Origin: Proteiniborus sp. DW1
GTDB taxonomy: Bacteria; Bacillota; Clostridia; Tissierellales; Proteiniboraceae
DNA length: 60,921 nucleotides
Direction of reading: 5' to 3'
Assembly: GCF_900095305.1 (NCBI RefSeq)
Contig: NZ_FMDO01000052.1
Span: 1 to 60,921, forward strand
The position numbers and the translations under genes were made by a program. The notes below the pieces were generated by a model, which saw only the letters and a list, made by a program, of their open reading frames with translations, was not told the DNA's origin and searched no databases. Shown here in pieces: positions 1 through 60,921 of this stretch (positions within the stretch are counted from its first letter, which is position 1; the number at the start of each line of letters is the position of its first letter).

Positions 1-204
1 GTGTGATGTTGATATTGTAATTCCTCTTTCTCTTTCTTCTGGTGCTTTGTCTATATTTGCATAGTCAATGAATTCACCTGTGCCGTATCTTTTGCTTAGT
101 ACTGCTGTTATTGCAGCTGTTAATGTTGTTTTACCGTGGTCAACGTGTCCTATTGTTCCAATATTTACGTGTGGCTTATTTCTTTCAAATTTTGCTTTTG
201 CCAT
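1..204 (-). CDS. tuf: Elongation factor Tu, N-terminal part (runs off the window)
   Basis: EF-Tu delivers aminoacyl-tRNA to the ribosome as a GTP complex. Only the first 68 codons are present; the gene continues beyond position 1. The translation starts [20 protein letters not shown] and carries the P-loop GHVDHGKT near residues 19-26 and the switch I motif ERERGITI near residue 60, which is diagnostic for EF-Tu. The ATG at 202-204 is preceded by a strong AGGAGG about 8 bases upstream. It follows tRNA-Thr in the same direction, an arrangement common in Firmicutes. The gene is interrupted only by the window edge, so truncation is not biological. Confidence 0.98.
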
Positions 205-350
205 TTTCTTTTCCTCCTTAAATAAAGATTTAAAATACAGCTAATATGTATTAGCATTGATAAATAAATATACCCAAGATATCTATTATGTTAAAAATGT
301 TTTTTAGCCTTAGTAAACTCATCCGGGTGTTTCGTGATGACATTTCTAAT

Positions 351-426
351 TGGAGCCCACGACCGGACTCGAACCGGTGACCTCTTGCTTACCATGCAAG
401 TGCTCTACCTCCTGAGCTACATGGGC
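351..426 (-). tRNA. tRNA-Thr (anticodon GGU)
   Basis: The 76-base reverse complement folds as a cloverleaf. The acceptor arms are GCCCATG and CGTGGGC, the anticodon stem is CTTGC/GCAAG with a seven-base loop ATGGTAA giving anticodon GGT, and the T arm contains GGTTCGAGTCC. The 3' CCA is encoded (plus-strand TGG at 351-353). It lies between sigH and tuf in the same direction, a tRNA position seen in many clostridia. Confidence 0.97.
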
Positions 427-498
427 ATTTATAGCCATCACTTAGATAATTTTACTATCAGCTTGATTTTATGTCAATAGGGAAAATATTGAATATGT

Positions 499-1137
499 TT
501 ATACATCTTTTACTTCTAAGTATCTCTCTAGCTTCCTCTTCACTCTTTGAAGAGCATTATCAATAGATTTTACATGTCTGTTTAAATCTACTGCTATCTC
601 CTGATAAGATTTGCCTTGAAGATACGACATCAACACTTCCCATTCTAAATCACTTAGTATCTCACCTATTTTGCTTTCAATGCTTTCCAGCTCTTCTCTG
701 CTTATGATCAGTTCTTCCGGATCAGTTATCTTAGCCCCTGTAATTACATCTAAGAGCGTTCTATCTGATTCCTCATCATAAATAGGCTTATTTAACGATA
801 CATAAGAGTTTAACGGTATATGTTTTTGCCTAGTTGCAGTTTTTATTGCAGTAATTATTTGCCTAGTTATGCATAACTCAGCAAAAGCCCTAAAGGAGGT
901 GAGCTTGTCCTGATTATAGTCACGTATAGCCTTATATAGACCTATCATTCCTTCTTGAATGATATCCTCCTTATCTGCTCCAATTAAAAAGTATGATCTT
1001 GCCTTAGCTCGTACAAAGTTTTTATACTTTTTTATAAGATATTCTAGTGCCTCAGGGTCACCATCTCTAGCATCTTCAATTATTTTTTCATCATCCAAAG
1101 CTTCATCTGATAAGTCTTTATACATACTTAGTCCCAC
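499..1137 (-). CDS. sigH: RNA polymerase sigma-H factor (Spo0H)
   Basis: SigH directs RNA polymerase to promoters of early sporulation and transition-phase genes. The protein is sigma-70-like: region 2 holds NFVRAKARSYFLIGADKEDI and QEGMIGLYKAIRDYN, followed by ITRQIITAIKTATRQKHIPLN, and region 4 ends KSYQEIAVDLNRHVKSIDNA. These segments are near-identical to Bacillus SigH. The open frame extends to an ATG at 1212, but a GGAGG lies 8 bases before a GTG at 1135-1137, giving 212 aa, close to the usual 215-220. I therefore choose that GTG; an ATG at 1141-1143 would sit too near the ribosome-binding site. It follows the yacP gene by about 80 bases from this start. Confidence 0.95.
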   Translation of the reverse strand: MGLSMYKDLSDEALDDEKIIEDARDGDPEALEYLIKKYKNFVRAKARSYFLIGADKEDIIQEGMIGLYKAIRDYNQDKLTSFRAFAELCITRQIITAIKTATRQKHIPLNSYVSLNKPIYDEESDRTLLDVITGAKITDPEELIISREELESIESKIGEILSDLEWEVLMSYLQGKSYQEIAVDLNRHVKSIDNALQRVKRKLERYLEVKDV

Positions 1138-1217
1138 TAGCATCCCCTCCAGCAATTTGATAAAACCCTCTACGCATACAATCATTATATATTTATTTAG
1201 TATTGGAGTCAAGCTAT

Positions 1218-1739
1218 TTACTTATTCTTTCTGAGTTTTTCAAGTTTTTCTAAAGTCTCTTTATCTAATCTTCCAATTAAAAGATCATTTGTCTCATTAG
1301 TTACTTTATTCTTTTTTCTAATCATCTCTTTGTAATGTTCCACTTCAAGCTTCAGTTCTCTAGCTGAAATTCGAGTTCCTCCTCTACCTATTACCACTTG
1401 TTGTTCGATCCAGTCAGATGTAGCCACTCGTACTTTTTTTGCCCTTCCAATTGCATCTAAAGTTCTTTCTATGTAGTGGTCTGCACTTTCCTTTTCCTTT
1501 GTATATACTATCTCAATACCTTTAAGAGTTTCTTTCTTTTCCATGCTTCCTTTTACAAGATGTGCATCAAAAACTATTATTACCTTTATACCTGTATATG
1601 ACTGATACTCCGCCAGTATATCAATCAATTCATTTCTTGAAATCTCTAAGCTCTGCTTTGACAACTCTCTTAGATTGCTCCAGTTGTTTATGATATTATA
1701 CCCGTCAACAAACAAATATTCCTTTGCGCTACCTCTCAT
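1218..1739 (-). CDS. yacP: NYN-domain endoribonuclease Rae1 (YacP)
   Basis: The family member in Bacillus subtilis, Rae1, is a ribosome-associated endonuclease that cuts certain mRNAs in the ribosomal A site. The 173-aa protein opens with the NYN/PIN-like signature LFVDGYNIINNW and continues with IIVFDAHLVKG, VYTKEKESADHYIE and VRVATSDWIEQ, which supply the acidic residues of the metal site. A basic, helical tail follows. It starts one base beyond the rlmB stop, so the two are translationally linked, and it precedes sigH. The order rlmB-yacP-sigH is the one in Bacillus. Function beyond the family assignment is inferred. Confidence 0.93.
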   Translation of the reverse strand: MRGSAKEYLFVDGYNIINNWSNLRELSKQSLEISRNELIDILAEYQSYTGIKVIIVFDAHLVKGSMEKKETLKGIEIVYTKEKESADHYIERTLDAIGRAKKVRVATSDWIEQQVVIGRGGTRISARELKLEVEHYKEMIRKKNKVTNETNDLLIGRLDKETLEKLEKLRKNK

Positions 1740-1740
1740 G

Positions 1741-2496
1741 TCATTCTTTTAAGCCCCTTTGTCTCAGCACTTCATACATCATAACTGAAGCTGCAACTGA
1801 AGCATTTAAGGATGATATTTTTCCGTTCATCGGTATCTTAACTAAAAAGTCGCATTTTTCTCTTATCAATCTACCTATTCCCTTTCCTTCACTACCTATT
1901 ACTATCGCTATAGGACCTGATAAGTCTCTATTAAAATAATCCTGCTCCCCATCCATATCGGCTCCGTATATCCATACTCCTCTCTCTTTAAGCTCTTCAA
2001 TTGTAGAGGCAATATTAGAAACCTTTGCAATATTCATGTATTCTACTGCTCCTGCTGAAGCTTTTATAACTACTGGTGTTAGACCTACGGCTCTTCTCTT
2101 AGGTATTATAACACCATGAGCTCCTGCACATTCTGCTGTACGGATAATGGCACCCAAATTATGAGGGTCCTCTATTTCATCTAGTATTATTATAAAAGGG
2201 TCTTCGTTTTTGTCTTCTGCAGCTTTCATTATATCATCTACTGTTTTATATGAATATGGAGTTACTAGTGCTATAACTCCTTGATGGGCTTTGGTTTCTG
2301 ACATTGCATCTAGTTTTGCTTTTTCTACATATTGTATCACTATTCTTTTTTCTTTTGCCATACCGATTATTTTTTGTATGGAGCCCTGTTCTGAGCCTTT
2401 AGCAATTAGTATTTTATCTATTTCTCTTCCGCTTTTTATGGCTTCTATTACTGGATTACGACCTTCTACATAGCCTTCTTCTCTCAATTTCTTCAC
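1741..2496 (-). CDS. rlmB: 23S rRNA (guanosine-2'-O)-methyltransferase RlmB, SpoU/TrmH family
   Basis: The enzyme methylates the ribose of a conserved guanosine (G2251 in E. coli) of 23S rRNA using SAM. The N-terminal L30e-like substrate-binding domain covers residues 1-80. The SPOUT domain contains the three TrmH motifs: ILDEIEDPHNLGAIIRTAEC, IAIVIGSEGKGI and IPMNGKISSLNASVAASVM. Length, 251 aa, is typical. The start is uncertain between GTG at 2494-2496 and an in-frame TTG at 2485-2487 that is better spaced from GAGGTG. It lies downstream of thyX, separated from it by the family A repeat. Confidence 0.95.
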   Translation of the reverse strand: MKKLREEGYVEGRNPVIEAIKSGREIDKILIAKGSEQGSIQKIIGMAKEKRIVIQYVEKAKLDAMSETKAHQGVIALVTPYSYKTVDDIMKAAEDKNEDPFIIILDEIEDPHNLGAIIRTAECAGAHGVIIPKRRAVGLTPVVIKASAGAVEYMNIAKVSNIASTIEELKERGVWIYGADMDGEQDYFNRDLSGPIAIVIGSEGKGIGRLIREKCDFLVKIPMNGKISSLNASVAASVMMYEVLRQRGLKE

Positions 2497-2561
2497 CTCT
2501 TACCTTTATCCTTGAATTTTCACTAAAATACTAAAATATTGTAAATTAGAATCCGTATGTT

Positions 2562-2817
2562 GAAAAATTAGATAAAATACTAAGCGAACATTTGCAGGGC
2601 ACGACTATAATTCTTAGCGAATAGAGGTGAAAAATCCGTTAAACAAACAAACTAAGGTAAGGTCAGCATACGCTGACATAAGGAGTTACGACGAAATCAA
2701 AGATTTCTGTAACTCCATTAACCGAAGCAAGTTTGCAAGTTGTAGGATTTTTTACCGGAATGAGCTATAGAATTATTCGTGACCGAAACCGTGAGCGTGT
2801 ATTTTGTCTAATTTTTC
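2562..2817. repeat. Family A MITE-like repeat, copy A1 (complete)
   Basis: A 256-bp element fills the thyX-rlmB gap. Its ends are inverted repeats of 19 bp reading GAAAAATTAGAYAAAATAC inward from each side, with one mismatch. Inside, 2662-2677 is a perfect GTCAGC/GCTGAC hairpin, and 2682-2716 is a longer hairpin with GGAGTTAC/GTAACTCC outer and GAAATC/GATTTC inner arms. Related copies are at 8392-8584 and 40047-40257, and an end fragment is at 36948-36967. No transposase is encoded and no clear target duplication is seen. The right end stops five bases past the thyX stop codon. Confidence 0.8.
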
Positions 2818-2822
2818 CTAGC

Positions 2823-3587
2823 CTACAGATATTTAAATTTCTCCCTTACTTCTTTTATCTTCCCACAAGTCATTTTTCCCTCTGGGCATGGACCATTAAC
2901 ACAACCTGGACCTGAGTATTTAAATAATGATGGGGCAACTGCTTTTACTTGTCTTAGCATTTCTATAGCTAGCTGTCTTATTTCCCATTGTGCTCTATTG
3001 CAGCATCTTTTATTAAAAAAGTTAAATAATGCTCTTGCATTCATTGTAAATACAATCTTGGTTTCACAGGCATTAGGAAATACATACCTAGCATCTTCGA
3101 TGGCCATTTTCTCTGCATCCTTTCTAGCCTTTACTTCACTATAACCTTCTTGAATCAGCTTTTCATAATGCTTAGTAAATAATAAGTCTGTCAACTCATT
3201 ATAATATTTTTGGTCTTGCTCCATAGCTTCTATGAATTTTGCTTTTGCTTCGGGTATGGCTTCTATTGATGGTGGAATTATATACTCAAATTGCTGCAGT
3301 TTTACATATCTCTGAGATTGTTGAGAATACGATGCTCCAATTCTATGTCTCACTAATTGATGAGTCAAAACCCTACTTATGCCCTCAACTCCAAAAGTAA
3401 AAGAAACATGTTCAATTGGTGATTCATGACCTAACTCCATAAGCATTTCGATAAAATCCTGTGTTTTTCTATCATCTAGTTTTTCTTCAATATCTTCTAC
3501 TCCTACTGCTGAATAACATAGCTTTGCAGCAGCAGCTATTAGTTTTTCTGCATCCTGTGTATATCTTAGCAGACTTACCCTAAGCAT
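2823..3587 (-). CDS. thyX: Flavin-dependent thymidylate synthase ThyX
   Basis: ThyX makes dTMP from dUMP with methylenetetrahydrofolate and FAD/NADPH, replacing ThyA. The ThyX motif [15 protein letters not shown] lies near residue 80, with [12 protein letters not shown] before it and [21 protein letters not shown] after it. The spacing between RHR and the conserved Ser is eight residues, the longer of the two spacings accepted for the family (RHR-X7-8-S). The C-terminus carries four cysteines (GCVNGPC, MTCGK). The ATG at 3585-3587, eight bases after AGGGGGA, is preferred to a GTG two codons upstream, giving 254 aa. It follows mrnC within 20 bases, in the same operon as cysE-cysS. Confidence 0.96.
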
Positions 3588-3602
3588 TTTCACTCCCCCT
3601 TA

Positions 3603-4034
3603 TTATTTACATTCATTCTCGTTTATTATCATACTAAAAATCTCCAAAATTCTCTCGTTTCTTCCATTAAGATACAAAAAGCCTATAAGAGTTTCAAAGC
3701 CAGTTGCATATCTATAGTCTAGCAAGTTAGCATTCTTAGGTGCAGAACCTGATTTTGCATTTCTACCTCTTTTAACCATTTGCCATTCTTCTTCTGTAAG
3801 CTTATCCTCTAGAAAATGAGTTACATCTGCCTGTGCTTTAGCTTTTACATATTCAATAGCTTCTTTATGAAGCTCATTGACAGACATATTCTTAGTTCCT
3901 ATTAAGAATGTTCTTATAAAAAGCTCATATACTGCGTCTCCTATGTAAGCAAGCTGTAAGGGAGATAGCATTTTAATGTCTACTCCCCAGCCTTTACATA
4001 TATCTTTAAGTCCATTAAATAAATCTTTGCCCAT
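3603..4034 (-). CDS. mrnC: Mini-ribonuclease III (MrnC)
   Basis: MrnC is a short RNase III lacking the double-stranded-RNA-binding domain; in Bacillus it matures the ends of 23S rRNA. The 143-aa protein contains the RNase III signature LSPLQLAYIGDAVYELFIR (residues 24-42), with the catalytic Asp in GDAVYE, and a second acidic segment ATGFETLIGFLYL. The RGRNAKSGSAPKNA segment is characteristic of the family. It starts four bases past the cysS stop, and cysS-mrnC linkage is conserved in Firmicutes. Confidence 0.95.
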   Translation of the reverse strand: MGKDLFNGLKDICKGWGVDIKMLSPLQLAYIGDAVYELFIRTFLIGTKNMSVNELHKEAIEYVKAKAQADVTHFLEDKLTEEEWQMVKRGRNAKSGSAPKNANLLDYRYATGFETLIGFLYLNGRNERILEIFSMIINENECK

Positions 4035-4038
4035 TCTA

Positions 4039-5439
4039 TTATCTAACCCTCTTCCACTTTACTCCATCTTTTGTGTCCTCTAGGATTATACCTTTTTCTT
4101 TTAAGTCATCTCTTATTTGATCGGCTAATTTAAAGTCCTTGTTTTTTCTAGCTTCTATCCTTTTCTCTATTAGCTCAGCAATTTCCTCATCCAATAGCTC
4201 TTCTTCTTTATTTAGTATATTTAATATCCCACTGAGCTCCATCAATACATTATGAGTATATACTACTAACTCTTTAGGTGAATCATGATTTAATTTAGTA
4301 TTACCTACTTTTATTATCTCAAATAGTGATGATATGGCATCAGCTGTATTTATATCGTCCTCCATACTGTCAATAAACTTTTTCTTTAGCTCAATTATTT
4401 CTTCTTTGATTATATTATCTTCATTTGTTAATACTTTTTCTTCAGTATTGTTAATTAAATATTCTAGGTTTTTCTTTCCATTGTATAACCTATCTAGACC
4501 ATTTTTAGCCTGCTCCACAAATTCTCTGCTAAAGTTTACAGGCTTTCTGTAATGAGCTGAAAGTATGAAAAATCTCAATACTTCTAAATCAAATTCCTTG
4601 CTAATTTCTCTTACTGTAAAGAAGTTCATTGAGGATTTTGACATCTTTTGATTTTCCACATTTATCATTGCATTGTGAAGCCAATAGTTAGCAAATGGTT
4701 TCCCTGTAAGGCTTTCGCTTTGAGCTATTTCATTTTCGTGGTGTGGAAATTGCAGGTCCTCTCCGCCTGCATGTATGTCTATAGTATCTCCTAAATACCT
4801 TCTTGCCATTACAGAACACTCTATATGCCAGCCTGGTCTACCTTTTCCCCAAGGACTATCCCATGCAGGCTCTCCAGGCTTAGCTCCCTTCCATAAAGTG
4901 AAGTCCATAGGATTTCTTTTGATTTCATTAACTTCTACTCTAGCTCCTGATACTAAGTCTTCAATGTTTTTCTTGGAAAGTTTACCATAGTCATCTAGCT
5001 TAGTTATATCAAAGTATACGTCTCCATTAGCACTATAGGCAAAATCTTTTTCTACAAGCTCTGTAATAAAGTCTATTATGTCTTTAATATGCTCAGTGGC
5101 CTTTGGATGATTTGTAGACTCTTCCTTTAATAATAATCCCTTTGCATCCTTTAAATATTCATCTATAAATTTTTCTGCAATTTCTTTTACAGTAGTTCCT
5201 TCTTCATTAGCCTTATTTATAAGTTTATCATCTATGTCGGTAAAATTCACTAAATAATCTACTGTATAGTTCTTATATTCTAAATATCTTCTTAATACGT
5301 CAAATACTACTAGTGGCCGCGCATTTCCTACATGAATATAATTATACACAGTTGGCCCACATACATAAATAGTAACTTTGTCTTGTTTGATTGGCTTGAA
5401 TTCTTCTTTTTTTCTTGTCAGCGTATTATAAAGTTTCAT
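4039..5439 (-). CDS. cysS: Cysteinyl-tRNA synthetase
   Basis: This class I synthetase charges tRNA-Cys. The 466-aa protein has the HIGH-type motif [11 protein letters not shown] near residues 33-43 beside zinc-binding CGPTVY. Other zinc ligands lie in HIECSVM and HHENEIAQS, and the KMSKS motif is in [12 protein letters not shown]. The C-terminal anticodon-binding part ends [19 protein letters not shown], typical of CysRS. The start codon overlaps the end of cysE by 14 bases, so the two are co-translated, and both lie under the upstream Cys-specific T-box. Expression is thus expected to rise when uncharged tRNA-Cys accumulates. Confidence 0.98.
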
Positions 5440-6097
5440 TATTTTCCCTCCCTGTTAATTTGAATACCTGCTCTTCTAATTTATTTATTCTTTCCCTCAA
5501 ACTTTCTAACTCCTGTGCCACTGGGTCAGGAAGTCTTATTTGATCAAGATCTATGCAGTTTTCTGCTAATGGGATCCTCTTGTTTTCCTTTACTACCACT
5601 CTACCTGGAACTCCAACTACTGTACAATTTGGCGGTACTTCTTTTAGAACTACAGAGCCAGCTCCGATTTTAGAATTATCACCTACTCTAAATGGTCCCA
5701 GCACTTTAGCTCCACTACTTACAACTACATTGTTTCCTATGGTAGGATGTCTTTTCCCTACATCTTTCCCTGTTCCTCCAAGAGTTACTCCTTGATATAT
5801 TGTTACGTTATTCCCTATTTCAGCAGTTTCACCTATGACTACACCTATTCCATGGTCTATGAAAACACCTTCTCCTATTTTAGCTCCAGGATGTATATCT
5901 ATTGCGGTTAGAAATCTAGCTATTGTTGATATAAATCTGGCAATAAAGTAGAGCTTTCTTTTATAGAACCAATGGGAAACTCTGTGAAACATTATAGCAT
6001 GAAGTCCTGGATAACAAAGTAGTACCTCTAATAAACTTTTCGCTGCTGGGTCTCTTTCCATTACGGCTTTAACATCTGCTTTCAAATGTTTGAACAT
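5426..6097 (-). CDS. cysE: Serine O-acetyltransferase
   Basis: CysE acetylates L-serine with acetyl-CoA, the first step of cysteine synthesis. The 223-aa protein has the short N-terminal helical domain ([20 protein letters not shown]) followed by left-handed beta-helix hexapeptide repeats from about residue 65 to 170. These include [39 protein letters not shown] and VVGVPGRVV. Its neighbours are the Cys T-box upstream and cysS downstream, so synthesis of cysteine and its charging onto tRNA answer the same signal. The start ATG follows GGAAAGGGAGA. Confidence 0.97.
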
Positions 6098-6188
6098 AGA
6101 TTCTCCCTTTCCTTTCTAATACTTAATCTTAGTTGGACTAGGTCCTTTCACAGTCTTGAAACTCAAATCTGTTCTCTCCCATTCAGTC

Positions 6189-6265
6189 ACATAAATTTGA
6201 TGCTCGCCCAGTTTGACCTACCAGCGATTTTCCGAAAAAAGCGTTCGGAAAATCGGGTTAGGTCA
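6189..6265. repeat. Family B hairpin repeat, unit B1
   Basis: The core hairpin spans 6214-6265, with arms beginning TGACCTA and ending TAGGTCA and an inner stem CGATTTTCCGAA/TTCGGAAAATCG. The outer part of the stem has a few mismatches. To its left is the family's ATAAATTTG module. The right end, TAGGTCATAAAA, is fused to the T-tract of the Cys T-box terminator. The element therefore lies in the transcribed leader between that terminator and cysE. Other units are at 11519-11740, 21291-21309 and 44061-44207. Confidence 0.8.
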
Positions 6266-6530
6266 TAAAAATAACCGCCTCAATACTATTTGTAAAGAGA
6301 CGGTATAATCCCGCGGTTCCACTCTAATTGAGCATATATGCCCCACCTTGTAAAAGCAATAACGGCGCTTCCCCGGCTAACCCTACTAATATTTCAGGCA
6401 ACAGTTCAAAGGTGCACTTCAATCTAAAATTGACATAAGGCTTCTCTCAGCTTATAAAAGCCCCTCTCTGTATGTGTATTAGATTTACTTTACCTTATCA
6501 TAACCTTTATCTCTAATTCAATGTTATGAT
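6266..6530 (-). promoter_or_regulatory. T-box riboswitch, cysteine specifier, upstream of cysE-cysS
   Basis: Read on the minus strand, the leader has stem I elements (AGAGAGGGGC, CTGAGAGAAG) and a specifier loop GAAGTGCACC whose TGC triplet (6414-6416) is a cysteine codon. The T-box AGAGTGGAACCGCGGG lies at 6310-6325. Directly after it comes a terminator hairpin ACCGTCTC/GAGGCGGT with the run TATTTTT (about 6268-6304). Binding of uncharged tRNA-Cys should stabilise the antiterminator. A likely -10 TATAAT is at 6534-6539; the matching -35 is weak. Confidence 0.93.
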
Positions 6531-6609
6531 GTTATTATAATAGTTTACTAAATGTAAGTAAATTTATCAATACTTAATCAATAATCTTAAACATAAAATT
6601 ATTCAAGCA

Positions 6610-8091
6610 TTATTTAATGTGGTTTTTTACATATTCTATGCGGCTAAGTATATTTTGTTTCCCTAAAATTAGAATAATCTTATCTAAGTCTGGTCCATGA
6701 AGCTGGCCTGTTAAAGCGGACCTTATTGGCATAAATAGATTTTTGCCCTTCACTCCAGTGCTTTTCTGTATTTTTTTCATTATTGTAGTAGAAAATTCTT
6801 CATCTATTTCGTCTATTTGCGATAGTTCTTCTTTAAATGCTTGTAGCAAAGAAGGAACTTGTTCTCCTTTAAGCATTTCAATAACTTCTTCATTTTCTGG
6901 TTTTATTTCATTGTCAAAATAGAACTGAGCTTTTTCTACTATCTCTCCCACATAAGATATTCTTTCTTGAAGTGTTGATACTATAAGCTTTATCCAATCA
7001 TATCTGCTATCCACATCCTCTTCACTAATATAGCCTGCATTTAAAAGATGTGGTATAGCTAGTTTTGTGATTTCATCTATATCTGCATTTCTTATATAAT
7101 GTCCATTTACCCAATCTAGCTTATCTTTATCAAAAATTCCACCTGTATTTGAAACTCTCTCAAATGAAAATTGTTCAATTAACTCATCCATTGTAAAGAA
7201 CTCTTGATTACTCTCTGGACTCCATCCTACTAATGCTAGATAGTTTATAATCCCTTCTGGCAAATATCCTTTAGCTCTAAAGTCTTCTACTGAAACATCT
7301 CCGTGTCTTTTGCTAAGTTTTTTCTTTTCTTTATTCAATACTGTTGGTAAGTGTACAAATTCTGGTGTTTCCCATCCAAAGGCTTCAAATAAATATGCTT
7401 GCTTTGGCGCTGATGGAAGCCATTCTTCTCCCCTCACTATATGAGTTATTTTCATTAGATGGTCATCTACTACTACTGCAAAGTGATAAGTAGGAAATCC
7501 ATCAGATTTAATAAGGACTTGATCATCTAAATCCTTGGTGTTTATTGTTATCTTTCCTCTTATTAGGTCATTAAATACTATATCTCTGTTCTTTGGAAAC
7601 TTAAGCCTAATTACGTATTCTTCTCCTGCTTCTATTCTTTTCTTTGCTTCTTTGATGCTTATATCTCTACAATGTCCATCATATCCTAGCATTAGCCCCT
7701 TTTCCTTCTGTTCTTCTCTAATCCTTTCAAGTCTTTCCTTGTCGCAGAAGCAATAGTAAGCATGTCCTTTTTCTAATAACTCATTTATGTATTTCTTGTA
7801 TATGTCAAGTCTTTCTGATTGAATATATGGCCCATATTCACCTTTTTGAACTATTTTACCGTCTTCTATAAAGACTCCCTCATCATGTACTACGCCAGCC
7901 CATAAAAGTGAATTTATTAAATTCTCAATGGCATCGTCTACATATCTTGATTGGTCTGTGTCTTCTATTCTAAGTATATATTTTCCACCCTTATTCTTTG
8001 CAAACAAATAATCATATAGTGCCGTTCTTAATCCTCCTATATGTAAATACCCTGTAGGACTAGGTGCATACCTAACTCTCACTTGAGACAT
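6610..8091 (-). CDS. gltX: Glutamyl-tRNA synthetase
   Basis: The 493-aa class I enzyme charges tRNA-Glu (and in many Firmicutes also tRNA-Gln, for later amidation). The HIGH motif is in [17 protein letters not shown] near residues 10-26 and the KMSKS variant is KKLSKRHG near residue 255. Zinc-type cysteines are visible in [10 protein letters not shown] and GHCRDI. The C-terminal anticodon-binding domain includes [15 protein letters not shown]. The gene stands alone under its own promoter (8132-8160) and has no T-box. Confidence 0.97.
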
Positions 8092-8131
8092 ACTAAAACC
8101 TCCTATATATTTTTCCTGTTCATATTTGTAT

Positions 8132-8160
8132 ATTATATAATACTAGCTTTTTAGTATCAA
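8132..8160 (-). promoter_or_regulatory. Sigma-A-type promoter of gltX
   Basis: On the minus strand TTGATA (8155-8160) and a perfect TATAAT (8132-8137) are separated by 17 bases, about 40 bases upstream of the gltX start codon. Confidence 0.75.
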
Positions 8161-8189
8161 GAAATATTGTTTTCTTTGTATCTAATATA

Positions 8190-8309
8190 TTAAAACCTCC
8201 TAATAAGGTAGAACACAAGTAATAATATAATAATATGTACCAACCACCATCCTACTGATAAAAACGAAAACCTGCTTCTATAATGTAACCTTCTCCTATT
8301 TCTCTCCAT
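8190..8309 (-). CDS. Small single-span membrane protein, 39 aa, unrecognised
   Basis: This frame was found by translating the 500-base gap between gltX and the ROK kinase gene. The ATG at 8307-8309 is preceded at six bases by GGAGG, within TTAGGAGGAG, one of the best ribosome-binding sites in the window. The peptide starts MERNRRRLHYRSRF, very basic. It has a hydrophobic segment from about residue 19 to 36 (VGWWLVHIIILLLVFYLI) and ends RRF. This predicts one transmembrane helix with basic flanks. I do not recognise a family. It precedes the gltX promoter in the same direction. Confidence 0.5.
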   Translation of the reverse strand: MERNRRRLHYRSRFSFLSVGWWLVHIIILLLVFYLIRRF

Positions 8310-8391
8310 TTTTCTCCTCCTAATAACCTAATAGATAGTATTAGGATTTACAAAACAGATAATCTATATTCTCAGGTATACCAAAACAGTT

Positions 8392-8584
8392 GAAAAGTTA
8401 AGTAAAATACTAAGTAAACATTTGCAGGACATAACTATAATTCTTAGCGAATACAGATAGTCAATCCATTAAGCAATCAAATTAAGGTAAGGTCAGCATA
8501 GGCTAACATAAGGAATTACGACGAAACCAGAGATTTCTGTAGCTCCATTAATCAAACTAGTTTGCAAGTTATAGGATTTTTTAC
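8392..8584. repeat. Family A repeat, copy A2 (truncated, degenerate)
   Basis: The left end GAAAAGTTAAGTAAAATAC matches the family A terminal repeat with a few changes. The following sequence aligns with A1 through the two internal hairpins (about 8490-8553), but their arms now contain mismatches. The right-hand 60 bp and the second terminal repeat are missing. The remainder ends just past the stop of the ROK kinase gene. It looks like an old, decaying copy in the same orientation as A1. Confidence 0.7.
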
Positions 8585-8591
8585 AAAAGCT

Positions 8592-9539
8592 TTAACTATA
8601 TTTACATAACATTGCCGCCCCTATTATGCCTGCATCATTGCCATGTTTAGCTATGACAACTTTACTATGTGGCATGTCTTTAAATAAAATCTTATCATGG
8701 ATTTTATTATTTATAAGCTCTAATAAATAGTCACCAGCCTTAGATACTCCACCACCTAGAGCTATTACTTCTGGATCTAGAAGATTTATTAAATTTGTAA
8801 TGCCTATTATTAAATAATCCACTAATCTATTAACAGAGTCTAATGCTAGTTTATCTCCAGATTTAGCACAATCAAATATTAACTTGGCATTAAGTTTATC
8901 TAGGTCATCTCCAATATAATTTCTTATATTAGTATTCTCCTTTGTTTCCTCCATTAATTTTCTAGTATATTTTATCAATGCAGTTGCTGAGGTAAAGGTT
9001 TCAAAACAGCCATTCTTCCCACAATTACAATTATAAAAGTTCTCACCTATTACCATATGACCTATTTCTGAACTAAGATTATTGGTTCCACTATAAAGCT
9101 TTCCGTTAATAATAAATCCTCCACCTACTCCTGTACCAAGGGTTATTAAAATAGAGTTTTGAGTATCCTTTAGAGCTCCGTTTTCAAGCTCTGCTAAAGC
9201 AGCTACTGAAGCATCGTTATCTATATAAACTGGTTTATTGAGTTCCTTCTCTAGAGTCTTGCCCAATGGTACATCCTGCCACCCTAAATTTACGCAATTC
9301 ATAACATTTCCTGTTTTGTTATCAGCTAAGCCAGGTACTCCTACACCTATTCCCATAACTTTTTCACAGTCTGGAGCTTGGTTAGAAACATCCTTAATCA
9401 ACTCAATTATATCTTGTATCACAGTATTCCATCCTCTAAAAGGTAAAGTTTGACAGCTTTTCTGGAATAAAATATTCCCATCATTAGAGACTACTCCAGC
9501 AGTAACATTTGTTCCCCCTATATCTACCCCAATATACAT
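8592..9539 (-). CDS. ROK-family sugar kinase (probable glucokinase)
   Basis: ROK kinases phosphorylate sugars such as glucose or N-acetylhexosamines with ATP. The N-terminus MYIGVDIGGTNVTAGVV is the ATP-binding phosphate-1 motif. VYIDNDASVAALAE and ILITLGTGVGGGFIINGKL contain the catalytic Asp and phosphate-2 region. EIGHMVI and the zinc motif CNCGKNGCFETF are ROK hallmarks. I choose the ATG at 9537-9539, eight bases after AAGGGGG, over a GTG two codons upstream; this gives 315 aa. It stands between proS and the small membrane-protein gene, and substrate cannot be fixed from sequence; glucokinase is the commonest annotation. Confidence 0.88.
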   Translation of the reverse strand: MYIGVDIGGTNVTAGVVSNDGNILFQKSCQTLPFRGWNTVIQDIIELIKDVSNQAPDCEKVMGIGVGVPGLADNKTGNVMNCVNLGWQDVPLGKTLEKELNKPVYIDNDASVAALAELENGALKDTQNSILITLGTGVGGGFIINGKLYSGTNNLSSEIGHMVIGENFYNCNCGKNGCFETFTSATALIKYTRKLMEETKENTNIRNYIGDDLDKLNAKLIFDCAKSGDKLALDSVNRLVDYLIIGITNLINLLDPEVIALGGGVSKAGDYLLELINNKIHDKILFKDMPHSKVVIAKHGNDAGIIGAAMLCKYS

Positions 9540-9678
9540 AACCACATCCCCCTTATATAATTTTATTTAAGAATTATTTTATCATAAGAATATGTTGATT
9601 AATAGATATCTATAACATGAGTCTTCTCAACCTCGCAGCTTAATTTTTTTATTCTCTAACTCTTATAAATTTAATCAT

Positions 9679-9710
9679 AAAAGCTACCGCCTAATACGGT
9701 AGCTTTTATT
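9679..9710 (-). terminator. Intrinsic terminator after proS
   Basis: AAAAGCTACCG and CGGTAGCTTTTA form an 11-bp stem with a 7-base loop directly after the proS stop codon. A-rich and T-rich flanks would let it work in both directions. Confidence 0.85.
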
Positions 9711-11435
9711 CTATAATTCTAGTCCTTGTTGTTTAAATTCTGCTCTTACCCTGTCCATTATCTCACTTGTGTTTACTTCAACTTTTTCTCCTTCTCTCCT
9801 TAATGAGAATTCTACTATTTCTTCGTTTGCTCTTTTACCAACTGTAATTCTAATAGGTATACCAATTAAATCTGCATCTTTAAACTTAACTCCTGCTCTT
9901 TCGTTTCTATCGTCAATTAATACTTCTAGTCCAGCCTTTGAAAGCTCATCATACAGTCTTTCACCTAGAACGACTTGCTCTTCACTCTTAACATTTACTA
10001 CAGTAATTATTACATGATATGGGGCTACTGATAATGGCCATATGATTCCATTTTCATCATGACATTGTTCTATTACAGCAGCAGCTGTTCTGGTTACTCC
10101 TACTCCGTGTGAACCCATAAATATTTTTTGTTCTTTACCATTCTCATCTAAGAAGGTAGCATTTAGTGCGTTACTGTATTTTAGCCCTAGTTGGAATATG
10201 TTACCTACCTCTATTCCTCTATCCATCTTAAGTGGCTCTCCACACTTAGGACATTTATCTCCTTCTTGAACTAGCAGTATATCTTCTACTACCTCTCCTT
10301 CAAAATCTCTACCGTAGTTTATATTCTTAATATGATAATCTGTTTCATTAGCACCTACTATGAAATTGGTCATCTTTGTAACTCTTGAATCAACTATGAT
10401 TTTAATGTCCTTTTTCAAATTCATAGGTCCAGCAAAACCTACCTCTGCTCCTGTAACTTCCTTTACTGTTTCTGCATCTGCCATCATTAGCTCGTGCTCT
10501 GGAATACCTAGTACTTTAACTAGTTTGATCTCATTAAGTTCTCTGTTCCCTGGGATAACTACTGCTACCACTTCGTCTTTTGCCTTGTATAATAATGTTT
10601 TTGCAAAGTTTTCATGAGATGTATTAAAGAACTTTGACACTTCTTCTATTGTTTTAGCATTTGGTGTATGAACCCTTTCCAATTGAAGCTTTTCTTCAGT
10701 AGTGGACTTAACTTCATATAGACAATTTGCTTTTTCATCTGTGGCAGCATAGTCACAACTATCACAATAAGCTATTGCACTTTCACCATACTCTGACATT
10801 GCCATAAACTCATGAGAGTCACTTCCTCCCATGGCACCAGAGTCACCTTCAACTACCTTGAATTTTAATCCACATCTTGTAAAGATTTTCTCATAAGCCT
10901 TCCACATATCATAGTAGGATTTTCTCATACCTTCTTCATCTATATCAAAAGTATATGCATCCTTCATTATGAATTCTCTTGCTCTCATAAGACCAAATCT
11001 TGGTCTTTTTTCATCTCTATATTTAGTCTGTATTTGATAAAGGCTAAGTGGTAGCTGCTTGTAAGACTTTATTTCATGTCTTATGAGATCTGTAAATATT
11101 TCTTCATGTGTAGGTCCTAGACAAAATTCTCTTTGATTTCTATCATATAATCTAAACATCTCAGGACCAAAATCGTCCCATCTACCAGACTCTTTCCATA
11201 GTTCTGCAGGTTGTATAGCAGACATTAAAACTTCTTGAGAATCTATGGCATCCATTTCTTCTCTTACAATTTGTTCAATCTTTTTTAATACTCTAATTCC
11301 AAGTGGTAAGTAAGAATATACTCCTGATACTAGCTTTCTAATCATTCCTGCTCTTAGTAAAAGCTGATGACTAGGAAGCTCTGCCTCTGAAGGAACTTCT
11401 CTTAATGTTGGCATATAAAGTTTTGACATTTTCAT
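9711..11435 (-). CDS. proS: Prolyl-tRNA synthetase (bacterial type, with editing insert)
   Basis: This class II synthetase charges tRNA-Pro. Motif 2/3 regions are visible in [27 protein letters not shown] and [17 protein letters not shown]. Between them, residues about 225-400 form the YbaK-like editing domain, including [20 protein letters not shown]. The anticodon-binding domain is at the C-terminus ([20 protein letters not shown]). The ATG at 11433-11435, spaced 10 bases from GGAG, is preferred to the upstream GTG, giving 574 aa. A proline-specific T-box lies about 310 bases upstream, with two family B repeats in between. Confidence 0.97.
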
Positions 11436-11518
11436 ATATATCACTCTCCATTATTAAATTAAATTCAATGACTATTTGACGTACATAAACGGTCAGAAAA
11501 TTTTTTGCAGTTACTTCT

Positions 11519-11740
11519 CACAAATTTATTTGTTCAACTGCCCTCCATAAATTTAGTGCTTGGTGCGTTTGACCTACCATCGATTTTCCGAAAAAAGCGT
11601 TCAGGAAATCGGGTTAGACATTTCGCAGTCAAGCTGCACAAATTTATTTGCTCGCTGTCGCTCACATAAATTTGGCGCTTGGTGCGTTTGACCTACCATC
11701 GATTTCCTGAGAAAAGCGTTCAGGAAATCGGGTTAGGTCA
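11519..11740. repeat. Family B hairpin repeat, tandem pair B2a/B2b
   Basis: Two units, 11519-11621 and 11638-11740, are spaced 119 bp apart. Each has the CAAATTTATTTG module, an ATAAATTT module, the linker GGTGCGTTTGACCTACCATCG and a hairpin. The inner arms differ: B2b has TTTCCTGA/TCAGGAAA, while B2a has mismatched arms TTTTCCGAA and TTCAGGAAA, as if recombined from two variants. The right end of B2b, TTAGGTCAT, adjoins the T-tract of the proline T-box terminator. Both units lie inside the proS leader. Confidence 0.8.
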
Positions 11741-11741
11741 T

Positions 11742-11996
11742 AAAAAAACCTTCATCCCAAAAAAGGGACGAAGGTTATATCCGCGGTACCACCCTAATAG
11801 ATTATAAAATATATAATCCACTCGAAATAAATAACGGTAAAAAACCGTCTAGACTTTTATTTTCCCGTCTAGAAGCTCTGGGATGGGTTCAATATTCATT
11901 GGGTTAGAAATCTCTCAGCCTAGGACTTCCTCTCTGTATACCTTAAATATCTACTATTTCCCTTCAACGCTTTTAATATTTATTTATAAGATTAAA
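11742..11996 (-). promoter_or_regulatory. T-box riboswitch, proline specifier, upstream of proS
   Basis: On the minus strand the specifier loop is TGAACCCATCC, with CCC (11885-11887), a proline codon. Stem I elements AGAGAGGAAG and CTGAGAGA precede it. The T-box AGGGTGGTACCGCGGA is at 11780-11795. It is followed by the terminator CCTTCGTCCC/GGGATGAAGG with seven Ts (11742-11774). Uncharged tRNA-Pro is expected to allow read-through into proS. Confidence 0.95.
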
Positions 11997-12000
11997 GCTA

Positions 12001-12029
12001 ATATTACTAAAAAATATTTGCTTTGTCAA
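12001..12029 (-). promoter_or_regulatory. Promoter of the proS T-box leader
   Basis: TTGACA (12024-12029) and TAATAT (12001-12006) on the minus strand are separated by 17 bases. It starts ten bases after the end of the ABC permease gene. Confidence 0.8.
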
Positions 12030-12039
12030 TTATTTTTTA

Positions 12040-13215
12040 TTATGCTCTAAATATTACAGACTCTTTCTTGAACATGTTTACTGTTAATAAAAGTGAAGCT
12101 ATTATGTATACTAGTGTCCAACCTAATACTATTAGTATATGTACTGGATCGATTATCTGAACTAATGCTTCTTTAATGATGGCAATAGTATTTATTATAG
12201 GAATATGGAAATACACCTCGGGTATTGCTTTTCCATCTAAGTACATTGTCATATAAGCAGGTATTAGTAGTATTACCGATAATGGAGCCAAATATGTTTG
12301 AGCTTCTTTAAAGTTTCTTGCATAGAAACTTATAGTAAGTTCTAAACCACTAAATACTAAGTTTAATCCCGCACAAAATAGTCCTATGACTAATATATGA
12401 CTTAACGGCAATACTACCCCTGTTCCTAAAAAACTAGGATTCATCTTAGACGCGATAAAAAAGCCTATTAATGATGCAGCAGTACCAATTACTCCTGATA
12501 TAAATACTGCAATGAATTTTCCACCTAGTATAGATAATCTACTGGCTTGAGTAGTCAACAATGGTTCTAATGTTTGTCTTTCCTTTTCTCCTGCTCCTAA
12601 GTCTGTAGCAGCAGCTAATCCACCTATTGCAGAATATACAGTTATTAGCATAGGGAATATCATAGAAAAGATCATTACTCCCATTCCACCATCCTTAGAA
12701 ACAGATGTATTCTTTATGGCTACTGCCTTTAATTCTTCAAGATCTATTCCTAAGGCATTAAGTCTTTCATTGGTAATAGATTGGGAATAGGCTTCTATAA
12801 TACGGTTGAGTCTTGATGTAGCCATATCTGACTTTTGACTAGACTGGTCATAAATAACTTCTACATTTCCCATTGTTCCATTTTCAATTTTATTATCAAA
12901 ACCTTCTTCAACTTTTACTATAGCTCTAACTGTTAACTCCTCTAAAGCTTTATCTGGGTCGTCAACATCAATTATGTTTATTTGACCTGTCTCTTTAAAG
13001 TACTCTTCTAGTTTCGTTTCACCATTGCTTATAATCGCAATATCTATAGGCTTCTGTTCATCATTTATCAGCTCACTAGTTCCAAATCCTAATGCAAATG
13101 CCATAATAGGAAATATCAATATAGGTATTATTATACTTGAAAATATAGTCTTTTTATCCCTAAAGGTATCTTTAAGCTCTTTTTTAAGCACAATCATAGC
13201 ATATCTAATATTCAC
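12040..13215 (-). CDS. ABC-2 type transporter permease (NatB-like)
   Basis: This is the membrane subunit of an ABC exporter. The 391-aa protein has one N-terminal transmembrane helix (IFSSIIIPILIFPIMAFALG). A large external domain of about 140 residues follows, then five or six helices from residue about 180 on. The layout matches the NatB/COG1668 permeases associated with Na+ or drug export. A GTG at 13213-13215 with AGGTG six bases upstream is the likely start, overlapping the end of the ATPase gene by 11 bases, so the pair is co-translated. Substrate is not evident. Confidence 0.88.
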   Translation of the reverse strand: MNIRYAMIVLKKELKDTFRDKKTIFSSIIIPILIFPIMAFALGFGTSELINDEQKPIDIAIISNGETKLEEYFKETGQINIIDVDDPDKALEELTVRAIVKVEEGFDNKIENGTMGNVEVIYDQSSQKSDMATSRLNRIIEAYSQSITNERLNALGIDLEELKAVAIKNTSVSKDGGMGVMIFSMIFPMLITVYSAIGGLAAATDLGAGEKERQTLEPLLTTQASRLSILGGKFIAVFISGVIGTAASLIGFFIASKMNPSFLGTGVVLPLSHILVIGLFCAGLNLVFSGLELTISFYARNFKEAQTYLAPLSVILLIPAYMTMYLDGKAIPEVYFHIPIINTIAIIKEALVQIIDPVHILIVLGWTLVYIIASLLLTVNMFKKESVIFRA

Positions 13216-13936
13216 TTTTCTCACCTACCAACTCAACAAATATATCTTCTAGGTTATTACCTTTAAACTTATGTTTTAACTCATCTAGAGTGGAGACTTC
13301 AACTAGTTTCCCTTTATTTATTATTCCTACTATATCACACAATTTTTCAACTTCACTCATTGAGTGACTAGAGAAAAGAATAGTTTTCCCTTCCTTTTTC
13401 TGGTCTAATATAAATTCATGTACTATTCTTACAGATGTTACGTCTAATCCTGTTGTTGGCTCGTCAAGTAGCATTATTTGTGGATTATGAACTATACTCC
13501 TAGCTATAGATACCTTTTGCTTCATACCTTTTGAAAACTTTCCAACTCTTCTATCTATATACTCTTCCATTTCCAGCTTTTTAGATAACATATCTATTCT
13601 CTTAGATATATCCGATTTATTCATGCCATTAAGAAGTCCAAAATACTCAATATTCTCTCTAGCTGTTAATCTATCATAAAGCCCTGTATCTCCACCAAAT
13701 AGTATTCCAATCTTCCCCCTTATATTATCTGGTTCCTTAATCAAGTCTTTTCCATCAATTAATGCTGTGCCTGATGTTGGCTTTATCATAGTAGCTATCA
13801 TTCTTAGTGTAGTAGTTTTGCCTGCACCGTTTTCGCCAAGCAGACCAAATACAGTTCCTTGGTCTACTGTGAAAGAAATTCCTTTAACAGCCTCCACTTC
13901 TTTATATCTCTTGGTTAAGTTTTTAACCTGTATCAA
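13205..13936 (-). CDS. ABC transporter ATP-binding protein (NatA-like)
   Basis: The ATPase subunit for the adjoining permease. Walker A is GLLGENGAGKTTTLRM, the signature is GKFSKGMKQKVSIARS, and Walker B is IMLLDEPTTGLDV, followed by SSHSMSEVEKLCD with the switch His. The open frame extends upstream into ispF, but GGAGG seven bases before a TTG at 13934-13936 marks the likely start, giving 243 aa. The gene lies 47 bases after ispF, so it may be read from the isp promoter, although its function is unrelated. Confidence 0.92.
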   Translation of the reverse strand: MIQVKNLTKRYKEVEAVKGISFTVDQGTVFGLLGENGAGKTTTLRMIATMIKPTSGTALIDGKDLIKEPDNIRGKIGILFGGDTGLYDRLTARENIEYFGLLNGMNKSDISKRIDMLSKKLEMEEYIDRRVGKFSKGMKQKVSIARSIVHNPQIMLLDEPTTGLDVTSVRIVHEFILDQKKEGKTILFSSHSMSEVEKLCDIVGIINKGKLVEVSTLDELKHKFKGNNLEDIFVELVGEKSEY

Positions 13937-13983
13937 GGTGATTCCTCCATTTCTAATAAATTTATATACTCTAAATGAAATCA

Positions 13984-14457
13984 TTAGATTTTTACTAGAA
14001 GGCATACAGCTTGTGATGATATCCCCTCTTCTCGCCCCTCAAATCCTAGCTTCTCAGTTGTTGTAGCCTTTATATTTATATTATTTAATGAAGTATTAAG
14101 CACTGAAGCTATTTTCTCTCTCATATCATCTACATATGGTGCTAGCTTAGGTTTTTGGGCTGCAACTACACAATCAATATTCCCAACTGTATATCCAAAC
14201 TCTAACATTAATTCATATGTCCTTTTAAGTAATTTCATACTATTTATATCTTTATAGGATTCATCTGTATCTGGAAAGTGCTTGCCTATATCCCCTAATG
14301 CCAATGCTCCTAAAATACTATCCATTATTGCATGTACTAATACATCTGCATCAGAATGTCCTAGTAATCCCTTTTCATGGGGTATATCTACCCCGCCAAT
14401 TATTAACTTTCTTCCTTCAACTAATTTGTGCACATCATAACCTATACCTATTCTCAC
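13984..14457 (-). CDS. ispF: 2-C-methyl-D-erythritol 2,4-cyclodiphosphate synthase
   Basis: IspF closes the cyclic diphosphate in the MEP isoprenoid pathway. The 157-aa protein shows the metal-binding GYDVHKL (residues 7-13), [20 protein letters not shown] with its conserved His and Asp residues, [11 protein letters not shown], and the C-terminal [15 protein letters not shown]. It is grouped with ispD, with ndk inserted between them. Ribosome-binding sequence AAGGGGGCAA precedes the ATG. Confidence 0.97.
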
Positions 14458-14477
14458 TATATTGCCCCCTTAAATGC

Positions 14478-14873
14478 TTAAAACCATATTGAAATTTCTC
14501 TCTCAGCAGATTCTGGTGAGTCTGATGCATGAACAATATTTTCAGTAATTGAATTTGCATAATCGCCTCTTATGGTTCCTGGCTCTGCTTCCATTGGATT
14601 TGTTTTCCCGTTTATATTTCTAACTAGTTTTATGGCATTATTTCCTTCCACTACCATTATTAAAATACTTCCCCTCATCATATAGGAAACTAATTCTTCA
14701 TAAAACGGCTTTTCCCTATGCTCTATGTAATGTTTTTCAAGGGTGGCTCTATCTGCACGAAGCATCTTGCATTCTGTAATTCTTAAGCCTTTTCTTTCAT
14801 ATCTACTTATAACCTCTCCTATTAATCCTCTATCAACACCATCTGGCTTTACAATCACAAATGTTCTTTCCAT
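14478..14873 (-). CDS. ndk: Nucleoside diphosphate kinase
   Basis: Ndk equilibrates nucleoside tri- and diphosphates through a phosphohistidine. The 131-aa chain begins [20 protein letters not shown] and includes PGTIRGDYA. The active-site segment is [17 protein letters not shown], with the catalytic His near residue 115. An upstream in-frame ATG is too close to the AAAGG ribosome-binding site, so the ATG at 14871-14873 is used. Its place between ispD and ispF is not the common order and suggests local insertion. Confidence 0.96.
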
Positions 14874-14939
14874 AATTATAATCATCCTTTCTTCCTGTAT
14901 ATATATTTAATATCAGGACATTATACAGCCTTCTCTATA

Positions 14940-15635
14940 TTATGATAATAACAACTGAGCTAATTTTAAATCCTCTGGTGTAGTGATTTTTATGTTAGAA
15001 TAAGAACCTTCAATGATTTTTACTTTATACCCTAATTTTTCAACTAGCATACTGTCATCAGTGCCAATTATTTTACTTTTTATTGCATAATCATAGGCCT
15101 TTAGTATAATATCATAGGAAAATGATTGAGGAGTCTGGACTGCCCATAACGTACTTCGTTCAGGAGTATCTATGATATCTCCTTCCACATTGACTTTTTT
15201 TATTGTGTCTTTTACAGGAGTTCCTATGACACAAGCTTTGTGTTTAATTACTCCTTTAATACTATTTATTATATCTTCATCTCTTACAAATGGTCTTACT
15301 CCATCATGTATTAGAACAATATCACAGGACCCATTCACTGCTAAAAGTCCTTTATATACAGAATCCTGCCTTTCAGTCCCCCCTCCTACTATATTAGTTA
15401 CCTTTCTAAATCCATATTTCTTTACTACTTCATTAAAACAATACTCTTTCTCTTCTTCTCTTGCTACAACAACTATTTCATCTATATATTCATTATTGTC
15501 AAATTTCTCTATAGTATAAGCTAAAATCGGTTTGTCTTTTAAGAGAATAAATTGTTTATTAATACTAGAATTCATTCTCTTGCCTATACCAGATGCTGGC
15601 AAAACCACCGATATATATTTCCCATTATAAGACAA
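14940..15635 (-). CDS. ispD: 2-C-methyl-D-erythritol 4-phosphate cytidylyltransferase
   Basis: IspD activates MEP with CTP, two steps before IspF. The nucleotide-binding loop VVLPASGIGKRMNSS lies at residues 10-24 and contains the conserved Gly and Arg-Met, although most family members have AAG rather than ASG. VGGGTERQDSVYKGL, IHDGVRPFV, AVQTPQSF and TDDSMLVE are the remaining family motifs. Length, 231 aa, is normal. It follows the PIN/TRAM gene after an intrinsic terminator at 15685-15708. Confidence 0.96.
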   Translation of the reverse strand: MSYNGKYISVVLPASGIGKRMNSSINKQFILLKDKPILAYTIEKFDNNEYIDEIVVVAREEEKEYCFNEVVKKYGFRKVTNIVGGGTERQDSVYKGLLAVNGSCDIVLIHDGVRPFVRDEDIINSIKGVIKHKACVIGTPVKDTIKKVNVEGDIIDTPERSTLWAVQTPQSFSYDIILKAYDYAIKSKIIGTDDSMLVEKLGYKVKIIEGSYSNIKITTPEDLKLAQLLLS

Positions 15636-15684
15636 TCAAATCACCTCTATGACATTATAGCATAATATACAAAGATACAACAGG

Positions 15685-15708
15685 AAAACCCAGCACATGC
15701 CGGGTTTT
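15685..15708 (-). terminator. Hairpin between the PIN/TRAM gene and ispD
   Basis: AAAACCC and GGGTTTT arms, extended by GGCA/TGC pairs, form a stem ending in TTTT on the minus strand. It is a probable intrinsic, possibly bidirectional, terminator after the PIN/TRAM gene. Confidence 0.7.
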
Positions 15709-15735
15709 AACTAGTACTTATCATAATATATTTTA

Positions 15736-16848
15736 TTATACCGCTTTATCAGTCATTGACTTAGGCTTTGCGAATATCATTCTACCTGCTGAAGTTTGTA
15801 AAACACTAGTTACTAGTACTCCTATGGTATCACCAATATGTTTTTTACCTCCATCTACAACTATCATAGTACCATCATCTAGGTAAGCAACACCTTGACC
15901 CGATTCTTTTCCATCTTTTATGACTTGAACAATCATCTCTTCTCCTGGAAGAACAACTGGCTTAATAGCATTTGCTAACTCGTTTATATTTAATACCTCA
16001 ACTCCATGAAATTCTGCTACTTTATTTAGATTATAATCATTAGTAACTACCTTCCCTTTAATGAACTGTGCCAGCTTCAACAGCTTAGTATCTACCTCTG
16101 CAATATCCTCAAAATCCTTTTCATGTATAACGACTTCTATGTCTAATTCCTTTTGTATTTTATTTAAGATATCGAGCCCCCGTCGTCCTCGATTTCTTTT
16201 AAGGGAATCAGAGGAATCAGCTATTCTTTGAAGTTCCTCCAATACAAATTCAGGTATTATAAGCGGTCCCTCTACAAAACCCGTTTTACATATATCTGCT
16301 ATTCTACCATCTATTATAACGCTAGTATCTAGTATTTTAGGTAGTACAGGATTTACTCCCTTAGGAGCCTTTTCTTTAGCACCGCTTCTCTTTAATGAGT
16401 TTATAGCATTTGCAAAATCTTCTTTTTTCCTTGTTGGAACCATAACTCCAAAGTATGCCAAAACAATATAAAATAATATAGATAGTACAGGTCCTACATA
16501 AGGAATCATATGAAACAAAGGACTTACAAGATTAGCTATTAATAGTCCTGAAACAAGCCCTACTACCCCAAGGATTATATCTGATGCAGGAATCCTTTGT
16601 ATTTCACCTTCCATAATAGATATAATTTTCCTACCTAGTTTCATCATCTTAGGAGAAGCAATAAAGAATATAATACCAAATATTAGTCCTAATCCCACGT
16701 AGCTATGAGGTTTTATCCCTAGCTTTTCTAGAAAGCCAAGTAATTTTAAAGATTCTAAAAGTGCCATTATTCCTACTCCAAGGGATATCCCAAGAACTGT
16801 TAAAATAGCTCTAATAATTCTACTTACTATTTTTGATTTATCTACCAT
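15736..16848 (-). CDS. PIN/TRAM-domain membrane protein (YacL family)
   Basis: The family combines a four-helix membrane anchor, a PIN nuclease-like domain and a TRAM RNA-binding domain. Here helices occupy residues about 12-35, 50-65, 90-112 and 118-140. The PIN domain begins ILDTSVIIDGRIADI near residue 173 and includes FVLEELQRIADSSDSLKRNRG, VVIHEKDFEDIAEVDTKLL and KVVTNDYNLNKVA, so its acidic cluster is intact. The TRAM part ends the protein (GEEMIVQVIKDGKESGQG). Its place between carD and ispD is conserved in Firmicutes. Exact substrates are not established. Confidence 0.92.
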   Translation of the reverse strand: MVDKSKIVSRIIRAILTVLGISLGVGIMALLESLKLLGFLEKLGIKPHSYVGLGLIFGIIFFIASPKMMKLGRKIISIMEGEIQRIPASDIILGVVGLVSGLLIANLVSPLFHMIPYVGPVLSILFYIVLAYFGVMVPTRKKEDFANAINSLKRSGAKEKAPKGVNPVLPKILDTSVIIDGRIADICKTGFVEGPLIIPEFVLEELQRIADSSDSLKRNRGRRGLDILNKIQKELDIEVVIHEKDFEDIAEVDTKLLKLAQFIKGKVVTNDYNLNKVAEFHGVEVLNINELANAIKPVVLPGEEMIVQVIKDGKESGQGVAYLDDGTMIVVDGGKKHIGDTIGVLVTSVLQTSAGRMIFAKPKSMTDKAV

Positions 16849-16987
16849 TTATATTTCACCTCCTCCTTTAGTTATTACCACATTATTAGTTTACTATAAC
16901 TAATTTACCACAAATTACAATAATAAATACATCTTTTCGTATTTTGTCATAAAAATTTAATAATATGAAGGCAACTTTTTCAAAGTA

Positions 16988-17025
16988 AAGAAAGAAAAAG
17001 CAAGCGTCTATGAATGAGACGCTTA
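16988..17025 (-). terminator. Intrinsic terminator at the end of carD
   Basis: AAGCGTCT (17002-17009) and AGACGCTT (17017-17024) form the stem, followed on the minus strand by GCTTTTTCTTTC. The carD stop codon lies inside the stem. Confidence 0.85.
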
Positions 17026-17499
17026 CTTTACAATGTTTTCAATCAAATCCTCAGCTTCCACTTGTTCTATATCTTTTGCCAACACAATTTCACTTACCAG
17101 CATTTGTTTTGCGTTATTAAGCATCTTTCTCTCTCCAGTAGACAATCCCTTCTCTCTATCTCTGATTATGAGGTTTCTCACAACACTGGCAATCTCATAG
17201 ATGTCTCCGCTCTTAATCTTATCCATATTAGCTCTATATCGTCTATTCCAATTCTGAGGCATTTTAGTCTTATGGTCACCCAATACAGCAAGAACTTGCT
17301 CAATTTCCTGATCGTTAATCACTTCTCTTATCCCGATATCCTCAACACTATCTATGGGAACCATTACCTTCATGTCTCCCATTGGCATCTTCATTACATA
17401 ATACTTTCTTTTCTTGCCTAATATCTCTTTTTCCTCTATTGCTACTATTATCCCTGCTCCATGCATTGGATAAACTATTTTATCACCTATATTGAACAT
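17023..17499 (-). CDS. CarD-family transcriptional regulator
   Basis: CarD-type proteins bind the RNA polymerase beta subunit through a Tudor-like domain and stabilise open complexes, notably at rRNA promoters. The 158-aa protein starts MFNIGDKIVYPMHGAGIIVAI, the RNA-polymerase-interacting domain, and includes YYVMKMPMGDMKVMVPID. The C-terminal helical domain holds PQNWNRRYRANMDKIKSGD and the basic LIIRDREKGLSTGERKML. An AGGAGGT seven bases before the ATG at 17497-17499 decides the start. It has a near-consensus sigma-A promoter at 17601-17629, consistent with constitutive expression. Confidence 0.94.
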   Translation of the reverse strand: MFNIGDKIVYPMHGAGIIVAIEEKEILGKKRKYYVMKMPMGDMKVMVPIDSVEDIGIREVINDQEIEQVLAVLGDHKTKMPQNWNRRYRANMDKIKSGDIYEIASVVRNLIIRDREKGLSTGERKMLNNAKQMLVSEIVLAKDIEQVEAEDLIENIVK

Positions 17500-17600
17500 A
17501 AAGCACACCTCCTAAAATGAAGTGATTATTAGCTAGGATGGGATTATATTTTATCCTGTAGCTAGTCAACTCTGAATCAAACCATAACGTCCTAATATAC

Positions 17601-17629
17601 ATTATACATTATTATCCATGGAATGTCAA
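17601..17629 (-). promoter_or_regulatory. Near-perfect sigma-A promoter of carD
   Basis: On the minus strand a perfect TTGACA (17624-17629) and perfect TATAAT (17601-17606) are separated by 17 bases, about 100 bases upstream of the carD start. Confidence 0.88.
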
Positions 17630-17692
17630 ATTAATTATTTTACCACATACTTAGAAAGCTTGTCAATACGATTTAGGTTATTCATGAGCGAA

Positions 17693-17722
17693 TTGACAAA
17701 ATCCTTATTATAAAAGTATAAT
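17693..17722 (+). promoter_or_regulatory. Promoter of the 131-aa gene
   Basis: TTGACA (17693-17698) and TATAAT (17717-17722) with an 18-base spacer lie 38 bases upstream of the start codon. It is divergent from the carD promoter. Confidence 0.82.
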
Positions 17723-17759
17723 AAGAATAATAGTATTTTCAAATAATTGAGGTGATTTA

Positions 17760-18155
17760 ATGGAAAATGATAATGTATGCAATAATCTTCAAGAAGCAGT
17801 TTCTGATGTTCTAATAAGGCATAAGAGTATTTTAGATATAATAACTAAGCTTGAGGAATCAAACTCAAGAGTCAATAGGGCTGTTGTTAAATCGGCAACT
17901 TCCTGTGGATGCATATCCATAAATGCTACTAAGCAGGATTATAGTTTGGGATCACTTAAAGATGCTAAACTCACTATGAAAAGCCACATAGAAGGAGAAC
18001 TGTGTGATAATTGCAAAGAAAAAATAGAAGAGGAAATTGGGAATCATATGTTTTACATAGCCTCATTGTGCAACACTTTTAATCTAGATTTAAGTAAAAT
18101 TACTTTGTCCGAAATCAATAAGTTAAAAACTCTAGGTATTTATAGTTTATTATAA
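17760..18155 (+). CDS. Conserved clostridial protein of unknown function (131 aa)
   Basis: I recognise this only as a family common in Clostridia next to disA and carD, often annotated as DUF1573-containing; I am not certain of that label. The protein is mostly helical. It begins with a segment reminiscent of helical dimers (VSDVLIRHKSILDIITKLEESNSRVNRAVVKS). Four cysteines in two pairs, SCGC near residue 49 and LCDNC near residue 82, could bind metal. The rest is amphipathic. It is the only plus-strand gene in the first 28 kb, with its own promoter, a GAGGTG ribosome-binding site and a shared terminator with disA. No catalytic motif is visible. Confidence 0.8.
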   Translation: MENDNVCNNLQEAVSDVLIRHKSILDIITKLEESNSRVNRAVVKSATSCGCISINATKQDYSLGSLKDAKLTMKSHIEGELCDNCKEKIEEEIGNHMFYIASLCNTFNLDLSKITLSEINKLKTLGIYSLL

Positions 18156-18173
18156 AAATCTATTATGAAAGTC

Positions 18174-18207
18174 AAAAACCACATTCATTACTATTGAATG
18201 TGGTTTG
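18174..18207. terminator. Bidirectional terminator between the 131-aa gene and disA
   Basis: AAACCACATTCA (18176-18187) and TGAATGTGGTTT (18195-18206) pair perfectly over 12 bp. The minus-strand exit has TTTTTG, the stronger T-tract, so it best serves disA but can end both convergent units. Confidence 0.85.
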
Positions 18208-18217
18208 TTCGCTAAAA

Positions 18218-19297
18218 CTATATATGCCTATCTACCATGGATTGCTCTTGCAATCTTCTAAGTCCTTCTTTAATAGAACGTGCTCTAACTTCTCCTATTC
18301 CATCAACTGCATCTAGTTGAGAAATAGAGGCTTTTAGTATCTCCTCTAGAGATCCAAACATCTGTATAGTGTTTTCCAGTACACCTCCAGGTATTCTAGG
18401 AATTTTACTAAGTATCCTATATCCCTTAGGAGATACTGTTAAATCTAATGTGTTTACTCCCTCATCATATCCTAAAAGCTTCGCTATTATAGCTAGGTCC
18501 AATAATTCTTCTGAATTTAATGCTTTTATTTGATTGATTATAGATTCTATACTATTATTATCCTTGCTAATATAATAATCTTTAATAATATTGATTCCAT
18601 CTTCTTCTACCCCATTTGTCAGTTCCTCTAGCTGCATTTGGATAAGCCTACCTTCATTACCTAGCTCCAGAATATATCTTTCAATTTCTGCTGTAATTCT
18701 CATAACCATTTCTGTTCTCTGTAAAACCTTAGTAGCATCAAATACTGTAGCTAGATTTTCAAACTCTAAGGCACTTAAGTTAATCATAGCCTGTTTGAGC
18801 ACTACCTTATACTTTTCAAGGGTTTGTATTGCCTGATTTGCTTTATTTAATATTTCGTTAACGTCTTTTAGAACATATTTATAATTGCCTTTATATAGCG
18901 AAATCACATTCCTTCTTTGCGAAATAGCTATAACCAATTCACCTGTTTGTTTTGCAACTCTTTCAGCAGTTCTATGTCTTGTCCCTGTCTCTCTAGATAA
19001 AATAGAAGAATCAGGTACAAGCTGAGCATTTGCTACAAGAATCTTTTTGATATCACTACTCAATACAATTGCTCCATCCATTTTTGCAAGCTCATATAGA
19101 TTAGCAGGCGTTATATCGCTATTAATCTTAAATCCTCCGTCAACAATATTCATTACACCTTCTTTTTCACCAATAACAATTAATGCCCCTGTTTTTGCTC
19201 TTACAATATTTTCTAATCCATCTCTCAACGTAGTTCCAGGTGCAACAATTTTCAGTGATTCTGCCATAAAGTCCTTTTTTATAACTTCATCCCTCAT
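18218..19297 (-). CDS. disA: DNA integrity scanning protein DisA, diadenylate cyclase
   Basis: DisA makes c-di-AMP and scans DNA, stalling at branched structures. The 359-aa protein has the DAC domain with [10 protein letters not shown] (DGA at 74-76) and [16 protein letters not shown] (RHR at 107-109), both catalytic signatures at the usual positions. A helical linker follows. The C-terminal helix-hairpin-helix segment ([39 protein letters not shown]) binds DNA. It starts nine bases after radA ends, preceded by TTAGGAGG, and this pairing is functionally meaningful because RadA modulates DisA activity in Bacillus. Confidence 0.97.
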
Positions 19298-19305
19298 ATA
19301 TAGCT

Positions 19306-20664
19306 TTATCCTCCTAATACATTATCTAAAGCATCTACAATGTTGGATACTCCTACTACCTCTATACTATTAATATTAACCAGTCCTTTAAGATTAGATT
19401 TAGGTATGATTGCTTTATTGAATCCAAGCTTACTAGCTTCTCTTAATCTGTTTTCTATAAAACTTACAGTTCTTAGCTCGCCTGTCAAACCTACTTCACC
19501 TATTGCTATAGTTTTAGAATCTATTTCTTTATCCTTGAAACTAGATGCCAATGCACATACTACTCCCAAATCTATGGCAGGCTCTCTTATCTGAATTCCT
19601 CCAACTATATTAATATATGCATCGTAGCTTTGCATTTCTAATCCTGCTTTTTTTTCTAATACTGCCATCATAAGAACTACTCTATTATAATCTATCCCTG
19701 TGGCTACTCTTCTAGGCATACCGAAGGCAGTGCGGCTTATTAGAGCTTGAACCTCTACCAGCATTGGTCTCGTTCCCTCCATACTAGGAACTACTATAGT
19801 ACCAGCAGTATGTAGGGGCCTACCTGTTAATAGCATTTCTGAAGGATTTTTTACCTGAATAAGTCCTATATCCCTCATTTCAAATATACCTATTTCATTT
19901 GTAGACCCAAATCTATTCTTAACTCCTCTTAGGACCCTATAGGTATGATGTCTTTCTCCTTCAAAATATAAAACAGTATCTACCATATGCTCAAGAACCC
20001 TAGGTCCTGCTATGGAACCTTCCTTTGTTACATGTCCTACAATAAAGGTTGCCATGTCTCTAGTTTTAGCTAGTTTCATTAAGATAGCAGTAGTTTCTCT
20101 AACCTGACTTACGCTTCCAGGAGCTGATTCTAAGCTAGGATTATAAACTGTCTGTATGGAGTCAATTATTAACAAATCAGGGTTTAAGTTATCTATTGCA
20201 CTTGTAACAATATCCATATTAGTCTCCGATAGTAAGTATAACTCCTTTGCCTGTACACTAAGCCTATCCGATCTTAATTTAATCTGCCTTGCTGATTCTT
20301 CCGCTGATACATATAAAACCTTTAAACCCATTCTAGAAATATTGTTTGCCACTTGTATAAGGAGAGTAGATTTGCCTATGCCAGGATCTCCTCCTACTAG
20401 TGTAAGAGAACCCTTGACTAGTCCCCCACCTAAAACTCTATCAAGTTCCTCAAGTCCTGTTGTAGTCCTTGACTCTTCATCAGTCTCTATATCTACTATT
20501 TTTTCAACCTTAGCTTCAATATTCATTTTAGGCGATTTAGTACTTCTATCTGAAACCTCTTCCAAAAAGGAATTCCATTCATTACAGGCTGGACATCTCC
20601 CGAGCCATTTATGAGCCTCATACCCACACTCTTGGCAAATGTATTTCACCTTAAGCTTCGCCAT
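19306..20664 (-). CDS. radA: DNA repair protein RadA (Sms)
   Basis: RadA is a RecA-like branch-migration ATPase used in recombinational repair. The 452-aa protein begins with a zinc finger [18 protein letters not shown] (residues 10-27). Walker A is [11 protein letters not shown] near residue 92, the RadA-specific KNRFGS motif lies near residue 255, and the Lon-like C-terminal domain includes [21 protein letters not shown] strong GGGGGAGG precedes the ATG. It belongs with disA and, further upstream, clpC. Confidence 0.97.
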
Positions 20665-20773
20665 ACCTCCCCCTACTTTCTTGTATATTTTATTATATTA
20701 TGCCACTTTTTACATTTTATTATAGACAATGCAATTAAGGCAGTATACTTTTCAACTGTTCTATAAATAATTT

Positions 20774-21232
20774 CTAGTCTAAATTGTTTTTTAACATCTG
20801 ATCTAAGTCAGCCTTTGAAATTATGCCTTTGCTAAGTAAGACTCTTTCTATAATTGAGAGTTTATTCTTTACCTGAGCCAATTCTGTTTCCAATGAAATC
20901 CCTTGACTGAGCTTAGTTTCCTTAATCTCTTCAAATTCTATTATTTCTAAAACATGAGTATAGTCTATAGTTTTGTCCTTAAAGGGATTTCCTTCTGTAT
21001 AGCTATAGCTTATTTCTCCCCTTCTCGCAGTAAAGCTAAGCTTTTCATCTGGGATACTTAGTTCAAAGCTGTGATTTTCTAATAGCTTCTTAAGCTTATC
21101 ATTCTCTTCGTCTTTTACGATTGTTTCACATTTTATTCTAATGAGATTTTTTCCTGATACTTCACTTTTTATATAATCCCTACTATATTTGTCAACTAAA
21201 AGCTCCATATTATCAATAAATATTTTTTTCAT
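20774..21232 (-). CDS. Hypothetical protein (152 aa), unrecognised
   Basis: The gene has a good ribosome-binding site (AAGGAGAAAGCAAATG) and codon use like its neighbours, so I take it as real, but I do not recognise a family. The N-terminal 100 residues look like a beta-rich domain (MELLVDKYSRDYIKSEV, LIRIKCETIV, FELSIPDEKLSFTARRGEI). The last 50 form a probable coiled coil (SLETELAQVKNKLSIIERVL), ending with a short acidic tail. No signal peptide or membrane segment is seen. It sits between clpC and radA, where many clostridia have nothing, so it may be a lineage-specific insertion. The N-terminal half resembles small phage-related proteins only vaguely. Confidence 0.65.
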   Translation of the reverse strand: MKKIFIDNMELLVDKYSRDYIKSEVSGKNLIRIKCETIVKDEENDKLKKLLENHSFELSIPDEKLSFTARRGEISYSYTEGNPFKDKTIDYTHVLEIIEFEEIKETKLSQGISLETELAQVKNKLSIIERVLLSKGIISKADLDQMLKNNLD

Positions 21233-21290
21233 TTGCTTTCTCCTTCCTATACTGTGTTCTATGAAAATATTATCAGATTTCTGTATTTTT

Positions 21291-21309
21291 GGCTATCGGA
21301 TTAGGTCAT
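21291..21309. repeat. Family B remnant B3
   Basis: GGCTATCGGATTAGGTCAT matches only the right arm and edge of family B. It directly joins the T-tract of the clpC terminator, the same junction as in the other units. The left arm and flanking modules are gone. Confidence 0.6.
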
Positions 21310-21343
21310 AAAAAATAGTAAGGGAAGGTCCTTACTATTTTTT
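21310..21343 (-). terminator. Intrinsic terminator of the ctsR-clpC operon
   Basis: AAAAAATAGTAAGG (21310-21323) and CCTTACTATTTTTT (21330-21343) give a perfect 14-bp stem around a 6-base loop. The clpC stop codon is inside the stem. Confidence 0.9.
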
Positions 21344-23767
21344 ATTGAATGTCAATTTTTCACCATTGAAATCAATTAATATAGTATCATCTCTGCTAAT
21401 GTTGCCCTTTAGCATTTCCTCTGAGAGCTGATCTTCTACTAGCTTTCTAATGGCTCTTTCAAGAGGTCTAGCCCCAAAGGAAGGATCAAAGCCTTCTTTA
21501 CCTATAAAGTTCTTTGCTTCTTCTGTTATATCAATGTGTAAATTAAGTCTCTCAAGTCTCTTCTCTAAATCTTTAACCATTACATCAACTATTTTATTAA
21601 TGTGCTCTTCTCCAAGAGGATGGAACACAACAACTTCATCTATTCTGTTAAGGAATTCTGGTCTAAAAGTTCTCTTAAGCTCATCAGTGATATTATCCTT
21701 CATTTTCTCATATTCAGCCTTTTCTACATCTGTAGGTGCTGCAAAGCCAAGAGTTTTTTGTTTCTTTAATGTCGAAGCTCCTACATTAGATGTCATTATG
21801 ACTACTGTATTCTTAAAGCTTACTACTCTTCCCTTAGAGTCAGTCAGTCTTCCATCATCTAGAAGTTGAAGTAGTACATTAAATACATCTGGGTGAGCTT
21901 TTTCTATTTCATCAAATAATAGCACTGAATAAGGTCTTCTTCTTACCTTTTCTGTAAGTTGTCCTCCCTCATCATATCCCACATAACCTGGAGGTGAGCC
22001 AATTAGTTTAGATACCGAATGTTTTTCCATATACTCTGACATATCAATTCTAATAACTGCATCTTCATCGCCAAATAAGGCTTCTGCCAAGGATTTTGCA
22101 AGATAAGTTTTTCCAACTCCTGTTGGCCCTACAAATATAAACGAACCTATAGGCTTCCCTGGGTCTTTAAGACCTACTCTAGCCCTTCTAACAGCACTAG
22201 ATAGAGCCGAGACAGCCTGCTCCTGACCTATTACTCTTTTGTGTAGAATCTCTTCAAGGTTTAGAAGCTTTTCTGACTCTTCCACAGACATCTTTTTAAC
22301 AGGAATTCCAGTCCATATGGATACTACATGTGCAATTTCTTCATAACCCACCTCACTGGAAGCAGATTGTTTTTGTTGCTTCCAACCATCCTGTTTTTGC
22401 TTTAGCTCCTCTCTTATTCTTTTTTCTTCATCTCTTATCTTAGCAGCCTTCTCATAATCCTGTGAACTTACTGCTGCCTCTTTTTCTTGAGATAACTCTT
22501 CTAGTTTTGCTTCTAATTGATTTAAATCTGGCGGAGCCGTTACTGTCTTTATTCTAACTCTGGATGCTGCTTCGTCAATAAGGTCTATTGCTTTATCTGG
22601 TAAGAATCTGTCAGTAATATACCTAGCTGAAAGCTCTGCAGCTGCTTTTATGGCCTCATCAGTGATTTTAACCATATGATGAGCCTCATATTTGTCTCTT
22701 AGCCCCTCTAATATTTTTATAGTATCTTCAACTGTAGGCTCTTCAACCATAATTGGCTGAAATCTTCTTTCAAGGGCAGTATCTTTTTCTATATGTTTTC
22801 TATATTCATCAATGGTTGTAGCACCTATGGTCTGTATTTCACCTCTTGCTAATGCAGGCTTTAATATATTTGAAGCATCAATAGCACCTTCTGCTGCACC
22901 AGCACCAATTATTGTATGCATCTCATCAATGAATAAGATTATGTTTTTAGCTTCTCTTATTTCTTCCATAACCTTCTTTAGTCTTTCTTCAAATTCACCT
23001 CTATATTTTGCTCCTGCAACCATAGAAGCTAAATCAAGAGTAACTACTCTCTTATCCTTTAGTAGTTCTGGAACCTCTCCACTATTGATAAGCTGAGCCA
23101 ATCCTTCTGCAACGGCTGTCTTTCCTACACCTGGCTCTCCAATTAAGCATGGATTGTTCTTAGTTCTTCTACTTAAAACTTGTATTACTCTCTCTATTTC
23201 TTTATCTCTGCCTATTACTGGATCTAGCTTTTCCTCACCAGCTAAGGCAGTTAAGTCTCTACCAAATTTATTTAGGGTAGGAGTATTACTTGCTTTATGA
23301 GGACCGCTTCCTTGCCCCTGTCTACTATAATTTCCATTTAGCATGTTGATTACCTCTTCCCTTACTTTATCTAAGTCTATTCCCATTCCTTTAAGTATAA
23401 CTGCAGCAACACCCTCTGTCTCTTTCATTAATCCTAGAAGAAGATGCTCTGTTCCTATATAGTTATGTCCCAAATCCCTTGCTTCTACAAAGCTTAGTTC
23501 AAATACTCTTTTTGTTCTAGGAGTATATCCTTGAACTTCTCCACCTTGATTACCATATCCAATTATATTTATAACGAAATTTCTAACAGTTTCTAAGTTA
23601 ACTCCCATATTTGTAAGAACATTTGCAGCAATTCCATCCTTCTCTCTAATTAAGCCCAATAGTAAATGCTCTGTACCTACATAATTATGTGCCAACTGTC
23701 TAGCTTCTTCTTGTGCTAGGTAAATGGCTTTTTGTGCTCTTTCAGTAAATCTACCAAACATAGACAT
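21335..23767 (-). CDS. clpC: ATP-dependent Clp protease ATP-binding subunit ClpC
   Basis: ClpC is the AAA+ unfoldase that feeds ClpP, in concert with the McsB arginine tagging system. The 810-aa protein has the double Clp-N repeat (GTEHLLLGLIREKDG and GTEHLLLGLMKETEG). AAA-1 has GEPGVGKTAVAEG, a middle domain follows with a UVR-like stretch (EKAAKIRDEEKRIREE) used for adaptor binding, and AAA-2 has GPTGVGKTYLAKS. The start chosen is the ATG at 23765-23767, seven bases after GGAGG; an earlier ATG is too close. It is the last gene of the CtsR-controlled heat-shock operon. Confidence 0.98.
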   Translation of the reverse strand: MSMFGRFTERAQKAIYLAQEEARQLAHNYVGTEHLLLGLIREKDGIAANVLTNMGVNLETVRNFVINIIGYGNQGGEVQGYTPRTKRVFELSFVEARDLGHNYIGTEHLLLGLMKETEGVAAVILKGMGIDLDKVREEVINMLNGNYSRQGQGSGPHKASNTPTLNKFGRDLTALAGEEKLDPVIGRDKEIERVIQVLSRRTKNNPCLIGEPGVGKTAVAEGLAQLINSGEVPELLKDKRVVTLDLASMVAGAKYRGEFEERLKKVMEEIREAKNIILFIDEMHTIIGAGAAEGAIDASNILKPALARGEIQTIGATTIDEYRKHIEKDTALERRFQPIMVEEPTVEDTIKILEGLRDKYEAHHMVKITDEAIKAAAELSARYITDRFLPDKAIDLIDEAASRVRIKTVTAPPDLNQLEAKLEELSQEKEAAVSSQDYEKAAKIRDEEKRIREELKQKQDGWKQQKQSASSEVGYEEIAHVVSIWTGIPVKKMSVEESEKLLNLEEILHKRVIGQEQAVSALSSAVRRARVGLKDPGKPIGSFIFVGPTGVGKTYLAKSLAEALFGDEDAVIRIDMSEYMEKHSVSKLIGSPPGYVGYDEGGQLTEKVRRRPYSVLLFDEIEKAHPDVFNVLLQLLDDGRLTDSKGRVVSFKNTVVIMTSNVGASTLKKQKTLGFAAPTDVEKAEYEKMKDNITDELKRTFRPEFLNRIDEVVVFHPLGEEHINKIVDVMVKDLEKRLERLNLHIDITEEAKNFIGKEGFDPSFGARPLERAIRKLVEDQLSEEMLKGNISRDDTILIDFNGEKLTFNKK

Positions 23768-23778
23768 ATGCATCCCTC

Positions 23779-24801
23779 CTACATCTTGATCTTTTCTCTG
23801 ATTATCTCTGATCTTTTTATATCCCTTTCAGTAACAGTCAATTCATGTTCTGACTTGTTTTGTATGTTTGCAGGCTGAGTCTCTATCATGAGATTATTGA
23901 TAGTGTTTAAGTCCACACCTTTTAAAATGCCCATATTAATTCCCAATCTGACATTAGATAATAACTCCATGCTCTCTTTAGAAGAAATTATCCTAGAATT
24001 TTGTAGTATACCAAGTGATCTAAACACCTTGTCTTCAATTTCAACTTTTCTATTATTTAAGAGGCTTAGCATGGCATATCTTTCTTTTGTAATTATTTGA
24101 AGGACAATACCTCTAAGCTTCCCCATTATGTCTTCTTCACTTTCTCCCAGTGTAGTTTGATTAGATATTTGGAATAGGTTGCCTAGAGCACTACTACCTT
24201 CACCATAGAGCCCTCTAACTGTTAGACCTATTTGACTAACCGCTTGAAGAACTTGATTTATATAACCTGTTAATACAAGGCCTGGTAAGTGCACCATTAC
24301 TGATGCCCTGAGACCTGTTCCTAGATTAGTTGGGCAGCATGTCATATAGCCATATCTTTCATCAAAGCCATATCTAATACTAGATTCTAGTATATCGTCT
24401 ATTTCATTACCTATCTTCCAACCTTCCTCAATATTAAGTCCAGGAAGTAGTACTTGGATTCTTATATGATCCTCTTCATTCATCATAATAGTGACTCTTT
24501 CATCTTTTCTCAGCAAAAATGCACTTAAGTTAGGTTTTTCTAATAAACTTGGACTTATTATATGTTTTTCCACATATATACTTCTTTGCAGTGGAGATAA
24601 TTTCTCTATTTCATATAATTCAAAATCATTGTCTGTATTATCAGTAATTATTGCATCTTTGACACTTTCTATTACCTTTTTTGCTTCTGGTACAGTCATT
24701 AAATGTGGAAATCTAATATCTTCCATATTTCTAGCAAGTCTTACTCTACTACTTAGGACTACATCCTTTTCTTTTCCTTCTCCTTCTAACCAGCTAATCA
24801 T
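23779..24801 (-). CDS. mcsB: Protein-arginine kinase McsB
   Basis: McsB phosphorylates arginines on proteins, marking them for ClpC-ClpP, and inactivates CtsR under stress. The 340-aa protein has the phosphagen-kinase-like fold: VVLSSRVRLARNMEDIRFP binds phosphates, and GYMTCCPTNLGTGLRASVMVH holds the active-site Cys loop. GLYGEGSSALGNLFQISNQTTLG and the arginine-receptor region RDIKRSE follow. The ATG at 24799-24801 lies just after the mcsA stop; the open frame upstream overlaps mcsA and has no better site. Its neighbours mcsA and clpC support the assignment fully. Confidence 0.97.
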   Translation of the reverse strand: MISWLEGEGKEKDVVLSSRVRLARNMEDIRFPHLMTVPEAKKVIESVKDAIITDNTDNDFELYEIEKLSPLQRSIYVEKHIISPSLLEKPNLSAFLLRKDERVTIMMNEEDHIRIQVLLPGLNIEEGWKIGNEIDDILESSIRYGFDERYGYMTCCPTNLGTGLRASVMVHLPGLVLTGYINQVLQAVSQIGLTVRGLYGEGSSALGNLFQISNQTTLGESEEDIMGKLRGIVLQIITKERYAMLSLLNNRKVEIEDKVFRSLGILQNSRIISSKESMELLSNVRLGINMGILKGVDLNTINNLMIETQPANIQNKSEHELTVTERDIKRSEIIREKIKM

Positions 24802-24802
24802 A

Positions 24803-25318
24803 TCAATCACTGCTCCTCTCAAGTTTCATTTGAATATCTTTTATTCTATCTCTCAACTGAGCAGCTTTTTCAAACTCTTCTTTATTTACAGCTAAATCTA
24901 ATTCCATTTTTAGTTTATCAATCATTTTCTTTGCATTAATATTTTTACCAGCTTTTTTCGGAATCTTTCCAGCATGAGAATCATGACCATGAATATTTTT
25001 GATTAAAGGAACTAGTTTTTCTCTAAAGGTGGCATAACATTTACTACAGCCAAACTTACCTATTTGTCTAAACTTCCCATATGTTAATCCGCAGTTATCA
25101 CAGGCTAATGACTTAATCTGTTCAATCTTTATAGGCCCGTCATATGAGCTATCAATAAGCCCAGCCAAAATATTTTGTATGGAAAATGATGTGTCAAAAC
25201 TAAAACTATTGTTCTTTTTAGCACACTCTTCACACAAATGTGATTCGGTTACATTATTATTGACTATTTTTTTCATGTGAACAGTCGCATGATTTTTTCC
25301 ACATTCTTCACAAAGCAT
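24803..25318 (-). CDS. mcsA: McsA, activator of McsB kinase
   Basis: McsA is a zinc-binding cofactor that activates the arginine kinase McsB. The 171-aa protein contains four CXXC motifs: CEECGKNHATVHM, CEECAKK, CDNCGLTY and CSKC. The C-terminal UVR motif (LAVNKEEFEKAAQLRDRIKD) resembles the one in ClpC and UvrB. The ATG at 25316-25318, seven bases after GGAGG, is chosen over an ATG five codons earlier. It follows ctsR by 18 bases. Confidence 0.96.
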   Translation of the reverse strand: MLCEECGKNHATVHMKKIVNNNVTESHLCEECAKKNNSFSFDTSFSIQNILAGLIDSSYDGPIKIEQIKSLACDNCGLTYGKFRQIGKFGCSKCYATFREKLVPLIKNIHGHDSHAGKIPKKAGKNINAKKMIDKLKMELDLAVNKEEFEKAAQLRDRIKDIQMKLERSSD

Positions 25319-25336
25319 TTTCTTCCCTCCCATATC

Positions 25337-25795
25337 TTATTTTAATAATACAAGCAGCATATTTTTTAGTATATCCGCTCTAATAACATTTTTGTCACAG
25401 TTTACACTATTTAAAGTTCTATCGGAAAGAACGACCTTCATAATATTGTATTCTCTTTCAGTAATAATATCTTCCTCAAGAAAACTCTCAATTATTCCAT
25501 ATGCTTTGGACTTAGTTATAGAGTCTCCTATTATGTTTAGTATGAGATCTTGTATATATTTATCCCTATTAATATTTACTTTTACAATCTTTATATACCC
25601 TCCACCACCTCTTCTACTCTCAATAAAATAGCCTTTATCTGATGAAAACCTCGTAGTTAATACATAGTTTATTTGAGACGGGGCACAATCAAAATACTGT
25701 GCCAATTCATTCCTTTGTATCTCAACAACTCCATTATTAGCGTCTTCTAACAGTTTCTTAATAAAATCTTCTATTAGGTTACTTAATTTTGACAT
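25337..25795 (-). CDS. ctsR: Class III heat-shock repressor CtsR
   Basis: CtsR represses clp genes by binding heptad repeats and is released at high temperature. The 152-aa protein carries the winged helix-turn-helix (RNELAQYFDCAPSQINYVLTTRF, residues 24-46) and the glycine-rich wing SRRGGGGYIKI that acts as the thermosensor. The C-terminal dimerisation part includes EREYNIMKVVLSD. A CtsR-type operator lies 20 bases upstream, so the operon ctsR-mcsA-mcsB-clpC is autoregulated. Ribosome-binding site AGAAGGAG precedes the ATG. Confidence 0.97.
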   Translation of the reverse strand: MSKLSNLIEDFIKKLLEDANNGVVEIQRNELAQYFDCAPSQINYVLTTRFSSDKGYFIESRRGGGGYIKIVKVNINRDKYIQDLILNIIGDSITKSKAYGIIESFLEEDIITEREYNIMKVVLSDRTLNSVNCDKNVIRADILKNMLLVLLK

Positions 25796-25815
25796 TGCTT
25801 CACTCCTTCTCTGAC

Positions 25816-25832
25816 TTTGACTTTCTTTGTCC
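25816..25832 (-). promoter_or_regulatory. CtsR operator
   Basis: On the minus strand GGACAAA-GAA-AGTCAAA is a direct heptad repeat with a 3-base spacer. It differs by one base from the CtsR box (RGTCAAA NAN RGTCAAA). It lies just downstream of the -10 box, where a bound repressor would block initiation. Confidence 0.82.
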
Positions 25833-25840
25833 TTAATAAT

Positions 25841-25868
25841 ATTTTATCCTATTTTTAATTTTTTTCAA
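25841..25868 (-). promoter_or_regulatory. Promoter of the ctsR operon
   Basis: TTGAAA (25863-25868) and TAAAAT (25841-25846) on the minus strand are separated by 16 bases, and the CtsR operator begins about nine bases downstream. Confidence 0.65.
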
Positions 25869-25889
25869 TATTTATTTTGATTATTCACC

Positions 25890-25935
25890 AGAATTAGTAC
25901 AGGAGCGCTACATGTAGCGCTCCTGTACTAATTCT
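25890..25935. terminator. 46-bp perfect palindrome after the EF-G-like gene
   Basis: The sequence is a perfect inverted repeat of 23 bp per arm with no loop bases between; its centre reads GCGCTACATGTAGCGC. It begins four bases after the stop of the EF-G-like gene and ends about 20 bases from the ctsR -35 box. It lacks a proper T-tract on either side (minus-strand exit GGTGAATAATC), so it may be an imperfect terminator, an mRNA 3' stabiliser or a protein site. Confidence 0.6.
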
Positions 25936-25939
25936 AGCT

Positions 25940-28009
25940 TTATTCTTTTTCTGCCTTTGCTTCAGCTATTATTTTTTCACTTATATGTGGAGGTACTTCC
26001 TCGTATCTAGCAAATTCCATTCTAAAACTTCCTCTTGCCTGAGTCATTGACCTTAGGTCTATAGCATATTTGAACATTTCAGTTTGTGGAGCTTCAGCAG
26101 TTACAAGCTGATTTCCATCTTCCTGCTGCTCCATACCTAATATTCTACCTCTTCTCTTGTTCATATCTCCCATTATATCTCCCATATACTCCTCAGGAAC
26201 AAGTATTTCGACCTTAACAATTGGTTCTAATAACACTGGCTTTGCCTGCTCCATTCCTTTCTTAAATGCAAGTGAAGCAGCAATTTTAAATGCCATTTCA
26301 TTTGAATCAACAGGATGATATGAACCATCAAATAGTACTGCTTTCATATTAACTACAGGATATCCCGCAAGAACACCTTTTTCAATAGACTCTCTTAGCC
26401 CTTTTTCAACTGCTGGAATATATTGTTTAGGCACTGCTCCTCCAAATATCTCTTCACCAAATTCAAAGTCTAATTGTGAAGGCTCAAATCTTATATGAAC
26501 ATCACCATACTGTCCTGCACCACCAGACTGTTTCTTATGCTTTCCTTGAACACTTGACGTACCTTTTATAGTCTCCCTATACGCAACTTTTGGCTCCTTC
26601 AATTCTACATCAACACCAAATATATTCTTCAACTTGTTAGTAATAACTGCAAGCTGCATGTTTCCTTGACCACCTATTAGCAGTTGCTTTGTCTCTGTAT
26701 TTCTTTGAACTATAAATGTAGGATCTTCTTCTGTCATTCTTTGAAGCGAAGAACCTATCTTTTCCTCATCACCTTTAGCTTTAGGCTCTACTGCTAAGAA
26801 TAAACATGGCTCTGGATATTTAATTTTTTCATACTCTATAGGAGCATTTTTATCACAAAGTGTATCACCAGTCTCTGCAAATTGAAGCTTAGCTGTAGCT
26901 CCTATATCTCCCGCAACTAGTTGATTAACTTCTATTTGATTTTTACCTCTTAATAAGAATAGGCTACCTATCCTTTCTGTTTCGTCTTTATTCACATTTA
27001 ATATATCCATATCTTTTACTAGTTTTCCTGAACATACGTTAAACAATGAAATCTTGCCCACAAATGGGTCCACTATAGTCTTAAATACAAATGCTGAAAA
27101 CGCTTCGCTCTTGTCTATTTTTCTTTGAATCTTGTCTGTTGTGCCTGGTTTAACTCCTTCATAAACACCAATATCACTTGGTGAAGGTAAGTAAGCACTT
27201 ATCACGTCAAGTAGAGTATGAATTCCAATATTATTTTGAGCAGAACCTATAATAACTGGCACTAAGTCGCAACTTATAACTCCCTTCCTAAGCCCAGCAT
27301 GAATCTCTTCGGCTGTAAAAGCTTCACCTTCAAAGTATTTTTCCATTAATACTTCATCTGCTTCTGCTACTGACTCCATAAGCATCTCTCTAAGTGGTTC
27401 TATAGTGCTTTCCATACCATCTGGAACCGGTGCGTCTACACAGTCTTTTCCATTGTATACCCTACCAACTAAATCAACTATATTAACAAATCCCTTAAAG
27501 GAATCTGATTCGCCTATTGGAACTGCAAAAGGTACTATTTTATTTCCAAACTTGTCTCTAAGCTCATTAATAAGCTTATCATAGTTAATATTTTCCTTAT
27601 CCATCTTATTTAGAAAAATAATTTTTGGCTTATTAGCTTTCTCTGTGTAACTCCAAGCCTTCTCAAAGCCTACTTCAATTCCTGATGATGCATCTGCAAC
27701 TAGTACTGCACCTGATGACACTCTTAAAGCACTGTTCACTTCTCCTACAAAATCAAAATATCCTGGAGTATCTAAAATATTGTATTTCGAATCCTTCCAT
27801 TCCACAGGGATTATAGAAGTTCCTATAGAAAATTGTCTTGCAATCTCCTCTTTGTCATAGTCGGAAGTAGTATTTCCATCTTCTACTCTACCCTTTCTCT
27901 TAGTAACTCCTGCTGCAAATAATATGGCTTCTGTTAATGTAGTTTTACCACAACCTCCATGACCTAAAAAAGCTACGTTTCTTATTTTGTCAGTTTGATA
28001 TTCCTTCAT
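25940..28009 (-). CDS. EF-G-like translational GTPase (EF-G2 type, altered catalytic residue)
   Basis: The 689-aa protein has the five-domain layout of EF-G: GTPase domain to about residue 270, domain II, domain III, domain IV (with HKKQSGGAGQYGDVHIRFEP) and domain V. It belongs to the divergent EF-G paralogue group, because its P-loop is GHGGCGKT instead of GHIDAGKT. The switch II motif is DTPGYFDF instead of DTPGHVDF, so the catalytic His is Tyr (residue 84). NKMD is intact. Canonical FusA is normally beside tuf and rpsG, outside this window. Paralogues of this kind can lack ribosome-stimulated GTPase activity, so its role in translocation is doubtful. It stands alone upstream of the ctsR operon. 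Confidence 0.85.
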   Translation of the reverse strand: MKEYQTDKIRNVAFLGHGGCGKTTLTEAILFAAGVTKRKGRVEDGNTTSDYDKEEIARQFSIGTSIIPVEWKDSKYNILDTPGYFDFVGEVNSALRVSSGAVLVADASSGIEVGFEKAWSYTEKANKPKIIFLNKMDKENINYDKLINELRDKFGNKIVPFAVPIGESDSFKGFVNIVDLVGRVYNGKDCVDAPVPDGMESTIEPLREMLMESVAEADEVLMEKYFEGEAFTAEEIHAGLRKGVISCDLVPVIIGSAQNNIGIHTLLDVISAYLPSPSDIGVYEGVKPGTTDKIQRKIDKSEAFSAFVFKTIVDPFVGKISLFNVCSGKLVKDMDILNVNKDETERIGSLFLLRGKNQIEVNQLVAGDIGATAKLQFAETGDTLCDKNAPIEYEKIKYPEPCLFLAVEPKAKGDEEKIGSSLQRMTEEDPTFIVQRNTETKQLLIGGQGNMQLAVITNKLKNIFGVDVELKEPKVAYRETIKGTSSVQGKHKKQSGGAGQYGDVHIRFEPSQLDFEFGEEIFGGAVPKQYIPAVEKGLRESIEKGVLAGYPVVNMKAVLFDGSYHPVDSNEMAFKIAASLAFKKGMEQAKPVLLEPIVKVEILVPEEYMGDIMGDMNKRRGRILGMEQQEDGNQLVTAEAPQTEMFKYAIDLRSMTQARGSFRMEFARYEEVPPHISEKIIAEAKAEKE

Positions 28010-28472
28010 CTAACTTCCCCCTTGCATGATTATAATTTTGACTTTTTCAGACAATTGTTAATATTTATAATTCTACACATATTTTTAAATACCTTCTTTT
28101 TTATTTTTTTAATATCATTAACTTTTATTACTTTCATATAGAAAATATCCCCATTTTCTTCATTTTTATTCTAAAATTTTTTTATTTTTAAGCAAGAAGA
28201 AAAGAGAAAAATCATTGATTTAATTTTTTAATTGATAATTGTAAATACTTAAACGGCTTTCTACAGGAACAAGAATGTATTTTTGTATACAAGCTTCATT
28301 AAATCAACTAAAAAAGTTTAGAAATGACATAGAACAAAGGCTAATTTTGATAAATCAATTTAAAGCAAATATATGTCAAGAACAATAATTAGCTTTATAG
28401 GTCTCTTATGATTGTTTGTCTATTTCATCTTGTTAATAAAATGAAATATCTAGAAAAACTTTTTCATAGTTA
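28010..28472. other. AT-rich intergenic region upstream of fusA-like and hisC genes
   Basis: This 460-base divergent gap is very AT-rich. I see the AAGGGGG ribosome-binding site of the EF-G-like gene at its left edge and the hisC promoter at its right edge. Short open frames (such as 28275-28388, plus) have no convincing support. No riboswitch or repeat of the families seen elsewhere was recognised. Confidence 0.5.
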
Positions 28473-28481
28473 TGTTATAAT
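28473..28481 (+). promoter_or_regulatory. Extended -10 promoter upstream of the hisC-like gene
   Basis: TGTTATAAT is an extended -10 element with a perfect TATAAT (28476-28481), 50 bases before the start codon. No good -35 box is spaced at 17 bases. Confidence 0.55.
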
Positions 28482-28530
28482 TATATTTAAATAAAACAAA
28501 TTACTTTATTTATTAAAGGGGGCGTTGTAT

Positions 28531-29613
28531 TTGTCAATCCAATTTAGAGAAGAGTTAGCTAATTTAAGTCCTTATAAGCCAGGTAGACCTATAGACGACG
28601 TAAAAAGAGAATATGGGCTACAAGATGTAATTAAGCTTGCATCAAATGAAAACCCGTTTGGTTGCTCTCCAAAAGCAATCGAGGCAATTAAAAATTCTTT
28701 GAATAACCTAGGTTTATATCCAGATGGCAACTGCACATTATTGAAAGAAGCTCTTTCAAAAAAACTAAACATTAGTGTCAATAATATAATCTTAAGTAGT
28801 GGTCTAGATGAAATGATGGACCTATTAGCTAAAACCTTCTTCAACAAAGGCGATGAAGCAATAATGGCTGATATTACTTTCCCTAGATACATAGCTACTA
28901 CAATGATGATGGGAGCAAAGCCTGTTATAGTACCTTTAGTTAATTGGACTTATGACCTTAATGGAATACTTAATGCTATAACAGAAAAAACAAAGCTTAT
29001 TTGGTTATGTAACCCAAATAATCCTACTGGAACAATGTTTACCGAAAAAGAATTAATTGACTTCTTAGATAAGGTTCCTGAAAATATAGTTGTTGTTTAT
29101 GATGAGGCTTACAGAGAATTTGTAACTAGAGATGATTACACTAAAGACAGTCTTCCTCTGCTAAAAAAATATGCTAACTTAATTATTTTGAGAACGTTTT
29201 CCAAGATTTATGGGCTTGCTGCATTGAGAGTAGGATATACTATGGCAAGTGAAGAAATAATCACGAACATCAATAAAGTAAGAGGACCTTTCAATGTAAA
29301 CACTTTAGCACAAGTTGCGGCTATTGCAGCTTTAGAAGACGAAGATTTTCTAAGAAAAGCATATGAAGCAAATGTTGAAGGTAAAGAGTATCTATATAAA
29401 GAATTTGATAAGTTAAACCTAGAATATGCTCCGTCTGAAACAAATCATATATTTGTAAATGTTCAAAAAGATGGAAGCGAAGTCTTCGTTGAGCTTCAAA
29501 AAAGAGGAGTTATTATAAGACCTCAATTTGGTCAATGGATAAGAGTTAGTATAGGTACTATGGAGGAAAACAGAGTATTTATTGAAAAGCTAAAAGAGGT
29601 TTTAGGAAAATAA
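28531..29613 (+). CDS. Class I/II aminotransferase, HisC (histidinol-phosphate) family
   Basis: PLP-dependent enzyme. Family motifs in order: KLASNENPFGCSPKA (substrate-binding start), LSSGLDEMMDLLAKTFFNKGDE, LCNPNNPTGT, VVVYDEAYREF and RTFSKIYGLAALRVGY, whose Lys near residue 220 forms the Schiff base. The C-terminal GVIIRPQF and IRVSIGT are HisC-like. The likely start is TTG at 28531-28533, eight bases after AGGGGG, rather than the TTG two codons earlier; this gives 360 aa. No his genes are nearby, so it may act on aromatic amino acids or another keto acid. It is followed by its own terminator, hence monocistronic. Confidence 0.85.
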   Translation: MSIQFREELANLSPYKPGRPIDDVKREYGLQDVIKLASNENPFGCSPKAIEAIKNSLNNLGLYPDGNCTLLKEALSKKLNISVNNIILSSGLDEMMDLLAKTFFNKGDEAIMADITFPRYIATTMMMGAKPVIVPLVNWTYDLNGILNAITEKTKLIWLCNPNNPTGTMFTEKELIDFLDKVPENIVVVYDEAYREFVTRDDYTKDSLPLLKKYANLIILRTFSKIYGLAALRVGYTMASEEIITNINKVRGPFNVNTLAQVAAIAALEDEDFLRKAYEANVEGKEYLYKEFDKLNLEYAPSETNHIFVNVQKDGSEVFVELQKRGVIIRPQFGQWIRVSIGTMEENRVFIEKLKEVLGK

Positions 29614-29636
29614 ATGAAATAATATGAATTTTATTC

Positions 29637-29675
29637 GAAAAGCCTGTGCAAACATTTTTTGTACAGGCTTTTTCA
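29637..29675 (+). terminator. Intrinsic terminator of the hisC-like gene
   Basis: AAAAGCCTGT and ACAGGCTTTTT form a 10-bp stem followed by T residues, 24 bases after the stop codon. Confidence 0.88.
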
Positions 29676-29885
29676 TGACTTATTTAGAATTTGATTGTTT
29701 TTAATATAAACCCTGATATTATAGATTCTGTTCTATGTTAATGACTCCTATACAAGGTTTACAAAAAAACATATGTCTCTCACATATTAGTGTGTGACTA
29801 TACATTAAATGGCCTTTTTGTTACTGTCAAATAGAGATGATTTGAAGTAAAGACTATAGTAACATTTCAAAATTAAGATTTATTA

Positions 29886-30605
29886 TTATAATCTCATTCC
29901 ACCATTTACGCTTAACACATGACCTGTTATATATGAAGCTTCATCAGAAGCAAGGAATAATGCTGGATATGCAATTTCTTCTGGTTGTGCTAATCTTCCA
30001 AGCATTGTCTGCCCTGCAAATTTATCTAATAAATCTTGTGGAACTGTCTTTAGTATATCAGTCATTGTATATCCTGGTGCAATTGCATTAACTCTTACAT
30101 TGCCACCCTTCATAGCGAATTCTTTTGCCCAGGTTTTAGTAAGTCCGATAATTCCAGCTTTTGTAGCAGCATAGTTAGCCTGCCCTATGTTCCCATACTC
30201 GCCTACAACTGAAGAAATGTTTATTATAGAGCCACCACCATTTGCTTGCATATGTGGTCCTACATGTCTAGTTAAATTAAATACCCCCTTTAAATTAACA
30301 TCTACTACTAAATCCCACTGTTCATCAGTCATCTTTCTAGTCAATGCGTCTCTAGTAATTCCTGCATTATTTACTAGCACATCAATCTTCCCATACTTCT
30401 CAACAACATAATCAAAAAACTCTTTACATTTTTCGGTATCTGTAACATTTAAAATATATCCTTCAACATTTGGATTAGAATATGTAAGCTCTCCCATATC
30501 TACTGCTATAACTTTTGCACCTTCTTTAGCAAATAGCTCTGCCATAGCCTGACCTAATCCTCTTGCCCCTCCTGTTACTATAGCTACCCTATCCTTTAAT
30601 CTCAT
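29886..30605 (-). CDS. fabG: 3-oxoacyl-[acyl-carrier-protein] reductase, FabG-type SDR
   Basis: Short-chain dehydrogenase that reduces beta-ketoacyl groups with NAD(P)H. The 239-aa protein has the cofactor loop VTGGARGLGQAMAELF (residues 9-24) and VLVNNAGITRDAL. The catalytic Ser is in INISSVVGEYGN and the YxxxK pair in NYAATKAGI. The C-terminal ASYITGHVLSVNGGM is typical of FabG. It is not next to other fatty acid synthesis genes, so a specialised role (for example in a butyrate or hydroxy-acid route) is possible. AGGAGG lies eight bases before the ATG, which overlaps an out-of-frame ATG. Confidence 0.9.
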   Translation of the reverse strand: MRLKDRVAIVTGGARGLGQAMAELFAKEGAKVIAVDMGELTYSNPNVEGYILNVTDTEKCKEFFDYVVEKYGKIDVLVNNAGITRDALTRKMTDEQWDLVVDVNLKGVFNLTRHVGPHMQANGGGSIINISSVVGEYGNIGQANYAATKAGIIGLTKTWAKEFAMKGGNVRVNAIAPGYTMTDILKTVPQDLLDKFAGQTMLGRLAQPEEIAYPALFLASDEASYITGHVLSVNGGMRL

Positions 30606-30791
30606 TCATAATACCTCCTTTTAATTTATAATTATATTTTACTATTATTTTATTAAAATGTCTCGGATTATTTAGCAAGCACAAGCTGTATGCCTAATAC
30701 CTCTGAAATTATATTATTCGCTAGAACTACTTTTAATTCTATACTTATTTATAAAATGCAGGAAGACTCTTCTCTGATATTCTTTTAATGT

Positions 30792-31162
30792 TTATAAGTC
30801 TTTTTTGTAAATCCTATAGGTTTTATATATTCTTCCTCCAAACTTTTCTATATCCCTCTGCATTATTTTATTGTATTCCCAAACTGTAGAGCCTTCTCCA
30901 TATTTATAGCCCTTCTTTTTAGCTGCATCAAAAAGTTTCATATATATTGCTGATGGTACTCCTTTTCTCCTAAATTCAGGTATGACAAATAGTACAAAAA
31001 GCCTTGCTCTATCAATCTTTTTCTTATAGTAATTGCTTTTTTATAGTCAGATATTAATTGTGGTACCCAGCATTCATCTCCCTTATATATTTTCCAAGGA
31101 AGCATAATGAAGTCTTTTTCCTGCTTTCTAGTAGTGACATTCTTTATGGTTATCTCACCCAT
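30792..31162 (-). pseudogene. GNAT-family acetyltransferase pseudogene, central part deleted
   Basis: A start with ribosome-binding site (AAAGGGGAGAAGATA) leads into MGEITIKNVTTRKQEKDFI and PWKIYKGDECWVPQLISDYK, the N-terminus of a large clostridial GNAT-like protein of about 370 aa. After some 45 codons the frame shifts at about 31010-31020. The last 65 codons continue in another frame as LFVLFVIPEFRRKGVPSAIY, KLFDAAKKKGYKYGEGS and GGRIYKTYRIYKKDL to a stop at 30792. This tail carries the RRKG acetyl-CoA loop of the same family. The centre, which should be around 250 codons, is missing, so the gene is dead. The region 31163-31494 upstream shows nothing recognisable. Confidence 0.8.
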
Positions 31163-31494
31163 TATCTTCTCCCCTTTTTGCCCAATACTGCTCCTGTTTA
31201 TGGCTCTCATATTTTAATCATCAATTCCTAAATAAAGTTCATGATACTATAATAATAATGAATAGATAATATTTCATATATACTTAGTATAATTTCTACA
31301 ACTTTTGCTATATTCCTTCAAAGGATAATTGTATATACAAAATAATAGGCCTCATTAAATGGCTATTAATCCGCAACAATGGCCTTTGTGCATATTTCAC
31401 TATATTTTTTTGTACACTATGGTGAAAAACTTACATTTAATGCAAAACGGCTGTAGCTCAGTTGTTTCAAGGCTTTCATCCGAAACCTCCTTCC
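31163..31494. other. Intergenic region between GNAT pseudogene and guaD
   Basis: I find no gene, no purine-riboswitch motif and no repeat here. A plus-strand stretch around 31447-31480 (GGCTGTAGCTCAGTTG) superficially resembles a tRNA D arm but cannot be folded into a tRNA. The pseudogene promoter presumably lay here. Confidence 0.45.
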
Positions 31495-31524
31495 TTGCAT
31501 CATTTGTGTTAAAAAGGGTATAAT
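31495..31524 (+). promoter_or_regulatory. Promoter of guaD
   Basis: TTGCAT (31495-31500) and TATAAT (31519-31524) are separated by 18 bases and lie 47 bases before the start codon. Confidence 0.65.
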
Positions 31525-31570
31525 TAACATGAAAACGTGAACATAAATTTTTTTGTAAGGAGTTGATTTT

Positions 31571-32866
31571 ATGAGCCAAAAACTAATTAAAGACAATATT
31601 AAAATATATAAAGGCCATATTATGTTTACAGAATCGCCTGAAAAGTTTAATATATTAGAAAACGGTTTCATAATAGTGGAAGATAATAAAGTTAAAAAGG
31701 TAGCTTCAGAATTACCTGAAGAATACAAGGATATTCCAGTAAAAGATTTTGGAAATAAAATCATAATCCCTGGATTTGTTGATTTACATTTGCATGCCCC
31801 ACAATTTCCTAATGCTGGACTAGGTCTTGATAAAGAACTACTTCCTTGGCTTGAAGAGTATACTTTCCCAGAGGAAGCAAAGTATAAGGATACAGATTAT
31901 GCAAGAAAAGTTTACTCTAGGGTTGTAGAAGAGCTTTGGAAAAATGGAACAACTCGTTCAGTTATATTTGCCAGTGTTCATAAGGAGTCTACTGCCCTAC
32001 TATTTGATTTGCTAGTGAAAGCAGGGCTAGGTGCTTATGTAGGTAAAGTAAACATGGATAGAAACTGCCCTGACTTTATAAGGGAAGATACACAAGAATC
32101 TCTAAAAGCTACAAGAGAATACTTAGAAGCACATGTAGGTAAATCCGAACTTGTTAAACCTATCATTACTCCTAGATTCGTTCCTACTTGTACTGTAGAA
32201 GTCCTTGAGGAGCTAGGTAAAATGGCTAAGGAGTTTAATGTACCTATACAATCTCATCTTTCTGAGAATACAGGGGAAGTTGAATGGGTTAAAGAGCTAC
32301 ATCCAGAGCATAAAAACTATGCAAGCGTATATGATTGCTATAGCCTCTTTGGACAAAAGCCTACTGTAATGGCTCACTGTATATATAATACTGAAGATGA
32401 AGTTGGATTGATGAAAGATAATGAAGTCTATGTCGCACATTGTCCACATTCTAACTTAAATCTTTCAAGTGGTATAATGCCAGTTAGATATTTCTTGGAT
32501 AAGGGTGTAAATGTTGGATTAGGCTCAGATATAAGCGGTGGACATAAGATTGGTATTCCAAGTGTAATGGCTGTAGCCGCTCAAGTTTCTAAGATTAAAT
32601 GGCTAGAAACTAATAAAGAGCTTGCCCCTCTTTCAACTCCAGAGGTATTCTATCTAGGTACTAAAGGTGGCGGTAAGTTCTTTGGTAAAGTAGGTAGTTT
32701 TGAAGAGGGATACGAATTTGACGCTCTAGTAATAGATGATTCTAATTTCTTTGGTGATGATTTGACTCTTGAAGAACGTATACAAAGATTCATCTATTTA
32801 GGTGATGATAGAAATATTGTAGAAAGATACGTAGCTGGAAATAAAGTTGAAAAACCAAGCTTTTAA
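31571..32866 (+). CDS. guaD: Guanine deaminase
   Basis: This amidohydrolase converts guanine to xanthine. The 431-aa protein shows the zinc site FVDLHLHAPQFPN (HxH near residues 73-75), the later ligands in QSHLSENTGE and MAHCIYNTED, and the catalytic Asp in GLGSDISGG. HAPQ and PLSTPEVFYLGTKGGGKFF are guanine deaminase-like rather than generic. AAGGAG precedes the ATG at 31571. It has its own promoter and terminator and no purine riboswitch, so it probably serves purine salvage or catabolism independently. Confidence 0.94.
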   Translation: MSQKLIKDNIKIYKGHIMFTESPEKFNILENGFIIVEDNKVKKVASELPEEYKDIPVKDFGNKIIIPGFVDLHLHAPQFPNAGLGLDKELLPWLEEYTFPEEAKYKDTDYARKVYSRVVEELWKNGTTRSVIFASVHKESTALLFDLLVKAGLGAYVGKVNMDRNCPDFIREDTQESLKATREYLEAHVGKSELVKPIITPRFVPTCTVEVLEELGKMAKEFNVPIQSHLSENTGEVEWVKELHPEHKNYASVYDCYSLFGQKPTVMAHCIYNTEDEVGLMKDNEVYVAHCPHSNLNLSSGIMPVRYFLDKGVNVGLGSDISGGHKIGIPSVMAVAAQVSKIKWLETNKELAPLSTPEVFYLGTKGGGKFFGKVGSFEEGYEFDALVIDDSNFFGDDLTLEERIQRFIYLGDDRNIVERYVAGNKVEKPSF

Positions 32867-32880
32867 TTAAATAATAATTC

Positions 32881-32918
32881 AAAGTCTGCAAATTGCAAAA
32901 GGCAAATTGCAGACTTTT
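32881..32918. terminator. Terminator between guaD and the LUD gene
   Basis: AAAGTCTGCAA and TTGCAGACTTTT form an 11-bp stem with additional AAATT/AATTT pairing inside. The genes on both sides converge on it, and both exits have A/T runs, so it can serve both. Confidence 0.88.
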
Positions 32919-32929
32919 CTATGCTTTCA

Positions 32930-33571
32930 CTAGTATCCTAATTCTTTATTTATAATAATGACATGAATTCTATTCTTGTTATTTTGTCTTTTGATTACTG
33001 TGTATTCATTACATATTCTACCTTCTTGCTTACAATCCATACACTGACCTGTTTTAGCACAAGGATTGTCTCTGTTAAGTCTTACATTATTTGCTGGCGC
33101 TGCTGTTTCTTTAACTCTTAGGATTGCTTGGTCTATATCCTTCACTATTTTATTTCTACCTGCTAATACTATTACCTTGTCTGGACCATATAGCATAGCT
33201 GCAACCCTGTTGCCATTGCCATCTACATTATAGAGCTCACCATTTTCAGTAATAGCATTAGTTCCTGTAAAATACACATCTGCAAAAAAGCTTTTTCTAA
33301 ATATCTCTTTTATTCCCTCAGGATTTAGTCCTTCTTCGTATCTATCAAGAAAGTTGTACTTTCCATTTCTGAGTAGGTCTATAACTCCTGTTTCAAAGAG
33401 AGTCATTGAACCTCCAACTGATACTGTATCCCCTTCTGATATTAACTCTTGAACTTTTTTAAGAGCCTCTTCTTCTGTCTGAACAAAATAGCCATTCATG
33501 TTGTTTTTTTCTAAATTCTCAATAGTTCTTTTTATCCTTTCCTCAATTACAAACAATGCATTTTTGTCCAT
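32930..33571 (-). CDS. LUD-domain protein (LutC/YkgG-related)
   Basis: LUD proteins are linked to lactate utilisation and related redox complexes. The 213-aa protein has NGYFVQTEEEALKKV, the glycine-rich GDTVSVGGSMTLFETGVID, YFTGTNAITENGELYNVDG and GPDKVIVLAGRNKIVKD, all LUD hallmarks. The C-terminus has a Cys cluster (NPCAKTGQCMDCKQEGRICN) usual for the stand-alone clostridial form; it may bind metal. Start at the ATG 33569-33571, after GGGGGACAGATT. It follows the TtcA-like gene by 13 bases, so co-transcribed; no lut operon partners are present, and the substrate is unknown. Confidence 0.88.
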   Translation of the reverse strand: MDKNALFVIEERIKRTIENLEKNNMNGYFVQTEEEALKKVQELISEGDTVSVGGSMTLFETGVIDLLRNGKYNFLDRYEEGLNPEGIKEIFRKSFFADVYFTGTNAITENGELYNVDGNGNRVAAMLYGPDKVIVLAGRNKIVKDIDQAILRVKETAAPANNVRLNRDNPCAKTGQCMDCKQEGRICNEYTVIKRQNNKNRIHVIIINKELGY

Positions 33572-33584
33572 AATCTGTCCCCCT

Positions 33585-34445
33585 TTACTCATAAAAATCT
33601 AAGTATGAGTGTTTTTCTCCATCCTTTTGCCAACCTAGTATTGAGTCTAGGTTTACATTTTCTGCTGCTTTAAATATTGATTTATCTACATTGACAAAAT
33701 TCTTTTTAAGCTCTTCTATTAAATCCTTTATCTCATATCGTTTATTTCCTATTCTCTCAGCTGCTACCATACATGCACAGTTTAAAGGCCAAATTCCACT
33801 ATATTCTATAAAGCGTCTAATGTTTACTTCCTCTATATAGTATAGGGGCCTTATAAGTTCTATTCCTTCGAAGTTAGCAGCTTTAAGCTTTGGAAGCATA
33901 GTCTTAAAATTACCTGCATATAAAACATTCAGCAATGTAGTCTCTATTACATCATTAAAATGATGGCCTAAGGCTAATTTATTGCAGCCTAGCTCCTTAG
34001 TCTTGTTATAAAGAGCTCCTCTTCTCATTCTTGCACACATATAACAAGGGTAGTCCTGAGCCATCTTATCAGCTATTTCAAATATGCCTGATTCAAAAAT
34101 TTTAATAGGTATGTTCAAGTACTCACAATTTTCAATTAATAACTCTTTTATATCAGGATGATAGCCCGGATCCATGGCTATATATTCTACTTCAAAGGAA
34201 ACATTTCCATGTCTATGAAGCTCTTGAAACAGCTTCGCCATTAAGAGACTATCCTTTCCTCCCGATATAGCAACTGCTACTCTATCTCCTTCGTTTATTA
34301 GATTATAGTCCTTTATTGCCTTAATAAATTTAGACCATATTGGCTTTCTATATTTTTTTATTATACTTCTCTCAATTTCTTCTAAAGTTTTCTTATCTGA
34401 AGACGGTATTACTGTCTCACAGCCTTTTCCAGCTATTTTACTCAT
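33585..34445 (-). CDS. TtcA/TilS-type PP-loop ATPase (probable tRNA thiolation enzyme)
   Basis: PP-loop ATPases of the TtcA group activate tRNA bases for sulfur transfer. The 286-aa protein has the P-loop VAVAISGGKDSLLMA near residues 57-71, CYMCARMRRGALY (CxxC, residues about 138-141) and LALGHHFNDVIETTLLN. A further pair CAC lies near residue 224, the two motifs that hold an iron-sulfur cluster in TtcA. The overall fit suggests 2-thiocytidine-32-like modification, but clostridial paralogues have diverged and the target may differ. It lies downstream of an unrelated ABC exporter on the same strand. Confidence 0.82.
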   Translation of the reverse strand: MSKIAGKGCETVIPSSDKKTLEEIERSIIKKYRKPIWSKFIKAIKDYNLINEGDRVAVAISGGKDSLLMAKLFQELHRHGNVSFEVEYIAMDPGYHPDIKELLIENCEYLNIPIKIFESGIFEIADKMAQDYPCYMCARMRRGALYNKTKELGCNKLALGHHFNDVIETTLLNVLYAGNFKTMLPKLKAANFEGIELIRPLYYIEEVNIRRFIEYSGIWPLNCACMVAAERIGNKRYEIKDLIEELKKNFVNVDKSIFKAAENVNLDSILGWQKDGEKHSYLDFYE

Positions 34446-34476
34446 TAAATCACCTCAAATTAAAGTTAAGTTAAAG

Positions 34477-36138
34477 TTAATTAAAGGCTTCCCAATTAAC
34501 TTTAAAAACCTTCTTCCACATAATTAAAGTTACTATTAAAGCTATTGCAATATATCCATAGAATATGAAACTATTAAGCCTCGTAATCCAATGGAGTCCA
34601 GCAGTCAATCCAATAATCAGCAACGTTAATAGGAAGGAGCCTGTACTCTGTTTTTGAACTTTATCTGCATCTTGGCTAAAGGGTGGTCTTTTACTCCCAT
34701 TTTTAAATACTATAGCCACTATAAACATCATATTAATAAACATAAGTACTACATCAAGTATTATACTAAACTTGTATAGAATTAGAAATATAAAACTTAC
34801 AAATGTCAAAATACCTAAACAATATTTATATATATAGGCCTTAATAGCTCCTTTATAAATATGTTCAGGAGATTCTATAGGTAAAGTCTTATATATCCAT
34901 GCACTCTTGTAATTTTCACTTAACTCTATTAGCATAACTGTAGAGCTTAACATAAGTATGCTTAAATATATACCTAGATATGCTTTGCCTTCTGTTAATG
35001 AGGTAAACATCTCAGTTAATGTGACTCCACTTCTCACGTAATTAAGCAGTGTTAAAAAAGGAAAAATAGCAGCAAATGCTAATGTTGGGTATATCTTAAG
35101 TTTTAGCTTTCTTTCATTAGCTAGTAAGTTTTGTGAAAATCTGAAAAAAGTTCTTTCTGTTTTGTTATAGCATAGTAAATCTGCTACTATTTTATTAAGT
35201 TTTTTCTTCCTTTCTGCTAAAGTTCTTCCCTTTTCTCCACTACTATTTAGCTTTAAAAGATTATTTTCAAAGTTAGGCATTACAATCTTTGTATGGATGA
35301 ATAAAAACAGTATAGGTATTAGAAGAGCAAATAGGCTCAAATACAAATACCAACTACCATAATTACCATTTATAAAAACTTCAAATGGCGCTGCAAACCA
35401 TGCAGGTGGCAACAGAAAATTCCACCACTTAGGATTTGCAGTAACTCTTATATCAATGAAATTAAACATACGTCCTACGAGCTGATATCCTACTATCATA
35501 ACTATGGATAAAGCTATTTGAAAATAATTGATAATATCCTTTAATTTTTCTCCGTCAAAATATTTTAGAATAAGGCTATACAATAACGAAGCTAGAAAAA
35601 CTACTAATCCAGCAATAAATATTAATTCAATAGTGTACACTAAAAAAAATACTACTCCGTATTTTATAGAACCTGCAATTAATGAAGGACCTGCCATTGC
35701 TATTGTAAGTGTGAACATATATATAAAAATATGAACTATTTTTGACATATTATAGGTTTTTTCATCTATAGGTCTCGAAAAAAGTATATTTTTACTCTTA
35801 ATATCTAATAAGACTGATGAAAAATCTGCTATCATGGTTGTTAGCATCATAAATATCAATATTCCAAAGCTTATACTCATACTTGCATAGATTGGAATAG
35901 GTATAATTATGAAAAACATAAAGAATAGTCCCATTATTCCATAAGAAAATAAGTAATTTTTAAATAGATTATTTTCATTTTTTCCATTATTGGATGCACC
36001 TATGGCTACTGGTACTCTTCTTTCATCAATGCTTAGCTTAATTTGAAGTATTGAACGCATAACTTCATAATTTACTCCTACTCTTTCAAATAAAAAGCGA
36101 AATTTATCTAAAACTTTTAATGACATGAAATTTTTCAT
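34477..36138 (-). CDS. ABC exporter membrane protein (553 aa)
   Basis: The large membrane protein begins one base past the stop of the ABC ATPase gene, so it is its permease partner. It has about 12 predicted helices in two blocks: residues 65-280 (six helices) and 345-550 (six). A cytosolic loop of about 60 residues rich in Lys lies between (SSGEKGRTLAERKKKLNKI). It resembles the putative ABC exporters of Firmicutes that consist of an ATPase plus a long permease. The substrate is not evident. A GGAGG site lies nine bases before the ATG. Confidence 0.8.
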   Translation of the reverse strand: MKNFMSLKVLDKFRFLFERVGVNYEVMRSILQIKLSIDERRVPVAIGASNNGKNENNLFKNYLFSYGIMGLFFMFFIIIPIPIYASMSISFGILIFMMLTTMIADFSSVLLDIKSKNILFSRPIDEKTYNMSKIVHIFIYMFTLTIAMAGPSLIAGSIKYGVVFFLVYTIELIFIAGLVVFLASLLYSLILKYFDGEKLKDIINYFQIALSIVMIVGYQLVGRMFNFIDIRVTANPKWWNFLLPPAWFAAPFEVFINGNYGSWYLYLSLFALLIPILFLFIHTKIVMPNFENNLLKLNSSGEKGRTLAERKKKLNKIVADLLCYNKTERTFFRFSQNLLANERKLKLKIYPTLAFAAIFPFLTLLNYVRSGVTLTEMFTSLTEGKAYLGIYLSILMLSSTVMLIELSENYKSAWIYKTLPIESPEHIYKGAIKAYIYKYCLGILTFVSFIFLILYKFSIILDVVLMFINMMFIVAIVFKNGSKRPPFSQDADKVQKQSTGSFLLTLLIIGLTAGLHWITRLNSFIFYGYIAIALIVTLIMWKKVFKVNWEAFN

Positions 36139-36139
36139 T

Positions 36140-36925
36140 TTATACCTCCTCTAGAAGAGATACAAACTCATCCGCAATTTCCTTATGTCTAGTAAATCCT
36201 GTAAGCTGGTTAAATATCTGTTCAAGTGAACCTTCCATGCTTTTTTCTTTTAATTCCTCAAAAGTGCCATCTGCAACTATTTGCCCGTTATTTATGAGAA
36301 GGATCCTATCACTTATCTTTTCTACAATCTCCATAATATGTGATGAATAGAATATTGTTTTTCCTTGCTTAGCTAATAGTGCCAATATCTCTTTAAATAT
36401 CATAACACTATTTGCATCAAGTCCACCTAAAGGCTCATCTAGGAATAATATATCTGGATTATGAATCATACTTGAAATTATTAATAGCTTTTGCTTCATT
36501 CCTTTGGAATATGAGGATATTCTAGAATGATAGTGTTCCTCAATTCCAAATAGTTTCATGAGTTTTAAAGCTTTGGCTTCAGTTTTTTCACTATCCATCC
36601 CATATATATCCCCTAAGAAAGTCAAATATTCATGGGCAGTTAAACTTTCATATACTTCTGCCGTTTCTGGAACATAGCCAATTCTTCTTTTATAATCTAT
36701 TCTATTCTCTAATATATTTTCTCCAAATATCTTTACTTCGCCTCTGTACCTATTTATTATTCCTAAAAGTATCTTAACTGTAGTACTTTTGCCTGCTCCA
36801 TTAGGACCTATGTATCCGATTATCTGTCCTGGATAAACCTCTAGATTTATCCCTTTTAGTATATCTTCACCATCTCCATAGTTCATTCTCAAATCCTTTA
36901 TTGTTATAATAGGCTCTCTATTCAT
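36140..36925 (-). CDS. ABC transporter ATP-binding protein
   Basis: The 261-aa ATPase has Walker A YIGPNGAGKSTTVKI (residues 37-51), the signature ISSYSKGMKQKLLIISS and Walker B ILFLDEPLGGLDANSV, with SSHIMEIVEKISD beyond. The Q-loop is YVPETAEVYESLT. It pairs with the 553-aa permease that starts one base after its stop codon. Downstream of the RDD gene by about 55 bases, it may be co-transcribed with it. The gap holds a 20-base remnant of the family A repeat. Confidence 0.93.
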   Translation of the reverse strand: MNREPIITIKDLRMNYGDGEDILKGINLEVYPGQIIGYIGPNGAGKSTTVKILLGIINRYRGEVKIFGENILENRIDYKRRIGYVPETAEVYESLTAHEYLTFLGDIYGMDSEKTEAKALKLMKLFGIEEHYHSRISSYSKGMKQKLLIISSMIHNPDILFLDEPLGGLDANSVMIFKEILALLAKQGKTIFYSSHIMEIVEKISDRILLINNGQIVADGTFEELKEKSMEGSLEQIFNQLTGFTRHKEIADEFVSLLEEV

Positions 36926-36947
36926 TCCTCTCTCCCCCTTATAAAGT

Positions 36948-36967
36948 AAAATGTTCGCTTAGTATTT
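36948..36967. repeat. Family A end fragment
   Basis: AAATGTTCGCTTAGTATTT is identical to the terminal 19 bases internal to one end of copy A1 (reverse complement of 2574-2592), in the gap between the RDD gene and the ABC ATPase gene. Nothing else of the element is left. Confidence 0.55.
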
Positions 36968-36979
36968 CTATTGTACTTC

Positions 36980-37684
36980 TTACTTTATTCCATTAAATAA
37001 CTCAACCAATAGACTATTGTAACTATTACCTATCACTTCAATTTTATACTTCTCTATAAAATACTCTCCTAATTCCCTTTCTATTTCACTTGCTTTTTCC
37101 CCTAAGGAATCTTTTCTCGTGAAATATTCTCTTAATAGCTGAGTCTCTTCTTGAGTTAAGGAATACTTATAATTAGTTCTTTCATTTTCTAATCTTATAT
37201 TATATATTTCTTCTCTCTTTTCCTCTATCACTACTATTGTAGATGCTAAATAATCCCCTAGTCTTTTATTTAGCTTTGTGAAAAATATTAGTATAACACC
37301 TAACCCATAAACATCTAGTATTCTTAGCAGGTTTCTTATAACTGAATGCTTAAATGCTATGGGCTGACCGTTATTTCTTATAGTTCTAAGACCAAAAATC
37401 CTTTTACCAGGTGTCCCTCCGTTCATAGTCATCTCGAATATTATGAAATAGCCATAATTAATTATAAAAATTAAAATTAATGATATTGCTATTGCCCAGC
37501 TTTTATATTCTTCATAAATTTCTGCTGGCGTCAGTCCCATAAATGCTACTATAAGAACTACTATTCCTATTAAAACTAGCTGCAATAAAGTATCAATACC
37601 AGTAGCTGCTGTACGTGAGCCTAATGCAGCAAGGGTATATTCTACTTCTATATTTTCTGGTGTGGTGATTTTGATTGTTTTCAT
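36980..37684 (-). CDS. RDD-family membrane protein
   Basis: RDD proteins are small membrane proteins of uncertain function, some implicated in ion transport. The 234-aa protein has a beta-rich N-terminus (ITTPENIEVEYTLAALGSRTAATGIDTLLQL) with the R..D pair of the RDD motif. Helices follow at about 25-48, 63-85 and 125-145, with GGTPGKRIFGLRTIR in between. The C-terminal 80 residues are soluble and helical. Start ATG 37682-37684 follows GAAAGGAGAGAAATG. It is divergent from the SpoIIM-like gene by about 60 bases, and the pair is commonly found together with MoxR and DUF58 genes. Confidence 0.88.
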   Translation of the reverse strand: MKTIKITTPENIEVEYTLAALGSRTAATGIDTLLQLVLIGIVVLIVAFMGLTPAEIYEEYKSWAIAISLILIFIINYGYFIIFEMTMNGGTPGKRIFGLRTIRNNGQPIAFKHSVIRNLLRILDVYGLGVILIFFTKLNKRLGDYLASTIVVIEEKREEIYNIRLENERTNYKYSLTQEETQLLREYFTRKDSLGEKASEIERELGEYFIEKYKIEVIGNSYNSLLVELFNGIK

Positions 37685-37743
37685 CATTTCTCTCCTTTCT
37701 GTATTGGCTTTAATCTGATACAATGTATTTGAGGTGAAAAGTA

Positions 37744-38694
37744 TTGAAACTGGAACAATTTATTGAAAAAAACTCTCCATTATGGTCAGAATTAAAATCT
37801 CTTACTGAATTGATAGATAAAAAAGGTATTAAACACCTGGATTCTAAACAGCTCAAACGCTACTTATACCTTTTTCGTATGTCCAGCCATCAGTTGGCTT
37901 ATGCAAGAACTCACTATCCAGGCAGCGAAGTAATACCATATATTAATTCTTTAATAGCTATTTCTCATAATCATATATATTCAGTTAAAAAATATGATTT
38001 CTCTGAAGTAATTAGTTTTTTTAAATCTGGTCTGCCTAATGATATCATGAAGTACAAGAGCTATATAATAGCTGCCACAGCAGTGTTCTTATTTGGCTTT
38101 ATCCTTAGTTGGCTATTAGTAGCTGTTAATCCTCAAAACGCTACATATTTCATGCCTGAAGATATGATACAAAATATTAACTGGGATATGGATACTTCAG
38201 GAGGATGGGATTACCCAGTTATGTCAAGCTACATAATGACAAATAATATTTCTGTAGCCTTTAAGGCTTTTGTCCTAGGTATTACCTTAGGAATAGGAAC
38301 TATTTATATTCTCTTCCTTAATGGTGCATTATTAGGGGCTCTTACAGGCTTAGTATACCAAAATGGAAATCCGCTAGGATATTGGTCATTAATATTACCT
38401 CATGGAATATTAGAGTTAACAGCAATTTTTATAGCTGGTGGCGCTGGGTTTATATTAGCTCGTTCTATTTTAATTCCAAGGGAATATTCTAGAAAGCATT
38501 CTATTATAAAAGGTGCTAAAGAAGCTACAAGTTTGATCCTAGGTGTAATTGTGTTTCTAATTATTGCAGGAATTATTGAAGGCTTCTTTACTCCTATCAA
38601 TATTCCACCTATATATAAGTTAATATTTGCAGGTCTTACACTAATAATGATAGCAATATATTTTGCAATACCATACTTTAAATCGGATGTTTAA
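37744..38694 (+). CDS. Stage II sporulation protein M-like membrane protein (DUF95)
   Basis: The 316-aa protein belongs to the SpoIIM/DUF95 family, in which true SpoIIM takes part in peptidoglycan remodelling during engulfment; this longer form is typical of the MoxR-cluster variant, so engulfment is not assumed. An N-terminal helical domain of 100 residues (including SPLWSELKSLTEL and SSHQLAYARTHYPGSEV) precedes five helices. The family motif FVLGITLGIGTIYILFLNGALLGAL and ILPHGILELTAIFIAGGAGF are visible. Start is TTG at 37744 after GAGGTG. Its stop codon shares TTAA with the stop of the convergent DUF58 gene. Confidence 0.88.
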   Translation: MKLEQFIEKNSPLWSELKSLTELIDKKGIKHLDSKQLKRYLYLFRMSSHQLAYARTHYPGSEVIPYINSLIAISHNHIYSVKKYDFSEVISFFKSGLPNDIMKYKSYIIAATAVFLFGFILSWLLVAVNPQNATYFMPEDMIQNINWDMDTSGGWDYPVMSSYIMTNNISVAFKAFVLGITLGIGTIYILFLNGALLGALTGLVYQNGNPLGYWSLILPHGILELTAIFIAGGAGFILARSILIPREYSRKHSIIKGAKEATSLILGVIVFLIIAGIIEGFFTPINIPPIYKLIFAGLTLIMIAIYFAIPYFKSDV

Positions 38695-38713
38695 AAGTGC
38701 ATCCGATTTTTTA
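38682..38713. terminator. Terminator shared by the SpoIIM-like and DUF58 genes
   Basis: ATCGGATG (38682-38689) and CATCCGAT (38700-38707) followed by TTTTT form a hairpin that overlaps the last codons of both convergent genes. Confidence 0.82.
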
Positions 38714-40004
38714 TGTGTATGTATTTATTTATAACATCAGAAACGATTTTTTCAGGTTTACATTCTATACACATTATGCCCTTTGTGTTAAGAAGATTTA
38801 TCAGTTTCCTTCTATCCTTAAGCATTTCAATAGCAATGGATTTTATATAAGCATCTTCCTCTTTTTTCACATTCATAGATGCTTTCTCCTCAAGCTTTTC
38901 ATCCTTTATGAGTATTATTAAGACAATATTGTTTCTTGTCATTATTGGAAGCACTCTGAGCATATCCTCTGCTTCCTCTATAGTATCAAAGTCTGTAAAC
39001 AAGCATATTAGGCTTCTACGCCTCTCTTTACCTTTAAAGAAGTAAAAGGCTTCTTCATAGTTTGATGTAGATTTACTGTGCTCTACATGGTATAGGGCAT
39101 CCATTATTCTATTTCTATGTCCACTACCCTTGCCTGGAGGTATAAAAGCCTCTATATCTGTATTAAATGCCATTAGTCCTGATTGGTCACCATTTTGATT
39201 TACTATATCACATAGAAGTAAGCTTGTATTTATGGCCATATCGAGTTTGCTTTTACCTTTTATTGAATAGCTCATAGGTCTTCCTGTATCTATCATCGCA
39301 TATACATGCTGGTTCTTCTCAGGCTCGTATTGGTTAACTATAGGCTTATTCTCTCTAGCTGTAGCATTCCAATTGATTTTCCTATATTCGTCTCCAGAAA
39401 CATATTCTCTAAGACTTTCAAACTCCGTACCTTGCCCTAATATTTTCAGTCTCTTTCTACCATCTTTGTATATTAAACTATTGTAAGCTGCTAGCTTATA
39501 TTTTCTTAGATCCTTGAGATTTGGGTATACTTTAAACTCTTTTTCTACATCTGAAACAAACTGTTTTCTACATAGACTAAGATTTCCGTCATATCTTATA
39601 TGAACTTTACCAAATTTAAATGCCCCTCTTTTTTTCGGTACAACTTCATATTCAAATATTTCTTTTTCATGAGGAGCTATGTATTTACCTGTAGAAGCCT
39701 TCTGAATATGAAAGTGGAAGTCAGGCACTTCATCTTTTATTTCAACATATACTCTTTTATGACTTTTGTTGTATACACTTATTTTTATTTTTTCACTTTC
39801 GAATAGTGATAGCTTTTCACCGTCTAGTCTCTCTATTTCTAATGCATCATGTGAAGGTGAAATTATGTAGTCTACAACTAATAGGGAAAAGCAGATTATA
39901 TTATATATAACAAATGTAGTTAGTGCTAAGCCAAAGAAATATGATGTAAAGGTCAATATAACTCCAAGCCCTACTAGTAATATGAAGCGTTTTGTGATGG
40001 TCAT
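38691..40004 (-). CDS. DUF58 domain protein (von Willebrand-like, MoxR partner)
   Basis: DUF58 proteins are encoded beside MoxR AAA+ ATPases and are thought to be their partners in assembling protein complexes. The 437-aa protein has two N-terminal helices (residues 8-25 and 28-45) and a beta-sandwich part. The DUF58 core contains LGQGTEFESLREYVSGDEYRKI and NWNATARENKPIVNQYE near residue 200, then a von Willebrand-A-like fold (VYAMIDTGRPMS, LICLFTDFDT). The ATG at 40002-40004 follows AGGAAGG by 8 bases. The moxR gene lies upstream, separated by family A copy A3. Confidence 0.9.
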   Translation of the reverse strand: MTITKRFILLVGLGVILTFTSYFFGLALTTFVIYNIICFSLLVVDYIISPSHDALEIERLDGEKLSLFESEKIKISVYNKSHKRVYVEIKDEVPDFHFHIQKASTGKYIAPHEKEIFEYEVVPKKRGAFKFGKVHIRYDGNLSLCRKQFVSDVEKEFKVYPNLKDLRKYKLAAYNSLIYKDGRKRLKILGQGTEFESLREYVSGDEYRKINWNATARENKPIVNQYEPEKNQHVYAMIDTGRPMSYSIKGKSKLDMAINTSLLLCDIVNQNGDQSGLMAFNTDIEAFIPPGKGSGHRNRIMDALYHVEHSKSTSNYEEAFYFFKGKERRRSLICLFTDFDTIEEAEDMLRVLPIMTRNNIVLIILIKDEKLEEKASMNVKKEEDAYIKSIAIEMLKDRRKLINLLNTKGIMCIECKPEKIVSDVINKYIHIKNRMHF

Positions 40005-40046
40005 TTTGTTCACCTTCCTTTTTTATGTGTCTGACATACTGGACTT

Positions 40047-40257
40047 AAATAAAATACACACTCACGGTTAGCAGTCGGGCTAAGCAAATTTATTTGCTCG
40101 CTACGGTTAATGGAGTTACAGAAATCTTTGATTTCGTAGTAACTCCTTATGTCAGCGTATGCTGACCTTACCTTGATATGATTGCTTAACGTATTTTTCA
40201 TCTACATTCGCTAAAAATTATAGTCACGTTCTGCAAATGTTCCTTTAGTATTTTTTA
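40047..40257. repeat. Family A repeat, copy A3 (inverted relative to A1)
   Basis: The outer end reads AAAATACACACTCACGG and the other ends TTAGTATTTTTTAAAA, matching the terminal repeats of A1 with extra divergence. The GTCAGC/GCTGAC hairpin and the GGAGTTAC/GTAACTCC hairpin are both preserved. In place of the variable segment of A1 it has the palindrome AGCAAATTTATTTGCT (40084-40099), the module seen in family B. It lies within the moxR-DUF58 operon and occurs in the orientation opposite to A1. Confidence 0.78.
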
Positions 40258-40306
40258 AAAATCCTGATTCTAATAAACTTATTGGTATGCCTACCTATCG
40301 TTGAGT

Positions 40307-41272
40307 TTATCTTGGCACCTTTATTTGAGTCAGAATACTCTCTATAACCTTATCTTCTTTAATTCCTTCTATAGTGAGCTCTGGTCTTAGGGAAATCCGG
40401 TGTCTGAGTACTGGGTAGGCTATTGCCTTTATGTCTTCCGGGATTACATAATCTCTTCCATTTATTACTGCATAGGCTTTTGCAGATTGTAATAGTGCTA
40501 TAGAGCCTCTTGGGCTGCTTCCTACTTCTATGGAAGAAAAGTTTCTAGTTTCTCTAACAATTTGTATTATATAATCAAATATACTACTGTCTACTTGAAC
40601 ATTTTTGATTTCTTCTCTGCAGCTAAGTATGTCTCCCCCGCTGCAAACTGGCTCTACACCTGTACTATCTATGTCTATGGAATTAAATCCTTTATGATAC
40701 TTTTCTAGTACTTCCTTTTCTGCTTGAGCAGATGGATAGTCTATGAGAACTTTCATTAAAAATCTATCTAATAATGCTTCTGGTAAAGGATATGTTCCCT
40801 CATATTCTAATGGGTTTTGTGTGGCAAATACCATATATGGTGATGGTAGATGGATATTTTGTCCATCGATAGTCACCGCTTGCTCCTCCATAGCTTCTAA
40901 TAATCCAGCCTGTGTCTTTGGTGGGGTACGGTTGATCTCATCTGCTAATAGAAAGTTAGTGAAAATAGGTCCCTTCTTTAATTCAAATTCTCTAGTCTGC
41001 ATATTGAATATCTTAGTTCCTGTAACATCAGAAGGCATTAAATCAGGTGTAAACTGAATTCTCTTAAAGTCTACATTCATAGTCTTAGCCAGTGTCCTAA
41101 CCATAAGAGTCTTTGCAAGACCTGGCACTCCTTCTAAAAGTACATGTCCACCGCATAAGAGTCCAACCATACAGTATTTAAGCATTTCCTCTTGCTCAAC
41201 TATTACCTTGTCTATTTCTTTTTTTATCTTATCTACTATATACTTTGTATATCCCTTTTCTGTTCTCTCCAA
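40307..41272 (-). CDS. MoxR-family AAA+ ATPase
   Basis: MoxR ATPases work as chaperones for metal insertion or complex maturation with DUF58 partners. The 321-aa protein has Walker A LLEGVPGLAKT (residues 45-55), LLADEINRTPPKTQAGLLEAM (Walker B), sensor 1 MVFATQNPLEYEGTYPLPEALLDRF and an Arg-rich lid. The best start is TTG at 41270-41272 with GGGGAG nine bases upstream; the frame overlaps the DUF4350 gene end by 37 bases. The target complex of this cluster is unknown. Confidence 0.93.
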   Translation of the reverse strand: MERTEKGYTKYIVDKIKKEIDKVIVEQEEMLKYCMVGLLCGGHVLLEGVPGLAKTLMVRTLAKTMNVDFKRIQFTPDLMPSDVTGTKIFNMQTREFELKKGPIFTNFLLADEINRTPPKTQAGLLEAMEEQAVTIDGQNIHLPSPYMVFATQNPLEYEGTYPLPEALLDRFLMKVLIDYPSAQAEKEVLEKYHKGFNSIDIDSTGVEPVCSGGDILSCREEIKNVQVDSSIFDYIIQIVRETRNFSSIEVGSSPRGSIALLQSAKAYAVINGRDYVIPEDIKAIAYPVLRHRISLRPELTIEGIKEDKVIESILTQIKVPR

Positions 41273-42300
41273 TGAACTTCTCTCCCCTTGTCAATAATTT
41301 TTTTAAGGTGCTCAATTATCCCAACTATTTCAAGCATTTCCTTTGAGCTTATTTTTTTATTGTCATTCATAGTTCCAATAAAATCATACAGCTTCCTTGC
41401 TCTATTCATATCTGGTAGCTTTTCTTTCTCCCAAACACTTATCCAGCTTTCAGATCTATGATTATTTTTAGATCTCAAGCTATCTTCAAATGAATATAAA
41501 AAATCATCATATAAATTTAAAATCACATCTTCTCTAAGCTCTCCTCTCTTAAATAAAGAAGCTGCAGAATATATATATTCATTCTCTACTCTCTCTACTT
41601 CTTCGTATAGAGGAATCACTTTTCCAAACCGCTTTCCATAATAATAAATCACAATAGCTATGACTATAATAACCTGATATATAGTAAGCTTAATACCTAC
41701 TGGTATATCTCTCCACAATGAAGGCTTGTGTCCTTCGAAATAGTGGTAAAATTCATTAAAGCTAATATTTCTTATACCTAAATTATTAATCTGAGTGATA
41801 AGCCAATATGCTCCTTCAGTATTAGTGATTAATGTTTTATTGTTTATAATCTCTGGATCTCCGATTACTAATAAGCCCTTATCATAAGAATAAGCTTTGG
41901 CATATTTGCCTTCATTTAATGTATAATTATCTATTTCTGTTCCATAAGTAAACAGGATTTCGTCCCAATTGGGTGTTAAATATATAAGAACTCCACCATT
42001 CTTAATCCAATTTTTTATATTTTCATTGCCCAAGTCAAGCTTATAAGGTATTTTAGGTTCTATGACTATTTGTGCTGAGTTTATATCCTGTGATTCAACT
42101 TCTGTTAGTATGAAATTAGCTGTATATCCTAACTCTTTAAGGGTTTCATATATTACACTAACTCCCTTCTCTCCCTTATTTAAAACTGTATAAGGCTTGA
42201 AAGATTTTTCATTATCATCTGTAAAGGTTAAGGTCAACCATAGAAGCACTGGAAAAAATATTAGTAATATAATTAGATTTTCTTTATTCTTTGGCTTCAA
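41236..42300 (-). CDS. DUF4350 domain membrane protein
   Basis: The 354-aa protein has an N-terminal helix (ENLIILLIFFPVLLWLTL) and a soluble domain (GEKGVSVIYETLKELGYTA) with a flavodoxin-like look, ending GGVLIYLTPN. A second helix lies near residues 206-226 (IKLTIYQVIIVIAIVIYYYG), followed by a cytosolic alpha-helical tail. DUF4350 is a regular partner of DUF4129, MoxR and DUF58 genes. Its gene overlaps the end of the DUF4129 gene by 17 bases, suggesting coupled translation. Function is unknown. Confidence 0.82.
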   Translation of the reverse strand: MKPKNKENLIILLIFFPVLLWLTLTFTDDNEKSFKPYTVLNKGEKGVSVIYETLKELGYTANFILTEVESQDINSAQIVIEPKIPYKLDLGNENIKNWIKNGGVLIYLTPNWDEILFTYGTEIDNYTLNEGKYAKAYSYDKGLLVIGDPEIINNKTLITNTEGAYWLITQINNLGIRNISFNEFYHYFEGHKPSLWRDIPVGIKLTIYQVIIVIAIVIYYYGKRFGKVIPLYEEVERVENEYIYSAASLFKRGELREDVILNLYDDFLYSFEDSLRSKNNHRSESWISVWEKEKLPDMNRARKLYDFIGTMNDNKKISSKEMLEIVGIIEHLKKIIDKGREVHWREQKRDIQSI

Positions 42301-42964
42301 TGTTTAACACCCCATTCCACAGCTCATCCAGCTTTTCTTCCCATAGGTAGAATTCCTCTTCATGGATTTTTTTATGTCCAAACCAAGCTTCATTAAATAA
42401 ATAGATAAGACTTTGAAAAATATCCACATATATAAAGTTCTTATTTCTAAGTATATTAGCCATTTCTTCATTAGTTTTTGTTGGATCTAGATATAATAAG
42501 TTCTTTTCATTCATTTTTAATAATAGTGAAATAAACCCGACTCTAATAGCCTCTCTGTAATCCCCATGTTCTCTATATTCTATTGCCTTATTTCTAAGGT
42601 CCTCAGATTTAGTTGAAGAGCTGATTTTCTCTCCATAAATTGTTCTAACTGTTTTGCTCTTCCCTATAACTTTTTTCATAGATAAGAAAAATACAATGAC
42701 TAAAATTACAAGAAGTATTAAGCAAATAATAACTATTCCGTTAGATATTCCAAATGCAGATGTACCTAGTTTAGCTTCCATGCTAAAGAGCTTTTCAAGT
42801 ATAACTTCTAGCCACTCCATTATGGTGTTTCTTACCTTTTCAATTATATCTATATAGTCCTTCTGTAAACGTCTATATTCAGCTTTTTTAAGCACTTGTC
42901 CAACTACCCTATCAAATTCCTCTTTTTCCAGAAGGTTAGCATTTATGTAGTAGATAAATTTCAT
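42284..42964 (-). CDS. DUF4129-containing membrane protein
   Basis: The 226-aa protein has a helical N-terminal region (residues 1-70, rich in charged residues) and a single strong membrane helix (GIVIICLILLVILVIVFFLS, about residues 76-95). The C-terminal DUF4129 domain has the conserved DYREAIRVGFISLLLKMNEK and a Trp-rich end (FNEAWFGHKKIHEEEFYLWEE). DUF4129 is often found with transglutaminase or MoxR clusters. GAGGAATAAGAAT precedes the ATG. Its role within the cluster is not known. Confidence 0.8.
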   Translation of the reverse strand: MKFIYYINANLLEKEEFDRVVGQVLKKAEYRRLQKDYIDIIEKVRNTIMEWLEVILEKLFSMEAKLGTSAFGISNGIVIICLILLVILVIVFFLSMKKVIGKSKTVRTIYGEKISSSTKSEDLRNKAIEYREHGDYREAIRVGFISLLLKMNEKNLLYLDPTKTNEEMANILRNKNFIYVDIFQSLIYLFNEAWFGHKKIHEEEFYLWEEKLDELWNGVLNIEAKE

Positions 42965-42986
42965 ATTCTTATTCCTCTCTAATACA

Positions 42987-43943
42987 CTATGAATTCTTTA
43001 GCCTTAAAATATTAAGTTCCATATCATAGCCTTCTTTTTCAAAGCGCATGTTATAATACAAAATAGTCATGAAAATTCCACCTATTGGTGATACAAAAAG
43101 CGAGACTAATAACTGGAGTGGAGTTCTCGCTAAATTCCCTAGCATTAAAAGCATGGCTAGAAGTTCAGAATCAAGATTTGAAGCTCTTATAATTGCATAT
43201 ATAATTCCTCCAATTAATAAAAAAATAGAGTATATGGAAAAACTAATAGCTGATACAGAAATATAGGATGACATGGCACAGCCTAATGTTTTCCAAAATC
43301 TACCCTTTACTAGTTCCCTGCTCTTTTTGAGAGCATTAAAAAAATATGTTTTTTCAATTATGGCTATTTGAATAGAAAATGCATGGATAGTCATAAAGTA
43401 TATAAATGAAGCAAGGAATATGACTGAAATTAAAGTAATTAATATATAAACTACCCATTTATCATATATATAGCTAGACAAAATTAAGACAGCAAGCCCA
43501 CCACATGCAAAAAGTACTGGTAGAAATAAAATAGCCCCAGCTATTACAACACTTAATACTCTGTGTATATTTTTTAAAGCGCTCATTATGGCATCTGATA
43601 CGTCTACTCTTCTAGCTAAAAATCCATTTGAACCTATTGTTATAATACCACTCTGTCTAATTGCATCTAATAAATAGTAAAGCACTGCCATAATCAATAT
43701 AAACATAAACATTGATATAACAAATCCTACTTCAAATGTACTATTTCCTAGCATAAATCCACTTGCTATTAATACACTAAAGGGTAAAATAATTATTATA
43801 GCTAAAATAAATCCAATAACCAAAATTAATATACTCATAACAAATAAGTACAAGGCCGATGTTCCAATGTTTCTTTTATGTAAATAAACTGATTTGTCTA
43901 GCATCTGGGCAATGGACATCTTTCCATATCTTTCTCCATTCAT
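42987..43943 (-). CDS. Polytopic membrane protein, cluster-associated (318 aa)
   Basis: First gene of the MoxR-DUF58 cluster. It begins with a cytosolic segment (MSIAQMLDKSVYLHKRNIGTS) and has about six to seven helices at roughly 28-55, 68-92, 130-155, 165-190, 215-245 and 265-295. The pattern, with KSRELVKGRFWKTLGCAM near residue 208, resembles the membrane domain seen in some glycerophosphodiester phosphodiesterases and in uncharacterised Firmicutes proteins. I cannot assign a function. The ribosome-binding site is AGAGGGATGCTTTA before ATG 43943. Confidence 0.65.
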   Translation of the reverse strand: MNGERYGKMSIAQMLDKSVYLHKRNIGTSALYLFVMSILILVIGFILAIIIILPFSVLIASGFMLGNSTFEVGFVISMFMFILIMAVLYYLLDAIRQSGIITIGSNGFLARRVDVSDAIMSALKNIHRVLSVVIAGAILFLPVLFACGGLAVLILSSYIYDKWVVYILITLISVIFLASFIYFMTIHAFSIQIAIIEKTYFFNALKKSRELVKGRFWKTLGCAMSSYISVSAISFSIYSIFLLIGGIIYAIIRASNLDSELLAMLLMLGNLARTPLQLLVSLFVSPIGGIFMTILYYNMRFEKEGYDMELNILRLKNS

Positions 43944-44060
43944 TAAAGCATCCCTCTCAAACTTAAATTTTTTTTAAATAATTTTTTAAATTATACAGAT
44001 TATTTTATCATAAATTACCTTTTTTTCATAATTTGATTGTAAGAAATACCGCAGTCTCGC

Positions 44061-44207
44061 CACACAAATTTATTTGCTCGACTGCCCTCCATAAATTTGG
44101 TCCTATCGGACACTCCTATCATAAACCTACATTAAGGTTGGTGCACGCCCAGTTTGACCTACCAACGATTTTCCGAATGTTTTTTTCGGAAAATCGTTGG
44201 TAGGTCA
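44061..44207. repeat. Family B hairpin repeat, unit B4 (perfect hairpin)
   Basis: The core is a perfect 23-bp inverted repeat: arm 44155-44177 (starting TGACCTACCAACG) and arm 44185-44207, with a 7-base T-rich loop. Left of it lie the CAAATTTATTTG and ATAAATTTG modules and a second, imperfect structure. The right end, TAGGTCATAAA, abuts the terminator of the DnaJ-like gene. The arms are identical, in contrast to B1, B2a and B2b, so this is probably the youngest copy. Confidence 0.82.
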
Positions 44208-44210
44208 TAA

Positions 44211-44236
44211 AAGAGGATAGAATTTTTCTATCCTCT
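44211..44236 (-). terminator. Terminator of the DnaJ-like gene
   Basis: AGAGGATAG (44212-44220) and CTATCCTCT (44228-44236), followed by TTTTA on the minus strand. The stop codon is within the stem. It abuts repeat B4. Confidence 0.82.
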
Positions 44237-45172
44237 CGGGTTAAATGTGGAAATTTCCTGTAACTGTCTGTATAGTTCTTTTTCTTTGTTAGTTAGATGG
44301 ATTGGGTTTACAATTTTAATCCTTACGTACATATCTCCTTTATTCCCATTCATATCTCTATAGCCTAATCCCTTAAGCTTGATTTTTTCATCTGTTTGAA
44401 TTCCTTCTGGGACTTTTATCCTAACTTTATCCTTTAGGCCTTTTACTAATACATTACAACCTAAAGCTGCTTCCCATGGTGCAAGCGGCAAATCCTTTAT
44501 TAAGTCAATGCCATCTAATTTTAAATCCTTTTCATCTCTTATCTTGACTTTTAGTAATAAGTCTCCATTTTTACCACCCTTTAAGCCCTTACTGCCTTGT
44601 TCTCTAATCTTTATTTTCTTTCCTGGAAGTATGCCTGCGGGTATCTTTACTGAAATAGTTCTGCTTTCACCTAATATATTTATACTAATAGTCTTACTTA
44701 AACCCTCATATGCTTCTAATAAGCTTATTTCTATTTCTGATTCAACATCTTGACCTTTTGTACTTTTGTTTCTCTTATTAGAAAATATACTTCCTATGTC
44801 AAAACCCCCAGTCCTGCTTCCACCTCCATGTCCTCCAAAAAACATATTAAAGAAATCACTAAAATCAGAAGAGCTCCCTGTAGAATAGTATTGGTATCCA
44901 CCATTGCCAAAGCCAAATTGAGAAGGGTCAAAGTCTGCACCATTTTGAAAATTATAGCCTTGACCAAAGGTATCATACTTCTTCCTTTTCTCCTCGTCTC
45001 CTAAAACCTCATAGGCTTCATTTATTTCCTTAAACTTCTCTTCAGCAGATTTATCTCCAGGGTTTAAATCCGGATGGTATTTTTTGGCTAGTTTTTTGTA
45101 AGCCTTCTTTATATCATTACTGGTAGAGTTTTTTGAGACTCCTAGTATTTCATAATAGTCCTTATATTTCAT
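44228..45172 (-). CDS. DnaJ-class cochaperone, CbpA type (no zinc finger)
   Basis: The J domain at residues 1-68 has [20 protein letters not shown] and HPDLNPG with an intact HPD tripeptide, which stimulates DnaK ATPase. A Gly/Phe-rich linker ([20 protein letters not shown]) follows. The C-terminal substrate-binding domains come next ([41 protein letters not shown]), without the CXXCXGXG zinc fingers of DnaJ. This fits the CbpA/DjlA-like class B cochaperones. It is preceded by lepB on the same strand, but DnaK itself is elsewhere. Confidence 0.93.
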
Positions 45173-45204
45173 TGTATCTTCACCTCTTGACTTTAAGGTT
45201 TACT

Positions 45205-45792
45205 CTATAGCAAACTAATTTTATTAAAAGGAAATAACCTGATAACTACCTTTCCCCTTACATTTTTTAGAGGAATAGGTCCTATGGATCTACTGTCTCT
45301 GCTATTATTTCTATTGTCTCCCATAACAAATACATGATCCTCTGGAACTGTTATTGTTCTATCAACCATAATCATCTCTTCTAAAATATATTCTTCTTCT
45401 AGAAGTTCTCCATTTCTATATACTCTATTATCTCTAAATTCTATTACATCACCTGGAACTCCAATAACTCTTTTTATAAGTATATCTCTATTTTGTCTTC
45501 TTAATATAGTACTAACTATAGCACTGTCTTTAATTTCGTCCAACAGGGTCCTCTCTCTCCTAACATTTGCATCTACTATTACTATGGAGTCGTATTTAGG
45601 GACCTGTTTGAATACTTGGTTAATCTTTACTGCGAATAACCTATCTCCGTGTTCCAGAGTCGGATGCATAGATTCTCCATCTACCCCTGTCATTTCAAAA
45701 ATAAATAGGTTTATAAGTAAGGCCAAAGCAAATGCAATTCCTATACTTTTTATCCAAGATAGTATCTCTGTTGCTAAAGTATTTTTAGACAT
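45205..45792 (-). CDS. lepB: Signal peptidase I
   Basis: SPase I removes signal peptides from exported proteins. The 195-aa protein has one N-terminal helix (SIGIAFALALLINLFIFEMTG) and the catalytic Ser in DGESMHPTLEHGDR (Ser41). The Lys of the dyad is in DILIKRVIGVPGD (Lys107), and box E is VMGDNRNNSRDSR. The insertion NVRRERTLLDEIKDSA between boxes is unusual in length but common in clostridial enzymes. It lies between a GNAT gene and the DnaJ-like gene on the same strand. Confidence 0.96.
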   Translation of the reverse strand: MSKNTLATEILSWIKSIGIAFALALLINLFIFEMTGVDGESMHPTLEHGDRLFAVKINQVFKQVPKYDSIVIVDANVRRERTLLDEIKDSAIVSTILRRQNRDILIKRVIGVPGDVIEFRDNRVYRNGELLEEEYILEEMIMVDRTITVPEDHVFVMGDNRNNSRDSRSIGPIPLKNVRGKVVIRLFPFNKISLL

Positions 45793-45810
45793 TTAAAACC
45801 CTCCCGTTTA

Positions 45811-46329
45811 TCATTTGGAAAATTTATTGTAGTTTTCTAGCCTCCAATAAATATACCTTTTGTCATGCCCTTGTATTTTAAAGCCTGCTCTTATAAGAAC
45901 CCTATGTGAAGGAATATTGTTATTTAGTGTCACTGCTATTATAGCACTAATATTAGGTTGTGAAAATGCCCATTTTGTAAGTGCTATTAATGCTTCTGTC
46001 ATATATCCCTTTCCTCTATACTCTTCTTCTAGGGCATAGCCTACTTCAATTTCTCCATGACTATTAGGCACATCCTTGAATCCTATTTCACCTACTATAC
46101 AGTGTTCATCTTTGAGCACTATTTGCCAGTAAGTATAATAAAGTAGATTTTCTTTATCTCTGTTTATATAATCTACTTTAATTTGATATATTCCTCTCAT
46201 CTTTTCAGTAAGTTGTTTTCCTGATACTCTTAACCCCAGTTTTCTTTCCATTTTAGATTTGTTTTCTATACAAAGTTTAAGGTCATCAGCAGTTAAAGGA
46301 ATTAGCTTTAATCTTTCTGTAGTTAGCAT
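45811..46329 (-). CDS. GNAT-family N-acetyltransferase (RimJ/RimL-like)
   Basis: The 172-aa protein begins MLTTERLKLIPLTADDLKLC, typical of RimJ/RimL acetyltransferases. It includes GEIGFKDVPNSHGEIEVGYALEEEYRGKGYMTEA, whose last part is the acetyl-CoA-binding loop, and LIRAGFKIQGHDKRYIYW at the end. The upstream in-frame ATG is without a site; TAAGGAG lies before the ATG at 46327-46329. The acceptor is not predictable. It is the first gene of the GNAT-lepB-DnaJ-like group. Confidence 0.88.
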   Translation of the reverse strand: MLTTERLKLIPLTADDLKLCIENKSKMERKLGLRVSGKQLTEKMRGIYQIKVDYINRDKENLLYYTYWQIVLKDEHCIVGEIGFKDVPNSHGEIEVGYALEEEYRGKGYMTEALIALTKWAFSQPNISAIIAVTLNNNIPSHRVLIRAGFKIQGHDKRYIYWRLENYNKFSK

Positions 46330-46775
46330 ATCTATTCTCCTTACCCCCATTTGTACTTATGTATATAATTGCTTTGATATAAAGTATAATATGCTACATG
46401 AAAGCTTTTAGCACTTAATATTCTCTATTTTATTTCACTTACCTTTTTTATGGGGATTCCTAGAAATAACTTTATGTCATCTTTATGCTACATGAGAAGA
46501 ATTACATCTATAATGAGTTTTATTTGAACAGATACTGACAATAATGATTATAACATGATAGCAGCTATTTAGTGAAGCTTTTTAATTAGTCCCTTATAAA
46601 TCCATATATCTATCATACTTCATAGCAATAGAGTAAATGTTAGTGATATAATTACAATAGTAAGACAAAATGTAAATCAATCATTTATTTTATGTGTATC
46701 TTTAATATTTTTGATTTTTATGTTATTATTAATTCAGTTGTATTTTCGATTATGAAAGGAGTTTAAAATTAAAAA
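46330..46775. other. Intergenic region, divergent, without gene
   Basis: This 445-base AT-rich stretch separates the divergent GNAT and CNNM genes and must contain both promoters, but no candidate is clearly better than others. TATGCTACATGA occurs twice (about 46389 and 46484). I find no ORF with a ribosome-binding site, no riboswitch and no family A or B repeat. Confidence 0.45.
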
Positions 46776-48110
46776 ATGATGGAAGAACCTGAACCCTCGA
46801 ATATAACTTCACAACTTATATTAATGGTCATATTGACATTACTCAATGCATTTTTTGCATCTGCTGAGATGGCTATAGTCTCATTAAATAAAAATAAGAT
46901 GAAATTATTGGCAGATGAAGGGAACAAAAAAGCTAAACTTTTAATTAAGCTAACTGAAGAGCCCACTAAGTTTTTATCTACTATTCAAGTAGGTATTACA
47001 TTAGCTGGATTTCTAAATAGTGCTTTTGCAGCTACTGGAATATCTGACGACTTAGCTCAATACCTAAAACAGTTTAATATTCCTTATAGCAAAGAAATAG
47101 CTTTAGTATTAGTTACTATTGTTTTATCCTATATTACACTAGTATTTGGAGAGTTATTTCCAAAGAGAATAGCTTTACAAAAATCAGAAGCCATAGCAAT
47201 GTTTGCAGTAAAACCTATATTCTATACTTCTAAAATAGCTGCACCATTTGTAAAGCTATTAACTGTATCAACTTCTATATTGATAAAAATAACAGGACTT
47301 GAAAAAGATGGCTTAGATGAAAAGGTATCAAGAGAAGAAATAAGGTCCTTAGTAGAGGCTGGACAAGAGCATGGTGCAATTAATGCCATTGAAAAGGAAA
47401 TGATAAATAGTATATTTGAGTTTGACAATAAATCAGCCTATGAAGTCATGACTCCAAGAACCGAAGTATACTTAATTGATATAAAAACACCATTAAGTGA
47501 ATACTTAGACGACCTAATAGAAGAAAGATATTCTAGAATTCCTGTGTATGAAGAGGATACTGATAATATTATTGGTATTTTATATATGAAGGATTTTCTA
47601 GTAGAAGCTAGGAAGCATGGCTTTGAAAATGTCAATATAAGAGGTATATTGCATGCACCTTACTTCGTTCCTGAAACTAAAAATATCGATGAATTATTTA
47701 GAGAACTTCAGAGTTCCAAGAAGCACATTGCTATATTAATCAATGAATATGGTGGATTTTCAGGAATAGTCTCTATAGAAGATCTTATTGAAGAAGTCAT
47801 GGGGAATATTGAGGATGAATATGATGACGATGGACCAGAAATAAAAAAAATTGACAATAATACTTATTTAGTAGATGGTATGCTTCAATTAAGTAAATTT
47901 AGTGACTTTTTTGATTTAGATATAGAAAATAAAGACTATGAAACCATAGGTGGATTAATTATTGACCTACTTGGACGAATTCCAAAAGATGTTGAGGAAG
48001 ATGTTATTGAGTACTATAACTTAGTATTCAAGATAGAGAAAGTAAAAGAAAAAAGAATTGAGAGAATTAAAGTATATGTAAAAGATAAAGTTGAATTAGA
48101 TGATATTTAA
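46776..48110 (+). CDS. CNNM/CorC-type transporter (HlyC/CorC, DUF21-CBS)
   Basis: The 444-aa protein has the N-terminal DUF21/CNNM membrane domain (helices at about 10-32, 60-80, 95-115 and 140-160, with NAFFASAEMAIVSLNKNKM). Two CBS domains follow (MTPRTEVYLIDIKTPLSEYLDDLIEERYSRIPVYE and IDELFRELQSSKKHIAILINEYGG), and then a CorC/HlyC C-terminal domain. Family members move Mg2+ or Co2+; haemolysin labels are historical. The start ATG lies 13-14 bases from GGAG, longer than usual, so its 5' end is less certain. Confidence 0.93.
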   Translation: MMEEPEPSNITSQLILMVILTLLNAFFASAEMAIVSLNKNKMKLLADEGNKKAKLLIKLTEEPTKFLSTIQVGITLAGFLNSAFAATGISDDLAQYLKQFNIPYSKEIALVLVTIVLSYITLVFGELFPKRIALQKSEAIAMFAVKPIFYTSKIAAPFVKLLTVSTSILIKITGLEKDGLDEKVSREEIRSLVEAGQEHGAINAIEKEMINSIFEFDNKSAYEVMTPRTEVYLIDIKTPLSEYLDDLIEERYSRIPVYEEDTDNIIGILYMKDFLVEARKHGFENVNIRGILHAPYFVPETKNIDELFRELQSSKKHIAILINEYGGFSGIVSIEDLIEEVMGNIEDEYDDDGPEIKKIDNNTYLVDGMLQLSKFSDFFDLDIENKDYETIGGLIIDLLGRIPKDVEEDVIEYYNLVFKIEKVKEKRIERIKVYVKDKVELDDI

Positions 48111-48277
48111 TTGAATGTACTCTACTTAAGTATTTTCGCTTACTGTTCTTCTATTTTGACTTTTTTCCAAAAGTATCAAACGATATTCCTTGTCTTGTAA
48201 TAATTAAATTATAAGGTTATACAGCTTTCAATTTAATTGTTTAGTAAAAAACTATGTAGATTTTTAAAAAATTAATG

Positions 48278-48306
48278 TTGACATATTTTATCTATGATAG
48301 TAATAT
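48278..48306 (+). promoter_or_regulatory. Promoter of the met operon
   Basis: TTGACA (48278-48283) and TAATAT (48301-48306) have a 17-base spacer and sit directly upstream of the tandem riboswitches. Confidence 0.85.
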
Positions 48307-48326
48307 ATTAATCACAAGTAAATATT

Positions 48327-48416
48327 TATTATCAAGAGTTAGGGTAGAGAGTTAGCTCGTTGACCCTATACCAACCTGTTGGTATCCAATAAGGTGGTTC
48401 TGCTAACATCGATAAT
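48327..48416 (+). promoter_or_regulatory. SAM-clan-like variant element, upstream of the SAM-I riboswitch
   Basis: A long P1 pairs TTATC...GATAA and GTTAG...CTAAC. P2 pairs GGGT with ACCC and has GA/TGA bulges like the kink-turn of SAM-I. P3 is TACCAA/TTGGTA, followed by AAGGTGGTTC, comparable with AAGGTGCTAATTCC of SAM-I. The L2 loop GTTAG could pair with the downstream CTAAC as a pseudoknot. The element lacks the canonical GAUGAAACC and GCAACC core, so it is a variant or distant relative rather than an ordinary S-box. Its ligand is not proved. It is followed by its own terminator. Confidence 0.55.
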
Positions 48417-48431
48417 ACGGATTAAGATCAT

Positions 48432-48466
48432 AATCCTCCCTAAAGATGTTAGGGAGGATTTTTTTA
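48432..48466 (+). terminator. Terminator of the upstream riboswitch element
   Basis: AATCCTCCCTAA and TTAGGGAGGATT (12-bp perfect stem, 5-base loop) followed by TTTTT. Confidence 0.9.
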
Positions 48467-48471
48467 TATCA

Positions 48472-48574
48472 TTCTTATCAAGAGAGGTTGAGGGACTGGC
48501 CCAATGAAACCCAGCAACAGCCAGTATACTGGAAATGTGCTAATTCCTGCAGCTATAAGCTGAGAGATAAGAAG
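48472..48574 (+). promoter_or_regulatory. SAM-I (S-box) riboswitch of the met operon
   Basis: The conserved core is present: TATCAAGAGAGGTTGAGGGA, CTGGCCCAATGAAACCCAGC, then AACAG, AAATGTGCTAATTCCTGCAGC and GAGATAAGAA. P1 pairs TTCTTATC (48472-48479) with GATAAGAA (48566-48573). High SAM should lead to termination at 48605-48636. It precedes the methionine operon, as expected. Confidence 0.97.
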
Positions 48575-48604
48575 GCTAATCAATATATGCTTATATCTAT
48601 ATTG

Positions 48605-48636
48605 AAAGCACTTCTTATCATTAGAAGTGCTTTTTA
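48605..48636 (+). terminator. Terminator of the SAM-I riboswitch
   Basis: GCACTTCT (48608-48615) and AGAAGTGC (48623-48630), with A and T extensions and TTTTTATTAT after it, just before the ribosome-binding site of metY. Confidence 0.88.
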
Positions 48637-48657
48637 TTATGAAAAGGAGGAAAATGT

Positions 48658-49935
48658 ATGAACAGAAATTGGAGAAAGTCTACCCTATGTGTACAAGGAG
48701 GATACTCCCCAAAAGTTGGAGAACCTAGAGTTCTTCCTATCTATCAAAGTACTACCTACAAATATGATGACCCTGAAAAACTTGCTCATATCTTTGACTT
48801 AAAAGAAGAAGGTCACATATATTCTAGAATCAGCAACCCTACAGTCAGTGCTTTTGAAGAAAAAATTGCTCAGCTCGAAGGAGGAGTTGGGGCTCTTGCA
48901 ACTTCTTCTGGTCAAGCAGCCATTACTTTAGCAATACTTAATATTTGTAGCCAAAATGAGCACATCCTTGCATTATCAACATTATATGGAGGAACCCATA
49001 CTCTTTTTTCAGCAACATTAAAAAAATTAGGTATAGAGGTGACATTTGTAGAGCCAACACTTAGTATTGAAGAAATACTAAGCTGCGCCAAGCTAAATAC
49101 AAAAGCAATTTATGCAGAAACTATTGGAAACCCTGCTCTTAATGTACTTGATTTTGAGAAATTCTCCAGTGTTGCAAAAAAACTTGATGTACCATTAATA
49201 ATAGATAATACTTTTGCAACACCTTACCTATGTCAACCTTTTAAGTACGGAGCAAATATAATAATTCACTCTGCAACAAAGTACATTGATGGCCATGCAA
49301 ATAATGTTGGTGGAATCATTGTTGATGGAGGCAATTTTAATTGGAACAATGGAAAGTACCCCGAATTAACTGAACCTGACCAAAGCTATCATGGAATAAA
49401 ATACTATGAAGAGTTTAAGGAAAAAGCTTTTATTGCTAAAACAAGATCTCAGTTGCTAAGAGATATAGGCTGTACCTTAAGCCCATTTAATGCTTTCATG
49501 TTAAATATTGGCTTAGAAACTCTTCACTTAAGAATGGAAAGGCATAGTGAAAATGCATTAAAACTTGCAGAGTATTTAGATTTACACGAAAAAGTATCTT
49601 GGGTAAATTATCCTGGGTTAAGGACTCACTCAGACCATAAATTGGCTCAAAAGTACTTACCTAATGGAGCAAGTGGTATACTTACTTTTGGCCTAAAAGG
49701 CGGGAAGGATGCAGCTAAAAAACTTATGACTAAACTAAATCTGGTTGCCTTAGTAGTACACGTAGGAGATGCAAGAACATCAATACTGCATCCTGCCACA
49801 ACTACTCACAAACAGCTTAGCTATGAAGATTTGAAAAAATCTGGTGTATCAGAAGATATGATAAGAGTATCCGTGGGCATAGAAGCTATCGATGATATAA
49901 TAGATGACTTCCAGAGAGCACTAAATTTGGTTTAA
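48658..49935 (+). CDS. metY: O-acetylhomoserine sulfhydrylase (MetY)
   Basis: MetY converts O-acetylhomoserine plus sulfide to homocysteine (PLP-dependent). The 425-aa protein shows STTYKYDDPEKLAHIF, SRISNPTVSAFEEKIA and LEGGVGALATSSGQAA. The PLP-Lys lies in IIHSATKYIDGHAN near residue 215, and HVGDARTSILHPATTTHKQLS is near the C-terminus, with the long insertion typical of MetY. RBS AAAGGAGG lies 7 bases before the ATG. First gene of the SAM-riboswitch operon; the Glu-type MetA downstream supplies its acetylated substrate. Confidence 0.95.
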   Translation: MNRNWRKSTLCVQGGYSPKVGEPRVLPIYQSTTYKYDDPEKLAHIFDLKEEGHIYSRISNPTVSAFEEKIAQLEGGVGALATSSGQAAITLAILNICSQNEHILALSTLYGGTHTLFSATLKKLGIEVTFVEPTLSIEEILSCAKLNTKAIYAETIGNPALNVLDFEKFSSVAKKLDVPLIIDNTFATPYLCQPFKYGANIIIHSATKYIDGHANNVGGIIVDGGNFNWNNGKYPELTEPDQSYHGIKYYEEFKEKAFIAKTRSQLLRDIGCTLSPFNAFMLNIGLETLHLRMERHSENALKLAEYLDLHEKVSWVNYPGLRTHSDHKLAQKYLPNGASGILTFGLKGGKDAAKKLMTKLNLVALVVHVGDARTSILHPATTTHKQLSYEDLKKSGVSEDMIRVSVGIEAIDDIIDDFQRALNLV

Positions 49936-49946
49936 AGGTGATAAAT

Positions 49947-50837
49947 ATGAACAATTTTCAAAGAAAATTAAATAATCCTTTAAGTGATATTTCAGAAAAA
50001 AGGAATGCTAGAAGATCACATATCAATGTGTTAGAAAAAATACATATAGGGATTTTAAACCTAATGCCCAATAAAATTGAAACTGAGCATCAGTTTATAA
50101 ATATTTTTTCTCAGGTCCCATTTAATGTAGGTCTTCATTTTCTTAGGTTAGAATCCTATATACCAAAGAATTGTAGTATTGAATATTTGAGAAACTATTA
50201 CTTGTCCATAATGGATATAGATGAAGATACCTTAGATGGTTTGATTATAACGGGTGCACCTCTAGAAAATATGAAATTTGAAGAAGTCAAATATTGGGAT
50301 GAACTTACATCAATTATTGATTTCTCCAAAAAATATATAAAATCAACTATATACATATGCTGGGGAGCCATCGCAGGACTTTATTATAACTACAATATAC
50401 CAAAGCATAATGTAGAAGAGAAAATATTTGGTGTTTTTTCGCATGAAGTTCTTGATAAGAATAACAAGCTTATGAAAGGATTTGACGATGATTTTCTAGT
50501 TCCCCATTCTAGATACTTTTCAATTAATGAACAAGATATCAGGAGCAAAGAACAAAAACTTGATATTCTATCATCTAGCAAGGATTCAGGAACGCTTTTA
50601 GTTGCAAATAAGAATTTATCAGAAATTTATATAACTGGTCATTTAGAATATGGTGCAGAAACATTAAAAAAAGAATATGAAAGAGATATAAGGCTTGGAA
50701 AGGCTATTAAGGTTCCAGTGAATTATTTTAATAATGATAATATAAATTCACTTCCCAAAATGAAGTGGAATGCACACAGAACCCTTTTCTTTACAAACTG
50801 GCTATGTGAATGTCTAGTAAGGAGTGTGAATCAATAA
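49947..50837 (+). CDS. metA: Homoserine O-acetyltransferase (MetA family)
   Basis: MetA acylates homoserine, committing it to methionine. The 296-aa protein has the catalytic Cys in IYICWGAIAGLYYNY (near residue 138), His in VPHSRYFSINE and Glu in ITGHLEYGAETL. Family members transfer succinyl or acetyl according to the residue after GAPL/V: Gly in E. coli, Glu in Bacillus acetyltransferases. Here it is GAPLENMKF, with Glu, so an acetyltransferase is predicted, fitting MetY. An ATG at 49947 with AAAGGTG six bases upstream is preferred to the GTG at 49938. Confidence 0.94.
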   Translation: MNNFQRKLNNPLSDISEKRNARRSHINVLEKIHIGILNLMPNKIETEHQFINIFSQVPFNVGLHFLRLESYIPKNCSIEYLRNYYLSIMDIDEDTLDGLIITGAPLENMKFEEVKYWDELTSIIDFSKKYIKSTIYICWGAIAGLYYNYNIPKHNVEEKIFGVFSHEVLDKNNKLMKGFDDDFLVPHSRYFSINEQDIRSKEQKLDILSSSKDSGTLLVANKNLSEIYITGHLEYGAETLKKEYERDIRLGKAIKVPVNYFNNDNINSLPKMKWNAHRTLFFTNWLCECLVRSVNQ

Positions 50838-52097
50838 ATGATTAATATTGGACTTATGGGATTAGGTACTGTTGGATCAGGTGTATATGAGATTATCAGT
50901 AGAAAAAGAACTATTTTTGAAGATAAATTCGGTCACAGCATAAAAATCAAAAAGATATTAGTCAAAGATGTAAACAAAAGTAGACAAATAGACTTTAATA
51001 AGAGCTTACTTACAATAAACCCAAGTGACATATTGGACGATCCTGAAATTGATATAGTTGTAGAAGTAATGAGTGATAAAAGGCTTGCTTATGATTATTT
51101 GAAATATGCGTTGAAAAAAAGAAAGCATGTCGTTACCGCAAACAAGGCAGTAGTGGCTTCCAATATGTATGAGTTTCTGAACCTAGCAGAAAAAAATAAA
51201 AGAGCCTTCCTTTATGAAGCTAGTGTCGGTGGAGGAATACCAATAATTAGACCACTAATCCAAGAAGTTAATATAAATGATATTTGCGAAATTGAAGGTA
51301 TATTAAATGGCACTACCAACTATATTCTCACAAAAATGTATGATGAAGAAGTTTCTTTTCATGAAGCCCTAAAAACAGCACAGAAAAAGGGATATGCTGA
51401 ATTCGATCCTACTGATGATATAAAGGGATACGATACTTCTAGAAAACTATCCATAATATCAACTATTGCATTTCATCAAGTAGTTAGTCCTGATTACATA
51501 GCTTGTCGAGGAATAGATAAGATAAGCATAGCAGACATAAGTGCCTTTAAAGAACTTAACCTGGTTCCTAAGCTCATTGGTAAAGCTAAAATCGAAAATA
51601 ATATTATTCATGCAAGTGTGGAACCAGTGTTAGTAAATAAAAATTCTTTCTACTTTAACGTAAGGGATGCCTTTAATATTATTTCTCTAAAGGGTGCAAA
51701 CACAGGTGAACTACTTTTCTACGGGCTTGGTGCTGGTAAGGCTCCAACTGCCAACTCTGTAGTTCTAGATATACTAAATATTGTAAAGAATACGCACAAA
51801 AACGAGAAAATCACTCTAAAGAATTCTTCTAGGAAAAGTACATATCCAATTTTTGATGGTAGTTACTACTTTAGGTTTTCTTCGAATAATGAAAGGGATC
51901 TTGACTACATATTAGATGGGATATCCTCGTCTTGTTCAAAGTATAACATAGTCAGTAAATCTAAGGACCTAATTATTATTTTTGATTGGATCTCTAAGAA
52001 GGCTATAAGTAAAATCATCAGAATGACTAAGTCTAAAGTGCATATGAGTTGCTTCCATTCAAGAATAGAAGCAGGAGAGGGGCGCTTAGTACAATGA
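50838..52097 (+). CDS. hom: Homoserine dehydrogenase
   Basis: Hom reduces aspartate semialdehyde to homoserine. The 419-aa protein starts with the NAD(P)-binding GLMGLGTVGSGVYEI and has VVTANKAVVA. The catalytic section is YEASVGGGIPIIRPL, EIEGILNGTTNYILTKMYD and GYAEFDPTDDIKGYDTSRKL. A short C-terminal regulatory part of about 75 residues may be a shortened ACT-like domain. It starts immediately after the metA stop (TAAATG) and overlaps lysC by ATGA, so these three are translated as a unit. Confidence 0.96.
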   Translation: MINIGLMGLGTVGSGVYEIISRKRTIFEDKFGHSIKIKKILVKDVNKSRQIDFNKSLLTINPSDILDDPEIDIVVEVMSDKRLAYDYLKYALKKRKHVVTANKAVVASNMYEFLNLAEKNKRAFLYEASVGGGIPIIRPLIQEVNINDICEIEGILNGTTNYILTKMYDEEVSFHEALKTAQKKGYAEFDPTDDIKGYDTSRKLSIISTIAFHQVVSPDYIACRGIDKISIADISAFKELNLVPKLIGKAKIENNIIHASVEPVLVNKNSFYFNVRDAFNIISLKGANTGELLFYGLGAGKAPTANSVVLDILNIVKNTHKNEKITLKNSSRKSTYPIFDGSYYFRFSSNNERDLDYILDGISSSCSKYNIVSKSKDLIIIFDWISKKAISKIIRMTKSKVHMSCFHSRIEAGEGRLVQ

Positions 52098-53296
52098 ATT
52101 TAATCGTACAAAAATATGGGGGTTCTTCAATAAGTACTATTGAAAAAATTAAAAATGTTGCAAAAAAAATAAAGTCAAAAAAGGAAGATAACTACCATAT
52201 AATCGTTGTAGTCTCAGCCATGGGTAATACTACAGATAAGCTAATTAAATTATCTAAGCAGATATCTCCTTTACCTGATAAAAGAGAACTAGACGTACTA
52301 TTGTCAATTGGAGAGCAAAAAACCATAGCTTTATTAGCCATGGCACTAAAGGAGCTAGGCTTAGATGCTATTTCTTTAACAGGAGCACAAGCAAGGATCA
52401 TAACAGAAGGTGAACATACTAACTCAATAATTAAGGACCTGGACAAAAACATTATTCTAGAATACCTGCAGGAAGGAAAAGTTGTTATAATTACAGGCTT
52501 TCAAGGAGTAAACAGTAAAGGTGATATTACAACACTAGGCAGGGGAGGTTCTGATACATCTGCTGTTGCAATAGCAGGTAAATTAAACTGCCCTTGCGAG
52601 ATATATACTGATGTTGACGGAATATATTCTATAGATCCAAGATTATATCCTAATGCAAGGCAAATAGACTACATAAGTTATGATATGGTTCTAGCCTTAT
52701 CAACCTTAGGTGCAAAAGTCTTGGAAAAACGGGCCGTTCAATTAGCAAAACAACTCGAAGTTCCTATATACTTGGCATCTAGTATTACTGGTAACATTGG
52801 AACTACTATAAGGGGGGCAGAAACTGTGGAAGAATCAAAAATAGTTGGTTTAGCAGTGGATGAGAATTGTGCCATAATCACTATTGAAAGTACAAATAGC
52901 AATAAAGAAGAAATAATGAGCATCTTAAATTTATTGACACATTTAGGTATCGATATAAATACTATTAGTATTTCAAATGTTTCTAATGGATATATGAGTA
53001 TGTCCTTTATGTGCTCAAGAGATGATTATGGAATTGTTGACAGTATAGAAAAACTAATATGTGTACCAAGCAAGGACTTGAAGATTACAAAAGATGAAAA
53101 TTCCATGAAAATCTCACTCATAGGCTCAGGAATTAACAAGATAACTGATTATCATTCTATTCTACTCAAAATATTCTATTCCAATAATTTAATGATTAAA
53201 CACATAGCAAACAGCGAAACTTATACATCATATGTTGTAGACAAAGGTGATAAGAACAAGGTTATTAGTGATATAGCAACAGAATTCAATCTATAA
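52094..53296 (+). CDS. lysC: Aspartate kinase (monofunctional, LysC type)
   Basis: The first enzyme of the aspartate family pathway. The 400-aa protein begins LIVQKYGGSSISTIEKIKNV; ATP and aspartate sites lie in VVVSAMGNTTDKLI, LGRGGSDTSAVAIA and YTDVDGIYSIDPR. Two ACT domains fill the C-terminal 140 residues (IITIESTNSNKEEIMSILNL; MKISLIGSGINKITD). The open frame reaches back 15 codons into hom, but the ATG at 52094 overlaps hom by ATGA and is the obvious start. Location in the SAM-riboswitch operon suggests a methionine-specific isozyme. No asd gene is seen here. Confidence 0.96.
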   Translation: MNLIVQKYGGSSISTIEKIKNVAKKIKSKKEDNYHIIVVVSAMGNTTDKLIKLSKQISPLPDKRELDVLLSIGEQKTIALLAMALKELGLDAISLTGAQARIITEGEHTNSIIKDLDKNIILEYLQEGKVVIITGFQGVNSKGDITTLGRGGSDTSAVAIAGKLNCPCEIYTDVDGIYSIDPRLYPNARQIDYISYDMVLALSTLGAKVLEKRAVQLAKQLEVPIYLASSITGNIGTTIRGAETVEESKIVGLAVDENCAIITIESTNSNKEEIMSILNLLTHLGIDINTISISNVSNGYMSMSFMCSRDDYGIVDSIEKLICVPSKDLKITKDENSMKISLIGSGINKITDYHSILLKIFYSNNLMIKHIANSETYTSYVVDKGDKNKVISDIATEFNL

Positions 53297-53308
53297 GGGG
53301 GAAGTACA

Positions 53309-54202
53309 TTGTTCATAAGGGATATTTTTTCTAAAAAGAGACCTGTATTGTCTTTTGAGGTTTTTCCTCCAAAGAAGGGTTTACCCGTTGATATAGTATA
53401 TGATACTATTGAAGGAATAAAAGTACTAAATCCAGATTTTATTAGTGTTACTTATGGTGCTGGTGGTAGTAGCAAGGATAGAACTGTGGAAATAGCTTCT
53501 ACAATCAAAAATAAGTATAAAATTGAAGCCCTAGCTCATTTAACATGTTATAGTTCTACTAAAAAAAATACAGAAGAAATTCTAAAAGAGTTAAAAAGAA
53601 ATAATATAAAAAATATCTTGGCATTAAGAGGAGACCCACCTATCGATGCGCATAGTGAAGAAAGAGAATATATATACGCTAAAGATTTAATTAATCACAT
53701 AAAACAGGTTGGTGGCTTCTCTATAGCTGCAGCCTGCTATCCTGAAGGGCATATTGAGTGTAAAAGCTTGGCTAAGGACATTGGATATCTTTCAGAAAAA
53801 GTACATGCTGGTGTAGATTTTCTAATTACTCAACTGTTTTTCGATAATGAAAAATTGTTTCAATATAAAAATAAATTAGCAAAGAGAAATATCAATATTC
53901 CAGTAGTGGCGGGCATAATGCCTGTCCTTAATAAAAATCAAATAAACAGAATGGTTTCTCTCTCTGGAGCTACTCTGCCCAAAAAATTTGTAAGGATTCT
54001 AGATAAATATGAACATAATCCTAAAGCTTTAAAGGAAGCAGGAATAGCTTATGCCACAGAGCAAATAATCGATTTACTATCATGGGGAATAGATGGTATC
54101 CATCTATATACTATGAATAAACCAGAAGTAGCTAATACTATTATTAGGAATCTCCTTGAAATACGAGATGCTGTTACAGAGGAAAAAATATCTAATGAGT
54201 AA
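53309..54202 (+). CDS. metF: Methylenetetrahydrofolate reductase
   Basis: MetF makes 5-methyltetrahydrofolate, the methyl donor for MetH. The 297-aa protein has LSFEVFPPKKG near residue 14, FISVTYGAGGSSKDRTVEIA, the folate and FAD segments HLTCYSSTKKNTEEIL and ILALRGDPP, FSIAAACYPEGH and DFLITQLFFDNE. The start is TTG at 53309, 7 bases after AAGGGGG. It may use a partner protein for reduction in anaerobes; none is seen adjacent. Confidence 0.96.
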   Translation: MFIRDIFSKKRPVLSFEVFPPKKGLPVDIVYDTIEGIKVLNPDFISVTYGAGGSSKDRTVEIASTIKNKYKIEALAHLTCYSSTKKNTEEILKELKRNNIKNILALRGDPPIDAHSEEREYIYAKDLINHIKQVGGFSIAAACYPEGHIECKSLAKDIGYLSEKVHAGVDFLITQLFFDNEKLFQYKNKLAKRNINIPVVAGIMPVLNKNQINRMVSLSGATLPKKFVRILDKYEHNPKALKEAGIAYATEQIIDLLSWGIDGIHLYTMNKPEVANTIIRNLLEIRDAVTEEKISNE

Positions 54203-54221
54203 ATTGAATTAGGTGGTATAC

Positions 54222-54866
54222 ATGTATATAGATAAAAAAGAGGTTTTAAGATATTTAGGTATTAGTATAAGCAATATCATCCATAGACATGATGATTATA
54301 TTCAGGACTGCATTGATGAAATATTAAAGATTGCCAACCCTAAGCATATATATAAATTTTATGATATAAGCCATGAATGTGATTATATATCAATCAATGA
54401 TACGAATATGAAGTTAAAAGGAAAAAGTATAGCAAAACATCTTAATAACTGTACAAGGTGTGTCCTACTAGGAATTACTTTAGGAATTAGCATAGACAAG
54501 AGAATAGAATACTACAAAACACATGATTTAACTAGAAGTTTAACACTAGATGCCTGTGCTACTGCCTTAATAGAAAATATTTGTAACCATATTCAAGAAG
54601 AAATCAGAAAAATAGCTAAAGAAAACTATGGTTGTAATATCACTTCAAGATATAGCTCTGGCTATGGTGATTTACCATTAAGCCTTCAATCAACTATGCT
54701 AAGAGTTTTACAGGCTGATAAAATAGGGTTAACAGTTACTGAGCAATTTATAATGATACCTAGAAAATCTATAACAGCCATTATAGGTTTAAGCAATAAT
54801 AACTATTCTGAAAAAGGATGTATGAGTTGTGACAGATATGAAGACTGTAGATATAGAAAGGAGTAA
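54222..54866 (+). CDS. Methionine synthase reactivation protein (MetH activation domain)
   Basis: In E. coli MetH a C-terminal AdoMet-binding domain reactivates oxidised cobalamin. Here the domain is a separate 214-aa protein. It shows SRYSSGYGDLPLSLQ and MIPRKSITAIIGLSNNN, diagnostic of that family, with an N-terminal region DKKEVLRYLGI typical of the free-standing clostridial form. Four cysteines at the C-terminus (GCMSCDRYEDCRY, plus TRCVL earlier) may hold a metal or cluster. The ATG at 54222 is preceded by TTAGGTGG. It lies just before metH, which lacks this domain. Confidence 0.93.
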   Translation: MYIDKKEVLRYLGISISNIIHRHDDYIQDCIDEILKIANPKHIYKFYDISHECDYISINDTNMKLKGKSIAKHLNNCTRCVLLGITLGISIDKRIEYYKTHDLTRSLTLDACATALIENICNHIQEEIRKIAKENYGCNITSRYSSGYGDLPLSLQSTMLRVLQADKIGLTVTEQFIMIPRKSITAIIGLSNNNYSEKGCMSCDRYEDCRYRKE

Positions 54867-54871
54867 TACTT

Positions 54872-57259
54872 TTGAGTATAATGGATATTCTTAAGGACAG
54901 ATTAGTATTTTTTGATGGTGCTATGGGAACCATGCTTCAAGAAGCTGGACTTCAAGCAGGAGAAGCACCAGAAAGATTGAATATTGAAAAGCCGGAGCTA
55001 GTGATGGATATACATAAAAGATATTTAGAAGCTGGCTCTGATATAATAACAACTAATACATTTGGAGCAAATAGACTAAAGCTAAATAACACCTCCTATT
55101 CTGTAAAAGAGGCAATTGTAGCTGGGGTTGCTATAGCAAGAAATTCAGGAAAAAACCATTATGTAGCGCTAGATATAGGCCCTATAGGTCAGATTCTAGA
55201 ACCTACTGGTACTTTATCATTTGATAAGGCTTATGAACTCTTCAAAGAACAGATAGTAATTGGAACTAAAGCAGGAGTTGATTTGATTCTTATAGAGACT
55301 ATGTCTGACTTGTATGAAATGAAGGCAGCTATTTTAGCTGCTAAGGAAAATTCAAATATACCTATTTTTGCAACTATGACTTTTCAGGAAAATGGCAGAA
55401 CCTTAATGGGAACAGATCCAAAAACCATGGTCTTCGTCTTAGAAGCTTTAGGAGTAGATGTATTAGGCATTAACTGTTCTTTGGGGCCTAAGGACCTTAG
55501 CTCCATAGTTGACGAGGTACTAAAGTATTCTTCAACTCCAGTAATGGTCAAACCTAATGCAGGACTACCATACTACGACAAAGGAAAAACCATCTATAAT
55601 TTTGGACCAAAGGAATTTTCACAAGAATTAGTTCACATGGCAAACAAAGGAGTGGCTATTTTTGGTGGCTGTTGTGGAACCAATCCTGACCATATACGTT
55701 ATATGATTGAGTCATTAAAGAACAAGACCCCTATAAGGCTTTCTTCTAAAGAATATACTACTATTTGCTCTGGAAGTAAAACTGTTTTTATTGATGACAG
55801 TATAAAAATAGTTGGAGAAAGGATAAATCCTACTGGAAAAAAAGAACTTAAAAACGCTTTAATATCTATGAATATGGACTATGTATTAAATGAAGCCATT
55901 AATCAGCACAAACTAGGAGCAGATATTTTAGATATTAATGTTGGTCTACCAGAAATTGACGAAGCAAAGACTATGTCTACAGTTATAAAGAGAATACAAG
56001 GCATCCTAGATATTCCTCTCCAGATAGATAGTACAAAGCCACAGGTTATTGAAGAGGCTGCTAGAATCTACAATGGTAAGCCTATTATCAATTCAGTAAA
56101 TGGAGATATAAAGTTAATGGAACAAGTATTCCCTATTGCTAAGAAGTATGGTGCTAATATAATTGGTCTCACTATAGACGAAAAAGGGTTACCAAAGACC
56201 TGTGAAGAAAGGATAAAAATATGCGAAAAAATAATAGGCACTGCTGAAAAATATGGCATTGATAAAAACAACATTATTATTGATTGTCTCACTCTTACTG
56301 CATCTGTAGATCAAGCCCAAGTTTTCGAAACACTAAAAGCTATAAAAGAAATCAAAACTAGATTTGGGGTAAAAACTGTACTTGGAGTTAGCAACATTTC
56401 CTACGGCTTGCCTCAAAGAGAACTTCTTAATAAAAGCTTTTTAATCATGGCTTTAACCTATGGACTTGACCTCCCTATTATAAACCCTAATGATAAGGAA
56501 ATGACAGATATAATAAGAGCATTTAGAGTATTATCTAATACAGATAAAAATGCTGAAAATTACATAAAAAATTATAAGAATGTTTCTGAAGATTCTAAAA
56601 AGCATGTAAGCCTAACTACATATGAAAAAGACATTGAAACCATTATATATAACGGGCTTAAGGATGAAATTATAACTGCTACTGAAGAACTACTAAAAAC
56701 TGTGGAACCTATGGATATTGTCAACTCTCATATAATTCCTGCCCTAGACTTGGTTGGAGAAAAATATGAAAATGGAGACATCTTTCTACCACAACTAATA
56801 CAATCTGCAGAAACTGTAAAAAAATCCTTTGAGATAATTAAAAAACACCTAAATAACAACAAGCAACATAGCATAAATAAAGGTAAAATTCTATTAGCAA
56901 CAGTTAAGGGAGATATTCATGACATTGGAAAAAACATTGTCAAGGTGCTTTTGGAGAACTATGGTTATGAAGTCATTGACTTAGGCAAAGATGTATCTAT
57001 TGAAGATATTCTTACTTCCATAATCAAGCACGATATAAGGCTTGTCGGATTAAGTGCTCTAATGACAACTACAGTAGCAAATATGGAGAAAACAATATTA
57101 GAAATAAAACAAAAGGGACTACAGTGTAAAATCATGGTAGGTGGTGCAGTTCTTACTGAAGAATACGCTCAAATGATTGGAGCTGACTACTATGGCAAAG
57201 ATGCTAGGGAAGCTGTTAGAATCGCTGAAGCTGTTTTTGATAAACAGATGATGTTATAA
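54872..57259 (+). CDS. metH: Cobalamin-dependent methionine synthase, short form without activation domain
   Basis: MetH transfers the methyl of methyltetrahydrofolate to homocysteine via cobalamin. The 795-aa protein has a homocysteine-binding barrel with zinc ligands in LGINCSLGP and IFGGCCGTNP (residues 1-290). A pterin-binding domain follows (IVGERINPTG, ILDINVGLPEID, PLQIDSTKP), then the cap and B12-binding domain (TVKGDIHDIGKNIVKVLLE with the His ligand, and GLSALMTTTV, MVGGAVLTEEYA). It is about 400 residues shorter than E. coli MetH because the activation domain is absent and supplied by the preceding gene. Start TTG at 54872 with AAAGGAG eight bases upstream. Confidence 0.96.
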   Translation: MSIMDILKDRLVFFDGAMGTMLQEAGLQAGEAPERLNIEKPELVMDIHKRYLEAGSDIITTNTFGANRLKLNNTSYSVKEAIVAGVAIARNSGKNHYVALDIGPIGQILEPTGTLSFDKAYELFKEQIVIGTKAGVDLILIETMSDLYEMKAAILAAKENSNIPIFATMTFQENGRTLMGTDPKTMVFVLEALGVDVLGINCSLGPKDLSSIVDEVLKYSSTPVMVKPNAGLPYYDKGKTIYNFGPKEFSQELVHMANKGVAIFGGCCGTNPDHIRYMIESLKNKTPIRLSSKEYTTICSGSKTVFIDDSIKIVGERINPTGKKELKNALISMNMDYVLNEAINQHKLGADILDINVGLPEIDEAKTMSTVIKRIQGILDIPLQIDSTKPQVIEEAARIYNGKPIINSVNGDIKLMEQVFPIAKKYGANIIGLTIDEKGLPKTCEERIKICEKIIGTAEKYGIDKNNIIIDCLTLTASVDQAQVFETLKAIKEIKTRFGVKTVLGVSNISYGLPQRELLNKSFLIMALTYGLDLPIINPNDKEMTDIIRAFRVLSNTDKNAENYIKNYKNVSEDSKKHVSLTTYEKDIETIIYNGLKDEIITATEELLKTVEPMDIVNSHIIPALDLVGEKYENGDIFLPQLIQSAETVKKSFEIIKKHLNNNKQHSINKGKILLATVKGDIHDIGKNIVKVLLENYGYEVIDLGKDVSIEDILTSIIKHDIRLVGLSALMTTTVANMEKTILEIKQKGLQCKIMVGGAVLTEEYAQMIGADYYGKDAREAVRIAEAVFDKQMML

Positions 57260-57433
57260 ACGTATATATTCATTATTGCTCCTGATTTCCTATATATAAA
57301 CTTACTAGCACCTATTTAATAAATGAGGAAACTAAATACTTAACTTTTAAATAAAACTATTTCTATATATTAAGCAATACACCTCATAGCCTTATTTTGA
57401 TTTAAGACTTTTAAGTATACAATTTTTAAGTTT

Positions 57434-57480
57434 AAAAAGGCCATCTAGAATATAAAATCATTTATATGTCTAGATGGCTA
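57434..57480 (-). terminator. Terminator of nrdJ
   Basis: GCCATCTAGA and TCTAGATGGC form a 10-bp stem around a mostly paired 19-base middle. The minus-strand exit is CCTTTTTAAA, so it terminates nrdJ; the met operon on the other side may use it weakly. Confidence 0.72.
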
Positions 57481-57587
57481 ATATTGTTTTATATCAAATT
57501 ATCATAATCTTTTATTAGAAAAACTATACTTGAACCTCAGTATAAAACTCTATCAAGCAGTTATTAAATGAATTATTTAGCTATAGT

Positions 57588-59918
57588 CTAACCACATTTA
57601 GAAAAACCACAGCTACGGCAGATTACACAACCACCCTCATGTTCTACCATATTGCCACATTCAGGACAAGTGCTTTTTTCAGATTTAGGCTTCATTTCTA
57701 CACCTACAGAAATTTCATTACTTATTGTTAGTTCATTATGGGGTACGCAACATGAAGAGTAGTCTTCACTAGCTTCTCTCTCAATCTCCATGGCAATATC
57801 ATTTACTGTAGGGTTTACATCTTCTACATAAGTATTCATAACTCTTTCAAGTGCTTTACCTATAGCATCTGGGCAAGAAAGAACCTTAATATCCTTATTT
57901 GTACCTCTTTGACGTAGTGTTGAGTGACATCTAATACCTTTTAATTGTTCTACTACTGATTTAACGTCCATACCTGATCTAAGGGCTATAGATACTAATC
58001 TACTTGTTGCCTCACTTTGGCTTGGACATCCTCCTGCTCTCCCTACATTAGTAAATACTTCGCAAATACCATTCTCATCATAATTGACAGTGATATATAA
58101 GTTTCCACAGCCTATTCTAACCTTTTCTGTCATGCCTTGAGTTATTGAAGGTCTCATTCTAGGCTTTATAGTTTTCTCTTTATTTTCTTCTTCCTTCTTT
58201 GGTTCATCTTTCTTTTTAGTGCTTAATACCTGATCTTGTCTACTTCCATCTCTATAAATAGTCACACCTTTACAGCCAAGCCTGTAGGCAAGGGTATAGA
58301 CTTCTTCAACGTCTTTCTTTGTAGCTTCGTTAGGAAAGTTTACGGTTTTAGATACAGCATTATCTACGTGATTTTGGAATGCAGCCTGCATCTTTATATG
58401 CCATATAGGTGATATATCATGAGCTGTGACAAAAATCCTCTTCACGTCCTCTGGTATTTCATCAATGTGAGCTAATGTGCCTTCTGAAGCTATTCTTTCC
58501 ATTAGTGCTTTTGAATAAAATCCTCTTTCTTTTGCTACTTCTTCAAAATATGGATGTACTTCTATAAGCTTATCATTATCCATTACATTACGTACAAATG
58601 ATATTGCAAACAATGGTTCTATACCACTACTAGCTCCTGCTATAATACTTATGGTTCCAGTTGGTGCAATTGTAGTAGTAGTTGAGTTTCTAATTTCTAT
58701 ACCTTTTTCTTTGTATATACTTTTATCATATGCAGGGAATACTCCTCTTTGTTTAGCTAGTTCAGTTGACTTTTTCTTAGATCTTTCATCTATAAAGCCC
58801 ATGATTTTTTCTGCTAATGCTACAGCCTCATCTGAATTATATGGAATTCCTAAGTAAAATAGTATATCTGCAAAACCCATTATTCCTAGTCCTATTTTTC
58901 TAGTTGACTTTGTCATTTTATCTATTTCTGCTAATGGATATTTGTTTACATCTATAACATTGTCCAGAAAATGCACTGCTTTATCTACGGTTTCTCCAAG
59001 CTTTTCGTAGTCTAGCTCATATTTTGACCCAACCTTCTTTAGCATTCTAGATAGATTAATTGAACCTAAGTTACAGGATTCATAAGGTAACAGCGGCTGC
59101 TCTCCACACGGATTTGTACTTTCCATTTCACCTAATCCAGGTGTTGGGTTAGCTTTATTTATTCTGTCTAGGAATATTATTCCAGGCTCTCCATTATTCC
59201 ATGCCATACTAACTATAGTATCAAATACTTCTTTTGCATTTAGTGAGTCTACTACTTGATTAGAGTGTGGATCTATTAGGTCATAATTTTCTCCTTTCTC
59301 TACAGCTTCCATAAACTTTTCAGTTATTCCAACACTTATATTAAAATTGGTAATTTCGTTTGAATCTTCCTTACAGCTAATAAACTCCATTATATCAGGA
59401 TGATCTACTCTAAGGATTCCCATATTAGCTCCTCTTCGTGTTCCTCCTTGTTTTACTGCCTCAGTTGCAGAATTAAAAACCTTCATGAAGCTTATAGGGC
59501 CTGAAGCTACTCCACCTGTTGATTTAACTGCTGAACCTCTTTGTCTTAATCTTGTAAAACTAAAACCAGTTCCCCCGCCACTTTTATGTATTAATGCTGC
59601 ATTCTTAATAGCATCAAAAATGCCTTCCATAGAGTCTTCAACAGGTAATACAAAGCATGCCGATAGCTGACCTAATTCCCTTCCTGCATTCATAAGGGTT
59701 GGTGAATTTGGCATAAATTCTAAGTTAGCCATCATATCAAAAAAGTCTTTCTCTATCTTCTCTATGTCTGCTTTTTCATCATACACTTTATCTGCCTGAG
59801 CAATATGTCTTGCAACTCTATTAAACATATCTACTGGTGTTTCAATCAATTTTCCATCTTTGTCTTTAGCCAAATAACGTCTCTCTAAAACCTTTATTGC
59901 ATTTTCACTTAATAGCAT
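57588..59918 (-). CDS. nrdJ: Adenosylcobalamin-dependent ribonucleoside-diphosphate reductase (class II)
   Basis: NrdJ makes deoxynucleotides without oxygen, using adenosylcobalamin to form the thiyl radical. The 776-aa protein has NLEFMPNSPTLMNAGRELG, QLSACFVLPVEDSMEGI (a redox Cys), SGGGTGFSFTRLRQ, NPCGEQPLLPYESCNLGSIN (radical Cys and partners) and STTTTIAPTGTISIIAG. A C-terminal zinc ribbon CPECGNMVEHEGGCVICRSC supplies the cysteines for re-reduction. The frame opens 28 codons earlier, but GGAGG lies before the ATG at 59916-59918. Two B12 enzymes (this and MetH) in one window fit a B12-dependent anaerobe. No cobalamin riboswitch is seen in the leader. Confidence 0.96.
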   Translation of the reverse strand: MLLSENAIKVLERRYLAKDKDGKLIETPVDMFNRVARHIAQADKVYDEKADIEKIEKDFFDMMANLEFMPNSPTLMNAGRELGQLSACFVLPVEDSMEGIFDAIKNAALIHKSGGGTGFSFTRLRQRGSAVKSTGGVASGPISFMKVFNSATEAVKQGGTRRGANMGILRVDHPDIMEFISCKEDSNEITNFNISVGITEKFMEAVEKGENYDLIDPHSNQVVDSLNAKEVFDTIVSMAWNNGEPGIIFLDRINKANPTPGLGEMESTNPCGEQPLLPYESCNLGSINLSRMLKKVGSKYELDYEKLGETVDKAVHFLDNVIDVNKYPLAEIDKMTKSTRKIGLGIMGFADILFYLGIPYNSDEAVALAEKIMGFIDERSKKKSTELAKQRGVFPAYDKSIYKEKGIEIRNSTTTTIAPTGTISIIAGASSGIEPLFAISFVRNVMDNDKLIEVHPYFEEVAKERGFYSKALMERIASEGTLAHIDEIPEDVKRIFVTAHDISPIWHIKMQAAFQNHVDNAVSKTVNFPNEATKKDVEEVYTLAYRLGCKGVTIYRDGSRQDQVLSTKKKDEPKKEEENKEKTIKPRMRPSITQGMTEKVRIGCGNLYITVNYDENGICEVFTNVGRAGGCPSQSEATSRLVSIALRSGMDVKSVVEQLKGIRCHSTLRQRGTNKDIKVLSCPDAIGKALERVMNTYVEDVNPTVNDIAMEIEREASEDYSSCCVPHNELTISNEISVGVEMKPKSEKSTCPECGNMVEHEGGCVICRSCGFSKCG

Positions 59919-60032
59919 TAAAGCACCTCCATAGACTACATTTAGTATAAAAGTTATGCTTGATATACTAGATATTGTATCATCACCTGTTTTTAGTGTC
60001 AAAGCTAGTATTACTTAAGTATAAGGAGAAAT

Positions 60033-60227
60033 ATGGACATAAATAGAACTTGTTTAATAATTTCACCAAAATTGATGAATAATAATTTAAAAATTAGTAG
60101 GACTAAAGTATCGTCCTCTTTGGTTAAATTTAAAAAAGCTCCCATCAGAACATTAAAAATCAAGGAAGCTTTTTTAAAACCTATTTACAATAAATCCCTT
60201 TGTATTATATCAAAAGCAATAAAATAA
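60033..60227 (+). CDS. Doubtful small ORF (64 codons)
   Basis: An ATG follows AAGGAGAAAT by a short spacing. The 64-aa product is basic (SPKLMNNNLKISRTKVSSSL, FKKAPIRTLKIKEAFLKPI), with no recognisable domain. Its body overlaps a terminator-like hairpin (60132-60175) and ends seven bases from the convergent thioredoxin gene. Base composition is low-complexity. I would not rely on it. Confidence 0.2.
   Translation: MDINRTCLIISPKLMNNNLKISRTKVSSSLVKFKKAPIRTLKIKEAFLKPIYNKSLCIISKAIK
60132..60175 (-). terminator. Probable terminator of the thioredoxin-like gene
   Basis: AAAAAAGCT (60132-60140) and AGCTTTTTT (60167-60175) are perfect arms; CCC/GGA add partial pairing, with an about 20-base loop. 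Because the arms are A/T runs it could serve both strands. Confidence 0.55.
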
Positions 60228-60233
60228 CATTTC

Positions 60234-60767
60234 TTATTCGTTATAAATTTTTTTGAGCATCTGTTTCTGTATTATTTCAAGAATATCTTTTAATGTTTCC
60301 TGTGCATACTCACCTTTTCTATATTTTCTCATAGTTACTATAATATTAGGCTGGTTTCCTTTAGATACTACCTCGGTTACTTTTTTTGGGTGTTCAACAA
60401 AGCTACCTAGTTCCTGAAAGTTTTCATCATATAAAACAAAAGTAGGTATTTTTACTATTCCATTATGAGTATATTGGCTAAAAAAACTTTCATTTCCTTC
60501 CTTTTTCACTATTGAAATATTAATATTTGAGTTAAGTTCCTTCATTTTTTCTAGTACAGGAACATTTATCATACAATCGGGGCACCACATCTCTGCACAT
60601 ACAAGTATGTTTATTGCTCTATCAATAGATTTTATTTTTTCAACATATTCATCTTCAAAGTTAATTGAATTAAAAACCTGCAAAGTTTTTTCTTTATAAG
60701 TACTTGTGTCAGTGTTTACGAATTCGTCAAATGTCATACCTGAAGAAAATAGTTCACGACCATTCAC
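60234..60767 (-). CDS. Thioredoxin-family protein
   Basis: The 177-aa protein has an atypical N-terminal extension of about 50 residues (MTFDEFVNTDTSTYKEKTLQ). A thioredoxin fold follows, with ILVCAEMWCPDCMINVPVLE; the active site is WCPDC (Cys62, Cys65). The cis-Pro loop is IVKIPTFVLYDENFQELGSF. The helical C-terminus is basic. WCPDC and the N-terminal region match the Bacillus YtpP-like thioredoxin group of Firmicutes. The gene reads towards nrdJ and may support it, but that is only suggested by proximity. A/T-rich sequence without genes follows to the window end (60768-60921). Confidence 0.88.
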   Translation of the reverse strand: MNGRELFSSGMTFDEFVNTDTSTYKEKTLQVFNSINFEDEYVEKIKSIDRAINILVCAEMWCPDCMINVPVLEKMKELNSNINISIVKKEGNESFFSQYTHNGIVKIPTFVLYDENFQELGSFVEHPKKVTEVVSKGNQPNIIVTMRKYRKGEYAQETLKDILEIIQKQMLKKIYNE

Positions 60768-60921
60768 TTTTTACTCCCCCTTATAATAAAAGAAAAGTTT
60801 CATAAAAAAAACGTCCTGATTAATTGTATTGCTTTTTTTATAAATTATATTACATTTTATTATAAATTCAAATAGTATTATGTGGGATTATCTCTCAACC
60901 TAATTTTCCAAAAACAAAAAA

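Follow-up and report, generated by a model that had tools for sequence, protein, structure and literature searches.

A 39-residue membrane microprotein gene between proS and gltX and its apparent WWxxH relatives

Introduction

Many small bitopic membrane proteins of known function are adaptors that tune transporters and kinases, and small bitopic regulators include CydX, MgrB and AcrZ. The peptide analyzed here resembles these regulators in its size and single span, but no scanned member of the WWxxH group to which we relate it matches any Pfam or NCBIfam model above cut-off.

A closer point of comparison is cytochrome b559, with its subunits PsbE and PsbF. Common to these subunits and to the wide family of WWxxH peptides are a one-helix peptide (about 40 aa for PsbF) with a His near one end, a Trp preceding the His (at H-4 in PsbF and H-3 in PsbE, counting from the His), an Ile or Val at H+4, a Phe at H+8 and a Gly at H+11. 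The wide family differs in presenting WW where PsbF has RWL and PsbE has RYW, and the Gly at H+11 of b559 is absent from the group described here. PsbE and PsbF are encoded by a two-subunit gene pair, like the WWxxH pairs of the Nitrospirota and unlike the present locus, for which a single match was found in the genome. To our knowledge, no photosystem is expected in the Tissierellales. In b559 the haem is bound close to the cytoplasmic side, by one His from each of the two subunits (PMC9214863). According to PMC6824673, two single helices with one His each can bind haem in designed dimers based on glycophorin A, which are engineered, unlike the natural family members treated here, and a title cited in PMC5730185 refers to PsbF homodimers (beta2) in vitro, in a reconstituted system. 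Among the open-access papers listed in our searches, none dealt with relatives of b559 outside photosynthesis, and proteins of the present kind outside photosynthesis were represented by designed ones alone.

The third described system is that of the DUF1002 proteins (PF06207), among which Bacillus subtilis ypuA serves as a cell-envelope-stress reporter according to PMC11481878 and PMC9147123. The likeness in this case is one of location: DUF1002 proteins, of about 290 aa, are encoded next to the peptide in 11 of its 16 carriers, and are neighbors rather than relatives of it.

Here we report the analysis of a 39-codon frame that a preliminary description had singled out as a probable short membrane peptide, in a stretch of 60,921 nucleotides, hereafter the window.

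Results

Reading of the sequence confirmed the frame at positions 8190 to 8309 of the window and placed it on the minus strand, which the preliminary description had left unstated; the ribosome-binding site, hydrophobic span, WW pair and RRF end that it had listed are all as claimed. The encoded peptide (MERNRRRLHYRSRFSFLSVGWWLVHIIILLLVFYLIRRF) is preceded by a Shine-Dalgarno AGGAGG (8316-8321, minus strand) six bases 5' of the ATG, in the context AGGAGG-AGAAAA-ATG, with GGAGG ending six bases before the start codon; GGAG or a longer match, identified by eye, precedes the start in the other 15 carriers. Hydropathy assigns the span to residues 19-36 (codons at 8202-8255, minus strand), the best 18-residue stretch of the peptide with a Kyte-Doolittle mean of 2.54. 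An AlphaFold model predicts one helix encompassing residues 11-38, with a mean pLDDT of 64 for residues 11-20 and 93 for residues 21-39, and is hence confident from residue 21. The WWxxH motif occupies residues 21-25 (codons at 8235-8249, minus strand). Its two Trp and its His are invariant in the 15 rows of A1, a profile of distinct members from the order of the window, and in the 48 rows of A4, a profile of sequences all from outside that order.

Downstream of the frame lies gltX (6610-8091, minus strand), preceded by a promoter-like site, TTGATA-17-TATAAT, that matches 11 of 12 positions and falls between the peptide stop and gltX (8132-8160, minus strand). Upstream are a ROK-family gene (8592-9545, minus strand) and proS (9711-11444, minus strand). 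A terminator-like hairpin is located directly 3' of proS (9677-9709, minus strand; one found in the stretch against 0.7 expected), so the ROK gene and the microprotein may be transcribed separately from proS. The only Rfam matches in the stretch are two T-box leaders away from the gap (6293-6510 and 11761-11976, both minus strand), which sit upstream of a cysE/cysS pair, named by eye, and of proS. The flanks show no unusual folding (z 0.39, -0.70 and 0.41), and a non-coding reading of the gap was set aside.

A search of 60 related genomes returned matches at E < 1e-3 in 16, the own genome included. Both congeners compared carry the frame intact, with 74% and 69% identity and with none of the stop codons or frameshifts that the preliminary description had named as evidence against a gene. 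The codon-substitution check that it had proposed revealed a concentration of change at third codon positions, with pairwise comparisons of the three genus genomes yielding 9/4/26, 10/3/15 and 4/3/23 changes at the three codon positions, no indel and no stop. Two of the genus pairs show dN/dS values of 0.125 and 0.052, and the third is synonymously saturated. Random redistribution of the observed nucleotide changes matched the low number of amino-acid changes in a stop-free frame in 0 of 4000 trials for each of the three pairs, 3388 to 3838 of the 4000 failing through a new stop.

Searching 249 genomes of the order with A1 identified 21 with a match at E 0.01 or better, 16 of them at 1e-13 or better. 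The five weak matches (E 6e-4 to 9e-3), at loci without proS, gltX or DUF1002, were dropped, leaving 16 carriers among the 249 genomes, the own genome included. L048, opposite a 433-aa gene, is without WW; L049 and L050 do have WW, but no His at the expected position, and fall within proteins of 254-262 aa; the L051 frame is 22 residues long. The fifth, L052 (G205:C277:1210-1266, minus strand), from another family of the order, reads RFLSISWWLIH before its hydrophobic pattern is lost, and may be a chance match or a decayed copy. The peptide is encoded downstream of proS in all 16 carriers, at a distance of 614-1161 bases in G009, G025 and G049, and upstream of gltX in 15; in the exception, G049, DUF1002 is followed by the start of another ORF and then by the contig end. 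Named carriers are Sporosalibacterium faouarense, Caloranaerobacter azorensis, Thermohalobacter berrensis and Anaeromonas frigoriresistens, and the taxonomy of two of these, which was looked up, is Tissierellales, phylum Bacillota. As judged from its pattern of change, the 39-residue frame is a translated gene for a tiny, predicted one-helix membrane protein under purifying selection. The proposal of a genuine short membrane peptide with a non-random pattern is thus strongly borne out by the intact congeners, the locus kept in 16 of 249 genomes and the purifying selection.

In 11 of the 16 carriers the gene after the peptide encodes a DUF1002 protein, some 290 aa long, whose N-terminus is signal-like as assessed by eye; the identification is based on one scanned neighbor (PF06207, E 7e-83), with which the remaining neighbors align. 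DUF1002 is present in 153 of the 249 genomes of the order. Among 28 DUF1002 loci that were read, 15 also have proS and gltX, and 10 of these 15 lack the peptide. Conversely, the three genus genomes (G000, the own genome; G001; G002) and G039 (85% complete) keep the peptide and have no DUF1002, and G052 keeps the peptide as well and encodes DUF1002 elsewhere in the genome. All five of these carriers without DUF1002 at the locus present TTGATA-17-TATAAT boxes between the peptide and gltX. No WWxxH frame was found before gltX in the stretch read of nine non-carriers, including three of the genus of G052 in which proS and gltX are 88-394 bases apart. Joint inheritance of DUF1002 and the peptide, as expected of a module, was hence not observed. 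Since the peptide is kept where DUF1002 is absent from the genome or encoded elsewhere, it outlives that neighbor; and since it is also absent from non-carriers that have proS and gltX, it is a unit of its own that has been gained or lost over time.

Outside the order, the A1 search returned a match in one other genome among 390 of the class; this match (L069; FLSNLWGALH, without WW and opposite the end of a 450-aa gene) was left out, though not disproved. A phylum-wide draw of 397 other genomes, the phylum being called Bacillota from the named carriers, yielded 38 short ORFs in 27 genomes. These encompass 40-66 aa from the start that we chose and contain one hydrophobic stretch, the hydropathy of which is low for a span in some of them (lowest 18-residue maximum 1.11); a loosely defined ribosome-binding site precedes 36 of the 38. 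WWxxH and a Phe at H-9 are present in all 38, an Ile at H+4 in 34 and a Leu at H+10 in 35. A Gly at H+11, which A1 does not require, is found in 34 of these 38 ORFs and in 11 of 11 Aquificota and Nitrospirota peptides. Of the 14 carriers tallied (of 16) in the order of the window, none has this Gly and all have a Ser at H-7. The window peptide thus shows the short ORF, the single hydrophobic stretch and the F-L-x-x-x-W-W-x-x-H pattern by which we defined the family, and lacks the Gly 11 residues after the His that is absent throughout its order, on account of which we call it a divergent member. The residues before WW carry a mean net charge of +3.9 in the order of the window versus -0.9 in the 38 phylum ORFs; charge patterns hence differ between groups, and topology may not be uniform across them. 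Several phylum genomes hold two paralogs, in two different settings.

A DNA pattern scan retrieved 16 stretches: eight carriers of the order, five stretches from Aquificota and Nitrospirota, and three (L058, L065 and L067) that were dropped as unlike the family. The look-alikes, all with WWxxH, come from Thermocrinis (Aquificota), Hydrogenobacter, which we take to belong to the Aquificota, and one Nitrospiraceae record (Nitrospirota); three distinct Aquificota cores show 50-57% identity to the first A4 core, which is from the phylum set. Among the 249 order genomes, A4 matches the window ORF at 4.0e-8 and recovers every carrier except G042 (15 of 16), with one further marginal match, a 22-residue frame in G191; this search is specific but not independent, A4 rows having been collected via A1 or a pattern derived from it. 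The same origin, shared by A2, makes A1/A2 and A1/A4 comparisons partly circular. No Pfam or NCBIfam match above cut-off was obtained for the family members scanned: the 15 A1 rows gave only sub-threshold Pfam matches, most commonly to DUF4381 (6 of 15), and PHROGs only weak single-member matches.

No neighbor common to all subfamilies was found. In one subfamily (L136, L137, L138, L144 and L146) the peptide lies between an aminotransferase-like gene and a hydrogenase/heterodisulfide-reductase-like cluster of FAD/NAD and 4Fe-4S proteins, named by eye; both flanks are present in these five loci, and the cluster alone in L140. All four Nitrospirota carriers (of 148 genomes; one of the four supplied query rows) have two WWxxH peptides in tandem (L057, 6932-7579, and L113, 4260-4886, both plus strand; L114 and L115, around the pair); after them comes a hydrophobic protein, about 135 aa long, in which His residues (LHYRIH, H[YF]S) are conserved. 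The tandem and this protein look like a small membrane redox cassette. Overall, the relation of the window peptide to the 40-66 aa ORFs in other classes of the phylum appears well supported, and the Aquificota and Nitrospirota peptides appear to be more loosely related. The peptide therefore looks like a divergent member of a WWxxH family undescribed in the libraries searched. This wider family and its invariant His, which in our assessment are the main points, could not be seen from the window alone.

Comparison with cytochrome b559 was chosen after weak library matches had suggested it. Among distinct peptides from outside the order, 3 of the 18 scanned against Pfam and 4 of the 13 scanned against NCBIfam gave sub-threshold b559 matches, at E 0.02-0.8; the best library match of these distant relatives had an E of 0.023 and 14.2 bits versus a cut-off of 61.15, and no scanned member reached a curated b559 cut-off (PF00283, TIGR01332, TIGR01333). 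Unrelated families match as well or better (CCSMST1, 0.0041; LIC_10740, 0.0042; TIGR03766, 0.028; DUF4381, 0.044). The window peptide itself has no b559 match in Pfam or NCBIfam, and none was obtained in Pfam for its group (15 of 15 A1 rows scanned). HMMER searches of PDB chains with A1, A2 or A4 returned no matches even at E 10, PsbE and PsbF not being recovered; one single-member PDB match was taken as chance.

Profile comparison with hhalign aligned A4 with PsbF and PsbE in the same register, with probabilities of 50 and 70. The scores lie narrowly above the best of 150 column shuffles (18.9 vs 18.0 for PsbF, 21.4 vs 19.9 for PsbE), in a test that favors the real order by also moving the His. 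With His and Trp fixed and all other positions shuffled, 452 and 333 of 50000 shuffles reach the score for PsbF and PsbE, respectively; 130 and 31 of 50000 do so when only H+1 to H+13 are shuffled. In a separate score test, 36 and 22 of 20000 His-fixed shuffles reach the score. Among 6714 membrane windows, two score at or above PsbF and three above PsbE, and the top-scoring one is, by its letters, a family member in G965. The PsbE and PsbF tests are not independent, the two subunits being mutually related. For the group of the window itself, the probabilities are 6 and 24, with 5 of 150 shuffles, which again move the His, scoring as high in each case. The likeness to b559 is hence suggestive for the wide family and weak for the group of the window.

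Matches to ferrochelatase (PF00762) were identified in 13 of the 16 carriers, 11 of them over cut-off, and are partial and weak (best 3e-9); none was obtained in G025, G049 and G052. In the own genome, L103 (G000:C31; 368-1555, plus strand) is a 395-aa frame with a hydrophobic N-terminus that matches PF00762 at E 4e-14. As read from sequence, these ferrochelatase-like matches would count neither for nor against haem supply.

Discussion

The explanation that we favor is that the frame encodes a translated one-helix membrane microprotein, a divergent WWxxH member held between proS and gltX across the order. The basic N-terminus would stay cytoplasmic in the order of the window, the Trp pair would lie at the membrane interface and the His, which is invariant in every collected family member, would be placed one helical turn deep in the bilayer. 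Its invariance, its location within the only span and the Trp beside it suggest a ligand; the helix may work as a dimer, or together with a second helix, with the His as the ligand. Taken as a whole, this explanation of a WWxxH one-helix microprotein, with a self-associating helix and a His ligand, is probably correct, if only just. The leading candidate for what is bound would be haem b, held as in cytochrome b559; for the wide family it is the most likely single ligand, which makes it a tentative choice and in itself a rather unlikely one, and for the group of the window its likelihood is lower still.

The main rival is that the peptide is a cofactor-free membrane adaptor, in which the conserved cytoplasmic half (RFxFLSxxWWxxH) would dock on a larger membrane protein and tune it. 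Within the order the invariant residues (F, L, S, W, W and H) do cluster at one helix end, as a docking site would, and the varying contexts of the subfamilies would allow for a partner encoded elsewhere; but no partner is evident, DUF1002 and ROK are dispensable neighbors, and a plain adaptor would not usually have a His within its span. We regard this as unlikely while giving it serious weight. The same neighbors bear on the suggestion in the preliminary description that the peptide binds a neighboring enzyme, which finds no support as stated: the ROK gene is at the locus in only two of the 16 carriers (G000 and G002), gltX is preceded by a promoter-like site of its own, 3' of the peptide, in each of the three genus members, and DUF1002, the commonest neighbor, is absent from all three. 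Its further suggestion of a role in stress would rest only on the association with DUF1002. That association, with DUF1002 directly after the peptide in 11 of 16 carriers and ypuA as an envelope-stress reporter in B. subtilis (PMC11481878 and PMC9147123), could indicate that the peptide and a YpuA-like protein are envelope-stress partners, forming a single module for the sensing or protection of the cell envelope. Yet DUF1002 is present in 153 of the 249 order genomes versus 16 for the peptide, the peptide is kept without it in G000, G001, G002 and G039, and relatives outside the order are found in other contexts, so that we consider such a module very improbable.

Its size, single span and Trp would also fit a type I toxin of a toxin-antitoxin pair, and an antisense promoter-like site inside the frame (8255-8284, plus strand; 10 of 12) aims at its ribosome-binding site, with boxes at the same place scoring 10 in G002 and 9 in G001 and thus present in all three genus members. 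These boxes, however, overlap conserved codons and may have been retained as a by-product; the stretch contains 12 promoter-like sites versus 8.3 (sd 2.6) expected, no Rfam match falls in the gap, and a stable place between housekeeping genes across many genera, under strong constraint, is unlike mobile toxins. A toxin is in our judgment an even slimmer prospect than the envelope module. Lastly, the position of the frame just upstream of gltX in the window might point to a leader peptide or to conserved regulatory DNA in place of a protein. Against this, gltX has its own promoter-like site after the peptide stop in the genus, a whole gene separates the peptide from gltX in 11 of 16 carriers, the flanks fold unremarkably and the gap has no Rfam match. 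Moreover, it is the amino acids that are conserved, and the third-position pattern together with the existence of distant protein relatives refutes this reading in effect, leaving it a negligible probability.

Within the favored explanation of a self-associating helix with a His ligand, a bolder proposal can be put forward. The WWxxH microproteins would be minimal one-helix b-type cytochromes, with haem shared by two helices that each give one axial His, and they would be non-photosynthetic relatives, and possibly the source, of photosystem II b559. The Nitrospirota would keep the two-gene form beside a His-bearing multi-span protein, and the Tissierellales form would be a derived single-copy version. 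This proposal is speculative, and we think it quite unlikely to hold in full.

A one-helix family that is present in several classes of one phylum, and apparently in two more phyla, and of which no scanned member fits a Pfam or NCBIfam model would mark a clear annotation gap, and the single invariant residue, the His, offers a direct way to test what the family does. Should the peptides prove to bind haem, they would count among the smallest cytochromes in nature, and the ancestry of cytochrome b559 could then be put to the test.
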